A DNA stretch of 45,386 bases, from positions 1 to 45,386 of the forward strand of contig NZ_JABEKS010000005.1 in the NCBI RefSeq assembly GCF_012985205.1. Reading direction: 5' to 3'. The DNA comes from Planctomonas sp. JC2975 (GTDB lineage Bacteria; Actinomycetota; Actinomycetes; Actinomycetales; Microbacteriaceae). Every line of letters begins with the position of its first letter. Positions within the stretch are counted from its first letter, which is position 1. A program made the position numbers and the translations under genes. A model generated the notes under the pieces. It was not told the origin of the DNA, ran no database searches, and worked only from the letters and a program-made list of their open reading frames with translations. Below are positions 1 through 45,386 of this stretch, piece after piece.

Positions 1-123
1 AGCTCAAGCAATGGCGCGGGATCGCGATGCGCTCAGACAAGACCGCCCGCAACTACCACGCCGGCCTCTGCCTCGCCGCGACACTCCACTGGCTCACCAG
101 CACCCTTTAGCAACACGGCCTAG
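1..123. repeat. Terminal direct repeat (circular overlap)
   Basis: These 123 bases are identical to 45264-45386. They hold the 3' end of the IS5-family transposase gene (stop TAG 108-110), the right IS end (to 119) and the CTAG target copy (120-123). Because the gene interrupted by this IS has its front half at the right end of the window and its back half immediately after this repeat, the repeat is best explained as the overlap of a circular molecule, not as two IS copies. Confidence 0.9.
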
Positions 124-752
124 TCGCCACAGCGGAGTTTCACGGCATTGTGGTCGCAGTGCGTCCGTTACGCGAGATTGCAGACGTCGACGCCTTCTCG
201 GTCGTGATTGTCGACCGGCCGATCATCATCACGACACCGCGCCGCAGCGAGAACGTCTTCCGGCACCGCTTCTCCATTGCGCACGAAATCGGGCACCTAC
301 TGCTGCACGGTGACGCTGTCGAGTACAGCGCTGCGATCGAAAAGGAGGCCGACGAATTCGCGGCGGCATTCCTGACACCGGCGGCAGCGATGGACGCAGC
401 GCTGCCGCAACGGCTCGACCTAGCGGCGCTTGACAGGCTCGGCCGGACGTGGGGCGTCTCACCACAATCGCTCGTTCGCAGGATGGTCGAGCGCGGCCGC
501 ACTACCGAGTCTTCTGCACGACGTGCATACCAGCGCTTGAACCTGACCTATGATCCAGCGGCCGATTCGACTAGCACCTACCCGGGCGAAATGCCGACCT
601 TGCTGAAGAAGGCTGCCGAGCTCGCCGGCGATCATGGCGCGGGTGTGCCGGCTCTCGCTGATGCGCTAAGACTCAGCCCCCCGCAAGTACGCGATCTGCT
701 CGGCGAGCCTGACCGTCGCCCAGTACTTCGTCTCGTTGGCGCTGGCGACTGA
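124..752 (+). pseudogene. Back half of XRE-ImmA/IrrE regulator (IS-split)
   Basis: C-terminal part of a helix-turn-helix plus ImmA/IrrE zinc-metallopeptidase protein whose N-terminal part is at 43961-44444. The reading frame enters from the IS boundary with residues VATAEFHGIVVAVRPL. It contains the zinc-peptidase signature HEIGHLLLHG (about base 280) and the downstream glutamate in EKEADEFAAAFL, the third zinc ligand of the family. Joined to the front half with one CTAG it gives exactly 371 codons including the stop. Members of this family (for example ImmA of ICEBs1, IrrE/PprI of Deinococcus) cleave repressors or act in phage-defence toxin-antitoxin pairs. An internal GTG or ATG near 150 could still give a peptidase domain without its DNA-binding domain; whether it is expressed is unknown. 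Confidence 0.9.
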
Positions 753-765
753 AGCTCAGGTTTAG

Positions 766-2434
766 CCTCGATCCACCGATGGGCCTGGGTGCTGATCGGG
801 CGCGGTGACGCAGAAATGCCCCTCTGATCAGGAAGAATGGAACTTGCTAAGGGTTCTGTTCGACTGATCCGAGAGGCATCTCGTAGGTGCAATTCAAGCA
901 TGCTCCGGCCGCCGTGTCTGCGGTGTTCGATGATCCGAATCTCGTGTCGACTGCAGGTTTGGTTCCGATGCTGCGTCTCGCTCGTTCCGCGGGCCTGGAC
1001 GGGCTCGCGCAGTCGCGGTTGAGTGTCCCGGCGGACAAGGGCGCGAACGCCGGCGCGAAGGTGATGGCGTTGGTGGCGGGGATGCTGGCCGGCGCGGACT
1101 CGATCGACGACATGAATGTGCTCCGCCACGGCGGGATGGGCAGGCTGTTCGACCGGACGTATGCGCCGTCGACGCTGGGATCGTTCCTGCGCGCGTTCCG
1201 GTTCGGGCACGTCCGCCAACTCGACGCGGTCGCCTCCCGAACCCTGGTGAACCTCGCCTCGGCCGCACCACTGCTGCAGGTCCAGCCCGGTGAGCGGGTG
1301 ATGCTGGATCTGGACGACACGATCATTCAGGTGCACGGATACAAGAAGCAGGGCGCCTCGTTCGGGTACTCCGGCGTCCGCGGCCTGAACGCGCTGATCG
1401 CCACAGCCAGCACCTCGACGTCGGCACCGGTGATTCTGGGGCAGCGGCTGCGGCAGGGGAAGACCGGTTCCCCGAAAGGCGCAGCCAGGATCGTCGGCGA
1501 CGTTCTCGCGACCCTGCACCGCATGCACCCCGGAAGCAGTGTCCGACCGTTGCTGCGGGCCGACTCCGCGTTCTACGGGCACGCCACCGTCGGCACCGCG
1601 ATCAAGGGCGGCGCGGACGTATCGGTCACGGTCCGGATGAACCCCGCGGTGAAGACAGCGATCGCGTCGATCCCCGACGACGGATGGGAGACGATCGAGT
1701 ACCCGAACGCGATCCGCGACGAGGCCACCGGCCGGTGGATCTCCAAAGCCGAAGTCGCCGAGGTGCCCTTCATCGCGTTCCGCTCACGGAAGATCGCTGA
1801 ACGGGTCGAAGGACGGCTGGTGGTGCGACGCATCCCGGACCTCAACCCGAACAAAGTGGAGCAGCCGACGCTGTTCGACACCTACCGGCACCACGCGTTC
1901 TTCACCACGACCGACAAGCACAAGATGGGCACCGTCGCGGCGGACAAGACCCACCGGGCGCACGCGATCGTCGAGCAAGTCCACGCCGACCTCAAAGCCG
2001 GCCCGCTCGCTCATCTGCCGTCCGGGGTGTTTACCGCGAACAGCGCCTGGCTCGTGCTCACGGTGGTCGCGTTCAACCTCACCCGCACCGCTGGGCTCAT
2101 CGCCGATCGCGCGGGCCGACTCGCCAGAGCGACGACCGCGACGATCCGCCGCACCCTCATCCAAGTGCCGGCACGCCTGGCACGGTCCGCGCGTCAGATC
2201 ACGCTGCACCTGCCCGAGGCCTGGCCCTGGCAGACCGCGTTCGACCGGCTCTTGACAACCACGCACGCGCCACCGCCGGCCGCGACCAGCTGACCACCGC
2301 CGCGACAACGGCACGACCAAGAACCCAGTGGACAACCGGGACGCGACGCCCGGAACTCACCCCTGCCCACAGCCAATCACACCGCGCCGATCACGCCGGC
2401 CCCACCCACCCCAAGGCTCATCGGTGGATCCAGG
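766..2434 (+). mobile_element. IS1380-family insertion sequence, intact
   Basis: A 1669-bp element with imperfect terminal inverted repeats: left CCTCGATCCACCGATGGGCC, right end reading inward CCTGGATCCACCGATGAGCC. It is flanked by 5-bp direct repeats TTTAG (761-765 and 2435-2439), as expected from transposition. It sits between two convergent genes: 14 bp past the stop of the ImmA gene and exactly at the stop codon of the alpha/beta hydrolase, whose TAA lies inside the duplicated TTTAG and is therefore unharmed. Length, ends and the transposase all fit the IS1380 family. Confidence 0.92.
887..2293 (+). CDS. IS1380-family transposase
   Basis: A 468-residue DDE transposase that moves the surrounding element. 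Catalytic residues are visible: first Asp in MLDLDDTIIQVHG (about residue 144), second Asp in LRADSAFYGH (about residue 225), and the Glu in HAIVEQVHADLKAG (about residue 362), followed by the family-typical HLPSGVFTANSAWL. GTG start at 887 with a purine-rich stretch upstream. The frame is full length and undamaged, so the element is probably active or recently so. Related elements (IS1676 group) are common in Rhodococcus and other actinobacteria. Confidence 0.93.
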   Translation: MQFKHAPAAVSAVFDDPNLVSTAGLVPMLRLARSAGLDGLAQSRLSVPADKGANAGAKVMALVAGMLAGADSIDDMNVLRHGGMGRLFDRTYAPSTLGSFLRAFRFGHVRQLDAVASRTLVNLASAAPLLQVQPGERVMLDLDDTIIQVHGYKKQGASFGYSGVRGLNALIATASTSTSAPVILGQRLRQGKTGSPKGAARIVGDVLATLHRMHPGSSVRPLLRADSAFYGHATVGTAIKGGADVSVTVRMNPAVKTAIASIPDDGWETIEYPNAIRDEATGRWISKAEVAEVPFIAFRSRKIAERVEGRLVVRRIPDLNPNKVEQPTLFDTYRHHAFFTTTDKHKMGTVAADKTHRAHAIVEQVHADLKAGPLAHLPSGVFTANSAWLVLTVVAFNLTRTAGLIADRAGRLARATTATIRRTLIQVPARLARSARQITLHLPEAWPWQTAFDRLLTTTHAPPPAATS

Positions 2435-2435
2435 T

Positions 2436-3164
2436 TTAGGCACGGGGTTGAATTCGAAGGTTCCGGAGGAAGCTGCGGATTGCGGCGGCGGTCTCGTGAG
2501 GTGCTTCGAAGACAGGGGTGTGGCCGCTATCGATGATCTGGAGCACGGCATCGGGGAGCGCTCGCGAGAATGCTTGTGCTTGGTTGATGGTCCGCACCGG
2601 GTCATCGCTCCCATGCAGCACCAGGGTCGGCACTGCCAGGTCTGTGAGGTGTTCTGCGAAGTCCAAGTCACGTTGGCTCCGTAGGACTTCAATCACCGCA
2701 GTCGGGGAGACCCGGCCAGCGTAGGCAAGCAGCTTGCGTTCGACCTCATGGGGGAGAGGCTCGCGGAAAGATCGCGTGAGTATGGGAGCGAAGAGTTGTG
2801 GGCCCCAGGAGATCTCTGCGGCGGCGATGATCGTGCTGACATCGCCGTGGCCCTTCATGTTCGGCCCGCTGTCGCTAATGATCAGCGCAGAGACGATCTC
2901 GGGCGCGCTGAGTGCAATCTGCAATGCGATCGCCCCGCCCGTGGAATGACCCAAGACCACTATTGGGGACGTGTGGTCGGTGCGAACCCGCTCGAGGATC
3001 CGCTGCGCAATCGTCGGAATGTCCCACGGGCCGGGCGCCAGCATCCAGTCGACAGGCTCGACGCGCGCGTCGCCTGCCAATGCTTCAGCGATTGGTTCAA
3101 AAACGTCCGGCGCACACAGAGTTCCTGGGATGGCCACGATCATCGGTTCAGCTTCATGCCGCAC
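2436..3164 (-). CDS. Alpha/beta hydrolase
   Basis: A 242-residue cytoplasmic protein of the alpha/beta-hydrolase fold. The nucleophile elbow is GHSTGG (Ser about residue 73), the acid is in HGSDDPV (about residue 190), and the catalytic His is in DSGHTPVFE (about residue 218). It is a single-domain enzyme of ordinary length. It lies 80 bp downstream of a TetR-type regulator on the same strand, so the two are probably co-transcribed and the regulator may respond to the substrate. The substrate cannot be read from sequence; esters, lactones or epoxides are possible. The stop codon TAA sits in the target duplication of the IS1380 element. Confidence 0.85.
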   Translation of the reverse strand: MRHEAEPMIVAIPGTLCAPDVFEPIAEALAGDARVEPVDWMLAPGPWDIPTIAQRILERVRTDHTSPIVVLGHSTGGAIALQIALSAPEIVSALIISDSGPNMKGHGDVSTIIAAAEISWGPQLFAPILTRSFREPLPHEVERKLLAYAGRVSPTAVIEVLRSQRDLDFAEHLTDLAVPTLVLHGSDDPVRTINQAQAFSRALPDAVLQIIDSGHTPVFEAPHETAAAIRSFLRNLRIQPRA

Positions 3165-3244
3165 CCGATCCAGTATCCAAGGAGGAGGCGCGAGGCCGTG
3201 CAGCGCAGACCCAACGGCGATGAATGCGTACGGGGCCGACGCGA

Positions 3245-3877
3245 TCAGTGGGGGGCTAGGACTCGTGCTTCGGCATCACTGAGGGTGTCTTTTGCCGCGT
3301 CTCCCACTATCGCAGGGAGGATGACGCGCCACAGATCGAGAACCCAGTTGACCAGCTCAGCACGATGCCCGAGCGTGGCCGCAACCTGCTGCACACCGAA
3401 GAACCCCGCGACTGCCACTCGGGCGGTGGCAGCCACATCCACGTCCGGCATGAGCTGTCCTTTGAGCTCGGCATCGCGAAGCCCTGACTCAATGAGTGCT
3501 ATCCAGTTCACGTACGGCGTAGGCAACGGCACCTCAATCGTCTCGGCATCACGTTGCAGACGAACTGCGGCCCGGACCATGACGTCGTCACGGAATTGCC
3601 GAGCGACGTCCAGCGAGAGGGCAACTACGGAGCTCACATCCATGCTGCCGCCAGCACGGTATAGCTCGACCATGCCGGGCAATTGTCCATAGAAGCGTTC
3701 CACGATTGCTAAAGCCATTGATGACTTGCTCGGGAAGTGGTAACCGAGAGCACCCTTCGTCTTCCCAAGCCGATCGGCGATGTCCTGGACCGAGGAACCC
3801 GTGTACCCGTGCTCATCGAACTCCTGAGCGGCAGCTAGAAGCATCGTCTCCCGAGTCTCCACCGATCTGGTTTGCAC
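3245..3877 (-). CDS. TetR-family regulator (ScbR/ArpA-like)
   Basis: A 210-residue TetR-type repressor. N-terminal DNA-binding domain, residues about 6-55: ETMLLAAAQEFDEHGY, SVQDIADRLGKTKGALGYHF, PSKSSMALAIVERFY. The GALGYHFPSK pattern and the whole C-terminal region resemble the gamma-butyrolactone receptor group of actinobacteria more than drug-efflux TetR proteins. GTG at 3877 chosen: GGGGGA lies 7 bp upstream, and the longer frame beginning at 3997 has an unlikely N-terminus. It probably controls itself and the following hydrolase. Whether it senses a butanolide signal is inference; no synthase (AfsA-type) is seen in the window. Confidence 0.82.
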   Translation of the reverse strand: MQTRSVETRETMLLAAAQEFDEHGYTGSSVQDIADRLGKTKGALGYHFPSKSSMALAIVERFYGQLPGMVELYRAGGSMDVSSVVALSLDVARQFRDDVMVRAAVRLQRDAETIEVPLPTPYVNWIALIESGLRDAELKGQLMPDVDVAATARVAVAGFFGVQQVAATLGHRAELVNWVLDLWRVILPAIVGDAAKDTLSDAEARVLAPH

Positions 3878-4021
3878 CGGCAATCCCCCTTCGCACACAC
3901 GTGAAGGACTGACGGTATCGGATGAAGCTTGCGCCGAGCGGTGGATTGCGTGGTTTGACGCCCATTGCCATGACGTGGCGGGGTGAGCGGGGCCCACCTG
4001 TGAAGCGGTTCTGCGATCCAG

Positions 4022-4129
4022 CTACGCGGCGCCTTCATCAACGAGAAGCAAATCCGGCTGTGAGGCCAACCCTCGCGCGAGCATCAGTCGCTGCGCTTCC
4101 CCACCCGAAAGAAGTCTGGCCACTGCCAT
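4022..4129 (-). pseudogene. Remnant of ABC transporter ATPase
   Basis: A 35-codon stretch on the minus strand reads MAVARLLSGGEAQR, then LMLARGLASQP, then DLLLVDEGAA and a TAG stop. This is the ABC signature (LSGGEAQR) followed at normal spacing by Walker B with the catalytic Glu (LLLVDE). No Walker A, D-loop or H-loop remains, and upstream frames are closed, so it is a decayed piece of an ABC ATPase. The rest of the 3878-4247 gap shows no gene I can support. Confidence 0.7.
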
Positions 4130-4247
4130 GTGCCGTCGAAGCCGTCGGTTTCAGGGGCGTAGACGCATATCGCCACCGAAAGGTTCGGTGAGCTTGACAG
4201 AACTACGGCGGACGGACGATCCGAGCCGGTTTAGAACCCTTGCCTGG

Positions 4248-5228
4248 TTATCCTGCAAGGTGCCAGGTAACCGCAAGATTTGGCCCGCTACTATCTGGAC
4301 CCGGACTACTCGCCAATACCTGGCCGCTACTATTAACCATATCTACTGGCCATGAGTTGCCCGAGGTGAAGTATACGGCGACTGGATTTTCCCCTACACC
4401 ATATATGCAGTTGGTGAACACTACCGTGCCGAAGTTTGAAAGAGGAAAATAGAAGCTGCCGGGCTGTTCAAGTGGCCTTTCAGCGACGCATTCCGCCGTC
4501 GCTCCAGGACTAGGCACCGTTTCGCTGTAGTTCGAGCATGTGTTATTGCTCATATTGCAATCGGTAAAGAAGGCAATCCCGCCTTCGTACCGAACCTGCA
4601 CGGCGACATCGTCCCCGGCGACCACAGTTGGCGCTGAGACCGGCTGAATCGTTTCCGACGGCCACGATTCGTACCAGAACTGATGATAGGTCAGGCCGGC
4701 ACCGTCGTTCATCTCTGTTCCGGTTTGTATGAGGTTACTGTCGTTCCAGCCACCTATGCCTGCCCAGAAAAGAGCCTCGTCATCGATGGTCGAATCCGCC
4801 GGTTCATTCCATTCCATAGTTGCCAACGTCGGCTCAGAAGCGGAAGCGACCGCCCCGGCCCAGCTTGGTGAGGGCTGAGTATCGAGGTTCGGACTCAGAA
4901 TATTGGGTGTCTTTGGCGTCGTGGATCTGGAAGCTAACGGTGCAGCGCAGGTGAAGGAGGTCACCCAGTGGACTCCACGCGCGTTCGCCTTGTCGACCAA
5001 CGGTGAACTTGGTTCGCCGACGCTGGCTGGATCAAGTGTTTTGGATCCTGGCGCCGGCGAGTACACAGTTAGACCGCTGCAGCCACTGGAGGATGGCAGT
5101 GCCGTACTCTGCGCCGAGCTCGGGTCAGCCGTGGCCGCGCTTGCTCCCGACAGAGGAATCGCGCACACAGTGATTGTCACGGCCGCAGCCACCACGGCAA
5201 CGATTAGGCCAGATCGCTTCGTCCTCAT
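4248..5228 (-). CDS. Secreted G1 (eqolisin-like) glutamic peptidase
   Basis: A 326-residue exported protein. It has a signal peptide (RTKR, hydrophobic core IVAVVAAAVTITVCAIPL, likely cleavage after GASA). The mature part has the beta-sandwich features of peptidase family G1: PSWAGAVA, ALFWAGIGGWNDS, the catalytic Gln in NLIQTGTEM (about residue 169), QFWYESWP, AGDDVAVQV, and the catalytic Glu in ATAECVAERPL (about residue 246). The Gln/Glu dyad matches that known for scytalidoglutamic peptidase. Bacterial members are mostly actinobacterial and proteobacterial. An exported acid protease as plasmid cargo is unusual. Four or more Cys suggest disulfides. ATG start at 5228 gives the signal peptide. 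Confidence 0.85.
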   Translation of the reverse strand: MRTKRSGLIVAVVAAAVTITVCAIPLSGASAATADPSSAQSTALPSSSGCSGLTVYSPAPGSKTLDPASVGEPSSPLVDKANARGVHWVTSFTCAAPLASRSTTPKTPNILSPNLDTQPSPSWAGAVASASEPTLATMEWNEPADSTIDDEALFWAGIGGWNDSNLIQTGTEMNDGAGLTYHQFWYESWPSETIQPVSAPTVVAGDDVAVQVRYEGGIAFFTDCNMSNNTCSNYSETVPSPGATAECVAERPLEQPGSFYFPLSNFGTVVFTNCIYGVGENPVAVYFTSGNSWPVDMVNSSGQVLASSPGPDSSGPNLAVTWHLAG

Positions 5229-5275
5229 GTGCGCAATCTATACCTTCACCTAGACGAACGTATAGAGTACCTCGC

Positions 5276-5902
5276 CTACTCGGCACGCAATGATCCATCG
5301 GCTGCAATGTTGAGGGTTCCGAAGTAGAGGCTTCCGCATCCGCATGCTGGATGCGGCGCGCAAGAACTGGTATGTGGCCGCACGTGGACTTCGATTGTTC
5401 GCTGGGTTCCAGCGCTGCTCGAGAACGTGATATCTGTACGTATGGTCGCAGTCCTCTGGGGCAAGTCCAGATTGATGCCGACAGGTGGAAGCGCCTTGTC
5501 GGTAGGAAATGTGACGCACTGCTTGTTGGCACATATGCGGACCGTCTCTCCGGGATGCGCCCGAGTCCACGCGGTGGCATGAACCCGGATCTCCATGGTC
5601 GGCCCACTTCCGCCGGCACACTGTTGCACGCAGCCGGTCAAAACGAGAAGCGCGATCAAGGCCGACCCAGTCACGAGCAGACAGTCTTTCGACCATCGGG
5701 CCGCTCGCAGTAGTGGTCCACTGGACGCACCGAACAGAATGAAACGCAGCATGGAGTATCGCTTTCCGAACCGTGTTCGTTCGATGCTGGCATCGGTGGT
5801 GAGCTGCGCGAGCACGGCGGCCTTCGCGTCCTCGATCGTGGCTGCTTGAACCTCGATCGTCTCGGTGGCATTCGCCCTGGGTCGCCCGTACGCCCGCACC
5901 AT
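5276..5902 (-). CDS. Hypothetical membrane-tethered protein
   Basis: A 208-residue protein of unknown function. The first ~70 residues are cytoplasmic-like; a single hydrophobic stretch follows (CLLVTGSALIALLVLTGC, about residues 74-91), ending in a lipobox-like LTGC. The outer part is polar and Cys-rich (SSCAPHPACGCGS near the C-terminus). No Shine-Dalgarno precedes the ATG at 5902, but TAGGTA lies about 10 bp upstream, which could serve a leaderless transcript. It lies just upstream of the G1 peptidase on the same strand (about 50 bp gap), so the two may be co-transcribed. Confidence 0.6.
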   Translation of the reverse strand: MVRAYGRPRANATETIEVQAATIEDAKAAVLAQLTTDASIERTRFGKRYSMLRFILFGASSGPLLRAARWSKDCLLVTGSALIALLVLTGCVQQCAGGSGPTMEIRVHATAWTRAHPGETVRICANKQCVTFPTDKALPPVGINLDLPQRTATIRTDITFSSSAGTQRTIEVHVRPHTSSCAPHPACGCGSLYFGTLNIAADGSLRAE

Positions 5903-6053
5903 GCCATGACCATACCTAGAGCAAGGGGCGAGCTGCGTGGAGCCGGTGCCGGGTACTCAAAGCGCTGCGGGGTCGTTCGCTGACCATCCGGCTCGCGGGC
6001 GATCGAAGCTCGTTGCGATGATCGGATCAGGGTCGTTGCGCTAGTCGCCGAAA

Positions 6054-6091
6054 CCACGCTCGTGCTGTCGGCTGACAGGGCACGAGCGTGG
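6054..6091. other. Strong hairpin in divergent intergenic region
   Basis: Perfect 12-bp stem CCACGCTCGTGC / GCACGAGCGTGG with a 14-nt loop that itself can pair TGTC/GACA. It lies in the 439-bp gap between the divergent genes at 5902 and 6342, with no T run on either side. It could be a terminator for read-through, or an operator. No gene is supported in 5903-6341. Confidence 0.6.
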
Positions 6092-6265
6092 TGACCGTCC
6101 TGTACTGATGATTGCTTCGCGGTTAATGACGTGGGCATCGGCGAATGGTCGACGACGGACATTGAAATGCTCTGAGCGTCCGTTAGCACTGTGCCTGGCA
6201 CGTCGTGGCTCTCGGCGGGAGCTGGCTGTTCCCTTTGGGTGCCCTGAGGAGATATGGTCCTCCCA

Positions 6266-6289
6266 GAATCAAGACGATCGTCTTGATTC
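6266..6289. promoter_or_regulatory. 24-bp perfect palindrome upstream of secreted protein
   Basis: Perfect inverted repeat without spacer: half-site GAATCAAGACGA followed directly by its complement. It ends 52 bp before the start codon of the gene at 6342 and is the kind of site bound by a dimeric repressor. The cognate regulator is not known; the TetR-type protein encoded at 3245-3877 is one candidate. Confidence 0.6.
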
Positions 6290-6341
6290 CCAGACCTATG
6301 GTCCGCGCTAAGCATCATCCAGGCCGGAAGAGGGGAACGAG

Positions 6342-6878
6342 ATGTTCAAACTACGGAAGAGAGGGTGGTTGGCTGCCGCGAGCGTGTCGGGCATGCTTCT
6401 CACCCTTGTCACTGTGACGCCAGCCCATGCTGACTCGCCGACATCGGCCAGCGATGCCGTGTACCAGCTCGACGTCAATGGTCAGCAGACTACGTTGGCC
6501 GAGGGGGAGTCAGCGGTCTATCCCATAGTGGCCGTCGATTCGCCCGCTGCGGAGGGCCTGGTGCCTCTCAGCACCTCAGTCCCCTACCCTGGAGACATTG
6601 GACTGCTCACGGTATCCGCTGCAAAGGGCGTCTATCACTACGACATAGCGATGTCGGAACCGTCCACCAATTTTGTCGGGGATTTCTGCATCACCGACCT
6701 CACAAGCGGGTTCAGCAACGGCTGCACTCACGAATTGATCTTCTCCGCCGATATCCCGACGAGCAAGCTTCGGGGCCACACGTACTCTGGCACGCTCAGC
6801 GGGACCGCTTACTTCCTGGGCTTGCCAAACGGCAACACAGTGCCGAACAACACGATATACACATATAACGATTACTGA
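6342..6878 (+). CDS. Secreted hypothetical protein
   Basis: A 178-residue exported protein. Signal peptide: FKLRKRG, hydrophobic core WLAAASVSGMLLTLVTVTP, cleavage after AHA. The mature part is beta-rich, Thr/Ser/Asn-rich, with two Cys (FCITD, NGCTHE) that may form one disulfide. GGAAGAGGGGAACGAG precedes the ATG, a good ribosome site. No family recognised. It follows the 24-bp palindrome and may be induced with the other exported cargo. Confidence 0.75.
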   Translation: MFKLRKRGWLAAASVSGMLLTLVTVTPAHADSPTSASDAVYQLDVNGQQTTLAEGESAVYPIVAVDSPAAEGLVPLSTSVPYPGDIGLLTVSAAKGVYHYDIAMSEPSTNFVGDFCITDLTSGFSNGCTHELIFSADIPTSKLRGHTYSGTLSGTAYFLGLPNGNTVPNNTIYTYNDY

Positions 6879-6971
6879 TCGGTGCCGGACGGAGAGGATG
6901 GGGCCAAGCAGTCAAGTGGAGCCGGCCCCATCCATTCCGCGTGAGCACGAGAGAGTGAGAGAGCAGTCGCC

Positions 6972-7418
6972 ATGACATCAGAGACCCTCAATACCGCGGA
7001 CCAGCTGCGACGCCTCATTGCAGACGGCCGCGTCTCCGAGGCGGCCCTGCAGGCATTCACCGGCATCACCAGCGACGCGCTCATGACATTTCTGCGAGAC
7101 GCTCCCTTCGGTACGCCAGGGATCTCGCGGAACGCGACTTCGCTCTCCGCTGATGAGGGCATGCGTCTATCCACGCTTGCGGCACAGCTGACACAAGGTC
7201 TCACGGAAGATGACGATTTCCGCGTTAAGGCGATAGTCGAGGTGCTGATGGCTCAGTGCCGACTGACCGCTCAAAACATCGCCCTGTTGACCGGAATCGA
7301 ACTTAGCCAACTAGAGAGCTTCCTGAGCGATCCCGATACCGTTCCAGTGCAGACGAAGTACGAGCTAGCCGTCAGGGCGGCTTACCTCATCAACGCTGCG
7401 AACGCCGCGCGTTCATGA
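6972..7418 (+). CDS. Hypothetical helical regulator-like protein
   Basis: A 148-residue, all-helical protein with two similar halves, each reading like a short helix-turn-helix: SEAALQAFTGITSDALMTFL (about residues 19-38) and LTAQNIALLTGIELSQLESF (about residues 97-116). No enzyme motif. GAGAGTGAGAGAGCAG precedes the ATG. It lies 93 bp behind the secreted protein on the same strand and could regulate it; this is inference from position and fold only. Confidence 0.7.
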   Translation: MTSETLNTADQLRRLIADGRVSEAALQAFTGITSDALMTFLRDAPFGTPGISRNATSLSADEGMRLSTLAAQLTQGLTEDDDFRVKAIVEVLMAQCRLTAQNIALLTGIELSQLESFLSDPDTVPVQTKYELAVRAAYLINAANAARS

Positions 7419-7430
7419 ATATGTAGATCT

Positions 7431-7452
7431 CGGCTACCTCACCACGTAGCCG
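7431..7452 (+). terminator. Hairpin terminator candidate
   Basis: Stem CGGCTAC / GTAGCCG with an 8-nt loop, 13 bp past the stop of the gene ending at 7418. No T run follows, so termination strength is uncertain; it also lies just past the 3' end of the minus-strand gene ending at 7463. Confidence 0.45.
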
Positions 7453-7462
7453 ATAACGATGA

Positions 7463-7666
7463 TTACGTCAGGTCGGGAGTTTCCTGAACGTTCCCCGACC
7501 GCGCCGAGACCGTCTGAAACGGGTCCGCCCGCTCCCCCGTCTCGGCGTCGATCGACACCTCCGTGGACAGCCACGCCGCATCCTCGAACCCGGCCGCGAG
7601 GTCGTCATCGACGCCCGGCCTTATCGGTGTCACCCGTGCACTCATGTGGTCGATGGTACGTGGCAT
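7463..7666 (-). CDS. Small hypothetical protein
   Basis: A 67-residue acidic protein beginning MPRTIDHMSARVTPIRPG and ending VQETPDLT. Its ATG (7664-7666) comes 2 bp after the TAG stop of the preceding gene on the same strand (7669-8376), so it is probably translated from the same message; a second ATG at 7645 is possible. Codon third positions are strongly G/C, like the neighbours. No family recognised. Confidence 0.55.
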   Translation of the reverse strand: MPRTIDHMSARVTPIRPGVDDDLAAGFEDAAWLSTEVSIDAETGERADPFQTVSARSGNVQETPDLT

Positions 7667-7668
7667 GG

Positions 7669-8376
7669 CTAGCGGAAGGTGAAGCCTCGATATGAGCTCT
7701 GGACGTTGAATCGGTGCCCCGCTTTCCGGCGGGCGAGAAATCCAGTGATCGTTTCGACATCCTTCGGCCGCATCTGGAGCGCGCGACACTTGGCGCGGAC
7801 CTGTTCGACCGTCACCGAGGCCCATCGCTCGGGTCGGTTCATCATGTCCGCCTTGACCATGTCCTCTTCGTTCCATTTGAGGCCGGAGGAATATCCCGCA
7901 GCCATCCGGGCAACGTGCTCGAGGATCTTGTCGACGCCGTTCGGCAGGGGTTCCGTGGACGAGGCCTTCGGGGACGCTGCAGTAGGCACCGCTCTCCCTG
8001 GAAAGAGCTGGACCGGCTGCGCGTCCTCGATCCATTCGGCCGCCTCCGGTTCGCCCCACTCGATCACGGCGATGGCATCGGCGCCGACGCCCCACAGATC
8101 GTCCAGATGATCCTTGTCTGGCCACGCGTACAGAACTCGGCTGGAGTGCAGAACTCCGCTCGACATCCCGCGCCAAGTCAGATGAAGTGTGCCCGGCGCA
8201 GAAACCAAACGCTTCAGACTCTCGCCGGCGAACTCCTTGCGGGGGGTGACGACAACAAGGGCGCCGCCGGGCTGTGACTGGAGCCACGTGATCGCTCGCG
8301 TGTTCTGAGCTTCCCGAGAGTCGCCGTCCCCAAGGCGGGAAACGGCGACCGGGAACGGATACCTATCAGACGACAT
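7669..8376 (-). CDS. Hypothetical protein
   Basis: A 235-residue protein beginning MSSDRYPFPVAVSRLGDG. Start chosen at 8376 because GGAGG lies 6 bp upstream; the longer frame above it is out-of-context. The first half reads like an alpha/beta domain (ITWLQSQPGGALVVVTPRKE, SRVLYAWPDKDHLDDLWGVG, DAIAVIEWG). The C-terminal ~80 residues are basic and helical (VEQVRAKCRALQMRPKDVETITGF). No catalytic motif recognised. Divergent from the gene at 8513; the 136-bp gap would hold both promoters. Confidence 0.65.
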   Translation of the reverse strand: MSSDRYPFPVAVSRLGDGDSREAQNTRAITWLQSQPGGALVVVTPRKEFAGESLKRLVSAPGTLHLTWRGMSSGVLHSSRVLYAWPDKDHLDDLWGVGADAIAVIEWGEPEAAEWIEDAQPVQLFPGRAVPTAASPKASSTEPLPNGVDKILEHVARMAAGYSSGLKWNEEDMVKADMMNRPERWASVTVEQVRAKCRALQMRPKDVETITGFLARRKAGHRFNVQSSYRGFTFR

Positions 8377-8512
8377 TCCAACCTCCACAGGAAGGCTACG
8401 CAGCAGTTCCGACATTCCGATTGGGCACGAATCACGGGGGTGATGTACGGAGTGCCGCAGGACGCGTCCCATTTCCGTGTCGGACGCTCGAGGCAGGCGA
8501 TAGCGTCCTTTT

Positions 8513-8908
8513 GTGGCGAGCAGCGGATCGACAACACAGCAGCACACGGCGGTGGGCGAAGGGCTGGCACTCGGCGCCATCATGCTCGGCCTCATCGAAG
8601 TTAACGGCAGCAAGGGCACTCTCGAGCTCGACTTCCGTCGTGCTTGGCGGAACTGGGAGTACGCAGCCTTGTTCCCTGCCGTGAAAGCGGTCGGCGATCG
8701 CGATGACGTCATCCGGATACTGATTGACTCGCATGGACGCAGCGGACCAAGGGTGGCGCGCTGGGACGGATCATGGCCATTTGTTCCGGTCCTCCGTGTT
8801 GAGCAATGGACCGCCGACGAGGTCGCGGACAGCATCGACAAACGCGTGCCAGCGCACGCATGGGCAGACCTGGTTCGGGCATGGCTATCGCTGCCCAGTG
8901 AAGAGTAG
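8513..8908 (+). CDS. Hypothetical protein
   Basis: A 131-residue protein, GTG start at 8513. It has a hydrophobic patch (LALGAIMLGLIEV) and a C-terminal mixed region (RNWEYAALFPAVKAVGDRDDVIRILID, VRAWLSLPSEE). Codon use is normal for the window. No family recognised. It is transcribed toward the restriction-modification pair. Confidence 0.55.
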   Translation: MASSGSTTQQHTAVGEGLALGAIMLGLIEVNGSKGTLELDFRRAWRNWEYAALFPAVKAVGDRDDVIRILIDSHGRSGPRVARWDGSWPFVPVLRVEQWTADEVADSIDKRVPAHAWADLVRAWLSLPSEE

Positions 8909-9067
8909 GGCGCGACGACTCGGACGTCTATCACGAGCCCACTTCGGGACGGCTTACGGTCGGCTTCATGGCGGCGGGCAAAACTGTCGACCGACCGACA
9001 GCGTGTCGGACGACGATCGCGGCGGGCCGTGTACGCCCGTGTGGGCGGCTCGCGACACAATTGCCTT

Positions 9068-10723
9068 GTGACCCTCTCCCCGCTGCACCCCGCGGATACT
9101 TCTGACGTCCGCAAAGCACGCGGAGCGTTCTTCACACCGCCAGCGATAGTCAACTTCATAACCGATTGGGCACTGCGAGAGCCGAACGACAGTGTGCTGG
9201 AACCGTCCGCTGGCGATGCCGAATTCCTCGTTGCCGCCACCCAGCGACTGCAGACCCTCGGGCATGCCGGGCCTGTCGTGCATGGCGTCGAGATCCACGA
9301 CCATAGCGCCAAAGTCGGCCGCCGCCGCGTGCGTGAGGCCGGGGGCCGCGCGCAGATCCGCGTCAGCGACTTCTTCCTTGTCGACCCGAAGCCGCGCTAC
9401 ACCGCAGCGATCGGCAACCCGCCCTATATCCGCTACCAGGACTGGACCGGACCTGCCCGCACCCGCAGCCGTGAGGCCGCGCTGCGCGCCGGCGTCGCAC
9501 TGACTGGCCTCGCCTCCAGCTGGGCAGCATTCGTCGTCCACACCGCCCTCTTCTTGAAGAACGGCGGCCGAATGGGTCTCGTCCTGCCGGCGGAACTGCT
9601 GTCCGTTAACTACGCGGCACCCGTGCGCCGCTTCCTCTTCGACAGCTTCGCCCGACTGGAGCTGGTGCTGTTCGATGAGCAGGTCTTCCCTGAAGCCGAG
9701 GCCGACGTTGTACTGCTGCTCGCGGACGGCTATAAGCAAGGGTCCGCAGCCCACGCCACCATCCACACCGCACGCAACGCCGAAAGCCTGCGCAGCTTGG
9801 GCGACGGGCTGCAGTGGTCCCCAATCGACCCTGCCGGCAAGTGGACCGGGGCCGGACTGGTTGGCGAGAGTGCTCTCTCGGCCGCCGCCTCCTTGGTCGA
9901 CGCCGGACTGTTCACCACGCTTCAGAGCTGGGGCGAGACGACGCTGGGGATCGTCACCGGCAATAACCGATACTTCGCCCTCTCCCCCGAGCGTGTGGCC
10001 GAGCTGAAGCTCCAACGCGGCGAGCTGCTGCGTCTGTCCCCGCCGGGAAGCTCTCACTTACGCGGCCTGGTGCTCTCCGACGACATGCTCACCCGGCTCG
10101 GTCGCAAGGGCCGGGAGACCTGGCTGTTTTACCCAAACGAGAAACTGTCGGAACCCGCTCGCGCCTACGTTGAGGCCGGGCATACCGCCGGGGTTGACCA
10201 GGCGTACAAGTGCCGTGTGCGGAAAACCTGGTACCGGGTGCCGCTCGTCCCACCGGCTGACCTGCTACTGACGTGCATGAATGCCGACACCCCGCGTCTG
10301 ACGACGAACCTCGCCGGCGCGCACCATCTGAACTCGATCCACGGCGTCTACCTCAGTGACGAGCTGCGCGATCTTGGCCGCGAGCTGCTGCCGCTGGCGT
10401 CGCTGAACTCGGCCACCCTGCTCAGCGCCGAGCTCGTCGGCCGCGCATACGGCGGCGGCATCCTGAAACTGGAACCACGTGAAGCCGACCGGTGGGCCAT
10501 GCCCGCTCCGCAGCTTGTGCGCGATCGCGCCGAGCAGCTGCGTGGCATCCGTGGCAAGGTGGCCCGCTTGCTGCAGGCTGGCAAGCTTGCCCAGGCAGTA
10601 GCAATCGTCGACCAGACCCTGCTGGTCGACGTCGGCCACCTGAGCCCCGCACAGTTGGAGGCGGTGAGCGACGCCCACGCCGCGCTGACCCGTCGCCGCT
10701 CGGTCAGGAGCAAGAGTGTCTGA
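9068..10723 (+). CDS. Type II adenine-N6 DNA methyltransferase
   Basis: A 551-residue methylase of the Eco57I-like gamma class. It protects host DNA by methylating adenine in its recognition site. Visible motifs: RGAFFTPPAIVNFITDWAL (motif X region), VLEPSAGDAEFL (SAM-binding motif I), and AIGNPPYIRYQDW (catalytic NPPY, motif IV); the C-terminal half would be the target-recognition region. GTG at 9068 chosen; there is no Shine-Dalgarno, but CACAAT lies 7 bp upstream, so the transcript may be leaderless (a longer GTG start at 9029 is possible). It overlaps the endonuclease gene by 8 bp. Size and arrangement resemble the SalI/XamI group; specificity cannot be told. Confidence 0.9.
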   Translation: MTLSPLHPADTSDVRKARGAFFTPPAIVNFITDWALREPNDSVLEPSAGDAEFLVAATQRLQTLGHAGPVVHGVEIHDHSAKVGRRRVREAGGRAQIRVSDFFLVDPKPRYTAAIGNPPYIRYQDWTGPARTRSREAALRAGVALTGLASSWAAFVVHTALFLKNGGRMGLVLPAELLSVNYAAPVRRFLFDSFARLELVLFDEQVFPEAEADVVLLLADGYKQGSAAHATIHTARNAESLRSLGDGLQWSPIDPAGKWTGAGLVGESALSAAASLVDAGLFTTLQSWGETTLGIVTGNNRYFALSPERVAELKLQRGELLRLSPPGSSHLRGLVLSDDMLTRLGRKGRETWLFYPNEKLSEPARAYVEAGHTAGVDQAYKCRVRKTWYRVPLVPPADLLLTCMNADTPRLTTNLAGAHHLNSIHGVYLSDELRDLGRELLPLASLNSATLLSAELVGRAYGGGILKLEPREADRWAMPAPQLVRDRAEQLRGIRGKVARLLQAGKLAQAVAIVDQTLLVDVGHLSPAQLEAVSDAHAALTRRRSVRSKSV

Positions 10724-11738
10724 GCCGAGCATGAAACAGCGCGGCTGGGTTCTCTTCGACCGCATCGTGTCCGACGCCGCGCCTGACGGCGTCCACGGCA
10801 ATCCCTGGCGCGGCCAGGCCGGCGCGTTGCGCTACGAGCCGGACACCAAAACGCTCGAGCGGCTGCTGGGCGTGCCCCTCCTGCTCGATGCGAACACGCA
10901 GTCCGGTGTCCCGGCCCTCGCATTGGACGTCTGGCTGAGCTACGAGTTGCGCCGCGCCGGATTCACCGATAGCGAGACCTGGCCGAGGGCAAAGCACCCG
11001 CGTATCCTCCCGGCCGCGGCCGCCGACCTGGTGGCGGGCCTCCCCCGCCAGTTGCGCGAGCGCGTCCAGGCCGAAATCGACCGTCGACCATCGATCACCG
11101 GCGTTACCGGCGCCAGCGCGAGCATTCTCGGCAAGAACTACTTCAAGCAGGTGGACGTCATCATCACCGCCGACCGCACCGGACCCGAGCTGCTGATTTC
11201 CACCAAGCGCATGGATTCGTCCTACGGCAAGAACGCACCGAACCGTATCGAGGAATCATACGGGGACGCGAAAAACCTGCGCCTGCGACACCCGCTTGCA
11301 GCGCTCGGCTTCGTCTTCGGGCTGCGCAGCGACGTATTGCAGAAAGAACCAGACACCGCAGACTGGCTCATCGACCTGCTCGGCAAGCTTGGCCAGGAGG
11401 AAGACGCGTACCACGCAACCTGCCTCGTAATGATGGAGTACAGCGACAGCGAATCCATTACTGACACCGGCGAACCCGAAGACCGCGCAGCTGTGGCCGG
11501 CCTCACCGCCGGCCGCGAGTCCGTCGACGCAGACGAAGACGCGGCCGCAGAACTTCCCACCGAGCAGATCGAGCGCGACCTGACCGCGCTTCCTCGCGTA
11601 GCCGTACGCCACGACCTGGTGCCTGAGCAGTTGCAAGCCGGCCGGTTTCTGTCCACCATGGTCAACCGCGTCCTGGACACCACGCCCGTAACGCTCCACA
11701 AGGAAGCGCGGGCACGCCGCCGCCAACCCGGCAGCTGA
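10716..11738 (+). CDS. Probable type II restriction endonuclease
   Basis: A 340-residue protein translated from GTG at 10716 inside the end of the methylase gene (ATG at 10731 also possible). The core VDVIITADRTGPELLISTKR (about residues 142-161) fits the PD-(D/E)XK nuclease pattern: Asp, then Glu-x-x-x-Ser-x-Lys on the next strand. With the overlapping adenine methylase this makes a classic type II pair that would cut unmethylated incoming DNA. An acidic stretch near the C-terminus (DADEDAAAELPTE) is likely a linker. I cannot name the specificity. Confidence 0.82.
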   Translation: MSEPSMKQRGWVLFDRIVSDAAPDGVHGNPWRGQAGALRYEPDTKTLERLLGVPLLLDANTQSGVPALALDVWLSYELRRAGFTDSETWPRAKHPRILPAAAADLVAGLPRQLRERVQAEIDRRPSITGVTGASASILGKNYFKQVDVIITADRTGPELLISTKRMDSSYGKNAPNRIEESYGDAKNLRLRHPLAALGFVFGLRSDVLQKEPDTADWLIDLLGKLGQEEDAYHATCLVMMEYSDSESITDTGEPEDRAAVAGLTAGRESVDADEDAAAELPTEQIERDLTALPRVAVRHDLVPEQLQAGRFLSTMVNRVLDTTPVTLHKEARARRRQPGS

Positions 11739-11809
11739 GAGGGGTGGTCAATGCGGCCGATTGCAGCCGTGTGAAGCGACCAACACGCGAATGAGGAGAT
11801 CCGCCGGGC

Positions 11810-12934
11810 ATGAACGTCGCCGACATTGACTTTTCCTTGCAGTGGCCGCAGGAGCTGTTCTTGTGGGAGGCAAAGCGCATCGCCGCGATGCGCGCCAGCA
11901 GTTCGTTTACGAATATGGTGGTCTGCTTGTTCGCAGAAGCCTTCGTAGACGGCGACGTTGCCTCCAGTCTCGAACAACTCCGCCAAGCGCGCGGCACCTC
12001 ATGGTTCGAAGAGACCGGCGCTCACCTGGCCGACGCCGCTGAGGTGCTCGACGCGATCCTAAAACGTCCTACTCTGCTACACGGATACCAACCAGCAAGA
12101 TACTGGCTCGAGCGGCGAGGCCGAGTCACACCCGACAGTCACCAGAAGCCGCTCGAAAAGGCGTTCGCCGAGTTGATCGAAGAGATGCGAGAGGTCGACT
12201 ACTTCCCCAAGGTCTGGGCCAAAGGCTGCGTCGATGACGGTATCTCCTGGGGGCGATCCATCAGCGACGCCAGCGCCGACATCGGCAAAGCGATTCACGC
12301 CGATGTGCCATGGCCGCTAGGCAAAGATCCTGTCGGAGTCCCAACCGATGTGCTCTACGCGATCATCGAGTACTTCCACGATCAAGCTCAGCGACCCCGC
12401 ACTCGAAGCTTCCATTCCTACGGGGACTGCGGCTGGCACTACGACGCCCACAATAAGGAGTCCGGCGGCGTCGTCTACCGATGGCGAGTGAACGAACTGC
12501 TCGAGAGGTACAACGTCGACCTGCGGCTGGGGAGCAAGGGCTCAGAAAAGGGCCGTCTGATCCGACACGCCGGCTACAAGCTCGACGGACTGGCTGACGA
12601 ACTGAGCGAAGCGCCATCTGACAGCGATGGGCAGCTCGTCGCGGACGCGATTCAGCTTTACCGAGCTCGCGCCTCAACCACGACCCAGCGTCGTGCTGCC
12701 GTCACGCAACTCGCCAACTACTTGGAAAAACATCGGCAAGCCTTCAAGGCCAGCGAGTTCGCTAAGGGAGACGAGTCCGACCTCTTCAACATCTTCAACA
12801 ACTTCGCCATACGCCACGGAAATGGCGTCCAGAAGGGCGAGTATGGCGATGAATACCTCGACTGGATCTTCTGGACGACACTCTCGGCCATACAACTGCT
12901 CAAGAGCATCACCAGCCGCAAACCCAAACCGTGA
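11810..12934 (+). CDS. Hypothetical protein, HEPN/abortive-infection-like C-terminus
   Basis: A 374-residue soluble protein following the restriction-modification pair by 71 bp. The C-terminal region FNIFNNFAIRHGNGVQKGEY followed by DEYLDWIFWTTLSAIQLLKS resembles the C-terminal helices of abortive-infection and HEPN-like proteins (Arg-His motif in a helix, then a long amphipathic helix). The middle part is helical and Trp-rich. This resemblance is weak and by eye. GAGGAG sits about 12 bp before the ATG. By position it may belong to the same defence module. Confidence 0.6.
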   Translation: MNVADIDFSLQWPQELFLWEAKRIAAMRASSSFTNMVVCLFAEAFVDGDVASSLEQLRQARGTSWFEETGAHLADAAEVLDAILKRPTLLHGYQPARYWLERRGRVTPDSHQKPLEKAFAELIEEMREVDYFPKVWAKGCVDDGISWGRSISDASADIGKAIHADVPWPLGKDPVGVPTDVLYAIIEYFHDQAQRPRTRSFHSYGDCGWHYDAHNKESGGVVYRWRVNELLERYNVDLRLGSKGSEKGRLIRHAGYKLDGLADELSEAPSDSDGQLVADAIQLYRARASTTTQRRAAVTQLANYLEKHRQAFKASEFAKGDESDLFNIFNNFAIRHGNGVQKGEYGDEYLDWIFWTTLSAIQLLKSITSRKPKP

Positions 12935-12968
12935 CTTCTGCTTCAGGGCAGATACGACGGCCAGTTTG

Positions 12969-14039
12969 CTACTCACTGCCGCGGAGTCCCGACGCAGCCG
13001 CGAGAACGTCGACGTGCTGGTGGTTGCAGGTGTCGTCGAACTGGGTGAAGTTCACCAGATTGATCGGGTCACCAGCGGCGGCACGGCATTCGGATTGACC
13101 AGCGCCGGATCCGGCGGGCATCACGGCGTCGAGCAGCGACAGCAGCCGGATCGACTCACCATCTGATCCGGTGAGCTCGTGGCCGTCGAGCATGTAAAAG
13201 TCGACGGCGTGCCCGCCCCCTGACGCGTAGTGTGCCGACTCGGTGCCGGCTCCTTCGATTTGACCTGTGCACTTGCGGTTGATGTCGGAGATGCCGACCG
13301 TCTGGAAATTCCGCACGGCCAGCACCATGACTTGCAGGATGCGAGTGTCGATGCCGCAGTCCGGCACGCTCTTGCCCTGCGCGATCCACCGGATCTCTTT
13401 GATGTGGTCCGGCACGCTGCCAACGAGTCGGCCGGCGTCGGCGGCCTTGACGAGTTCCTGTGCGAGCGGCACCTGGTCGCCGCTGACGGCGCATCCGGGG
13501 TCGCCGCCGCCGTTGCTCGACAGTGCTTGGATGACCTGGGCGGCCACCGCGTAGTACTTCGCGTAGTAGTTCGGATCAGCGTTCCCCTGCACCGCGTGCG
13601 CGGCCGCGGTGGGCGTCATGGTCTCCCAACCGGGGACCTTCGCGAGGGCTTGGAAGAACAGCAGCGCCGACTTCGTGGCGTCCATCCGGTCTGCCAGGCT
13701 GCCCCAGTTGTTCCGCTGCTGGAACAGCCCTCGGGAGTCGGGGCCGGCCTGGTCGCCGTGGTCGAGGATCCGTAGCCCGGATTCGCCCATGGCCGTCATG
13801 ACGCCGATCGTCTGCGCTTGTGCGTCGAGGCCGAGCCCGGTAGCGGCGTTCATGATGGCGGCCGCGTTGGCGAGCTGGTCGCCGGAGTAGCCGGCGACGG
13901 GTTGACTGGTCGCCGCGGTGGCGGCATCGACGGTGGCGTTGCCGCACGCAGTGCTGGCCTGCGCGGCGGACATGAAGAAGGCGCCGCCGAACAGCACGCC
14001 GAGCGTGACCGTGATAGCGGTGACCGACTTCCAGCCCAC
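12969..14039 (-). CDS. VirB1-like cell-wall hydrolase of the transfer system
   Basis: A 356-residue exported or membrane-anchored protein. Signal anchor at residues about 5-25 (VTAITVTLGVLFGGAFFMSA). Residues about 55-130 are typical of muramidase-like enzymes of actinobacterial conjugation clusters: AAAIMNAATGLGLDAQ, IGVMTAMGESGL (Glu as the likely catalytic acid), GPDSRGLFQQR. The C-terminal part contains GGGHAVDFYML and a conserved-looking Cys pair. It would open the peptidoglycan for the transfer channel. GTG start 4 bp behind the ATPase stop, so the two are coupled. Confidence 0.8.
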   Translation of the reverse strand: MGWKSVTAITVTLGVLFGGAFFMSAAQASTACGNATVDAATAATSQPVAGYSGDQLANAAAIMNAATGLGLDAQAQTIGVMTAMGESGLRILDHGDQAGPDSRGLFQQRNNWGSLADRMDATKSALLFFQALAKVPGWETMTPTAAAHAVQGNADPNYYAKYYAVAAQVIQALSSNGGGDPGCAVSGDQVPLAQELVKAADAGRLVGSVPDHIKEIRWIAQGKSVPDCGIDTRILQVMVLAVRNFQTVGISDINRKCTGQIEGAGTESAHYASGGGHAVDFYMLDGHELTGSDGESIRLLSLLDAVMPAGSGAGQSECRAAAGDPINLVNFTQFDDTCNHQHVDVLAAASGLRGSE

Positions 14040-14042
14040 CTG

Positions 14043-15518
14043 TTATGCGCCCTTCGCCAGAGTGCCGGCCGCGGCTTCCATTCCCTCGTCGGTGTTGGTG
14101 AGCGCAGTCTCCCAGTCGGAGCGGATGTGCCGAACCAGCGTTTCCACGTGGCTGCCGTACTTGAAGTAGTGGTGCCCGTCGCTGAGCTGGGTGATGTCGT
14201 GTGCCCGTTCGGGTGCGAAGTTGAAGGTGCGTTGGCACCATGCGGCGTCCGCTTCCCTGGACTGGCGGTAGACGTAGACGGTCTGCGCTTCTTGCACCAT
14301 GGCCATGCCGGGCGATCCCTCGGGAATGTCGGTGCCCTTGTGGAACACGAACACGTTCGAGAGGCCGAGACCACGGGAGAGTTTCTGGTTTGCGCGGGCC
14401 AGCGAGGCGGATGGGCCGGCTGCGATGTGCCAGCCTTCCTCGTACACACAGGTGGTGTGCCAGCCTCGGTCGTAGCGCAGTCGGCCGAGCAGCCACATGT
14501 GCCCGATGGCCATGACGATCGGCACGGCCGGGCCGTCGTCGGGCAGCTGCGAGATATCCCAACTGGTGAGCTTGTGCGCCAGGTCGACCGACTTGGAGGT
14601 CTCGCCGTCGAGAAGGCCGGCGTAGTCGTCCAGGAGCGTGTTCAGAGTGAACTGAACGGAGAGGCCGGCCTGGTGCAGTTTGTCGCGTGCTTGCACCGAG
14701 TGGGCGGCATAGTCGCTGTCGTTCGCGGTCGATGCGAGCGCGGGCAGCACGTCGGCCAGGGTCGCGTCGCGGCCGTCGTCGAACCGGGCAAGTGTGGAGC
14801 GCAGCGCCGAGCGCAGCGCTTCCTCTTCCCACTCGTCCAGTGGGGTGTCGTTCCGGGCGAGCCTGGTGACGACTTTGAGGAGTCGCAGCTGGCCGGCCGC
14901 GCCGGTGCCGTGGCTGATCATCTTGTCCAGCAGGTTCAGCCTGGTGCCGGTGCCGTCGTCGGTGAACTTGATCGGCTCGGCACCGAAGGCTCGCGCCAGC
15001 TCCGAGTACTCGCCTTCGCCGGCCCGGTCCTTCTTGTCGAACACGGTGGCGCGCCGTTTGGCCATGATGAGAGGACGAGCCACGAGTGCGGTCTTGGTGA
15101 AGCTCGATTTTCCCGACCCAACATCGCCCATGACGATGACGTTGGGGCTGGAAATCAGGCGTGGCTGGGAGTTGTACGCGGTGACTGAGTCGTGCGCGAT
15201 CGAGGTTTTGGACAGCTCGTCCCGGCCAGTCACGATGCCGCTGGTGCCGGTGGGTGCACCGATCACGGCTGAGTTGAGAATCTCGGCCTGCCGTGTCGAC
15301 GTCGGCGCACCGCGCAGAGACGGGGCATAGAAGCCGCGGCCTGCCTTCCCTTCTCGGGGACGCATTCTCGAGCCCGGTACATTCCACGGCACCAGCTCGT
15401 CCTTGCCCTGGGTGCGGCCGCGGTCGTCGACGGCTACCTCTTCCGGTGGCGCGAACTTCCGCAGCACGGGCAACGCCCACATGCCGGTGCGACCGCCCTC
15501 TGCCTTGTGCTCGCTCAC
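14043..15518 (-). CDS. VirB4-type ATPase of type IV secretion
   Basis: A 491-residue cytoplasmic ATPase. Walker A is GDVGSGKSS (about residue 117); a Walker B-like strand is TTCVYEEGWHIAAG (about residue 360), followed by a region typical of HerA/VirB4 (ARANQKLSRGLGLSNVFVFHK, VQEAQTVYVYRQ). It energises the assembly of the conjugation channel. GTG start at 15518 overlaps the previous stop by 4 bp (GTGA), with AAGGAGG 4 bp upstream. In actinobacterial clusters it acts beside the SCO6880-type protein, as here. Confidence 0.88.
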   Translation of the reverse strand: MSEHKAEGGRTGMWALPVLRKFAPPEEVAVDDRGRTQGKDELVPWNVPGSRMRPREGKAGRGFYAPSLRGAPTSTRQAEILNSAVIGAPTGTSGIVTGRDELSKTSIAHDSVTAYNSQPRLISSPNVIVMGDVGSGKSSFTKTALVARPLIMAKRRATVFDKKDRAGEGEYSELARAFGAEPIKFTDDGTGTRLNLLDKMISHGTGAAGQLRLLKVVTRLARNDTPLDEWEEEALRSALRSTLARFDDGRDATLADVLPALASTANDSDYAAHSVQARDKLHQAGLSVQFTLNTLLDDYAGLLDGETSKSVDLAHKLTSWDISQLPDDGPAVPIVMAIGHMWLLGRLRYDRGWHTTCVYEEGWHIAAGPSASLARANQKLSRGLGLSNVFVFHKGTDIPEGSPGMAMVQEAQTVYVYRQSREADAAWCQRTFNFAPERAHDITQLSDGHHYFKYGSHVETLVRHIRSDWETALTNTDEGMEAAAGTLAKGA

Positions 15519-17173
15519 AGCGCCTCCTTGTTCGATTTGCCGGCCAGCTTCCGGTACACGCGGTTCGTGACGCTGGGCCTCTCTGTCGCGATGCCGCGAC
15601 CGATCGGCCACGTAGTGCCGGATGCCGCCGACTGGTAGCTGTCCTGCCAATCCAGCTGCTCGATGCCGAGCCCGTTCTCGCACACCTCTTCCAGCAGCCG
15701 CGACGCCCTCTGTAAGGCGTCCCTGCTGGTCTCAGTGATCGTCACGTACCCGATCCACGTATCGCCGTGGTGGCGCGAACCGTAATCCAGATCGGCTTTG
15801 CGCAGCTGCGCAGCTGTCTTGTTCGCCTGCGTCTCATCGTTCGCGAGCCGGCCAGCCTCGATGTCGCCCATCTGCGCCGCGGTGTCACGCACGAGGTCGC
15901 GCCGTGCCGCAGCTCGCGCTTCTCCTGCGGGGATCAGCTGATGATGGAAAGTGACCGTGCGTAGGAACCGCAGATCGGCGCCGATCAGGAGGTCCAGCAG
16001 CCACAGCTGCGAACGGTCCCCGACCGCCAGGTGCTCCGCCTTGATCGCCGCGGTACGGTGCCACCACTCCACAGGTGCCCCTGTTGCCGGATTGTGCGTC
16101 GTCACGACGTGAGCGGAGAACTCGTCGTGCGAGGCGACACCGATGCGCGTTGGGTCGTCGACCGGCTGGTCAAGCGGGAAGAACGGATCTTGCTGGTGGC
16201 GGATGTGCGCCGCCGTCTGTCTCGCGGTGAGCACGGCAACGTCACCCAACCGTGCAGCGCGCAGACCACGCTCGGCTGAGTCGATTTCTCGGCTCATCAG
16301 TGCCCGCCACCCATCGCGACCATGACCGTAGCTACTGGCGGCATCGAGGAACGCGGCGTCGATCGGCCAGCACGCCGTGACCGTGTGTCGCTGCACCATG
16401 GAGTCTTTCCCAGTGATCCGCAGTACCTCGCTGTACGAGAGCACGGCCGGGTGGTCCTTAGGAATCTCCGGATCGAGGCTGACCTGCGCCCACGCTTCGT
16501 TGAACGCCGTATCAGGCGGCAGGACACGGGTAGTGATCTGAACGCGGCGCAGCAGACTAGACGGTGCTGCTTTCGATGCCAGGAACTCCCCCAGCGCGAT
16601 CGCTGCTCGGCGGGCTACCGCGTTCGGTTCAGCTCCGCGCAGCTGCCCGGTCACGGTGAAACTCACCGACAGGTAGGCCGGCTCTCCGAACGGTGAATGC
16701 CAGGAGATGCCCGGTTCGCGGCGCCCCATCTGCAACCAGCCCATGCCGTCCGCCCCGTCCGGCATGGTGCGCATCGCCGCGAGCTCACGGCTCGCCGCCC
16801 ACCGATCATGCTTGCTGATCGCCTTGTCCTGCACGCTCTGCGAGAGCTGATCCCACCTAGCTACGTCGAACGGCTCGTATCGGTCGAGACCGGCCTTGCC
16901 GCGGTGCACCCATCGGGACCGCTTCGTGCGGCGTTCGAGGATCGACCCGCGGTGTGTGCGCGCCGTGACAATGAACACCACGATCGCGGCGACCACAGCA
17001 GTGACGACGGCCGGTGCGCCGAAGAACGGTGTGCCGACCATAAGGACGAGCCCACACAGCACCAAGAGAATGTTTCGGGGTCCGTTCTTCCCTCCGCCGA
17101 AGAACGAACGGTGCCCCGCCTCGCCGCCGAGCTTCCGCTCGACCAGTGATGCCTGTTCGGTCTCGCTCATCAC
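15515..17173 (-). CDS. SCO6880-family type IV secretion protein
   Basis: A 552-residue protein with a hydrophobic pair near the N-terminus (NILLVLCGLVLMVGTPFFG and AVVTAVVAAIVVFIVTA, about residues 34-70) followed by a large soluble domain (LSVSFTVTGQLRGAEPNAVA, LWLLDLLIGADLRFLRTVTF). This matches the SCO6880 family, a PrgI/VirB3-plus-VirB4-N-like component found in Streptomyces and related transfer clusters. It overlaps the upstream gene by 4 bp and the downstream ATPase by 4 bp: a tight operon. Confidence 0.88.
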   Translation of the reverse strand: MMSETEQASLVERKLGGEAGHRSFFGGGKNGPRNILLVLCGLVLMVGTPFFGAPAVVTAVVAAIVVFIVTARTHRGSILERRTKRSRWVHRGKAGLDRYEPFDVARWDQLSQSVQDKAISKHDRWAASRELAAMRTMPDGADGMGWLQMGRREPGISWHSPFGEPAYLSVSFTVTGQLRGAEPNAVARRAAIALGEFLASKAAPSSLLRRVQITTRVLPPDTAFNEAWAQVSLDPEIPKDHPAVLSYSEVLRITGKDSMVQRHTVTACWPIDAAFLDAASSYGHGRDGWRALMSREIDSAERGLRAARLGDVAVLTARQTAAHIRHQQDPFFPLDQPVDDPTRIGVASHDEFSAHVVTTHNPATGAPVEWWHRTAAIKAEHLAVGDRSQLWLLDLLIGADLRFLRTVTFHHQLIPAGEARAAARRDLVRDTAAQMGDIEAGRLANDETQANKTAAQLRKADLDYGSRHHGDTWIGYVTITETSRDALQRASRLLEEVCENGLGIEQLDWQDSYQSAASGTTWPIGRGIATERPSVTNRVYRKLAGKSNKEAL

Positions 17174-18522
17174 GCCCCCTCTTCGTACGTGCCTGCCGCG
17201 TCAGCGGCCATTGCGCCGGCCTCTTGTGCCTTGTCGACCGCTACCTGCCCTGCCTTGAGCGCTCCCGCCGCAATCAGGGTGGGAACGCCGATCGCAGCAC
17301 CTGCGCCGGTAGCGGACTCGGCGGCTCCTGCCGCCGCAAGTCCGCCAGCACTAGCACCAGCTGCACCCGCGCCGGCCTCGGCTCCGGCGCCTGCCTCAGC
17401 GCCAGCTCCCGCCTTGGCTCCCGCTCCCGCTAGGTCGCCCAAGCCCTTCGTGCCGATGCCGGCCGATTCCTCGGCCGGTGATCCGGCATTGGCCGAGTCG
17501 CTGGACTTGCCGCCCTGCTGCGACTGCGGCGCATAGCGGCTCGGCAGCTCGTTGGTGTTCTGCGAACCCCACTGGCCAGGCTGCATGCTCGGACCGGTGC
17601 TTCCCCCGGTCAGCGCCGGGATGACCGGTGCGAACTTCATCAGAAGGAAGGGGCTGAACGTTGCGATGAGCATGGCGAACACGCCAGAAATGAGCAGCGC
17701 GAGCCGTTGCACGTCGAGGTTGTTACCGAATGTCTCCACGCCCGCACCGATCCAGTGGAAGGTGACGCCGAGCATGAAGAACAGCAGCGGATGCGCCAGC
17801 AGCACGCCGATGAAGAGACCCACGAGCCGCCAGCCGGTCTTGCGTCGCTGCGGGTCAACGATCCACACGTAACCGAGCGGGAACAGCACGCCCGAGAAGT
17901 ACAGGACGACCAACAGCATGAGCATGACGACGATGGTCATCAGCAGCGCGACCCACGCGCAGAACATCAGGAACGCGGCCACGGGTGCCCCGCCTGCGAT
18001 CCCTGTGGCGTCGCCCTGGTCGAGCATCTTGGTGAACGAGTTCACGAGGTTGTCGTTGGTATCGAAAAACGCCCACCTAGTGAGCGACGTGCTCAGCGCG
18101 TGCACGAGGTTCACGAGGACCGCTCCGAGCATCGGGCCGAACATCGCCCCGATGATGAACAGCGGGCCGTAGAACACCAGCGACTCGCCCAGCTCCCGGC
18201 CCGACTGCGTGCCCCGCGCAACGCGCACGAACTGCGGGAGCAACACCAACACGAGCACAAAGATGGCCAACGCGAACGACACCTTGTAGACGTTGATGAA
18301 CCAAGACAAAGTGAGGTCCGGCATCGTCGCCTGCGTGATGACCGGCAGCACGTCACGCGACAGTGAAACCGCCGAGTCGCGAAACGCCTTGTACATGTTG
18401 CCGAACGGGTCAGAGAAGAAGTTGGCGGCCGCCCCGGCGGCATTGATGGCGTTCCCTACGCCACCAATCACGTCGCCCCATGGGTCCCCGTTGCCTCCGC
18501 CGTTGTTCTCAAAAGTGAACAT
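17170..18522 (-). CDS. VirB6/TrbL-like polytopic membrane protein
   Basis: A 450-residue inner-membrane protein with six or more membrane spans (for example ALAIFVLVLVLLPQFV, PLFIIGAMFGPMLGAVLVNL, AAFLMFCAWVALLMTIVVML, LFIGVLLAHPLLFFML, LLISGVFAMLIATFSPFLL). It would form the channel base. Start taken at 18522 (MFTFENNGGG) with GGGGGA upstream. The C-terminal 130 residues are soluble and end in an Ala/Gly-rich low-complexity run (repeats of GAGAEA), unusual in length. The start codon is 1 bp past the previous stop. Confidence 0.88.
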   Translation of the reverse strand: MFTFENNGGGNGDPWGDVIGGVGNAINAAGAAANFFSDPFGNMYKAFRDSAVSLSRDVLPVITQATMPDLTLSWFINVYKVSFALAIFVLVLVLLPQFVRVARGTQSGRELGESLVFYGPLFIIGAMFGPMLGAVLVNLVHALSTSLTRWAFFDTNDNLVNSFTKMLDQGDATGIAGGAPVAAFLMFCAWVALLMTIVVMLMLLVVLYFSGVLFPLGYVWIVDPQRRKTGWRLVGLFIGVLLAHPLLFFMLGVTFHWIGAGVETFGNNLDVQRLALLISGVFAMLIATFSPFLLMKFAPVIPALTGGSTGPSMQPGQWGSQNTNELPSRYAPQSQQGGKSSDSANAGSPAEESAGIGTKGLGDLAGAGAKAGAGAEAGAGAEAGAGAAGASAGGLAAAGAAESATGAGAAIGVPTLIAAGALKAGQVAVDKAQEAGAMAADAAGTYEEGA

Positions 18523-18523
18523 G

Positions 18524-19222
18524 TCAGCATCCCCCGCTGTATGCGGTTCCGATCGAGAAGAGGCTTTGCGTCGTCCGAGTTCCCTTAGCCCCAAGTACCT
18601 TCCAAGCTCCGTCCTCCCAGCGGAGCGTGACCGTTGTCGACTCCCGCAATGTCGCGCTCAGCGCGCCATCGGTGACGAGCCCCGCGCCCACAGAGATAAC
18701 CGGCTGATCCGCGGTCGACGTCGATTCGACGTAGAACACTCCGGGAACGGTGGAGACGCTAAACGGCTGTCCGTCCGGCACAAGGCCACCTGATCTGTTC
18801 GTGTCGCTCGTGACGAACTGAGCAAATTGCTCGGGGTCGTCCTTCGACGACACGATGCTCTGGGTGACCTGCTGTACATCGCCCGTCGAAGGGTTCGGGA
18901 ACTGGTAGAGCCAGCGCATGAACGCCGCAGCCATACTGGCCGCGCCGTTCGTGGTGTGAGGCGCAGCCTTCTGTGCAGCGATGAGCATTGCTGCGTCACG
19001 CCCGTTCCCGCCGATGCACCCATTTGCCGCGACACCGGGTGCATCCGTTGCCGTAGGGCTCTGGCTCGAGGTGGGTCGTGCGGTGGGCTGCGCATTCGAG
19101 GTGCTACTGAATCCTCCGGTGAGGGCGAGGATCAGCACGAGGGCGACGAGGAGCGCGGCGAGACCGACGACGATCCATGGCCAGCGGGGTCGTGTGCGTA
19201 CAGGGCGCGGGGCGTCGCTCAT
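18524..19222 (-). CDS. VirB8-like transfer protein, NTF2-like fold
   Basis: A 232-residue protein with one N-terminal membrane span (WPWIVVGLAALLVALVLILA, about residues 14-33), a Ser/Thr/Pro linker and an outer domain. That domain ends in a pattern common to NTF2-like VirB8/TcpC proteins (TVTLRWEDGAWKVLGAKG). It likely bridges membrane and cell-wall parts of the channel. Tight spacing to both neighbours places it in the transfer operon. Confidence 0.78.
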   Translation of the reverse strand: MSDAPRPVRTRPRWPWIVVGLAALLVALVLILALTGGFSSTSNAQPTARPTSSQSPTATDAPGVAANGCIGGNGRDAAMLIAAQKAAPHTTNGAASMAAAFMRWLYQFPNPSTGDVQQVTQSIVSSKDDPEQFAQFVTSDTNRSGGLVPDGQPFSVSTVPGVFYVESTSTADQPVISVGAGLVTDGALSATLRESTTVTLRWEDGAWKVLGAKGTRTTQSLFSIGTAYSGGC

Positions 19223-19229
19223 GCGGCGG

Positions 19230-19553
19230 TCATCCAGCGATTGCGAGGATCGCGCCGACGATCACTGCGAGGGCTGCGAGGCATCCAAGAGTGATGCCGG
19301 CCCAGACGGCCCTAGTACGTGCTGACTTGTAGGCCAGCGCGTTTCCGCCACCCTCGGACGAGCCGGCCATGCCGGCCAGCGCGATCGCTAGGAAGATGAT
19401 CGTGATAACGATGCAGATTGCCCAGATGCCTCCCAGCACCTTCTTCCAGAGCGCGTCGAACTCGACCCCGAATACGGAGAAGTCGGGCAGCACGCCGTTG
19501 AGCGGGTTGTCGATCGTCGCGTGAGCGATCAGCTGGTGCGCGATTTCGTGCAT
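19230..19553 (-). CDS. Small pilin-like membrane protein of transfer cluster
   Basis: A 107-residue protein with two membrane spans (GGIWAICIVITIIFLAIALAG and AVWAGITLGCLAALAVIVGA) joined by a short loop (GSSEGGGNALAYKSARTR). This layout and its place before the VirB8- and VirB6-like genes match the VirB2-like or small integral membrane proteins of actinobacterial clusters. GGAGAACAACC precedes the ATG. Confidence 0.8.
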   Translation of the reverse strand: MHEIAHQLIAHATIDNPLNGVLPDFSVFGVEFDALWKKVLGGIWAICIVITIIFLAIALAGMAGSSEGGGNALAYKSARTRAVWAGITLGCLAALAVIVGAILAIAG

Positions 19554-19576
19554 GGTTGTTCTCCTAGTCCGGCTGC

Positions 19577-20935
19577 TTAGCCAACGGTGGTCTTGAGTGC
19601 GTCGACGACGCCTGCTGCCGCCGCTGTGTATGCGGCCCGTGTGGCCGGCGCGAGACGGTCGAGGGTGATCTGCCCGCGCTCGGCAATGTGGGCGTCGTAG
19701 GGGACTTCGTAGACAGCGCGCACGCCCATTCCCTCGATGATCCGCTGGGCTCGCTCGAGCACCTGCGGGTGTTCGGGTCGTCCGTCCGTGAGCCGGATCA
19801 GGATGGCGTTGGCTGCCAGGGTTGAGGCGTGCCCGCCCTGAGCGCGCAGCTCGTCAAGGGTTGCCACGGCGTCGAGCACCGAGTCGCCGGCGTTCAGCAT
19901 CGGGATCACGAGTGCATCTGCGGTCTCGACGGCTCCCTGGAACGCGCTGGATGACGGCTGGTTACCGGAGTCCATGACGCGGATCGAGTAGTACTCGTCG
20001 ATGACGCGGGCCGCTGCGGTGATGTCCTCTCGGTTCAACTGCTGGCGCCGGCCCACTGTGCCGATGACCGCTGCGAACGAGGTCTGCGGTGCGGTGTACC
20101 CGTTCAGCTGACCGGCGCTGCCGATCGCTGGGGCGTCGCGCACCAGTTCTCCGATACCGCGCACGGGATTGCCCTCCGAGCGGAACGTGAGCGTGCCGGG
20201 GTCGTCGGAGACCTCGAGGATGCACACCGACCCGCCGCGGACCGCGGCGAGCACTCCCCCGAGTACCAGCGATGAGGGGGTCTTTCCGGTGCCGCCCTTC
20301 TTGTTCGCCACGAGGATGGACACGGCCCGTGTCCACGTTGCCTGGCGGATCTTCTGCTCGTCGCCGTGCAGTGCTTCGGCCGCCGCCAGCTCTGTCTTCT
20401 CGGCTGCCCCGGGCTCGACGTTCAGCCCCATCTTCGAGAGCATTCCCCGTAGCCCGCGTGTGGCCCGCGGCTGTTCTCGGACAGTGCTGGCTGCACTGAG
20501 GTCTGCGACGGGATCGAGAAAGACCGTGTTCGGCAGCTGAGTCGGCTGAGCTACATTCACTGCGCTGGCGGCCGGCACAGGCGGCAATTCAGCCACATGC
20601 TGAACAGCTGGTTGCGGTTCCCATTCCTCCTCGCCGAGGTCGGCCTCTTCGGCCGCCGCTCGCGCCTGCTCACGGACGGCTTGCAGTACTGGTCCGGAGA
20701 CGGTGTATTCGGATTCGACGTAGCTTGCGGCGCGCTGCGCCCCCGGGAACACGTCGTTAATTTCGTCCTGTGCCATGCGGTGGTCCTCCCTTGGCTGTGC
20801 AGCAATCAGCTGCGCTCCGCAGCTGGTGCAGTAGTGCGGTCCCGCCGTATTGATGCCGCAGCTCGGGCAGACCGCGAGTGGTCGACTTGCAGGGTCGACG
20901 GCTGTCGATCCCTGCGAAATCTCCGCCGTTTCCAT
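19577..20935 (-). CDS. ParA/MinD-like ATPase with zinc ribbon
   Basis: A 452-residue protein at the head of the transfer cluster. An N-terminal zinc ribbon (CPSCG ... CTSCG, about residues 23-40) and an acidic linker precede a MinD/ParA ATPase domain with a deviant Walker A (ANKKGGTGKTPSS, about residue 210), a VMDSGNQ strand and DALVIPMLNAGDS. Start taken at ATG 20935, which has GGGGAG 7 bp upstream; a TTG at 21025 is possible. Such ATPases may position the transfer machinery, as VirC1 does in Agrobacterium; it is distinct from the partition ParA at 24334. Confidence 0.8.
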   Translation of the reverse strand: METAEISQGSTAVDPASRPLAVCPSCGINTAGPHYCTSCGAQLIAAQPREDHRMAQDEINDVFPGAQRAASYVESEYTVSGPVLQAVREQARAAAEEADLGEEEWEPQPAVQHVAELPPVPAASAVNVAQPTQLPNTVFLDPVADLSAASTVREQPRATRGLRGMLSKMGLNVEPGAAEKTELAAAEALHGDEQKIRQATWTRAVSILVANKKGGTGKTPSSLVLGGVLAAVRGGSVCILEVSDDPGTLTFRSEGNPVRGIGELVRDAPAIGSAGQLNGYTAPQTSFAAVIGTVGRRQQLNREDITAAARVIDEYYSIRVMDSGNQPSSSAFQGAVETADALVIPMLNAGDSVLDAVATLDELRAQGGHASTLAANAILIRLTDGRPEHPQVLERAQRIIEGMGVRAVYEVPYDAHIAERGQITLDRLAPATRAAYTAAAAGVVDALKTTVG

Positions 20936-21109
20936 CTGCTCGCTCCCCAGCGCTCGCGTGACCACTCCGAGGGTAGTGGTCACTTCGGACGCGTCCGATA
21001 CCGGACACTCTACCTTGTAGTTCAATTACTAGGTAGGCATTCTTAGACCATTAGCGATCTGGACGGACTGATCAGGACAGCTGCCCACTTGACCGGGCAG
21101 AATGGGAAG

Positions 21110-21421
21110 ATGCCTTCGCGCCGGGACACGCCAGAGATGCCACCGCGTGCCGCAGCTGTGCATGACGCGATCTCGGGTACGTCGCGACTTATTACCCTGC
21201 GTTTCCTCCTGGAAAACCCGGGGTCGACACGAACGCAGCTCGTCGAGGGTTCGGGCCTGACTCCCAGCACGGCGCGCATTGTGCTGCGTGAGCTGGAAGA
21301 ACTCGGCTACGTCGAAGCGGATGTCACCGGCGACCGCAACGGCCGCCCGGTCCACTACGCGGCGCGACGCGACGTCCTCACCGATGACCTGACAGCTTTC
21401 GTCGCCTGGATGCTGCGATAG
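21110..21421 (+). CDS. Winged-helix transcriptional regulator
   Basis: A 103-residue DNA-binding protein: SRLITLRFLLENPGSTRTQL, VEGSGLTPSTARIVLRELEE (recognition helix), then the wing YVEADVTGDRNGRPVHYAA. It reads divergently from the transfer operon, which starts at 20935, across a 174-bp gap and so is a good candidate to control transfer. A TTG start at 21089 is also possible. Confidence 0.78.
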   Translation: MPSRRDTPEMPPRAAAVHDAISGTSRLITLRFLLENPGSTRTQLVEGSGLTPSTARIVLRELEELGYVEADVTGDRNGRPVHYAARRDVLTDDLTAFVAWMLR

Positions 21422-21555
21422 CGCGCCCTGTCCCGCGTCTGACAGGTAGGCACGTCGACTGTGTGGCCGGGTGATTTCGGGTTGCCGTCGATTTGCTGCG
21501 CAAATCGTCGCCCTCGTGCTCCACGGGGCTCAGCGCTCGAAAGGATCCGCTGGCG

Positions 21556-21750
21556 TTACGAGATGCTTGCGGCGATGGTTGCACCGACAGTGACGGGAAC
21601 AGCGATTAGCGCGCAGATCATGCCAATTGTTCTCAGACGGTCCGCTGCGCGGGGTGGAGCGAGGCCGAGCCGTCGTGCGCGCCGACTAGTCCAGACGAGA
21701 GCCATGCCGGCGATTAGGGCGAGGAAGCCGATCGTGGCAAGTATGTGCAT
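21556..21750 (-). CDS. Small two-span membrane protein
   Basis: A 64-residue peptide with two membrane helices (ILATIGFLALIAGMALVW and IGMICALIAVPVTVGATI) and an Arg-rich loop (RRARRLGLAPPRAADRLR). GAGGGAG sits 6 bp before the ATG. Function unknown. Nothing else is supported in 21422-21555. Confidence 0.6.
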   Translation of the reverse strand: MHILATIGFLALIAGMALVWTSRRARRLGLAPPRAADRLRTIGMICALIAVPVTVGATIAASIS

Positions 21751-21836
21751 GTCATGCTCCCTCGGCGCGGATCGCCGGGATCCTGCTCATGCTCCGATCC
21801 TCTCAGCTGCTTGCGACATGCCTGTCTTGCAGGTCT

Positions 21837-22112
21837 CTATTGGCCGCGTTGGTCGTGCTGGGCGCGTGCACGCATAATGTCGGCGCTTCGGATGGCATGT
21901 GCTGATGCAGTCCGGCCGGCCTGTACACCGAACGCTTGGCGGTAGGCGGCTTCCGCGTCGGCTCGCGCTTGCTGTGCCTCGCGGTCGAGCCGGGAGATCT
22001 CCGCCCGAAGCCGTTCCAGCTCCGCAGCCTGGTCAGTCATCGCCTCGAGGTAGCCGGAGGCGAACACATCAAGCTCGTGCGCGGTCATCTGTACGTAGTC
22101 GGTGCTCATCAT
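21837..22112 (-). CDS. Small coiled-coil protein
   Basis: A 91-residue protein beginning MMSTDYVQMTAHELDVF; residues about 28-58 form a coiled coil (AAELERLRAEISRLDREAQQ). GGAGGTGACC immediately before the ATG fixes the start at 22112. Its neighbour at 22138-22419 lies 25 bp upstream on the same strand. Function unknown; small plasmid maintenance or entry protein is a guess. Confidence 0.68.
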   Translation of the reverse strand: MMSTDYVQMTAHELDVFASGYLEAMTDQAAELERLRAEISRLDREAQQARADAEAAYRQAFGVQAGRTASAHAIRSADIMRARAQHDQRGQ

Positions 22113-22137
22113 GGTCACCTCCGCTCCCCCGGCTGTC

Positions 22138-22419
22138 TCACTGGCAGCTTTCGCACTGCAGAAGGTCCATCGGGTCCACCGGCACGGCGTACTGCGCGTC
22201 CGAGTCCCGATAGTGACGCTCCCCCGGCTGGTCGTTTCGTGCGTGTGCAGCCATCCACATGTCGGCGGCCGCCGGCTCCCCCATCGCATACAGCAGCCCG
22301 TACAGCGCATCGATCTCTTCGCAGCTCATCGCCGTCCCGATGTAGTCCGCCATCTCCTGGCGTGCCCACTGGCCGGTGAAGGTCAAAACCGCGTTGCTGT
22401 CGGTGATCAGAGTGCTCAT
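22138..22419 (-). CDS. Small protein with SCQ-type Cys tail
   Basis: A 93-residue protein with a helical body (WARQEMADYIGTAMSCEEID, ALYGLLYAMGEPAAADMWMA) and the C-terminal tail YAVPVDPMDLLQCESCQ. The tail is almost the same as that of the unrelated 30-residue peptide at 40959-41051 (YVVPVDPMDELGCDSCQ). AAGGGGAAC precedes the ATG. It is followed closely by the coiled-coil gene. The shared tail suggests a common signal, binding or processing site. No known family recognised. Confidence 0.72.
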   Translation of the reverse strand: MSTLITDSNAVLTFTGQWARQEMADYIGTAMSCEEIDALYGLLYAMGEPAAADMWMAAHARNDQPGERHYRDSDAQYAVPVDPMDLLQCESCQ

Positions 22420-22547
22420 AATGTTCCCCTTTGTTGTGTCCTGGTGAATGTCAGAAGTTCGGCGCTTGCGTCGAGCTGCGTGGATTCACTGGACCCCTGC
22501 CGAATGCTCTGGTGCGGACGGGGCTGGCGGGGGTTCCCGAGGGTTCA

Positions 22548-22621
22548 GTCCGTGGCGTTCCCGGCGCGGCGCACAGCGACGCGGCAGAGGTTGCACGGAC
22601 CGTGGGAATCGCTGGCGATTC
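22548..22621 (-). ncRNA. Candidate structured leader RNA, copy 1
   Basis: In the 284-bp gap upstream of the gene starting at 22419. On plus-strand coordinates: stem 22548-22554 GTCCGTG with 22594-22600 CACGGAC; inside it 22563-22568 GGCGCG with 22580-22585 CGCGGC (one mismatch); then hairpin 22606-22621 GAATCGC-TG-GCGATTC. The same order and spacing occur at 27496-27567 with different paired bases, the pattern expected of a conserved RNA fold. It would be read on the minus strand with the downstream gene. Type is inference from pairing, not a match to a known RNA family. Confidence 0.5.
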
Positions 22622-22703
22622 GTACGGCCGCGGGGTTCATCGGTTGCCACGGCCACACCAGGGCACACCCCCGCCCTGCAGGGCGGACCACTCAGGCGGC
22701 CAG

Positions 22704-23507
22704 TCATTGGCCGACCAAACTGCTCTGGAGCGGACCGGGCGGGCGAGCAGTGCTGTCTGGTGTGCTCTCGCTCGTGGTCCGCACCAAGTGCAGTCGGTCT
22801 TGGGTGCGTGCCACTGTGCTCTTGCTCGCACCGGTACGGGTGGCGATGGCCCGCTGGCTCATCCCGGCCGCGGTCAGTTCTTCGATCATGCGGTCACGGT
22901 CCTCGGTGGTGTCGACCTCCGAGGTTGCTGCAAGCTGCTCGGCGATGATTTCGGGTCGCGGCTGGTCCACGGTGATCCGCTGGTCCAAAGGGGGCGCGAC
23001 GTCGACGTCCGTCTGGTCTTCGACCTGGACCTGGCACGGTCCGCGCTTGGCGATCGCGATGCTGGCGCTTGCGTGCGTGGCTGCGAACACTCCGATGGGC
23101 GGTAGTGCGGCGACGGCGGTGCCGGCCCAGGTGGTCCAGTGGCTCGGATCACCGGCGGCCCAGGCGGCCGATGCGTTGGCGAGGAACGAGACAGTGGTCA
23201 GGAACGCAAGCATGAAGTCCGCGAAGCGGGCCGTCTCTCCGCGACCGCGGCGAACGTAGCCGATGACGCTGTAGACGACGATTCCGCCGTCGATGGATGC
23301 CGGGACGCACCACCGCCACGCCGGGGCCGCGTGTGACCAACTGGCAACGATGAGCATGGCGTCGAAGCTCAGGATGAAGCTGATCACCGCCAGCCCCACA
23401 GTGCCAACGAGCGCGATCCCGACTAGAGCCCAGGATTCGGTTTGCAACCTGCGGATGCGCCGGATCGGGCCGGTCTGAGCGAGGGTCGGGGCGGTCCAGC
23501 TGGTCAT
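22704..23507 (-). CDS. DUF2637-type membrane protein with C-terminal HTH
   Basis: A 267-residue protein with about four membrane spans in the first 150 residues (WALVGIALVGTVGLAVISFI, CVPASIDGGIVVYSVIGYVR, FMLAFLTTVSFLANASAAWA, VAALPPIGVFAATHASASIA); the SIDGG motif is typical of DUF2637. A cytoplasmic tail carries a helix-turn-helix (MIEELTAAGMSQRAIATRTG followed by ASKSTVARTQDRL). Such genes are hallmark accessory genes of actinobacterial plasmids and integrative elements. GAGGAGAGTTCG precedes the ATG. Confidence 0.82.
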   Translation of the reverse strand: MTSWTAPTLAQTGPIRRIRRLQTESWALVGIALVGTVGLAVISFILSFDAMLIVASWSHAAPAWRWCVPASIDGGIVVYSVIGYVRRGRGETARFADFMLAFLTTVSFLANASAAWAAGDPSHWTTWAGTAVAALPPIGVFAATHASASIAIAKRGPCQVQVEDQTDVDVAPPLDQRITVDQPRPEIIAEQLAATSEVDTTEDRDRMIEELTAAGMSQRAIATRTGASKSTVARTQDRLHLVRTTSESTPDSTARPPGPLQSSLVGQ

Positions 23508-23528
23508 CGAACTCTCCTCATTAATAAC

Positions 23529-23540
23529 AACGCTTGCGTT
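23529..23540. promoter_or_regulatory. Palindromic operator candidate
   Basis: AACGC-TT-GCGTT lies 22 bp before the start of the DUF2637 gene, in the 79-bp gap to the divergent gene at 23587. Its core CGCTTGCG also occurs in the hairpin at 27552-27567. Either divergent small DNA-binding protein could bind it. Confidence 0.45.
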
Positions 23541-23586
23541 CTATTTTAGCGAATTGCGACGGATCCGTGGTGATAATCTCGGGATT

Positions 23587-23841
23587 GTGGACCACGAAGA
23601 GATAGAGCGGACCAGCGGTGATCCAGGTCCTGGTCCAGGTGGTCTTTATGACGTGCGCCGGCTCGCGGCGAGGCTGGGTGTGGCCCGGTCTTCGGTCCGG
23701 TCCGCGAGGAACAGGTCTGCCGACTGGCTCCCTGAGCCGGCCGGGATCGTCAACGGCGGCCCGGTGTGGACCGCGGCGTCGCTCGACGGTATTGAGGATC
23801 GACGGCGGCCGACGGGGCGGCCGCGGCGCGACTCGGTGTGA
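23587..23841 (+). CDS. Small helix-turn-helix DNA-binding protein
   Basis: An 84-residue protein beginning at GTG 23587. The core GGLYDVRRLAARLGVARSSV, then RSARNRSADWLPEPAGIVNG and GPVWTAASLDGIEDRR, is the AlpA/MerR-like layout of excisionase-type regulators (helix-turn-helix, then a GGPVW strand and a final helix). GATAAT lies about 11 bp upstream of the GTG with no Shine-Dalgarno, so the transcript may be leaderless. Likely a local regulator of the maintenance genes. Confidence 0.7.
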   Translation: MDHEEIERTSGDPGPGPGGLYDVRRLAARLGVARSSVRSARNRSADWLPEPAGIVNGGPVWTAASLDGIEDRRRPTGRPRRDSV

Positions 23842-23899
23842 GGCAAGGCGGCCAGCTCACGCTGATCCGCTCCCCTGTTTCTGGCCCCGCTAGTGGGCC

Positions 23900-24337
23900 T
23901 CAGCTGAAGGGGCGGCCGCGCTTTAGTTCGCCTTGGAAGGCTTCGAACGGCTGGCCATCGTTGTACTCCTGTGCGAGCTGGGCCAGGTAGAGGTCGATCG
24001 CGGTTCGCATGAACTCGCTGATGGTCTTCGGCCCACCGGCTGGTCCGGTCCGGGTCACGGCCATCTGTGCCTGCGCATATTGGCTGGGCCGCACGGACAT
24101 TGTCTTGTTCGTTAACCCTTCGGCCGTGGTGTGGCCGGCGGGCTGTTCCGTGGACCGCTGGACCGGGCGGGCCGCTACGGTCTTAGCCGCGGCGGGCCGG
24201 TTTGGCTCTTGGGCCTTTTCCGCGGGCTGCTGGACTAGAGCGGCTGGGGTTTCGGTCTGCTGGGAGACGATCGATTCCACTTCCATCTGGAGTCTGGGCC
24301 GCTCCTGGCCCGGGCGTTGCCTGGCTGGGCCGCTCAT
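23900..24337 (-). CDS. Ribbon-helix-helix partition partner of ParA
   Basis: A 145-residue protein with a long Pro/Ala/Gln-rich N-terminus and a C-terminal ribbon-helix-helix-like domain (TNKTMSVRPSQYAQAQMAV, then TISEFMRTAIDLYLAQLAQE). Its ATG overlaps the ParA stop (ATGA), the standard arrangement for a partition operon. It probably binds the 9-bp-phased heptamer array at 25239-25344 both as centromere-binding protein and as repressor; ParG and omega proteins work this way. The link to the array is inference. Confidence 0.78.
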   Translation of the reverse strand: MSGPARQRPGQERPRLQMEVESIVSQQTETPAALVQQPAEKAQEPNRPAAAKTVAARPVQRSTEQPAGHTTAEGLTNKTMSVRPSQYAQAQMAVTRTGPAGGPKTISEFMRTAIDLYLAQLAQEYNDGQPFEAFQGELKRGRPFS

Positions 24338-25215
24338 GCTGCGACTTCCTCGAGTTGCTTGACGCGGGCGACGATGGCTTCCGCGAGGCGGTCGTAGATC
24401 TCGGTCGTCTCGCGTCCGACCCGGTCATTCCAGGCCGTGAGTGACGCGGCGGCCGAGTCAGCCTCTGCAAAGCGGGTTCGCTCGGGAATGTACGGCGGCA
24501 CGAAGAACTCGTCGCCCTTGCTCAGGGTTGCCATGCCACCGAACTTCAGGACCAGGTCACGGAAGTGGTTCCGTAGTCCCTCGTACTGGAACTGTTGTTC
24601 TGCTTTGCGGCCGTCGTAGCGCGTGGGCAGAACGGCCAGCAGCTGGAGTGTTGGGTTGAAGATGTCTTCTGCGTGCTCGTCGATGAACCGCTGGACTTCC
24701 ATTGCTCCATCGATGGCGTCGAATTCGAGTGCGCAAGGAACGAGCACGTAGTCAGCTGCGGCCATCGACATCTGCACGAGGTGGCCGAGGTCGGGGCGGT
24801 TGTCATAGAGCTGCCAGTCGTAGTCGTCGGACCAGCCGTCGAGCGCCTTCTTCAGCCGGCGGATGGCGCCAACTTGGCCGGTCTCGGTCTCGCGATTCAT
24901 GAGGTCGAGCCGTGAGGGGAGCACGTCGATGTACTCGGCTTCCTTGCTCCGCTCCCCCGCACTGTCGGTCCAGCCGCATGGCACGACCACATCTTCTCCG
25001 ACACCGATGGTGTCGGCTTTGATGGCCTCTGAGACCGTGGGCTGGCCGGACTCCTGGTCCCATGCCGCTGCGAGACGGCGGCTCGCATTGGCTTGCGGGT
25101 CGAGGTCGACGACGAGAGTCCGTTCGTGTCGGCGTGCAAACGCCGCCGCAAGGGCGACCGTGACTTCGGACTTGCCGACGCCACCTTTTCGAGTGACAAC
25201 CGCGATACGTGGCAC
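24334..25215 (-). CDS. parA: ParA partition ATPase
   Basis: A 293-residue ParA-family ATPase. Deviant Walker A KGGVGKSE (about residues 10-17), Walker A' LVVDLDPQANAS (about residue 35), Walker B-like region DYDWQLYDNRPDLG (about residue 131) and ADYVLVPCALEFDA. GTG start at 25215 with AGGAAGG upstream. No N-terminal DNA-binding extension, so autoregulation is more likely through the RHH partner encoded just downstream. It drives segregation of the plasmid to daughter cells. Confidence 0.92.
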   Translation of the reverse strand: MPRIAVVTRKGGVGKSEVTVALAAAFARRHERTLVVDLDPQANASRRLAAAWDQESGQPTVSEAIKADTIGVGEDVVVPCGWTDSAGERSKEAEYIDVLPSRLDLMNRETETGQVGAIRRLKKALDGWSDDYDWQLYDNRPDLGHLVQMSMAAADYVLVPCALEFDAIDGAMEVQRFIDEHAEDIFNPTLQLLAVLPTRYDGRKAEQQFQYEGLRNHFRDLVLKFGGMATLSKGDEFFVPPYIPERTRFAEADSAAASLTAWNDRVGRETTEIYDRLAEAIVARVKQLEEVAA

Positions 25216-25238
25216 GTTTGGTCCTTCCTAAGCAATTC

Positions 25239-25344
25239 AATAGTTACAACGGTTCGAACCGTTGTTGTGGATTGCGGACGCGAGTCTAAGGAAACCGTTC
25301 CAACCGTTGCAATAGTTCTATTAGTTAGAACGGTTGGAACTGTT
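25239..25344. repeat. 9-bp-phased heptamer array (parS/operator candidate)
   Basis: Heptamers related to AAC(N)GTT occur every 9 bp with 2-bp spacers. First block: 25239 AATAGTT, 25248 AACGGTT, 25257 AACCGTT. Second block: 25293 AACCGTT, 25302 AACCGTT, 25311 AATAGTT, 25320 ATTAGTT, 25329 AACGGTT, 25338 AACTGTT. The two blocks are also in phase (36 bp, four periods). Lying directly upstream of parA, this is the expected layout for a ribbon-helix-helix centromere and operator. The parA promoter should lie within or beside it. Confidence 0.8.
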
Positions 25345-25369
25345 CTATGCGTCCTCAACGCGGGGGAGT

Positions 25370-25421
25370 GTGAGGGGGAGACAGCCCCCTCACGCCGGCC
25401 TTCGCGGGGTCGAAGGCCGGC
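25370..25421 (-). terminator. Tandem hairpins behind parB-like gene, copy 1
   Basis: Two perfect stems: GTGAGGGGG / CCCCCTCAC (25370-25378 with 25385-25393) and GCCGGCCTTCG / CGAAGGCCGGC (25394-25404 with 25411-25421). They lie just past the 3' end of the minus-strand ParB-like gene (stop 25466). A near copy is found at 27730-27779 behind another gene. No T run, so Rho-independent strength is uncertain. Confidence 0.6.
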
Positions 25422-25465
25422 GGCGTGCTGGGGCACCCGGTGTGGATGCCCCAGCAGCCTGCGGG

Positions 25466-26907
25466 CTACTCGGTCGTTTCGGTCAGCGGTTCCGGGTATC
25501 CGGCTGCGATGCGCTCGACGTCCGAAAGGTGGTGGCCCCAGGATTCGAGGGACAGAAGGTAGCTGGCTACGACGCTGTTATGGCTGCGCCAGGATGCGAC
25601 GTCGTCGGCGTGGTGCTCGCGGGCGGCCAGTGCGATAGCAAGGGAGACGTGTCCGGCCTTGGTAGGCGTTGCGTCCACGATTCCCGCTGCGCGGGTCCGC
25701 GCGTCCCATCCGGATTCCAGTCCGAGAAAGGGGCAAGCATTTCACTGGCGTTGTAGTCGGTGATGGTGGTGGGGTACTTCGTGAGCGACGTGGCCACAAA
25801 TGCGGCGACGTCCTTCGGCAGCGTCTTACGGGCGAGGAACGTGGTCACCCACTCGCGGCGGACGGTGGTGGCGGTCCGCCAGGCCTTGTTGTTCTGGATG
25901 ACGCGAGCGCGTTCTGTGCGCTTGGCTTCCTGCTCGGCCACCTCGCGGGCTTCGCGTTCCTCGTCGCTCTCGTCGGCGGGAGCCTGAACAACGGGGGAGT
26001 GGGGCCGGAACCGCTGGTGGTGCAGTTCGGGCTGGGTGCACATTTCGTACGCCCGATTGTCGTTTTCTGCTGTTCCCCACACCTCGAGGTAGATCGTGCG
26101 GCCGGGGCACGCCATGTGCGTCTCTGTCGTAAGTGCGGGACGTTTCTCTGCGTCGTCGCCCGCGTCAGTGAGCGAGTCCAAGTAGGAGTAGCTGCCGCGC
26201 GGGTTCTCGGTGGTGACCGTGTATCCGTCCGCCTCGAACTGCTTCACTAGCTCCTTCTCGGCGGCGTCGAGGGCCTTTTCGTCGCGGATTTCCTGGACGG
26301 TGAATGCCAGTTCGTCGTCGTCGCATCCGGCGATGCGTTCGGCTGCGTCCTCGTCGCCTTCGAATTCGGTGATTGCCACGAGCCGGTCAAGCGTCATCTG
26401 CTCGCCGTATTCCTGCATCACCTTCGTCGCGGTGGGGGAGTTGGCTGCCGTGATTGAGTCCTTCACGTGTCGGGCGGTCGCACCGGTTGACCGGGCGATG
26501 GTCTCGACGGCGATGCCGTCGAGAGCCAACCGCTGGTAGGCGGGGACACGGTCGGTGAGGGTGAGATCTTCGCGGGCGAAGGTGCGTAGCTGGTCCATGA
26601 TCCGTTCGGCTGCGGTGCCGGTCTGTCCGGCGAGGCCGAACACTGCCGGGATCGCGGCCAGTTCGGCCTCACGGGCGGCCAGCAGTCGCCGCTGTCCGTC
26701 GTACACGTACACGGTGCCGTCCTCGCCGCGGCGGGCCAGAACGGGCTCGCGCACGCCTTCGGCGCGGATCGAGTCCACGAACTCGACCGGCAGCACCGGG
26801 GCGGTGCGCACGTTCACGTCAAGTTCTGCGGCCTGCGAGTCGATCATCTCGACAGTGACCGGCACCGCCTCGACTGCGATGGTCTTGGGGTCTTTCTTCA
26901 TGCTCAT
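25466..26907 (-). CDS. ParB/Spo0J-like protein, apparent frameshift near 25700
   Basis: The ParB N-terminal domain is clear: ELDVNVRTAPVLPVEFVDSI, EGVREPVLARRGEDG, VYVYDGQRRLLAARE, then a helix-turn-helix (DGIAVETIARSTGATARHVK). Start at 26907 (second ATG 26901) with AAAGGAA upstream. The main frame runs to 25567 but its last ~60 residues read like out-of-frame sequence. A second frame from about 25715 (GIVDATPTKAGHVSL) to the stop at 25466 (AAGYPEPLTETTE) has normal codon use and a sensible end. I therefore read one gene with a single frame change around 25690-25725, from sequencing error or mutation. The role may be partition or transcription control; it is not next to parA. Confidence 0.75.
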
Positions 26908-26998
26908 TACGAGCGGTTCCTTTCGGCTCAGTAGAGTGAGGGTCAACCGGTCGGGAACCGAGGCATTAAGGGTGCTTCGGTTCCCGACCTTCTTGTTG

Positions 26999-27367
26999 TC
27001 AGAGGGCAACGGCCAGCGCGCCTGAGGTGGCGTCACGCCACCAGCCAACGACGACGGCCTGTTGCTCGGCGGTCAGCGAGACGGTCTCGCCGGTGGCCTC
27101 GTTCACGCCGAGGAACAGGCCAGCACCCAGAAGCGGGGACGTGAACCGGGTGCGGTTCGTCATCCGCGTGAGCACCGGGTTGAATCCGGCGTTGTAGAGA
27201 CCTTCGTCGTCCACCCAGCAGTCGATTCCATCGGCCAGGCGCACCACGTCGACGAGGTCGCAGTCGAGCGCCTTGTACATTCCAGCAAGCCGGGTCTGGC
27301 TGGTCGTGCTGTCGATCTGCACTGTGGAGAGGGTGCCCTCCTGGTCGATCACGATTCCGTTGAGCAT
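26999..27367 (-). CDS. DUF3846-type hypothetical protein
   Basis: A 122-residue protein: LAGMYKALDCDLVDVVRLAD, GIDCWVDDEGLYNAG, NPVLTRM, GAGLFLGVNEATGETVSLTA. This order (cysteine-containing strand, WxDDEG, small-residue strand before a short insertion) is that of DUF3846 proteins common in actinobacterial plasmids and phages. GAAGGGAAACGCG precedes the ATG. It lies downstream of the structured leader copy 2 and upstream of the ParB-like gene. Function unknown. Confidence 0.75.
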   Translation of the reverse strand: MLNGIVIDQEGTLSTVQIDSTTSQTRLAGMYKALDCDLVDVVRLADGIDCWVDDEGLYNAGFNPVLTRMTNRTRFTSPLLGAGLFLGVNEATGETVSLTAEQQAVVVGWWRDATSGALAVAL

Positions 27368-27467
27368 TCGCGTTTCCCTTCTTTGATTGGCTGTTGAGAG
27401 TGGCCTGGTCGGCGCTAGCCGAGCTGGCTGCTTTCAACAGGCCCCTGCCGCCTTGCGTGCCGTGGAA

Positions 27468-27595
27468 GGACCTGTCAAGGGTTCTCGCGGGTCTGCTCCG
27501 GCGTTCCCGGCGTGGCGCGCAGCGACACGCCAGTGGTTGCCGGAGTCGAAGGAATCGCTTGCGATTCCGAGCCCGCGGGGTTCATTGACAGGTCC
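27468..27595 (-). ncRNA. Candidate structured leader RNA, copy 2
   Basis: Upstream of the gene starting at 27367. Outer stem GGACCTGTCAA (27468-27478) / TTGACAGGTCC (27585-27595), perfect 11 bp. Inner stem CTCCGGC (27496-27502) / GCCGGAG (27539-27545). Innermost GGCGTG (27509-27514) / CACGCC (27526-27531). Hairpin GAATCGC-TT-GCGATTC (27552-27567). The inner stems match those at 22548-22621 in place but not in sequence, and stay paired. Apart from this element no gene is supported in 27368-27729. Confidence 0.55.
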
Positions 27596-27729
27596 TGGAG
27601 CGGTACGCAACATCGCGCCGTCAGGCGCAGTCACAGGCGGCCGGCTTGCCGGTCGACCGTTCAGCACTGGACCTGGTGAAAACACCCGGATGCCAGCCGG
27701 ACTTCGCCCCGTTGTGAGCTCGGGGGAGT

Positions 27730-27779
27730 GTGAGGGGGGAGTGCCCCTCGCGCCGGCCTTCGCGGGGTCGAAGGCCGGC
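27730..27779 (-). terminator. Tandem hairpins behind DUF3560-type gene, copy 2
   Basis: Same arrangement as 25370-25421: a GTGAGGGG/CCCCTCGC-type stem followed by the identical 28-base hairpin GCCGGCCTTCG-CGGGGT-CGAAGGCCGGC (27752-27779). It lies 10 bp past the stop of the minus-strand gene ending at 27790. Confidence 0.6.
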
Positions 27780-27789
27780 GGGGCGCGGG

Positions 27790-28725
27790 TCAGCTGGCGG
27801 CGCGGTGGTCGGTGATCGCGGCGTAGGTCGCGCGGTCGGTCCAGCTATACCCGGTTTCGAGGCTGACCGTCTTGGGGTTCACGCGGGCCACTCGGCGCCA
27901 CTGTCCACACACCTTGACGGCGTCGCCCTTCTTGATTTGCTGGGGCGTGTAGTTGGTCACGTCGCCGCTGTTGATCTGCTGCTCACGGATGCCTTGCCAA
28001 TAGGTGAGCTTGTCGCGCAGCTCCTCGAGCACGGGGGAGAGGCGTCGGGTACGGGCGGCCTTCTCGTCGTCGGTGGTGGGTCGGTAGCCGGATTCAGGGT
28101 CGTAGGTGGCGGCGGTGATGCGGCGCTCGGTGCGGCGTATGTCCGCCTCGATTTTCTGGATGCGGTTGAACACTTGAGAGCCGCTGTATCGGCCGGCCGT
28201 GGTCCGTGTTGCGGCGTTCGCACGCTCAGCCGCGTGGGTGGCATCGTCAGCTGCGGTGATGCTGCGGCGCATGCTGTTGTCGGCGCGGGCGATCGCGTTG
28301 CGGTGGCGCTGCTCGGAGTGGTGGCCGATCTTGATGGGTTCGCCGCCCTCGGGCAGTCGTGCGACGTCGCGCTCGTGTCGCTGCCAGGCGGCTTCCGCGG
28401 CGCCGGCCTTGCGGTCGGCCTTCGCGGCGAGTGCGTCGACGCGGGCTTCCTGGCGGGCGATCTTCCCCGCCTCAACCTCGGCGGTGCTGCGCACGGTGTT
28501 GTCGAGCTCGGTGGTGACATCGAAGCCTGCTGCCTCTAGCGCGGTGATGGTGGGCTGGATGCGGTACTTGTCGGGGCGATGATCGCGGCTGTTGGGCAGA
28601 TACCACGAGCCGATGCTGCGACCCAATCGCCAACGGTTCGCCTTCAGGATCTCGGCGGTTCCGTCGCCTTTCGTGGTCCCCTCGATGAGGGTTCCGGCTT
28701 CGTGAGTGTGAGTGATGGTGAGCAT
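27790..28725 (-). CDS. DUF3560-type hypothetical protein
   Basis: A 311-residue protein beginning MLTITHTHEAGTLIEGTTKG. The N-terminal motif (short beta region, then LKANRWRLGRSIGSWYLPNS and RDHRPDKYRIQPTI) is typical of DUF3560 proteins. A long Ala/Arg/Glu-rich helical region follows, and a C-terminal beta domain (KKGDAVKVCGQWRRVARVNP, KTVSLETGYSWTDRATYAAI). GGAAAGG upstream fixes the start at 28725. Such genes occur on actinobacterial plasmids; their function is unknown. Confidence 0.75.
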   Translation of the reverse strand: MLTITHTHEAGTLIEGTTKGDGTAEILKANRWRLGRSIGSWYLPNSRDHRPDKYRIQPTITALEAAGFDVTTELDNTVRSTAEVEAGKIARQEARVDALAAKADRKAGAAEAAWQRHERDVARLPEGGEPIKIGHHSEQRHRNAIARADNSMRRSITAADDATHAAERANAATRTTAGRYSGSQVFNRIQKIEADIRRTERRITAATYDPESGYRPTTDDEKAARTRRLSPVLEELRDKLTYWQGIREQQINSGDVTNYTPQQIKKGDAVKVCGQWRRVARVNPKTVSLETGYSWTDRATYAAITDHRAAS

Positions 28726-29117
28726 GGCGGCCCTTTCCTCGCTGATCGTTTTTCCTGCCGTCCCCGGCATGAAGAGACCAGCCCCGCCCGGAAGCGGAGC
28801 CGCATAAGCGGTCGAGGGGGAGTCGGCGGGTTCCACGCACGGTGGAGCGCAGCGGAAACGGGCGAGGGTTCTGGCGACCGGACGAATCGCTCGCGATTCG
28901 GCCGCCCTCGGGCGCGTTGCGGCGCAGCTGGAGGGCGGGTATGAGCGAGCGCAGCGAGCGGGTCGGATGCCGGAGACGGAAGGAAAACACCGACAAAACA
29001 GGGCCGCGAAGCGGCACCAAACAGCGAAACAGTCCCGGCCTCGGCCGGGGTCACCTGCCTCAAGCGTGTGAATCGCAGTGATCAGTGGCGGTATCTTCGT
29101 AACGCTATTGGCGTGGC
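28726..29117. other. Intergenic region with hairpins related to leader elements
   Basis: No gene supported in these 392 bases. It holds the hairpin GAATCGC-TC-GCGATTC (28884-28899), the third copy of that motif in the window and again about 160 bp upstream of a minus-strand start. It also has GCGCAGCG (28848-28855) at a similar offset to that in the other two copies, a hairpin TCCAC/GTGGA beside it, and CCCGGCC-TC-GGCCGGG near 29035. The inner stems of copies 1 and 2 are not clearly kept. Confidence 0.5.
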
Positions 29118-29699
29118 TCAGCCTTCGGGCTGCACTCGTCGTAGCTCTCGATAGATGGTCGTGCGGGAGACATCGAACAGGTCGGCCAGCTCGGACTGCG
29201 TGTGCGTGCCTGCAGCCGCGAGTTCGAGCAGGTGCTTCCGCTTCGTCTTGCTCAGGGTGGGTTGTTTGCCGCGCAGCTTGCCGGCCGCTTTAGCGATCTG
29301 CATCCCCTCGCGAGTACGCATCCGGATGAGATCAGCCTCGAACTCGGCCACCATTCCGAGCACGTTGAACAGCAGACGCCCCACCGGGTCGTTCGGGTCG
29401 TAGACGGAGCCTCCGATGCTGAGCGCGACGCCCTTGCTGGTCAGCTCATCCGCGATGTCTCTGGCATCCGGCAGTGAGCGGGCGAGCCGGTCGAGCTTGG
29501 TTACTACGAGTGTGTCGCCGTCCCGAACGGCAGCAAGGGCTTGAGCGAGCCCGGGCCGTTCCCTGTTACGGCCGGTAAGGCCGTGGTCGACGTAGATCAG
29601 GTTCGGGGGAACACCGAGAGCGGCGAGCCCGTCTCGCTGCGCCGTGAGGTCCTGCCCCGCTGTCGAGACGCGCGCATAGCCGACTTTCGTCTTACTCAT
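29118..29699 (-). CDS. Serine resolvase/invertase
   Basis: A 193-residue small serine recombinase. Catalytic domain with the nucleophile in VGYARVSTAGQDL (Ser about residue 12), YVDHGLTGRNRERPGL, TLVVTKLDRLARSL, and the long E-helix (GMVAEFEADLIRMRTREGM). C-terminal Hin-type helix-turn-helix (GTHTQSELADLFDVSRTTIY). On a plasmid it most likely resolves multimers. The recombination site is probably in 29700-29830, where GTGCG-N7-CGCAC is seen, but no clear res array could be assigned. Confidence 0.88.
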   Translation of the reverse strand: MSKTKVGYARVSTAGQDLTAQRDGLAALGVPPNLIYVDHGLTGRNRERPGLAQALAAVRDGDTLVVTKLDRLARSLPDARDIADELTSKGVALSIGGSVYDPNDPVGRLLFNVLGMVAEFEADLIRMRTREGMQIAKAAGKLRGKQPTLSKTKRKHLLELAAAGTHTQSELADLFDVSRTTIYRELRRVQPEG

Positions 29700-29896
29700 A
29701 GAACTACTGTTGCAGATACGGCCCCGTCACCGCGCATTAAGTCGTGCGGGGTATACGCACATGCAAACGCCAGCAACCATCAGGACCGGCCTCACGGCTC
29801 GACAGGTGCGGTAGCCGACCGGCTTACGGGCACGGAACTCGGCCGGCGTACCGCGCGGATTGCGGGGCTCCGCACAGCCGCGAGTGATGATGGTGT

Positions 29897-30508
29897 GTGC
29901 CAAACCAGAAGAAGATCGTGGCGCGTCTTCGCGACGCCATTGGCGACGACGCCCTTGTTCGGCTGGGCCGCGTTTCTCGACCCGAACAGTCAGTCCAGGG
30001 ATTCGTTGTCGCCGTAGGCGCAAAGTGGGCGCTGTTACAACGCACCATGGATGGCGGGTTTTTCGACGGCCATCTCGCGATCCGACTCGACGAGGTCAAC
30101 AGCATTCGCGTTGACTCCAGCTTCGAGTCGACATTCGCCAGAACCCAACCGGAGTGGCCGCCAGCGTCCAAACACCCGGGCGAACACGTCGATCTCGACA
30201 CCACATTTGGCATGCTCACGTCGTTGCTCCGCGCCGGCGAGTTGTTTGGAATCGAGCGCAACAAGAAATACGACGCCACTTGGATCGGTGTCCCGAACGA
30301 GCTGACGCGACGATGGCTGTACATCTGGGAAGTGCGCCCGGACGCGAGCTGGCATGAACACCCACAGGGATATCGACTCGGCAGCTTGACGATGGTGACG
30401 ATGAATGACCACTACCAGCGAGGTCTCGCAGCGGTTGCCGGACCGGCACCTGCTGGCGCATCGCCGTCAACGTGGGCCGCGGCAGATCGGGCATCGAAGG
30501 CGAGGTGA
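29897..30508 (+). CDS. Hypothetical protein
   Basis: A 203-residue soluble protein with GTG start at 29897 (MPNQKKIVARLRDAIGDDAL). It is beta-rich in its first half (VQGFVVAVGAKWALLQRTMD, AIRLDEVNSIRVDSSFES), and has a Trp-rich segment (TRRWLYIWEVRPDASWHEHP). No family or catalytic motif recognised. The gap 30509-30615 behind it shows nothing. Confidence 0.6.
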   Translation: MPNQKKIVARLRDAIGDDALVRLGRVSRPEQSVQGFVVAVGAKWALLQRTMDGGFFDGHLAIRLDEVNSIRVDSSFESTFARTQPEWPPASKHPGEHVDLDTTFGMLTSLLRAGELFGIERNKKYDATWIGVPNELTRRWLYIWEVRPDASWHEHPQGYRLGSLTMVTMNDHYQRGLAAVAGPAPAGASPSTWAAADRASKAR

Positions 30509-30615
30509 CTCCGCCGCGCTCGCGGATGTGCACTCCCACAACATGCACCCGCATACCTCGAGGCGCCACGCAACGCGATCGACCATCGTGACGTTGGTTG
30601 CTGGACGCCGCTGCT

Positions 30616-30960
30616 CTACAAGCGAGTCACGGCGAGATAGGTCCCGTCCCCGCCGGGCTCGTCCCAGCTGTGGGGGGACAAGGCTTCTCCCGATGTCTGC
30701 TCGCTGCTCTCCTGCGGCCACGTTAGCCGAACCCTTTGGAGTGCTTCCTCGCTTTCCAACAGGGAGAGTGCTGCCATCGCGTAGGAGCGAAGTTGGGAAT
30801 CTGCGGCGTCGAGCTCCGCTCCGCGAAACACCCAGATGAACTCGTACAGGCCGACAGTGCCCGAATCGAGAAGATCTCTTATCTCGCCTACGAGCCACAG
30901 CACTGGGTCGTACTTCGACCGTGCCCCGTTCCCGTATCCAACCGTTGACACGAACCACAC
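30616..30960 (-). CDS. Hypothetical protein
   Basis: A protein of about 114 residues if it begins at GTG 30960 (WFVSTVGYGNGARSKYDPVL). The frame is open to 31128 but the added part is Cys/Arg-rich and looks untranslated. Features: LWLVGEIRDLLDSGTVGLYE, FIWVFRGAELDAADSQLRSY, a mostly helical protein. No Shine-Dalgarno is obvious. No family recognised. Confidence 0.5.
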   Translation of the reverse strand: MWFVSTVGYGNGARSKYDPVLWLVGEIRDLLDSGTVGLYEFIWVFRGAELDAADSQLRSYAMAALSLLESEEALQRVRLTWPQESSEQTSGEALSPHSWDEPGGDGTYLAVTRL

Positions 30961-31196
30961 GTTAGACAGTCCGCACGCGGAACGCGACAACTGCGCGCAG
31001 CTGGATCCCTCCGTGCGCAGTCGGGTGTGACATTTAGCGCTGCAATAACCGCGCCATTTTGCGATCAACTCCACCGTCACGACGCTCCCAATGCGGATCC
31101 GTGGGAAGAGGGCGATGGTGCACTCCACTCCTAGCGGACGGCGGCTATCGCGCGACTCGACCAGCTCGACGGTTCGCTTCGGCGGACGGTGAGGGC

Positions 31197-31613
31197 ATGT
31201 TGATCTTGGTAATCGTGCTCCTGGTGATCTGGGCGATCCTCGCCGTGGTCGGATTCGCCAGTAAAGGCTTGCTCTGGTTGGCCATCATCGGAATCATCCT
31301 GTTCGTGGCCACACTGGTCATCGGGATCATCCGCCGCGCCGCTCGCACGAAGCAACCGTTCTCGAACTGTCCGGCACACAAGCCGACCCCAGCTTGGGCG
31401 CGTACGGTCGCGATCCTACGAGAGAAGGTCACTATGACCGCCGGTGAAGGTATCAAGAAGGGTGCCGAAGGCACCAAGAAGGTCACCGATCGAGTCGTCG
31501 ACTCGGTCGAGAAGAAGATAAACGACGTGACCGACACGGTCAGCCACGCGATGGGCTCAGCAACGGACGGGATCCACCACGCTGCAAGCCAAGACAGGAC
31601 CCCGAAGAAGTAG
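31197..31613 (+). CDS. Two-span membrane protein fused to CsbD-like helical tail
   Basis: A 138-residue frame. Residues 1-50 are two hydrophobic helices (LILVIVLLVIWAILAVVGF and GLLWLAIIGIILFVATLVIG) ending in IRRAARTK, like the small stand-alone hydrophobic proteins of actinobacteria. The second half, from an internal ATG at 31434 (MTAGEGIKKGAEGTKKVTD), is a charged amphipathic helix rich in Lys/Asp/Thr. GAGAAGG precedes that ATG, so two separate proteins may be made, or the genes were fused by loss of a stop. A strong terminator follows. Confidence 0.6.
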   Translation: MLILVIVLLVIWAILAVVGFASKGLLWLAIIGIILFVATLVIGIIRRAARTKQPFSNCPAHKPTPAWARTVAILREKVTMTAGEGIKKGAEGTKKVTDRVVDSVEKKINDVTDTVSHAMGSATDGIHHAASQDRTPKK

Positions 31614-31627
31614 AAACAGAACGACGA

Positions 31628-31657
31628 GGCCCCGCCCTGTGGCGGGGCCCCTTTTTT
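31628..31657 (+). terminator. Rho-independent terminator
   Basis: Perfect stem GGCCCCGCC / GGCGGGGCC with loop CTGT, followed by CC and six T. It comes 14 bp after the stop at 31613. The clearest intrinsic terminator in the window. Confidence 0.9.
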
Positions 31658-31796
31658 CGTGCGTCGCCGGCTCGTGTGGGCGCGCAAGCGGACCGGCTTG
31701 CGGGCGCGCCGAGTTGTGGCGGATTGATGCGTGTGGAGGGCGCGCACATGCTTGTCTACCCGGGCGTGGCGTGCTTAGGTTCTTCAGGGGGCTCTA

Positions 31797-33686
31797 ATGC
31801 AGGCTGCGTTGAGGAATTCCGCTGTGCCGGCCGACCGCAATGTGGATCGGCGATCTGTTCGATGGTTTGCTGGCGTGGGAGCGATTGTCTTGGGGTCGGC
31901 TGCTTGGGTGTTTGTGGGTGTTTCGCCCGCTGATGCCGCTGTTCTCGATATCCGCGCCGTTTGCACGGACTCGACTACGGTCGGTTCGACGATCACACTG
32001 ACCGCTGACTGCACGACAACCGACAATCTGACCATCCCGGACGGGTTCACCTTGGATGGAGCGGGCCACACGATTACGGTCACTGATACGCCTTCTGCCC
32101 CGTTACTGGGTGCTGCGATAAGCAATGCCGGGTCGTCGATGAGTATTCAGAATCTGACTTTGAACGGCGAGTACACGGCTGCTGCACCGAATCCGGCCGA
32201 CTCGAATGCGCCGTTCTTCGGGATCAGGTTCTTGTCCGCGTCGGGATCGCTGAGCAATGTGACGGTGACGGGCATCACCAGGGGTCAGACTTTCAATTTC
32301 GGTCAGGCAATCCAGGTGGACGCAACTGCCGGAGGCCCGCAGACCGTCACGGCGACAAACGTGTCAGTGTCTGACTTCCAGAAGAACGGGCTGACAGCCA
32401 ACGGTGAAGCAACATTGAACGTGACCGGCTCCACCCTTGGCCCGCCAGATACCTCGATCAATACTGCTGGAGTGGCTGGAATCGCCCAGAATTCCGTGCA
32501 GTACTTCGGCTCCGGCGGCACATTCTCCGGAAACACGGTCATCGGTTACACCGCCAACCAGCCGTCCACGGGCAGCGCCTCCACCGGGATGCTGATCTTC
32601 ACCGCCAACAACCTGACCGTGACAAACAACACGTTCGGCGGGGCAGGAACCGACTACGGCATCCTGCTGAGTTCCGGCGGCACAGGCATCACGATCTCCT
32701 TCAACCATCTGGCCCGCACCGCCACCCCATCGGGTCTGGAGGACTCGTTCGGATTCGGTGCAGGATCGTTCGGCACGACCGCGACATTGATTTGCAACAC
32801 GTTCGACGGGTGGAACCAGAACCTGCAAAACCTGACACAGCCGCCGTGCATCATCACGCCAAGCCTCCACGACGGCACGGTCGGGGTCGCGTATTCCGAC
32901 GTGATCGAGGCGACAACGGAGAACCCCACACCCGATCTCACCTGGACGGTCCTCACTGGAGATTTTCCGCCGGGCTTGACGCTGAACCCGGACGGCACGA
33001 TCACCGGCACTCCCACCACGGCCGGGACATACACATTTACCGCGCAAGTGGAAGACCCGGTCGATGGCACAGCGACACGCGAATACACGATCACGATCGC
33101 TGCAGCCGCCCCGGGTCTTTCGATGACGAAAACCGCCTCCGCCGCCAGCGCCACAGGAGAACCCGTCGACCAACTCTCAACTGCCGGCGACGTCGTGACC
33201 TATACCTTCCACATCGTCAACAGCGGAAATGTTCCATTGAGCAATCTGGCGATCAACGATGGGGGCACCTACACCGGAGCAACGACACCTGGATTCTCCG
33301 GTACCGGAACCCTCGGCCCCATCACCTGTTCACCCACTGCGCTCGGAGCGACCATCGCGGCCGGCGCCAGCACCGACTGCACCGCCACTTACACGGTGAC
33401 CCAGGCGGACATTAACAACGGCGGAAGTTTGAACAACACCGCCACAGCATCCGGCCAGCAGCTGGACTCCACCACCTTCACGTCGCAACCTGCGACCGCC
33501 AGCATTCCAGTCAACGCGGCAACCGCGCCGCCGACACCCACCGGCCCCACACCCGGCGTGACAGGCGTCCTCGCCAATACCGGCTCAACCTCGCCCCTAA
33601 CTGCCCTACCGGGCAGCATCGCGCTACTGGCCGGAGCGGCCATGATCACCGTCAGTGCGCTGCTCCGCAAACGGCGCCGCGCCTAG
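31797..33686 (+). CDS. Sortase-anchored surface protein (beta-helix, DUF11-like)
   Basis: A 629-residue cell-wall protein. Signal peptide (VRWFAGVGAIVLGSAAWVFV, cleavage near ADAA), then residues about 60-360 with right-handed beta-helix repeats (ANNLTVTNNTFGG, ISNAGSSMSIQNLTLNG). Next come an Ig-like putative domain (SLHDGTVGVAYSDVIEATT, FPPGLTLNPDGTITGTPTTA) and a DUF11-like domain (STAGDVVTYTFHIVNSGNVP). The C-terminus has the sorting signal LANTGS, a hydrophobic span and the basic tail LLRKRRRA. LAxTG is the motif of class E sortases, common in high-GC Gram-positives. GGGGG lies 5 bp before the ATG. Likely adhesion or mating contact. Confidence 0.85.
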   Translation: MQAALRNSAVPADRNVDRRSVRWFAGVGAIVLGSAAWVFVGVSPADAAVLDIRAVCTDSTTVGSTITLTADCTTTDNLTIPDGFTLDGAGHTITVTDTPSAPLLGAAISNAGSSMSIQNLTLNGEYTAAAPNPADSNAPFFGIRFLSASGSLSNVTVTGITRGQTFNFGQAIQVDATAGGPQTVTATNVSVSDFQKNGLTANGEATLNVTGSTLGPPDTSINTAGVAGIAQNSVQYFGSGGTFSGNTVIGYTANQPSTGSASTGMLIFTANNLTVTNNTFGGAGTDYGILLSSGGTGITISFNHLARTATPSGLEDSFGFGAGSFGTTATLICNTFDGWNQNLQNLTQPPCIITPSLHDGTVGVAYSDVIEATTENPTPDLTWTVLTGDFPPGLTLNPDGTITGTPTTAGTYTFTAQVEDPVDGTATREYTITIAAAAPGLSMTKTASAASATGEPVDQLSTAGDVVTYTFHIVNSGNVPLSNLAINDGGTYTGATTPGFSGTGTLGPITCSPTALGATIAAGASTDCTATYTVTQADINNGGSLNNTATASGQQLDSTTFTSQPATASIPVNAATAPPTPTGPTPGVTGVLANTGSTSPLTALPGSIALLAGAAMITVSALLRKRRRA

Positions 33687-33889
33687 CAGCCCTCGTCGCC
33701 AAAGGATCGACACCAACAAACAAGGATCGGCTGTGCCGGAGCGTGCGCGCCGATCGGTTCGGAACGATTGAAAGCACACACGCCGAGCCGAACCGGTCGC
33801 CGCTGACCTCCACAAGCTGCAGGAAGCACGTCGATCAGACTGCAACGGTCAGTATTTGGAAAACCTGGGTCGTCTGCGAGGTTTACGTT

Positions 33890-34093
33890 GTGGCTGGCAT
33901 TGAATATGTGTGCCTGTTCATCGGAGGGCCTTGGGGCGGCCAGAGACGATCTTTGCCGGCCGCGGAGACCAGTGGACTCCCCGGTGCGGTCGAGGTCGGG
34001 GACGGGCACTACTACTTGGATGTGGGCACTCAGCATCACAGACAATCACAGCCGACCTACCGCTGGGTCGATCGGTGGGGTCGACATGGATGA
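33890..34093 (+). CDS. Small hypothetical protein
   Basis: A 67-residue protein from GTG 33890: VAGIEYVCLFIGGPWGGQRR, then GDGHYYLDVGTQHHRQSQPT and a final YRWVDRWG. The GGPWGGQRR ... Y ... YRW pattern is that of small beta proteins common in actinobacterial phages and plasmids. GAGG lies 7-8 bp upstream. The region 33687-33889 before it shows no gene. Confidence 0.5.
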   Translation: MAGIEYVCLFIGGPWGGQRRSLPAAETSGLPGAVEVGDGHYYLDVGTQHHRQSQPTYRWVDRWGRHG

Positions 34094-34294
34094 GGTCGAT
34101 CCTCCGGGATATGACACGTCGGCTATCCCCGGCGACCATGCCAAGCCTCTCCTCCATCCCGAGGGATGAGAAACATCTCGATCCACATGCACGAAGATGG
34201 ATCCCTCTCCGCACCGAAGCCTGAGCTGAAGGCCGCACCGTCAGAGCCATGCGTCAGCCAGGGATCGACGATCGGGCACGTCCAGAGGCGGTGA
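34086..34294 (+). other. Two tiny overlapping reading frames
   Basis: Two short frames follow the gene ending at 34093, each starting across the previous stop: 34086-34169 (27 residues, MDEVDPPGYDTSAIPGDHAK...) and 34166-34294 (42 residues, MRNISIHMHEDGSLSAPKPE...). The ATGA-type overlaps suggest coupled translation, but the peptides have no recognisable features and may be chance. 34295-34341 holds the promoter of the next gene. Confidence 0.3.
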
Positions 34295-34341
34295 ACCGGA
34301 AGGCTCGTTCTGCTGCTGCGATGTCGGCGTAGAGTCGCGTC

Positions 34342-34677
34342 ATGTCCGCTGAATCGACGGGCTCCCATGCACAGTTCGCGACTGCCCTTCGAGCACGCGT
34401 GCAGGAGACCGGGACATTGGACCATTCCCTCCGAAAAGGAATTCTTGATCGTGGGGCTGGTGGGCCGGCCGTGGCCGAACCGTACGATTCCTTGGCCAGA
34501 GAGATTGCCGAAGACTCGTACCGTGTCACCGATGAGCAGGTGAGCACGGTGTTGGGCGAACTCGGGTCGGAAGGCAACGCCTTCGAAGTGATCCTCACCG
34601 CAGCGATCGGCGCCGGACTCCGGCGGTGGGATGCCGCAGCCGCGACCATTGGAGAGGCTGACGATGCGGCTTCCTGA
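34342..34677 (+). CDS. Small helical partner of AhpD-like protein
   Basis: A 111-residue all-helical protein: FATALRARVQETGTLDHSLR, VAEPYDSLAREIAEDSYRVT, VSTVLGELGSEGNAFEVILT, AAIGAGLRRWDAAAATI. It overlaps the AhpD-like gene by 14 bp, so it is translationally coupled and probably a functional partner. There is no Shine-Dalgarno; TAGAGT lies 6 bp before the ATG, which suggests a leaderless message. Confidence 0.72.
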   Translation: MSAESTGSHAQFATALRARVQETGTLDHSLRKGILDRGAGGPAVAEPYDSLAREIAEDSYRVTDEQVSTVLGELGSEGNAFEVILTAAIGAGLRRWDAAAATIGEADDAAS

Positions 34678-35245
34678 GGTCGAACGCGGCGACACACTGC
34701 GGCACCGGGCGCTTATCACCGGCATCTCGCGGATGACAGGGCTGCGGCTACCCGACGCGGCCCGGGTGGCGTTCTACCGCAACGACTTCGCCGGCCCTGC
34801 GCTTGGGGCATGGACGCAACGAACGATGCGAGGCGCAAGCGGGTGGTCTGTGTCCGAGCGGGAACTTATGGCCGCATCCGTGGCAACCTGGAACAGTTGC
34901 CCGTTCTGCATCGGAGCCCACACCGCCGTCGCGATCCGCGGCATGGAAAAGGACATCGTTGATGCCGTCCTCACCGACTACCGAACCGCTCAGATTCCCG
35001 AGAAACTGAAGGCGGCCCTCCAATTCATCGAGAAGGTCACCAAGACACCCGACGAACTCGGCACCGCCGACGCCCGCCGCGCCATGCAGGCCGGTGTCAC
35101 TCGCGCGGAACTCGAGGACGCTGCTGCAGTCGCAGCCCTGTTCGCGATCATCACCCGCTATGCCAACGCGCTCGATTTCGACATACCCAACGCAACTGAC
35201 TTCAAAAAAGCAGCAGGCATGCTCTTGCGACGCGGATACGCGTAG
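34664..35245 (+). CDS. AhpD/carboxymuconolactone decarboxylase-like protein
   Basis: A 193-residue alkylhydroperoxidase-fold protein. The redox pair is in WNSCPFCIGAHTAVA (CxxC plus His, about residues 82-95), as in AhpD-like enzymes that detoxify peroxides with thiol cofactors. Start at 34664 chosen: GGAGAGG upstream, and the longer frame from 34631 overlaps the previous gene in full. A C-terminal helix follows (FAIITRYANALDFDIPN). Likely a stress-protection cargo gene. Confidence 0.85.
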   Translation: MRLPEVERGDTLRHRALITGISRMTGLRLPDAARVAFYRNDFAGPALGAWTQRTMRGASGWSVSERELMAASVATWNSCPFCIGAHTAVAIRGMEKDIVDAVLTDYRTAQIPEKLKAALQFIEKVTKTPDELGTADARRAMQAGVTRAELEDAAAVAALFAIITRYANALDFDIPNATDFKKAAGMLLRRGYA

Positions 35246-35277
35246 GACGTCCGCAAGACGATCGGCTTGCGAGCGTC
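35246..35277. terminator. Bidirectional hairpin terminator candidate
   Basis: Interrupted stem GACG...CGCAAG / CTTGCG...CGTC directly after the stop of the AhpD-like gene and 8 bp past the stop of the converging 30-residue peptide gene. Placement between convergent genes fits a shared terminator. No T run. Confidence 0.5.
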
Positions 35278-35284
35278 GAGGAAT

Positions 35285-35377
35285 CTACCGTCTGCGCCGA
35301 GCGATCAGGAACGCTACGACCAGGACAACGATGAGTGTTGTGATGACCGCGACTAAGGCTCCGGTACTGATCGCCAT
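35285..35377 (-). CDS. 30-residue membrane peptide
   Basis: Reads MAISTGALVAVITTLIVVLV followed by VAFLIARRRR and TAG. It is a single hydrophobic helix with four Arg at the inside end. GGAGG lies 4 bp before the ATG, a strong ribosome site. It resembles small single-span peptides such as hydrophobic type I toxins or regulators of membrane proteins, but no family can be assigned. The rest of 35378-35580 shows nothing. Confidence 0.6.
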   Translation of the reverse strand: MAISTGALVAVITTLIVVLVVAFLIARRRR

Positions 35378-35580
35378 TCGTCCTCCTTGCGAATTCTCGC
35401 GAGACGACAGTATCGGCGATTATCGGTCGAACCTCCGGCGCGCTAGTGGATCCGCTTCCGCGCCCGTACGGCATCAGCGCGGCGCTGATGCGTCACTACC
35501 GGATCCTCTACGTGCGTGCCCGCGTCATAGAGGGTCATGAGTCGCGCCAAAGAGCGCCAACAGTCACACTCGGGCGGCCG

Positions 35581-37419
35581 TCAGCTGGTCGCGTCAGTGG
35601 AGCCAGCCTTCTTCGCCATGTCAACGCGTCGGTTGGGCAGCGCACGGAAGCTTGCCATCGAGCCGCCCTGGATGATCCAGAACTGTGCGTCGCTGGCCTC
35701 GCGTACGTCCTGCGGTGGGATCACGTAGGTGTGTTGTGCGCGGGCCGATTTCAGTTCCTCACCGGTCGCCGCGCCAGAGGATTCCATCTGCATGTAGGTG
35801 CCGGCGTACTTCACCACGTCTTCGGGATCCTTCTGGCGGCCGAAGATGAGGGCGGCACCGGATGCCAGTGCGCGGCGACGTCGGGTGTCGTCGTTCGACA
35901 GACCCGCGGGGGACTGTGCAGCCAAGCCGAGGCCGACTCCTGCTGATCGAGCTGTTTCGTATAGTGATCCGGCTGTATCGCCGGGGTCGCTGGTTCCAGT
36001 GACAAGCTGCGGGAACTCGTCGACGACGACAAGCACGGGGCTCTTGTCTCGTCGCATGAGTCGGTTGGTGAGGAAGTTCCGCAGATCCAGGAGCAACAGG
36101 TCACCAAGTCGTGCCTGGGTGTCGTCGGCGGGGGAGAGCGGCACGATCGTGATGTCAGCGCGTGGGTTGTCGTAAGACCATCCGTCGGCGTCGAGCCATC
36201 GTTCGAGCGGCCGCAGCGCGACGAGCAGGCTCTGCAATGTGCGCTCGCCTGCCGAGATCTTCGCTCGAGAATCGACGATCGCATTGACCATGTCGAGGTC
36301 GTACTGGTCTCGCACGTATGGGACCGGGTTCGTCAGCCGCTCGCGCAGGTCTTCCACGCTGCGCAGCGGTGAGGCGTCCTGCACGGCTTGCAGGATGCCT
36401 CGTATCTCGTCCAGGTAGTGCTGGTTCGCGCCGTCCGCGGGTGGCATGAGTCGCATCAGCTTCGCAGTCACCTGTTCGCTGGTGCCGCTGAACATGTTCC
36501 ACCCGGCGTTGATCGCCGCCGTGCGTCCGAACGTGCCGGCCAGCTCCGCCAGCGCATCGGCGTCCTCGGGGTCGCCTTTCGCATCGATGAAGAAAACCGG
36601 CCAGCCGTAGGTGAGTGCACACTGCATCGCTGAGTTCAGGAACACGGTCTTGCCCGTCCCGGACTCCGCGATGAGCAGGAACCGTACGGCTGAGCTGCGC
36701 ACAGGCAGTTGCGCATAGGTGCCTGACGGGTCGATCCAGTCGCGCACGCGACGAGCGTCGTAGAACCGATCAGCCATAGTGCGCACCGTGGCGCGGTTGA
36801 CCAGTCCAAACGCTTGCGCACCATCGGGGGTGAGCAGAGGTGCTGTCATCGCGCTCCTGCTTGATCCGGTGATCTGCCCCGTCCGCGGGTCGACGCTCAC
36901 TCCTATCCGGCGTGCAGCGGTGCGATCAGCTGCACGCTTGCGTGCCGTTTCAATGCGCGTCTGCTGCACCACGTCTGCGATGCGCCGATTCCGAACGAGC
37001 GTGGCGACCTGGCGACGCCGGATCGACCACGTGACCGGCAGCAGAAGGATGCCGGCCAGGAAGTTGACGACCAGCCACGGCCAGAGGTGGAGTACTTGGC
37101 TCTTCCAGTCGGCCGTGGCGAAGAACATGGACGACTGGCCGGTACTGACCCATTGTGCGATCCACACAGCCTCTGCCACGACGAGGCCGGCCAGGATGGC
37201 AACGCCGATCGTGTTCACGATCCACTGCCACCGCCAGGTGATCCAGAACCACGTCTTGGTGGCCAGCACCGTTCCGGTGATCCGTGCGCCGAGCACGGGA
37301 ATCACCAGTGGTGCACACACGCACGCCATGGCGATGACGAACGCTGCCATCACAAGCTTTTCGACGACCTCGCCCATCGGGTCGACGCTCTGCGACTGCG
37401 CTTGCTCCTGCTGACTCAT
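35581..37419 (-). CDS. Type IV coupling protein (VirD4/TraD-like)
   Basis: A 612-residue inner-membrane ATPase that brings the relaxase-DNA complex to the secretion channel. Membrane spans near the N-terminus (LVMAAFVIAMACVCAPLVIP, WQWIVNTIGVAILAGLVVAE, LHLWPWLVVNFLAGILLLPV). Walker A is LLIAESGTGKTVFLN (about residue 250), Walker B is SPVLVVVDEFPQLV (about residue 460), followed by VGLGLAAQSPAGL, the usual glutamine-containing strand. ATG at 37419 overlaps the relaxase stop (ATGA); an in-frame ATG at 37431 is also possible. Confidence 0.9.
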   Translation of the reverse strand: MSQQEQAQSQSVDPMGEVVEKLVMAAFVIAMACVCAPLVIPVLGARITGTVLATKTWFWITWRWQWIVNTIGVAILAGLVVAEAVWIAQWVSTGQSSMFFATADWKSQVLHLWPWLVVNFLAGILLLPVTWSIRRRQVATLVRNRRIADVVQQTRIETARKRAADRTAARRIGVSVDPRTGQITGSSRSAMTAPLLTPDGAQAFGLVNRATVRTMADRFYDARRVRDWIDPSGTYAQLPVRSSAVRFLLIAESGTGKTVFLNSAMQCALTYGWPVFFIDAKGDPEDADALAELAGTFGRTAAINAGWNMFSGTSEQVTAKLMRLMPPADGANQHYLDEIRGILQAVQDASPLRSVEDLRERLTNPVPYVRDQYDLDMVNAIVDSRAKISAGERTLQSLLVALRPLERWLDADGWSYDNPRADITIVPLSPADDTQARLGDLLLLDLRNFLTNRLMRRDKSPVLVVVDEFPQLVTGTSDPGDTAGSLYETARSAGVGLGLAAQSPAGLSNDDTRRRRALASGAALIFGRQKDPEDVVKYAGTYMQMESSGAATGEELKSARAQHTYVIPPQDVREASDAQFWIIQGGSMASFRALPNRRVDMAKKAGSTDATS

Positions 37420-38129
37420 GCCTGCCCCCATTCACCGGCCAGCTCAGGAAGAGGAGTGGGGGCAGGACTCGCGGATCCTCGCCATGCTGCGCCCTCATCA
37501 CCAACCCACTTACCGCGAACATCGAAGGCCGCCGCGATCACGATGCGGTGTCGCTCATCGCGGAACACCCGCACGTCGGCCTCCCGCCCGACGATGCGCG
37601 AGGTCGGCGCATCGCAGAAGTACACGACGCGCTCGACGCCCTCACGAGCCAGCCGCCACACGTGATTCTCGAAGATCACCCGGTACCGGTCGTTCGTCTT
37701 AGGCGTCAGCTCGACCTCGACGAGCTCACGCTTCCCGTCGCCGCTGACGGCGACTCCATCGGCCTGGTGATCGTTCCTCATGGCCGGCTTCCGGTCACGC
37801 TCCCACGTGTACCCGCGAGCAAGGTAGCGAGCCGACACCGCCGCCACCGCGACCTCATGTCGCGTCGTCTGACGGAACAGGTTCGGGGCGCTCTTCCCGA
37901 TCGCCTGATGCGTCGCCCAGACGATCGAGCCATCGCGAAACGTCGGCCGCGCACGGTCGACCAAACCGACCTCAGCAAGTCGCGCAGTCCACTGCTGAGC
38001 ACGCCTAAGAGACACCGGCTCGGCCTCATCGCTCAGCCCTGCCAACGCCCAACGCAGCGCATCCATATCCGCAAGACGAACCACGCTCAGCCAGTCCAGC
38101 ATCGCTTCGTCACGCTCAGTCAGCTGCAC
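37416..38129 (-). CDS. Replication-relaxation family protein, probable MOBC-type relaxase
   Basis: A 237-residue protein of the Replic_Relax family. N-terminal winged-helix-like part (LTERDEAMLDWLSVVRLADM), then a restriction-endonuclease-like core: HQADGVAVSGDGKRELVEVE followed by LTPKTNDRY, i.e. Asp, then Glu-x-Glu-x-Thr-x-Lys (PD-(D/E)XK pattern). This family includes MOBC relaxases such as TraX of pAD1 and MobC of CloDF13, so this is the likely enzyme that nicks oriT. GTG at 38129 chosen for GGAGG 5 bp upstream. No HUH- or MobL-type relaxase is seen elsewhere, and the coupling protein gene follows with ATGA overlap. Confidence 0.8.
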   Translation of the reverse strand: MQLTERDEAMLDWLSVVRLADMDALRWALAGLSDEAEPVSLRRAQQWTARLAEVGLVDRARPTFRDGSIVWATHQAIGKSAPNLFRQTTRHEVAVAAVSARYLARGYTWERDRKPAMRNDHQADGVAVSGDGKRELVEVELTPKTNDRYRVIFENHVWRLAREGVERVVYFCDAPTSRIVGREADVRVFRDERHRIVIAAAFDVRGKWVGDEGAAWRGSASPAPTPLPELAGEWGQA

Positions 38130-38313
38130 AGAGGCCTCCAATAACCTTGTCAACAAAACTACCAGGTACACCCTCCGCACGGCAGAGCAATCTGCGCTGC
38201 ATATGACGCTCTAGCCGCCTTCTCTCCACGACCGACGGCCGCTCTCGTGTTCCTGTCATCCCTCCAACCCACGCGTACGCTTTTGACTTTGACCTTGTTC
38301 CTCTCTCCTCCCT

Positions 38314-38433
38314 CTTTTTGCCCTGCCCTGCCCCCACCCCTTTACTTCCCAACCTCCCTAACTCAGCTCTGCTGGGTGTGGGAGGTTGGGAAGCGAGCGT
38401 AGCGAGGGGGTGGGGGCAGGGCAGGGTAAAAAG
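38314..38433. other. Large inverted repeat, oriT candidate
   Basis: Outer arms of 27 bp (38314-38340 and 38407-38433) with one mismatch, C/T-rich on the left and G/A-rich on the right. Inner arms of 14 bp (CTTCCCAACCTCCC, 38345-38358, with 38380-38393), perfect. The arms are separated by asymmetric internal loops (TTTA; CGAGCGTAGCGAG) and a 21-nt end loop. It lies between the replication genes and the relaxase gene, the place of oriT in pAD1-like plasmids. It could instead be a replication origin or strong terminator. No gene is supported in 38130-38498. Confidence 0.6.
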
Positions 38434-38498
38434 CACCGTAGAACTTCGTTTGCCTATTCGCGCTCGGTGAATAGTCCAACGTAGTAGCTTGCTTTCCA

Positions 38499-38711
38499 TT
38501 AGAACGGGGCCGGTACGGCCTCGATCGGTGTTTTGTGCCGTTTGGCGGCCGCGGCTGGCTGCTGCTTCGCTCGGCGGCGCACCGCCGTTTGCAGTGCAGC
38601 TGGTCGCACGCCCCCACTGCCGTTGCGCTTCCGTACGCCACGGTTGCGCAGACAGCTCTTGATCGTGGGAGGGGTCATACAGCCTTGTAGTTGAACAATT
38701 AGGTGTGTCAT
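38499..38711 (-). CDS. Small basic protein coupled to rep
   Basis: A 70-residue, very basic protein (LRNRGVRKRNGSGGVRPA, TAVRRRAKQQPAAAAKRHK). Its ATG overlaps the Rep stop (ATGA) with GGAG upstream, so it is translated with Rep. It may be a DNA-binding accessory of replication or a relaxosome factor, given the neighbouring inverted repeat. No family recognised. Confidence 0.6.
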   Translation of the reverse strand: MTHLIVQLQGCMTPPTIKSCLRNRGVRKRNGSGGVRPAALQTAVRRRAKQQPAAAAKRHKTPIEAVPAPF

Positions 38712-39910
38712 CGGTTCTCCGAGCTCCGTCGCCGCATCCGGTCACTTGCGCGCTGAGCTTCCGCGCGCATCGTCTCGATGATCGCGGCCACTTCTGCCGG
38801 GTCGTCGCGAGCGATCCGTGCGCGTAGCTCGATGGCTTCTGCGCGCCACTTCTCGGCCTCGACGCGCAGCTGGTCGCGGCGCCGCGCAGCGGATTCCGTT
38901 GGGGTCTCGCCGGTCGGATCAATCGCGCTGCGGATCGTCCAGACGAGGTATCCGATCGGGTCGTGCTGCTCGGTAGAGGCTGCCACTGTGACGCCGTTCT
39001 CGGCGTTGTGGCGATTCATCGTGTCGAGGAGTGCGGCAACGGTCCAGCGGCTCGGATCGATGCCGGCTCGGGTCAGAGCATCGCAGAGCACGCCGATGTG
39101 TCGATTGCGTACGAGCCACGGCATCCGAGCGGCGAGCTGGCCGGCGAGGCGTTGCAGCTCGAACGAGCGAGGTGAGCGATCCTGTGGAACTCGCTTTCTT
39201 CTTCTCGTCCCCGGCCTCGGCCGCGTAGCGGCCGTCGAGCGCGCTCTTGCGCGCGTTGGTGAGAACTTAACAACTGCTACTTCTTCTCTTACTTTCTGTA
39301 GGGCGTGTAGGGGGGCGGAACTCACAACTGCACGAGCTGCACGCACGAGCTGACGTGCCCATGACGGGACGACGAGATACCGCGTCGACGCCACGGCACG
39401 CTGGTCCTGCGCTCCTAACGCTCGTGCTTGGGCCAGCTCGTCGAGGGTGAGCTTGTCGCGCCCGTGGCAGACCTCGATGTGGAAGCCCAGGTTGCTAAGG
39501 AACTGGACGCACTTCTTCACCGTGGCCGGCGAGCAGTGCAGTGCATCTGCGATCGTCTGGAAGGAGACGGCCACATTGCGCCCGGTCTCGAAGTCGGCGG
39601 CGGCCGCCAGTCGTCCGGCAACCGCGAGGATCTGTGCGCGGCCGCGGCGACGCGCACGCATCAGCCGCTCGATGCTGGCCTGTCCTAGTGCCAGCTCGAC
39701 AGCGCGCAGCCAGTCGGCCGGCCGGCATACCGGCACAGCGGAGTATCGCCCCTCGGCGGGGCGGAGGATGAGCCCCCCTCGTCGAGACGCCGTATGCGCC
39801 CCGCTGCGGGGCGCATACGGCGTTTGGGCACGGTTGCCTGGCCGCGTCGAGTTCGGCCGCCAGGCGGCCGCCTGTGGCGCGGATTCTCGAGTCGCGTCGG
39901 ATTGCGACAC
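38708..39910 (-). CDS. Plasmid replication initiator protein
   Basis: A frame of 400 residues (GTG at 39910). The recognisable part starts near CRPADWLRAVELALGQASIE. It includes a winged helix (VSFQTIADALHCSPATVKKC, VQFLSNLGFHIEVCHGRDKL), a basic linker, a second domain (WTVAALLDTMNRHNAENGVT) and a charged C-terminal helix. This matches Rep proteins of theta-type actinobacterial plasmids. The first ~55 residues are doubtful: they cover a perfect 16-bp hairpin (39788-39822), so translation may really begin downstream of it (for example GTG just before PVCRPADW). Confidence 0.78.
   Translation of the reverse strand: MSQSDATRESAPQAAAWRPNSTRPGNRAQTPYAPRSGAHTASRRGGLILRPAEGRYSAVPVCRPADWLRAVELALGQASIERLMRARRRGRAQILAVAGRLAAAADFETGRNVAVSFQTIADALHCSPATVKKCVQFLSNLGFHIEVCHGRDKLTLDELAQARALGAQDQRAVASTRYLVVPSWARQLVRAARAVVSSAPLHALQKVREEVAVVKFSPTRARARSTAATRPRPGTRRRKRVPQDRSPRSFELQRLAGQLAARMPWLVRNRHIGVLCDALTRAGIDPSRWTVAALLDTMNRHNAENGVTVAASTEQHDPIGYLVWTIRSAIDPTGETPTESAARRRDQLRVEAEKWRAEAIELRARIARDDPAEVAAIIETMRAEAQRASDRMRRRSSENR
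39788..39822. other. Perfect 16-bp hairpin at the front of rep
   Basis: CGCCGTATGCGCCCCG, loop CTG, and its exact complement. A stem this long is unlikely inside a conserved coding region and more likely belongs to the rep leader, where it could act as an attenuator or in copy-number control by an antisense RNA. Confidence 0.65.
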
Positions 39911-39984
39911 GCGGAGGGCTCTAAATCGACCTCTGACGCCTCCCGCATCAGTACGGGTTACTATGGACGTGTCCTTTCAGGGCG

Positions 39985-40097
39985 CGAAAAGACCTCCGGT
40001 CTTTCCGGCTTCGGATGGATCATTCAGAACCGCTTCGGTCGCCAAACTTCTGGCGGTTCTGGCATTTGCTTCCGGCCCGCCGCATCAGCGGCGGGCC
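39985..40097. promoter_or_regulatory. Copy-control region with several hairpins
   Basis: Three stems lie between the small upstream regulator and rep: AAAGACC-TCC-GGTCTTT (about 39986-40003), AGAACCGC (40026-40033) with GCGGTTCT (40053-40060), and GGCCCGCCGC-ATCA-GCGGCGGGCC (40074-40097). The last is 8 bp past the stop of the gene at 40105 and may end its message. The group is the likely site of replication control; no promoter was assigned with confidence. Confidence 0.5.
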
Positions 40098-40104
40098 TTG
40101 GACG

Positions 40105-40326
40105 TTAAGCGGTGTCGATAGGCAGCCCCTCCGTGTCTGGGAACCAGACCGGTCGACCGTTTGCATCCAACTCAACGGTCTCGACCATGACGTCGAAGAG
40201 TGCGGCGGAGGACACACCGCAGTTCTTCGCGATCTGCTCCCAGCGCTGTTTGTTCTTCCGCTCCACCGCGTAGCCCAGAGATACGGGGTCCTTGCGAGTA
40301 CCGCGCGGCAGTCGTCGGGGAGCCAT
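40105..40326 (-). CDS. Small CopG/RHH-like regulator upstream of rep
   Basis: A 73-residue protein: MAPRRLPRGTRKDPVSLGYA, then VERKNKQRWEQIAKNCGVSS, AALFDVMVETVELDANGRP. The short beta-like start followed by two helices fits a ribbon-helix-helix protein, and the place directly before rep fits a copy-number repressor. No Shine-Dalgarno at the ATG; a leaderless message is likely (TACGGT about 10 bp upstream). The assignment is by position and pattern. Confidence 0.6.
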   Translation of the reverse strand: MAPRRLPRGTRKDPVSLGYAVERKNKQRWEQIAKNCGVSSAALFDVMVETVELDANGRPVWFPDTEGLPIDTA

Positions 40327-40391
40327 GGAGGCAGTCAACCGTACCCTTATGGCTACGTCGAGCATTTGTGGGCGTGTCGGGTCAGCGCGAG

Positions 40392-40697
40392 TCAGATTCG
40401 GTCGACGGCGGATGCCCACACCCAGACTTCGTGACGGGCACCGTTCTGCATCGTGAAGCGGATCTTCACGGCCCGTGGCGTCCAGGCGACGGCCTCGGCC
40501 CGTGGGCGGATGACGGCCTCGTGGAACCGGACGAACGCCCGAACCTTGATCGGCTCGTCCGCGTGCGTGACACGGTTGTGCTCGAGATCAAGCTCGGCCT
40601 CGGTGAGGCTGACCGGTTGCGGTCGTGTCACCGCTACCTCCATGGCGTAGGCAATGCGGCGGTCGACGTTGTCGACGTATCGTGTCTGTCCACCCAT
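40392..40697 (-). CDS. Hypothetical protein
   Basis: A 101-residue protein: a mostly beta body (VRAFVRFHEAVIRPRAEAVA, WTPRAVKIRFTMQNGARHEV, WVWASAVDRI). Start ATG 40697. No family recognised. It reads in the same direction as the small regulator and rep. Confidence 0.6.
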   Translation of the reverse strand: MGGQTRYVDNVDRRIAYAMEVAVTRPQPVSLTEAELDLEHNRVTHADEPIKVRAFVRFHEAVIRPRAEAVAWTPRAVKIRFTMQNGARHEVWVWASAVDRI

Positions 40698-40728
40698 GGG
40701 TCTCGCCCGCCTAGCTCGATCATTTGTT

Positions 40729-40742
40729 CTATTCGAGAATAG
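40729..40742. promoter_or_regulatory. Inverted-repeat operator candidate
   Basis: CTATTC-GA-GAATAG, 32 bp upstream of the gene starting at 40697, in an AT-richer stretch that probably holds its promoter. Not a clear match to the actinobacterial LexA box. Confidence 0.4.
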
Positions 40743-40830
40743 GCAAGACAGTGTGACAGTCGCTAATCTGTTCTACATGTGCAGGAACTTCGTGGCACCC
40801 CCAGCCGCGGATTCTGGCCCATCGGCCGGC

Positions 40831-40888
40831 CCGGTCAAGGGCGCATGCGCGTCGCTGCGCGATGCAGCACAGCTGCACCCTTGACCGG
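40831..40888 (+). other. Hairpin leader upstream of SCQ peptide
   Basis: Perfect 11-bp outer stem CCGGTCAAGGG / CCCTTGACCGG enclosing an inner hairpin GCAT-g-CGCG / CGCG-ATGC with loop TCGCTG. The outer arm resembles that of leader copy 2 (CCTGTCAAGGG), and the inner sequence GTCGCTGCGCG equals that of copy 2 read on its own transcript strand. It ends 70 bp before the 30-residue peptide gene. Confidence 0.55.
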
Positions 40889-40958
40889 CCCTCTCGATCC
40901 GCAATTCGCGCTGCTTATCGGGGATGCCCCGACAGGTGAGCTGCAGGGAGGTAGAGCA

Positions 40959-41051
40959 ATGAATTGGAACCCTGATCTGGCCGAGCTGCTGGGGGAGTAC
41001 GTCGTGCCGGTCGATCCGATGGACGAGCTCGGCTGCGATTCCTGCCAGTAG
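40959..41051 (+). CDS. 30-residue peptide with SCQ-type Cys tail
   Basis: Reads MNWNPDLAELLGE followed by YVVPVDPMDELGCDSCQ and TAG. GGGAGG lies 6 bp before the ATG. Its last 17 residues match the end of the otherwise different 93-residue protein at 22138-22419 at 14 of 17 positions. It is preceded by a strong hairpin leader. A ribosomally made, modified peptide, a C-terminal targeting signal or a metal-binding tag are all possible; no known class fits exactly. Confidence 0.7.
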   Translation: MNWNPDLAELLGEYVVPVDPMDELGCDSCQ

Positions 41052-41096
41052 CCGGCGCCGTCGCCGCGCCACGGTGTGCGGGTTACGCTGTGCCGC

Positions 41097-41813
41097 GTGT
41101 GCGGGCGTTTCGCGATGGGGAAAGAGACCAACGAGTCGATCACCGAGTTCATCCAGTCCACGGGCCGGAAACCGGCCGAGTGGTCCTGGGACTGGGAAGA
41201 CCGCTACAACATCAAGCCCACTGAGGACATCGCAGTAATCATCGACTCCGCCCGCGATCGTGAGCTGCGTGTGGCGGCCGCCCGGTGGTCGCTGGTGCCG
41301 CCGTGGTCGGAGACGTTGAAGATGAAGTACCCGACGTTCAACGCCCGCAGCGAGGACATCCTGTCGAAGTCGACCTGGCGCAAACCCGTCCAATCGCACC
41401 GCTGCATCGTGCCGGCGACGGCGTACTACGAATGGACCGGGGAGAAGGGCTCCAAGATCCCGCACTCGTTCTCCCGTCCCGAGGGCGGCGTGCTCGGCTT
41501 CGCCGGCCTCTACTCCTGGTGGCTCGACAAAACCGTGCCCGAGAACGACGACACCCGCTGGCACCTGACCGCGACGATCCTCACCTCGGACGCGATCCCG
41601 AACCTCGCCGGCATCCACGACCGAGCACCAGTGATCCTCCCTGAGACGCACTGGCAGCACTGGATCGACCCGTCCATCGTCGGAGACCAGACCCTAGTCA
41701 ACGACGCCGTAGCGGCCGGGGTGGCGCAAGCCTCGACATTGCGAATCGATACCGTGGCCCCGTTTGGGATCAACGCTGAGGGACCTCAATTACTCACCCG
41801 CATAGAACGTTGA
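41097..41813 (+). CDS. SRAP (HMCES/YedK) domain protein
   Basis: A 238-residue SOS response-associated peptidase family protein that cross-links to abasic sites in single-stranded DNA. GTG at 41097 chosen because it places the catalytic Cys at position 2 (CGRFAMG), required after Met removal. Other active-site parts: YNIKPTEDIAVI (Asn), FNARSEDI, HRCIVPATAYYEWTG (Glu), and IHDRAPVIL (His). A -10-like TACGCT lies about 8 bp upstream with no Shine-Dalgarno, suggesting a leaderless message. On a conjugative plasmid it may protect single-stranded DNA during transfer. Confidence 0.9.
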   Translation: MCGRFAMGKETNESITEFIQSTGRKPAEWSWDWEDRYNIKPTEDIAVIIDSARDRELRVAAARWSLVPPWSETLKMKYPTFNARSEDILSKSTWRKPVQSHRCIVPATAYYEWTGEKGSKIPHSFSRPEGGVLGFAGLYSWWLDKTVPENDDTRWHLTATILTSDAIPNLAGIHDRAPVILPETHWQHWIDPSIVGDQTLVNDAVAAGVAQASTLRIDTVAPFGINAEGPQLLTRIER

Positions 41814-41895
41814 TTGTGCCTCGACGTACTCTCGGGACATTTTGCGGACATTTCAATCCCATACGGCGTACAGTCGAAGTGTTGGAGGTGATCAG

Positions 41896-42285
41896 ATGTC
41901 GAGCACTCTCGAGGCACCTGCGCCGCGGCGTAAGCGGCAGCTGGCTCATACGCGTGCCGTGGAGTCGGACCTCGCCCCTGCCGTGAAGACTCTCGTCGAC
42001 ATCCTCGGCAAAGGACTAGTGGCCGTCATCGTCGATCGCGATGTGAAGACGATCACCCGCTGGACTGCCGACCAAGGACCGAGCGGGGACGAAGAGCAGC
42101 GGCGCGTCATCGATACGCTGCAGATCGTCGAGCTCCTACTGGCGGAGGATTCGCCATCGGTAGTGCGCTCTTGGTTCATGGGCATGAACCCACAGCTGGA
42201 CGACCAAAACCCTGCAGAGGTCCTGGCCGAGGGACGCGCTCGTGAGGTGATGGCAGCGGCGCGGGCGTACGCGAACGAAGCCTGA
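41896..42285 (+). CDS. Xre/MbcA/ParS-type antitoxin
   Basis: A 129-residue antitoxin with a degenerate Xre-like N-terminal part (LVDILGKGLVAVIVDRDVKT followed by ITRWTADQGPSG) and a C-terminal toxin-binding domain (VVRSWFMGMNPQLDDQNPAE, VLAEGRAREVMAAARAYANE). GGAGGTGATCAG precedes the ATG. Upstream the 8-bp direct repeat GGACATTT occurs twice (around 41836-41855), a possible operator. The RES-domain toxin lies 125 bp downstream. The pair corresponds to MbcA-MbcT of Mycobacterium tuberculosis and ParS/Xre-RES systems. Confidence 0.88.
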   Translation: MSSTLEAPAPRRKRQLAHTRAVESDLAPAVKTLVDILGKGLVAVIVDRDVKTITRWTADQGPSGDEEQRRVIDTLQIVELLLAEDSPSVVRSWFMGMNPQLDDQNPAEVLAEGRAREVMAAARAYANEA

Positions 42286-42318
42286 CCCGGTTTCTGGGTG
42301 TTAGCTGAGTTCCGACTG

Positions 42319-42399
42319 TATACTTTGTTCATGGCGCTGACCTCGACCGCACGCACACCGTCCGCCGGCGCACGGCGACCTGCGCCATCGGACTGCTGA
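42319..42399 (+). promoter_or_regulatory. Internal promoter and leader frame before RES toxin
   Basis: TGTATACT carries a consensus -10 (TATACT, 42319-42324; extended TG one base upstream). Six bases later is an ATG (42331) that opens a 22-residue frame ending TGA at 42399, in a different frame from the toxin (ATG 42411). A transcript starting here would be leaderless for the short peptide and would carry the toxin 12 bp behind it. No good -35 is seen. The leader may only serve to load ribosomes. Confidence 0.5.
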
Positions 42400-42410
42400 C
42401 GGTATCTGGT

Positions 42411-43097
42411 ATGACGCCGTATCCAGAGGCCCCGGTCCTGGTCGATCCGCCTGCCGAGTTGTTCCGCGTCGAGCGGCGGGATCCGCCGCTGCGCTACTCC
42501 CGGATTAGGGCCGAGGATGCAGCGAACGATCGTGGCGGGAACAGGTTCGACGTGCCTGGGGGAGGGGTCCTCTACGCTGCGACGACCGCGCAGGGTGCAC
42601 TTGCCGAGACCACCGCCAGTTTTCGTCCCAGCGCATCGATCCTGGCCCGTATGGCCGCGGCTGGCGCGGATCCGGCCGAACTCACCGGCCCGTCGCTGGA
42701 TGCATCCTGGCGTGCCAGCCGTGTCATCCGTACCCTCCACGTGCGCGAGTCTCTTCCCTTCGTCGACATCGAGGCCCCCGTCACACACACGTACCTGACT
42801 AGGCATGCCTCGAATGTCCTGCTGGGTCAGGGTGTTCAGAACCTGGACGTCGCGACGGTGCTCGGACCCTCGAGGCTCCTAACTCGCGGTCTTGCTACAT
42901 GGCTCTATCAGGCGCGTGATAGTTCGGGGTACCCGATGTACGGCGGAATCCGTTACCTCTCCCGCCTCAACACCGCCTTCGAGTGCTGGGCAATCTTCGA
43001 GGGAGCGACCAGCGAGGTCACCGATGAACGGCGGATCACGATCGATGACCCGGATCTCCGCGCCATCGCATCCGAATTCAGCATCTCGCTCGTGTAA
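42411..43097 (+). CDS. RES-domain toxin (NAD-degrading)
   Basis: A 228-residue RES-family protein, the toxin of the pair. Family features: LFRVERRDPPLRYSRIR, GGNRFDVPGGGVLYAATT (Arg and Tyr of the active site), GALAETTASF (catalytic Glu), and the C-terminal GGIRYLSRLNTAFECWAIFE (Ser/Asn near the active site). RES toxins consume NAD+ (MbcT is an NAD+ phosphorylase). The ATG has no Shine-Dalgarno; translation may depend on the short leader frame upstream. Confidence 0.88.
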   Translation: MTPYPEAPVLVDPPAELFRVERRDPPLRYSRIRAEDAANDRGGNRFDVPGGGVLYAATTAQGALAETTASFRPSASILARMAAAGADPAELTGPSLDASWRASRVIRTLHVRESLPFVDIEAPVTHTYLTRHASNVLLGQGVQNLDVATVLGPSRLLTRGLATWLYQARDSSGYPMYGGIRYLSRLNTAFECWAIFEGATSEVTDERRITIDDPDLRAIASEFSISLV

Positions 43098-43280
43098 TTA
43101 CCTCCGCGAGATCAGTCGCCCGAGCTATGCCTGCTCCACACCGATCCCGAGCGAGATGTAGCCCTCGGGGATCGTTGCCCGATACTGCGCATGGGCGGCA
43201 TCGTGGGTGTCACCTGCAGCCTCGTGCGGCATCGTGGCAGTCGAGCGGGTCTTGGCGACGAGGCTTCAGGGGGTCTATCC

Positions 43281-43961
43281 GTGGTTCCGAATTCGCCCGT
43301 CGATGCGCTGGGCTCACACGCTTCCGGTGTTCGTGATCTGCTCGTTGAGATCGTGCGGGCTCGACATGATCGCTTTGCCGAAGCGCACCAGGTTGCAGAG
43401 ACGAGATACGCCACAGGGTTCGGTTCTCAGTGGCACGACCTTCTGGACGACACGCATGAGGCGATGAAGGACCGCGGCTTCTTCTCGCACAAGCTCGCGC
43501 CTGGCGGATACAAGATCCCGGTGGTGAACGACTGCCTCGTGTATGTGTGGCGCGTTCCTGACCCTCAGAACGCCGTGAAGAACTTCGCATCGAGCCCGAC
43601 TCGAATGAACGGCTTCTCCGTGGAGCCACCCCACCCGACACTGTTTGACCCCCTTTTCGGTACTGAACACCCGGCTGTTGAGGCGCCCGACGAGCTCGAT
43701 GAGCTTGAGTTCACGGTGCGATCGGTCGGCGACAAGATGCCACTCGTGCTCGTAATGGTCTCGTCGACGCCGCGGCAGCTGCAGTCCGTCGCCTGGGCGA
43801 TCGCCACGCTCGACGACGAGGGCAAGGTGCAGTTGCGCGGTCAGGAGAGCATCTGGGAACGGGAACTCGTCGAGGACGACGCCCTGGATGTTGGCGAGTC
43901 GTTCGCCAGCGGTGCGCCGACAGAGCCGATTGTCGAGCTGCGGCAGCAGGAGCAGTTCTGA
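43281..43961 (+). CDS. Partner protein of XRE-ImmA regulator
   Basis: A 226-residue soluble protein of no recognised family. Key segments: SQWHDLLDDTHEAMKDRGFF, YKIPVVNDCLVYVWRVPDP, PLVLVMVSSTPRQLQSVAWA, IATLDDEGKVQLRGQESIWE. GTG at 43281 chosen because GGGGGT lies 6 bp upstream. Its stop overlaps the ATG of the XRE-ImmA gene (TGATG), so the two are a coupled pair. XRE-ImmA proteins often pair with a toxin or a target repressor; this is the likely other half. The gap 43098-43280 shows nothing. Confidence 0.68.
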   Translation: MVPNSPVDALGSHASGVRDLLVEIVRARHDRFAEAHQVAETRYATGFGSQWHDLLDDTHEAMKDRGFFSHKLAPGGYKIPVVNDCLVYVWRVPDPQNAVKNFASSPTRMNGFSVEPPHPTLFDPLFGTEHPAVEAPDELDELEFTVRSVGDKMPLVLVMVSSTPRQLQSVAWAIATLDDEGKVQLRGQESIWERELVEDDALDVGESFASGAPTEPIVELRQQEQF

Positions 43962-44444
43962 TGCGTGAGAGCAGTCCTGGACTGTTCGACTTGCCGACGG
44001 CCGGACGGTTCGAGCCGGCTCGGCTGACCCAGGCGCGAGTCCGGCTCGGCGTGAGCAAGTCGGAACTGGCGGCGAAGGTTGGAGTGTCCGCTGCGGCGAT
44101 CGGCCAGTACGAGGCCGATGTCAACTCTCCGCGCGCTGAGGTGCTCGAGCGTCTCGCCGAGGCGTTGCAAGTGCGCCCAGGGTTCTTCAGCGTTGGTCGC
44201 CCGCTGGCCCGCATCGACACTGTCAACGCCCACTTCCGCAGTCTCCGCTCGGCCCGCGTAACGGATCGCCAGAAAGCGCTGGCCACGGCGACACTTGTGT
44301 GGGAGCTGACATTCGCGCTCGAACGGTACATCAAGCTGCCGGATCCGGATCTTCCCGTCGCGCCACCTGAAGCAACGCCCGCCGAGGCTGCTGTCATGCT
44401 CCGTGCTCGCTGGGACCTGCCCGACGGACCGGTGAAGCATCTAG
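43961..44444 (+). pseudogene. Front half of XRE-ImmA/IrrE regulator (IS-split)
   Basis: N-terminal 160 residues of the split regulator. Helix-turn-helix: LTQARVRLGVSKSELAAKVG then VSAAAIGQYEADVNSPRAEV (about residues 21-62), followed by the linker and start of the peptidase part, ending DLPDGPVKHL at the IS boundary. AGGAG lies about 7 bp before the ATG. With the IS in place the protein continues a few residues into the element (GCVAKRLLVS...) and stops at 44507-44509. It would keep the DNA-binding domain without the zinc peptidase. Confidence 0.9.
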
Positions 44445-45382
44445 GGTGTGTTGCTAAACGCCTTCTGGTGTCTGGTGGGCGAGTCTTGAACGCGTGTCGC
44501 GTGATGTGATCTCGGATGAAGCGTGGGCTGTGATTGGACCGTTGTTCCCGACTGCGAAGTCGACGGGACGGCCGCCGGTGGATCGGCGCATGGTGGTCGA
44601 GGCGACGGCGTGGCGGTTCCGGACCGGCGCACCGTGGCGGGACGTGCCGGAGCGGTTCGGGAACTGGAACACGATCTACAAGAACTTCAACCGGTGGTCC
44701 GAGCAGGGCGTGTGGGCGCGGGTGCTGGAGAAGACGCAGTCGCTCGCGCAGCAGTCCGGGGACCTGGACTGGGTTGCGTCGATCGATTCCACGATCGTGC
44801 GCGTGCACCAGCACGGTGCGACGCTTCCCCGCGCCACAGGGGGCTCTGTCGAACTACAAGAAGTTCGGTGACGAGCCGCCCGATCATGCGATCGGCCGCT
44901 CCCGGGGCGGGCTGACCACGAAGAATCACCTGGTCTGCGACGGGAAGGGCAGGGCTCTCGCGTTCATCCTCACCCCGGGGCAGGCCGCCGACACCAGCAT
45001 GCTGGCCGCGACGCTGAGCGAGATCCGCGTGCCGGGCGCTCGGGGCAGGCCGAGATCGAGGCCGGACCGGGTGCTCGCGGACAAGGGCTACCCGTCGAGG
45101 GCGAATCGGGCGTGGCTGCGCGAGCGTGGGATCGCCGCGACGATTCCCGAGCGTGACGATCAGATCGCTCACCGACGCAAGCGCCGCGGGCGCCCGATCG
45201 ACTTCGGTGACCAGCAGCGGACCCGCTACCGCGGCCGCAACGTCGTGGAGCGGTGCTTCAACAAGCTCAAGCAATGGCGCGGGATCGCGATGCGCTCAGA
45301 CAAGACCGCCCGCAACTACCACGCCGGCCTCTGCCTCGCCGCGACACTCCACTGGCTCACCAGCACCCTTTAGCAACACGGC
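44445..45382 (+). mobile_element. IS5-family insertion sequence splitting XRE-ImmA gene
   Basis: A 938-bp element. Left end GGTGTGTTGCTAAACG, right end reading inward GCCGTGTTGCTAAAGG (13 of 16 matching), flanked by CTAG on both sides (44441-44444 and 45383-45386, the latter also seen at 120-123). CTAG is a known target of IS427-like members. Removing the element and one CTAG restores the regulator frame exactly, so insertion was simple and recent. Confidence 0.9.
44494..45373 (+). CDS. IS5-family transposase, two frames
   Basis: A DDE transposase encoded in two overlapping frames. The first (44494-44871) holds the helix-turn-helix part (ISDEAWAVIGPLFP, TGAPWRDVPERFGNWNTIYK) and the first Asp (VASIDSTIVRVHQH). 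The second (in frame from about 44834 to 45373) holds GRSRGGLTTKNHLVCDGKGR, the second Asp (LADKGYPSRANR) and the Glu (RYRGRNVVERCFNKLKQW). The change of frame (+1 or -2) lies at the G run CACAGGGGGCTC near 44837-44845, so the full enzyme needs programmed frameshifting, as in several IS5-family groups, or the run is a mutation. Confidence 0.85.
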
Positions 45383-45386
45383 CTAG

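Follow-up and report, generated by a model that had tools for sequence, protein, structure and literature searches.

Probable redox-tail mini-proteins of class I ribonucleotide reductase (RNR), proposed to act in trans, on plasmids, phages and chromosomes of Planctomonas and its relatives

The window, that is, the whole 45,386-base stretch of DNA analyzed here, is contig C5 of the 4.36 Mb genome of Planctomonas sp. JC2975 (G000), and it encodes two small proteins with nearly the same C-terminal end. The features that bear on them are the following, with the strand given for those in the window.

40959..41051, plus strand: gene for a 30-aa protein, nearly a pure, putatively detached RNR tail, MNWNPDLAELLGEYVVPVDPMDELGCDSCQ (translation, profile match)
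40946..40951, plus strand: RBS-like GGGAGG, ending 7 nt 5' of the ATG of the 30-aa gene (sequence)
41013..41048, plus strand: tail core DPMDELGCDSCQ with the C-x-x-C pair, in the 30-aa gene (pattern, profile)
41076..41813, plus strand: SRAP-domain protein, starting 24 nt 3' of the 30-aa gene (PF02586, E 1.7e-52)
22138..22419, minus strand: 93-aa protein, the putative RNR tail at the end of a phage-type body (residues 6-74 match phrog_1178) (PHROG match)
22141..22176, minus strand: tail core DPMDLLQCESCQ with the C-x-x-C pair, in the 93-aa protein (pattern, profile)
G000:C3:2819-2875: second 93-aa-type copy, elsewhere in the same genome (tail profile)

Both window proteins end in C-x-S-C-Q-stop, the 93-aa protein as YAVPVDPMDLLQCESCQ, such that a Cys pair lies near the C-terminus, as in the redox tail of class I RNR. 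An earlier note on this DNA had reported a cysteine tail shared by two otherwise unrelated proteins. Translation bears this out: the bodies differ, with a PHROG match (phrog_1178) only in the 93-aa protein, and the short member consists mostly of tail, as that note had said, while the agreement over the final 17 residues is 13 rather than the 14 it had counted. The pattern DPMDxLxCxSCQ has two matches in the window, 18.8 kb apart, and none in 100 dinucleotide shuffles, which rules out chance. The DNA of the two tails is shared at 35 of 48 nucleotides and differs at 13, and the Ser codons belong to different families (TCC and AGC), so the tails are no fresh duplication and their conservation is at the protein level. 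The 30-aa peptide scores 46.9 bits (E 2.2e-11) against a tail profile of which its own tail is one row, and PHROGs, NCBIfam and Pfam gave no match to it. Zinc-finger assignments of two typed relatives were rejected as chance matches, far below cut-off. The SRAP gene is perhaps co-transcribed with the 30-aa gene, and at 42411-43097 the window encodes a RES-domain protein (PF08808), which may act as the toxin in a RES/Xre toxin-antitoxin pair.

The search for further tail proteins proposed in the earlier note was productive, with at least 118 viral stretches and at least 120 named-genome loci matched. The underlying pattern scans, of IMG/VR (at least 120 stretches listed) and of named genomes (at least 120 loci listed), are both non-random samples. 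A stop directly follows CxxCQ in 118 of the 120 IMG/VR stretches listed, many of them short frames that start 20-40 residues earlier. Among the matches listed are 108 distinct viral tails, in which the Pro two residues before DPMD, outside the search pattern, is invariant despite the use of all four of its codons (37, 26, 24 and 21 times), and on this codon evidence the 30-aa window frame is likely a real gene. An in-frame start with a Shine-Dalgarno-like motif no more than 90 nt upstream is found at 83 of the 117 genome loci listed (3 and 4 in the other frames), and at 35 of the 115 viral loci listed (2 and 18), where the contrast is weaker. A leader-peptide role was rejected, since the neighbor genes vary and the amino acids are conserved.

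Of the six tail-profile matches in the Planctomonas genome, two lie in the window, two on C1 and one on C4, and the remaining one is the 93-aa-type copy on C3. Among the C1 copies, the 31-aa MDNGTQTTTQYVGEYFVPEDPMDAFQCESCQ sits exactly between the genes for a tail-less class I RNR NrdA and for NrdB, and this presence of nrdB after nrdA in the operon is unlike the cobalamin-dependent class II RNR, which has no NrdB. The other C1 copy, MSAAPEPEAELVDGYLVPVDPAEEMQCESCQ (L405, G000:C1:2893000-2899500), has genes for a DUF2637 protein and a phage-type integrase in its vicinity, and this locus is probably an integrated element. The named-genome loci listed come, by title, mostly from Microbacteriaceae genera or from Micrococcales/Actinomycetota assemblies, with two from Acidobacteria and one from Cellulomonadaceae. 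Among the 120 listed, 46 have nrdA upstream and nrdB downstream, three have only nrdA or nrdB and are close to the end of the stretch, a match to a MaoC-type dehydratase lies within 4 kb in 46 (43 of them with MurB as well), and 25 have neither nrdA/nrdB nor MaoC. The solitary tail gene, with MaoC-type dehydratase genes and murB in its neighborhood, is kept across the family (L407 of G019 and the 46 MaoC-class loci among the matches listed), and checks of 18 and 10 loci gave no tRNA, tmRNA or RNA gene common to the solitary chromosomal copies.

Where nrdA lies directly upstream (47 loci among the matches listed), all 47 nrdA frames terminate ahead of the tail, and their final 50 residues are free of cysteine. 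The tail is encoded by a separate gene and is very probably not part of the NrdA polypeptide, and we class it as a detached variant rather than an ordinary tail. A start codon overlaps the nrdA stop at 22 of these 47 junctions (TGATG/TAATG type), and eight more have RTGA (six ATGA, two GTGA), which suggests translational coupling and matched dosage. The same junctions could be read in another way, in which programmed frameshifting or stop bypass gives an NrdA that does carry its tail, and the free peptide genes elsewhere are side products. Among the matches listed, 41 of 47 tails do share one reading frame, -1 with respect to nrdA, and for 41 of 47 the tail frame extends without interruption to a point before the stop of nrdA. 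The shared frame is, however, largely explained by the stop/start overlaps, the usual sign of coupling. A stop intervenes in six of the 47 and six are in other frames, the printed junctions have no common slippery sequence by eye, and the tail is absent from nrdA in G019 and Naasia lichenicola, such that we regard frameshifting or bypass as very unlikely.

The detached tail has a fused counterpart in other families of the order. Among 59 relatives, G044 and G057 encode ~70% identical NrdAs with the tail in frame, ending ..VVGGVACPVDPMEALQCESCQ and ..DDATCPVDPQERLQCEACQ. Of the 22 tails that make up the tail profile A3, two are these fused ones, which therefore match by construction. Across 297 genomes of the order, A3 matched 29, which are the Planctomonas genome itself, 27 with the tail fused to NrdA in frame and G647, a weak non-tail match; in a phylum sample of 396 genomes there were five matches, namely the Planctomonas genome, the fused G269 and three weak partial matches. 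G258, G324 and G334 (phylum sample, outside the family) and G647 were rejected as tails, being weak matches that failed the tail check. The detached consensus is xYxVPxDPMDxLQC[DE]SCQ, and the fused tails, mostly CPxDP[MQ]E against VPxDPMD in the detached ones, are similar but not identical. In 32 aligned full-length NrdAs, of which 19 end in CxxCQ and 13 do not, C256, N468, C470, E472, C485, Y785 and Y786 are invariant, and these we take, by analogy with E. coli, to be the active-site Cys pair, the radical Cys motif (N-L-C-T-E) and the radical-transfer Tyr pair. Judged by these residues, the tail-less NrdA is otherwise predicted to be catalytically complete, with only its tail missing. A tree of the NrdA core needs two fused/split changes, with a single change in 64% of bootstrap trees, which is compatible with one origin as well as with two. 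The closest solved relative by sequence and fold is P. aeruginosa NrdA (5im3), and the fold comparison spans NrdA residues up to 797, short of the tail. An AlphaFold model of a fused tail has pLDDT ~53-62 (linker 28-41), which is too uncertain for a docking site to be named.

The detached tail occurs together with a tail-less NrdA. In 36 genomes of the host family, NrdA is tail-less in 16, and all 16 have detached tail genes, whereas the tail genes occur in none of the 20 genomes with a class Ib NrdE ending C-V-S-C (Fisher probability 1.4e-10, relatedness ignored). In this comparison G013, which has a frame problem at the end of nrdA and a run-on frame lacking CxxCQ, was scored tail-less, G026 was scored from L258, and G047 (a fragment) and G051 (no NrdA found) were left out. 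A further 16 genomes, one of which is G013, were reached via non-operon tails, and they gave 15 NrdAs of the clade, all 15 tail-less, and one assembly without NrdA; two of these genomes, both Leifsonia aquatica, additionally encode a class Ib enzyme. In two lineages the tail gene is located elsewhere than at nrdA. The 927,303-base genome G019, probably Tropheryma (we assume Tropheryma whipplei), has a single RNR large subunit, which is tail-less and has no tail-like sequence downstream of its gene, and the one tail gene lies ~33 kb from nrdA, flanked by MaoC-type genes and murB. In Naasia lichenicola the interval from nrdA to nrdB likewise contains no tail; the tails of this genome are at the MaoC/MurB locus and on an NrdH-like protein ~950 kb from nrdA. 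Since neither genome has a tail at nrdA, the tail must act in trans, provided that these RNRs work.

The Naasia protein is one of two cases in which the tail ends an NrdH-like body.

L558:217-522, Naasia lichenicola: tail on an NrdH-like body, 101 aa, end APVDPEDGLDCDSCQ
L199:2443-2739, Schumannella assembly: tail on an NrdH-like body, 98 aa, end VPVDPMDELYCESCQ

NrdH is the classic reductant of RNR. The two bodies match NrdH chains of the PDB (E 1.5e-9 for Naasia lichenicola, 3.1e-10 for Schumannella) and the NCBIfam NrdH models (E 1.6e-8 and 1.4e-9, yet far under the model cut-offs), and they match Pfam glutaredoxin weakly (E 0.0089 and 0.14). At the position of the NrdH CxxC, one cysteine is kept in the Naasia body and none in the Schumannella body. 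They were the only NrdH-like bodies in a simple motif screen of 309 distinct 40-residue tail ends among the matches listed. A redoxin scaffold on which an RNR tail replaces its own Cys pair fits the proposed role well, given the function of NrdH. These fusions, together with the in-frame fusion to NrdA in sister families and the co-occurrence with tail-less NrdA, also argue against a general small thiol- or metal-binding peptide, working for example with SRAP or other redox enzymes and unrelated to RNR. Such a peptide would account for the window copy that adjoins SRAP and for the other conserved chromosomal copy, close to genes for MaoC dehydratase and MurB, but no neighbor gene common to chromosomes, plasmids and phages was seen, and we find this reading hardly credible. 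The metal or disulfide module suggested in the earlier note was apt as to the disulfide module, while the RNR identity, evident from the NrdA C-terminus in related families, had been missed.

Mobile elements carry the tail as well. In a plasmid search (limit E 10), Clavibacter or Leifsonia accounts for 18 of the 22 records that matched, and in a phage search four of five are the Clavibacter phages CMP1 and CN1A, where the matches are unannotated. The Leifsonia plasmid NZ_CP043643 has homologs of both window proteins, the 30-aa peptide at 63% identity and the 93-aa protein at 51.6% over its full length, tail included; pCI2 has one short and one long tail protein, and in eight contigs two tail copies lie 17.7-36.3 kb apart, as in the window. 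Plasmids, including the window, carry one or two tails. One 33-aa plasmid tail peptide (L125:4001-4102) is named 'ribonucleotide-diphosphate reductase subunit beta', for which it is too short. In the viral stretches listed, 12 of the upstream genes scanned (58 of 114) are of the terminase large subunit family and 10 of the downstream genes scanned (39 of 109) are of the portal family, which makes terL-tail-portal a common phage setting.

This distribution bears on what kind of module the tail is. Its occurrence on several distinct proteins and in phages, plasmids and the nrd operon agrees with the portable tail on different bodies that the earlier note had envisaged, and a C-terminus conserved in this way might be a secretion signal or the end of a modified-peptide (RiPP) precursor. 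The type IV secretion signal offered there is not supported, since the tail is common in phages and present in a chromosomal nrd operon, and is not confined to genomes or elements with transfer genes (at least 118 viral matches). Nor is the modified-peptide precursor supported, as no recurrent maturation gene was seen among the neighbors scanned, the recurrent neighbors being nrdA/nrdB, MaoC/MurB and terminase/portal. A general rather than RiPP-specific scan of the same upstream and downstream viral genes and of ten window proteins gave no RiPP maturation gene. The C-terminal position and the residues themselves fit RNR tails, and we give next to no credence to a signal or a precursor.

Viral NrdAs give a further view of the tail. 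From 517 viral relatives of NrdA the best 80 were kept, and the three most similar, which are of the clade, are all tail-less, the tail being encoded upstream by a gene of its own. This gene directly precedes nrdA in one contig, and in two a 315-321-aa frame, LAGLIDADG-like in one of them, lies between. A frame of ~315 aa with a ..PETLxLTxxGYxxIxSL.. start is found closely 3' of the tail gene at L478:6182-7129, L479:6091-7056 and L054:1890-2840; it is LAGLIDADG-like in one of three viral contigs and may perhaps be a relative of homing endonucleases or inteins. At L058:9955-13317, a probable intein (match to PF14890 at E 5.7e-8, just under cut-off) splits a viral nrdA of 1120 codons, and at L054:245-943 the tail gene lies between thyX (PF02511) and nrdB in a nucleotide-metabolism cluster of a viral contig.

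Tails on plasmids and phages might also be decoys or regulators, which compete with the tail peptide of the host for NrdA or bring a fused body to RNR (such as phrog_1178) and thereby slow or redirect dNTP synthesis. Consistent with this are the several different bodies that carry a tail, the many copies per genome (six in the Planctomonas genome and 11 tail-profile matches in Leifsonia sp. TF02-11), and the tail without an nrdA/nrdB match in 115 of the 118 viral stretches listed, only three having one (tblastn with the Planctomonas genes, the stretches being parts of contigs). Against it stand the three viral clade NrdAs examined, all tail-less with a separate tail, and the general gain of phages from more dNTP. 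The Cys pair and terminal Gln are also kept in the mobile copies, a weak point as these letters are set by the search pattern. On balance, we consider a decoy or regulator unlikely.

We therefore favor a reading in which the window tails, like their relatives of ~22-31 aa or on other small bodies, are very probably mini-proteins that correspond to the redox-active C-terminal end of class I RNR in detached form and would reduce the NrdA active-site disulfide in trans. It is supported by homology to fused tails, by co-occurrence with tail-less NrdA, by selection on the peptide and by the NrdH-like fusions. Docking, disulfide exchange and the external reductant of the peptide we infer as follows. 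Each turnover of NrdA would leave a disulfide between two active-site cysteines, the tail peptide would dock on NrdA via its VPxDPMD part, its CxxC would reduce the disulfide, and the peptide would depart oxidized, to be regenerated by thioredoxin or NrdH. That the window copies are expressed and linked to RNR is presumed from their membership of the family. They may be additional tails, borne by a plasmid, for the chromosomal NrdA, with the 93-aa protein using its tail to reach RNR, and mobile copies in general may supply or hijack the host RNR. The broader picture, to which we give about even chances, is that an essential catalytic part of RNR has become a free, mobile mini-gene, that the host family depends on a tail of 20-30 residues in trans, and that phages and plasmids bring tails, alone or as a fused handle (NrdH-like in two chromosomal cases), and so commandeer or boost the dNTP synthesis of the host. 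If true, these would be among the smallest metabolic genes known. They would also point to overlooked mini-genes, in these records unannotated, 'hypothetical' or misnamed, whereby phages and plasmids may control the host dNTP supply. A free-peptide tail, moreover, makes the reduction step separable, such that affinity, choice of reductant and in-trans transfer are measurable with a synthetic peptide.

Among known systems, the redox tail of class I NrdA (5im3 relative) likewise has its CxxC at the extreme C-terminus, it is homologous to ours through the fused tails of sister families, and the partner NrdA here keeps the catalytic residues; the difference is that the tail here is a separate gene of ~22-31 aa, often multicopy and also borne by plasmids and phages. 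NrdH-redoxin is similar in that two tails end NrdH-like bodies, but those bodies lack a Cys pair of their own and the remaining tails are not on redoxins. In phage Aeh1, a class I NrdA is broken into separate genes by a homing endonuclease, the split lying within the catalytic protein, whereas here it is the tail that is free. A precedent for action in trans is the split class II RNR of P. aeruginosa, where NrdJa relies for disulfide exchange on a distinct polypeptide, NrdJb, which is required in vivo (PMC4520616). NrdJb is an entire subunit, for which a folded domain is predicted (PMC9669993). Both systems place redox cysteines on a separate polypeptide, experimentally so for NrdJb and from sequence here, while NrdJa/NrdJb is class II (adenosylcobalamin-dependent) and encoded by two consecutive genes, and ours is class I and a bare, dispersed and mobile tail. 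We found no account of a detached class I RNR tail or of its spread by phages and plasmids in the openly accessible literature; the detached class I tail is undescribed in passages of PMC9531940, PMC9669993, PMC4009431, PMC5819950, PMC4520616 and PMC4390871, and a literature text search by tail motif gave no relevant paper. The body of the 93-aa protein is of the phrog_1178 (mycobacteriophage gp74) type, for which 19 records matched. One of these, gp74 of Mycobacterium phage Airmid (L428:1474-1716), is a relative of that body without the DPMD tail, and it ends in a CxCxxC of its own, HCRCEECNAG.
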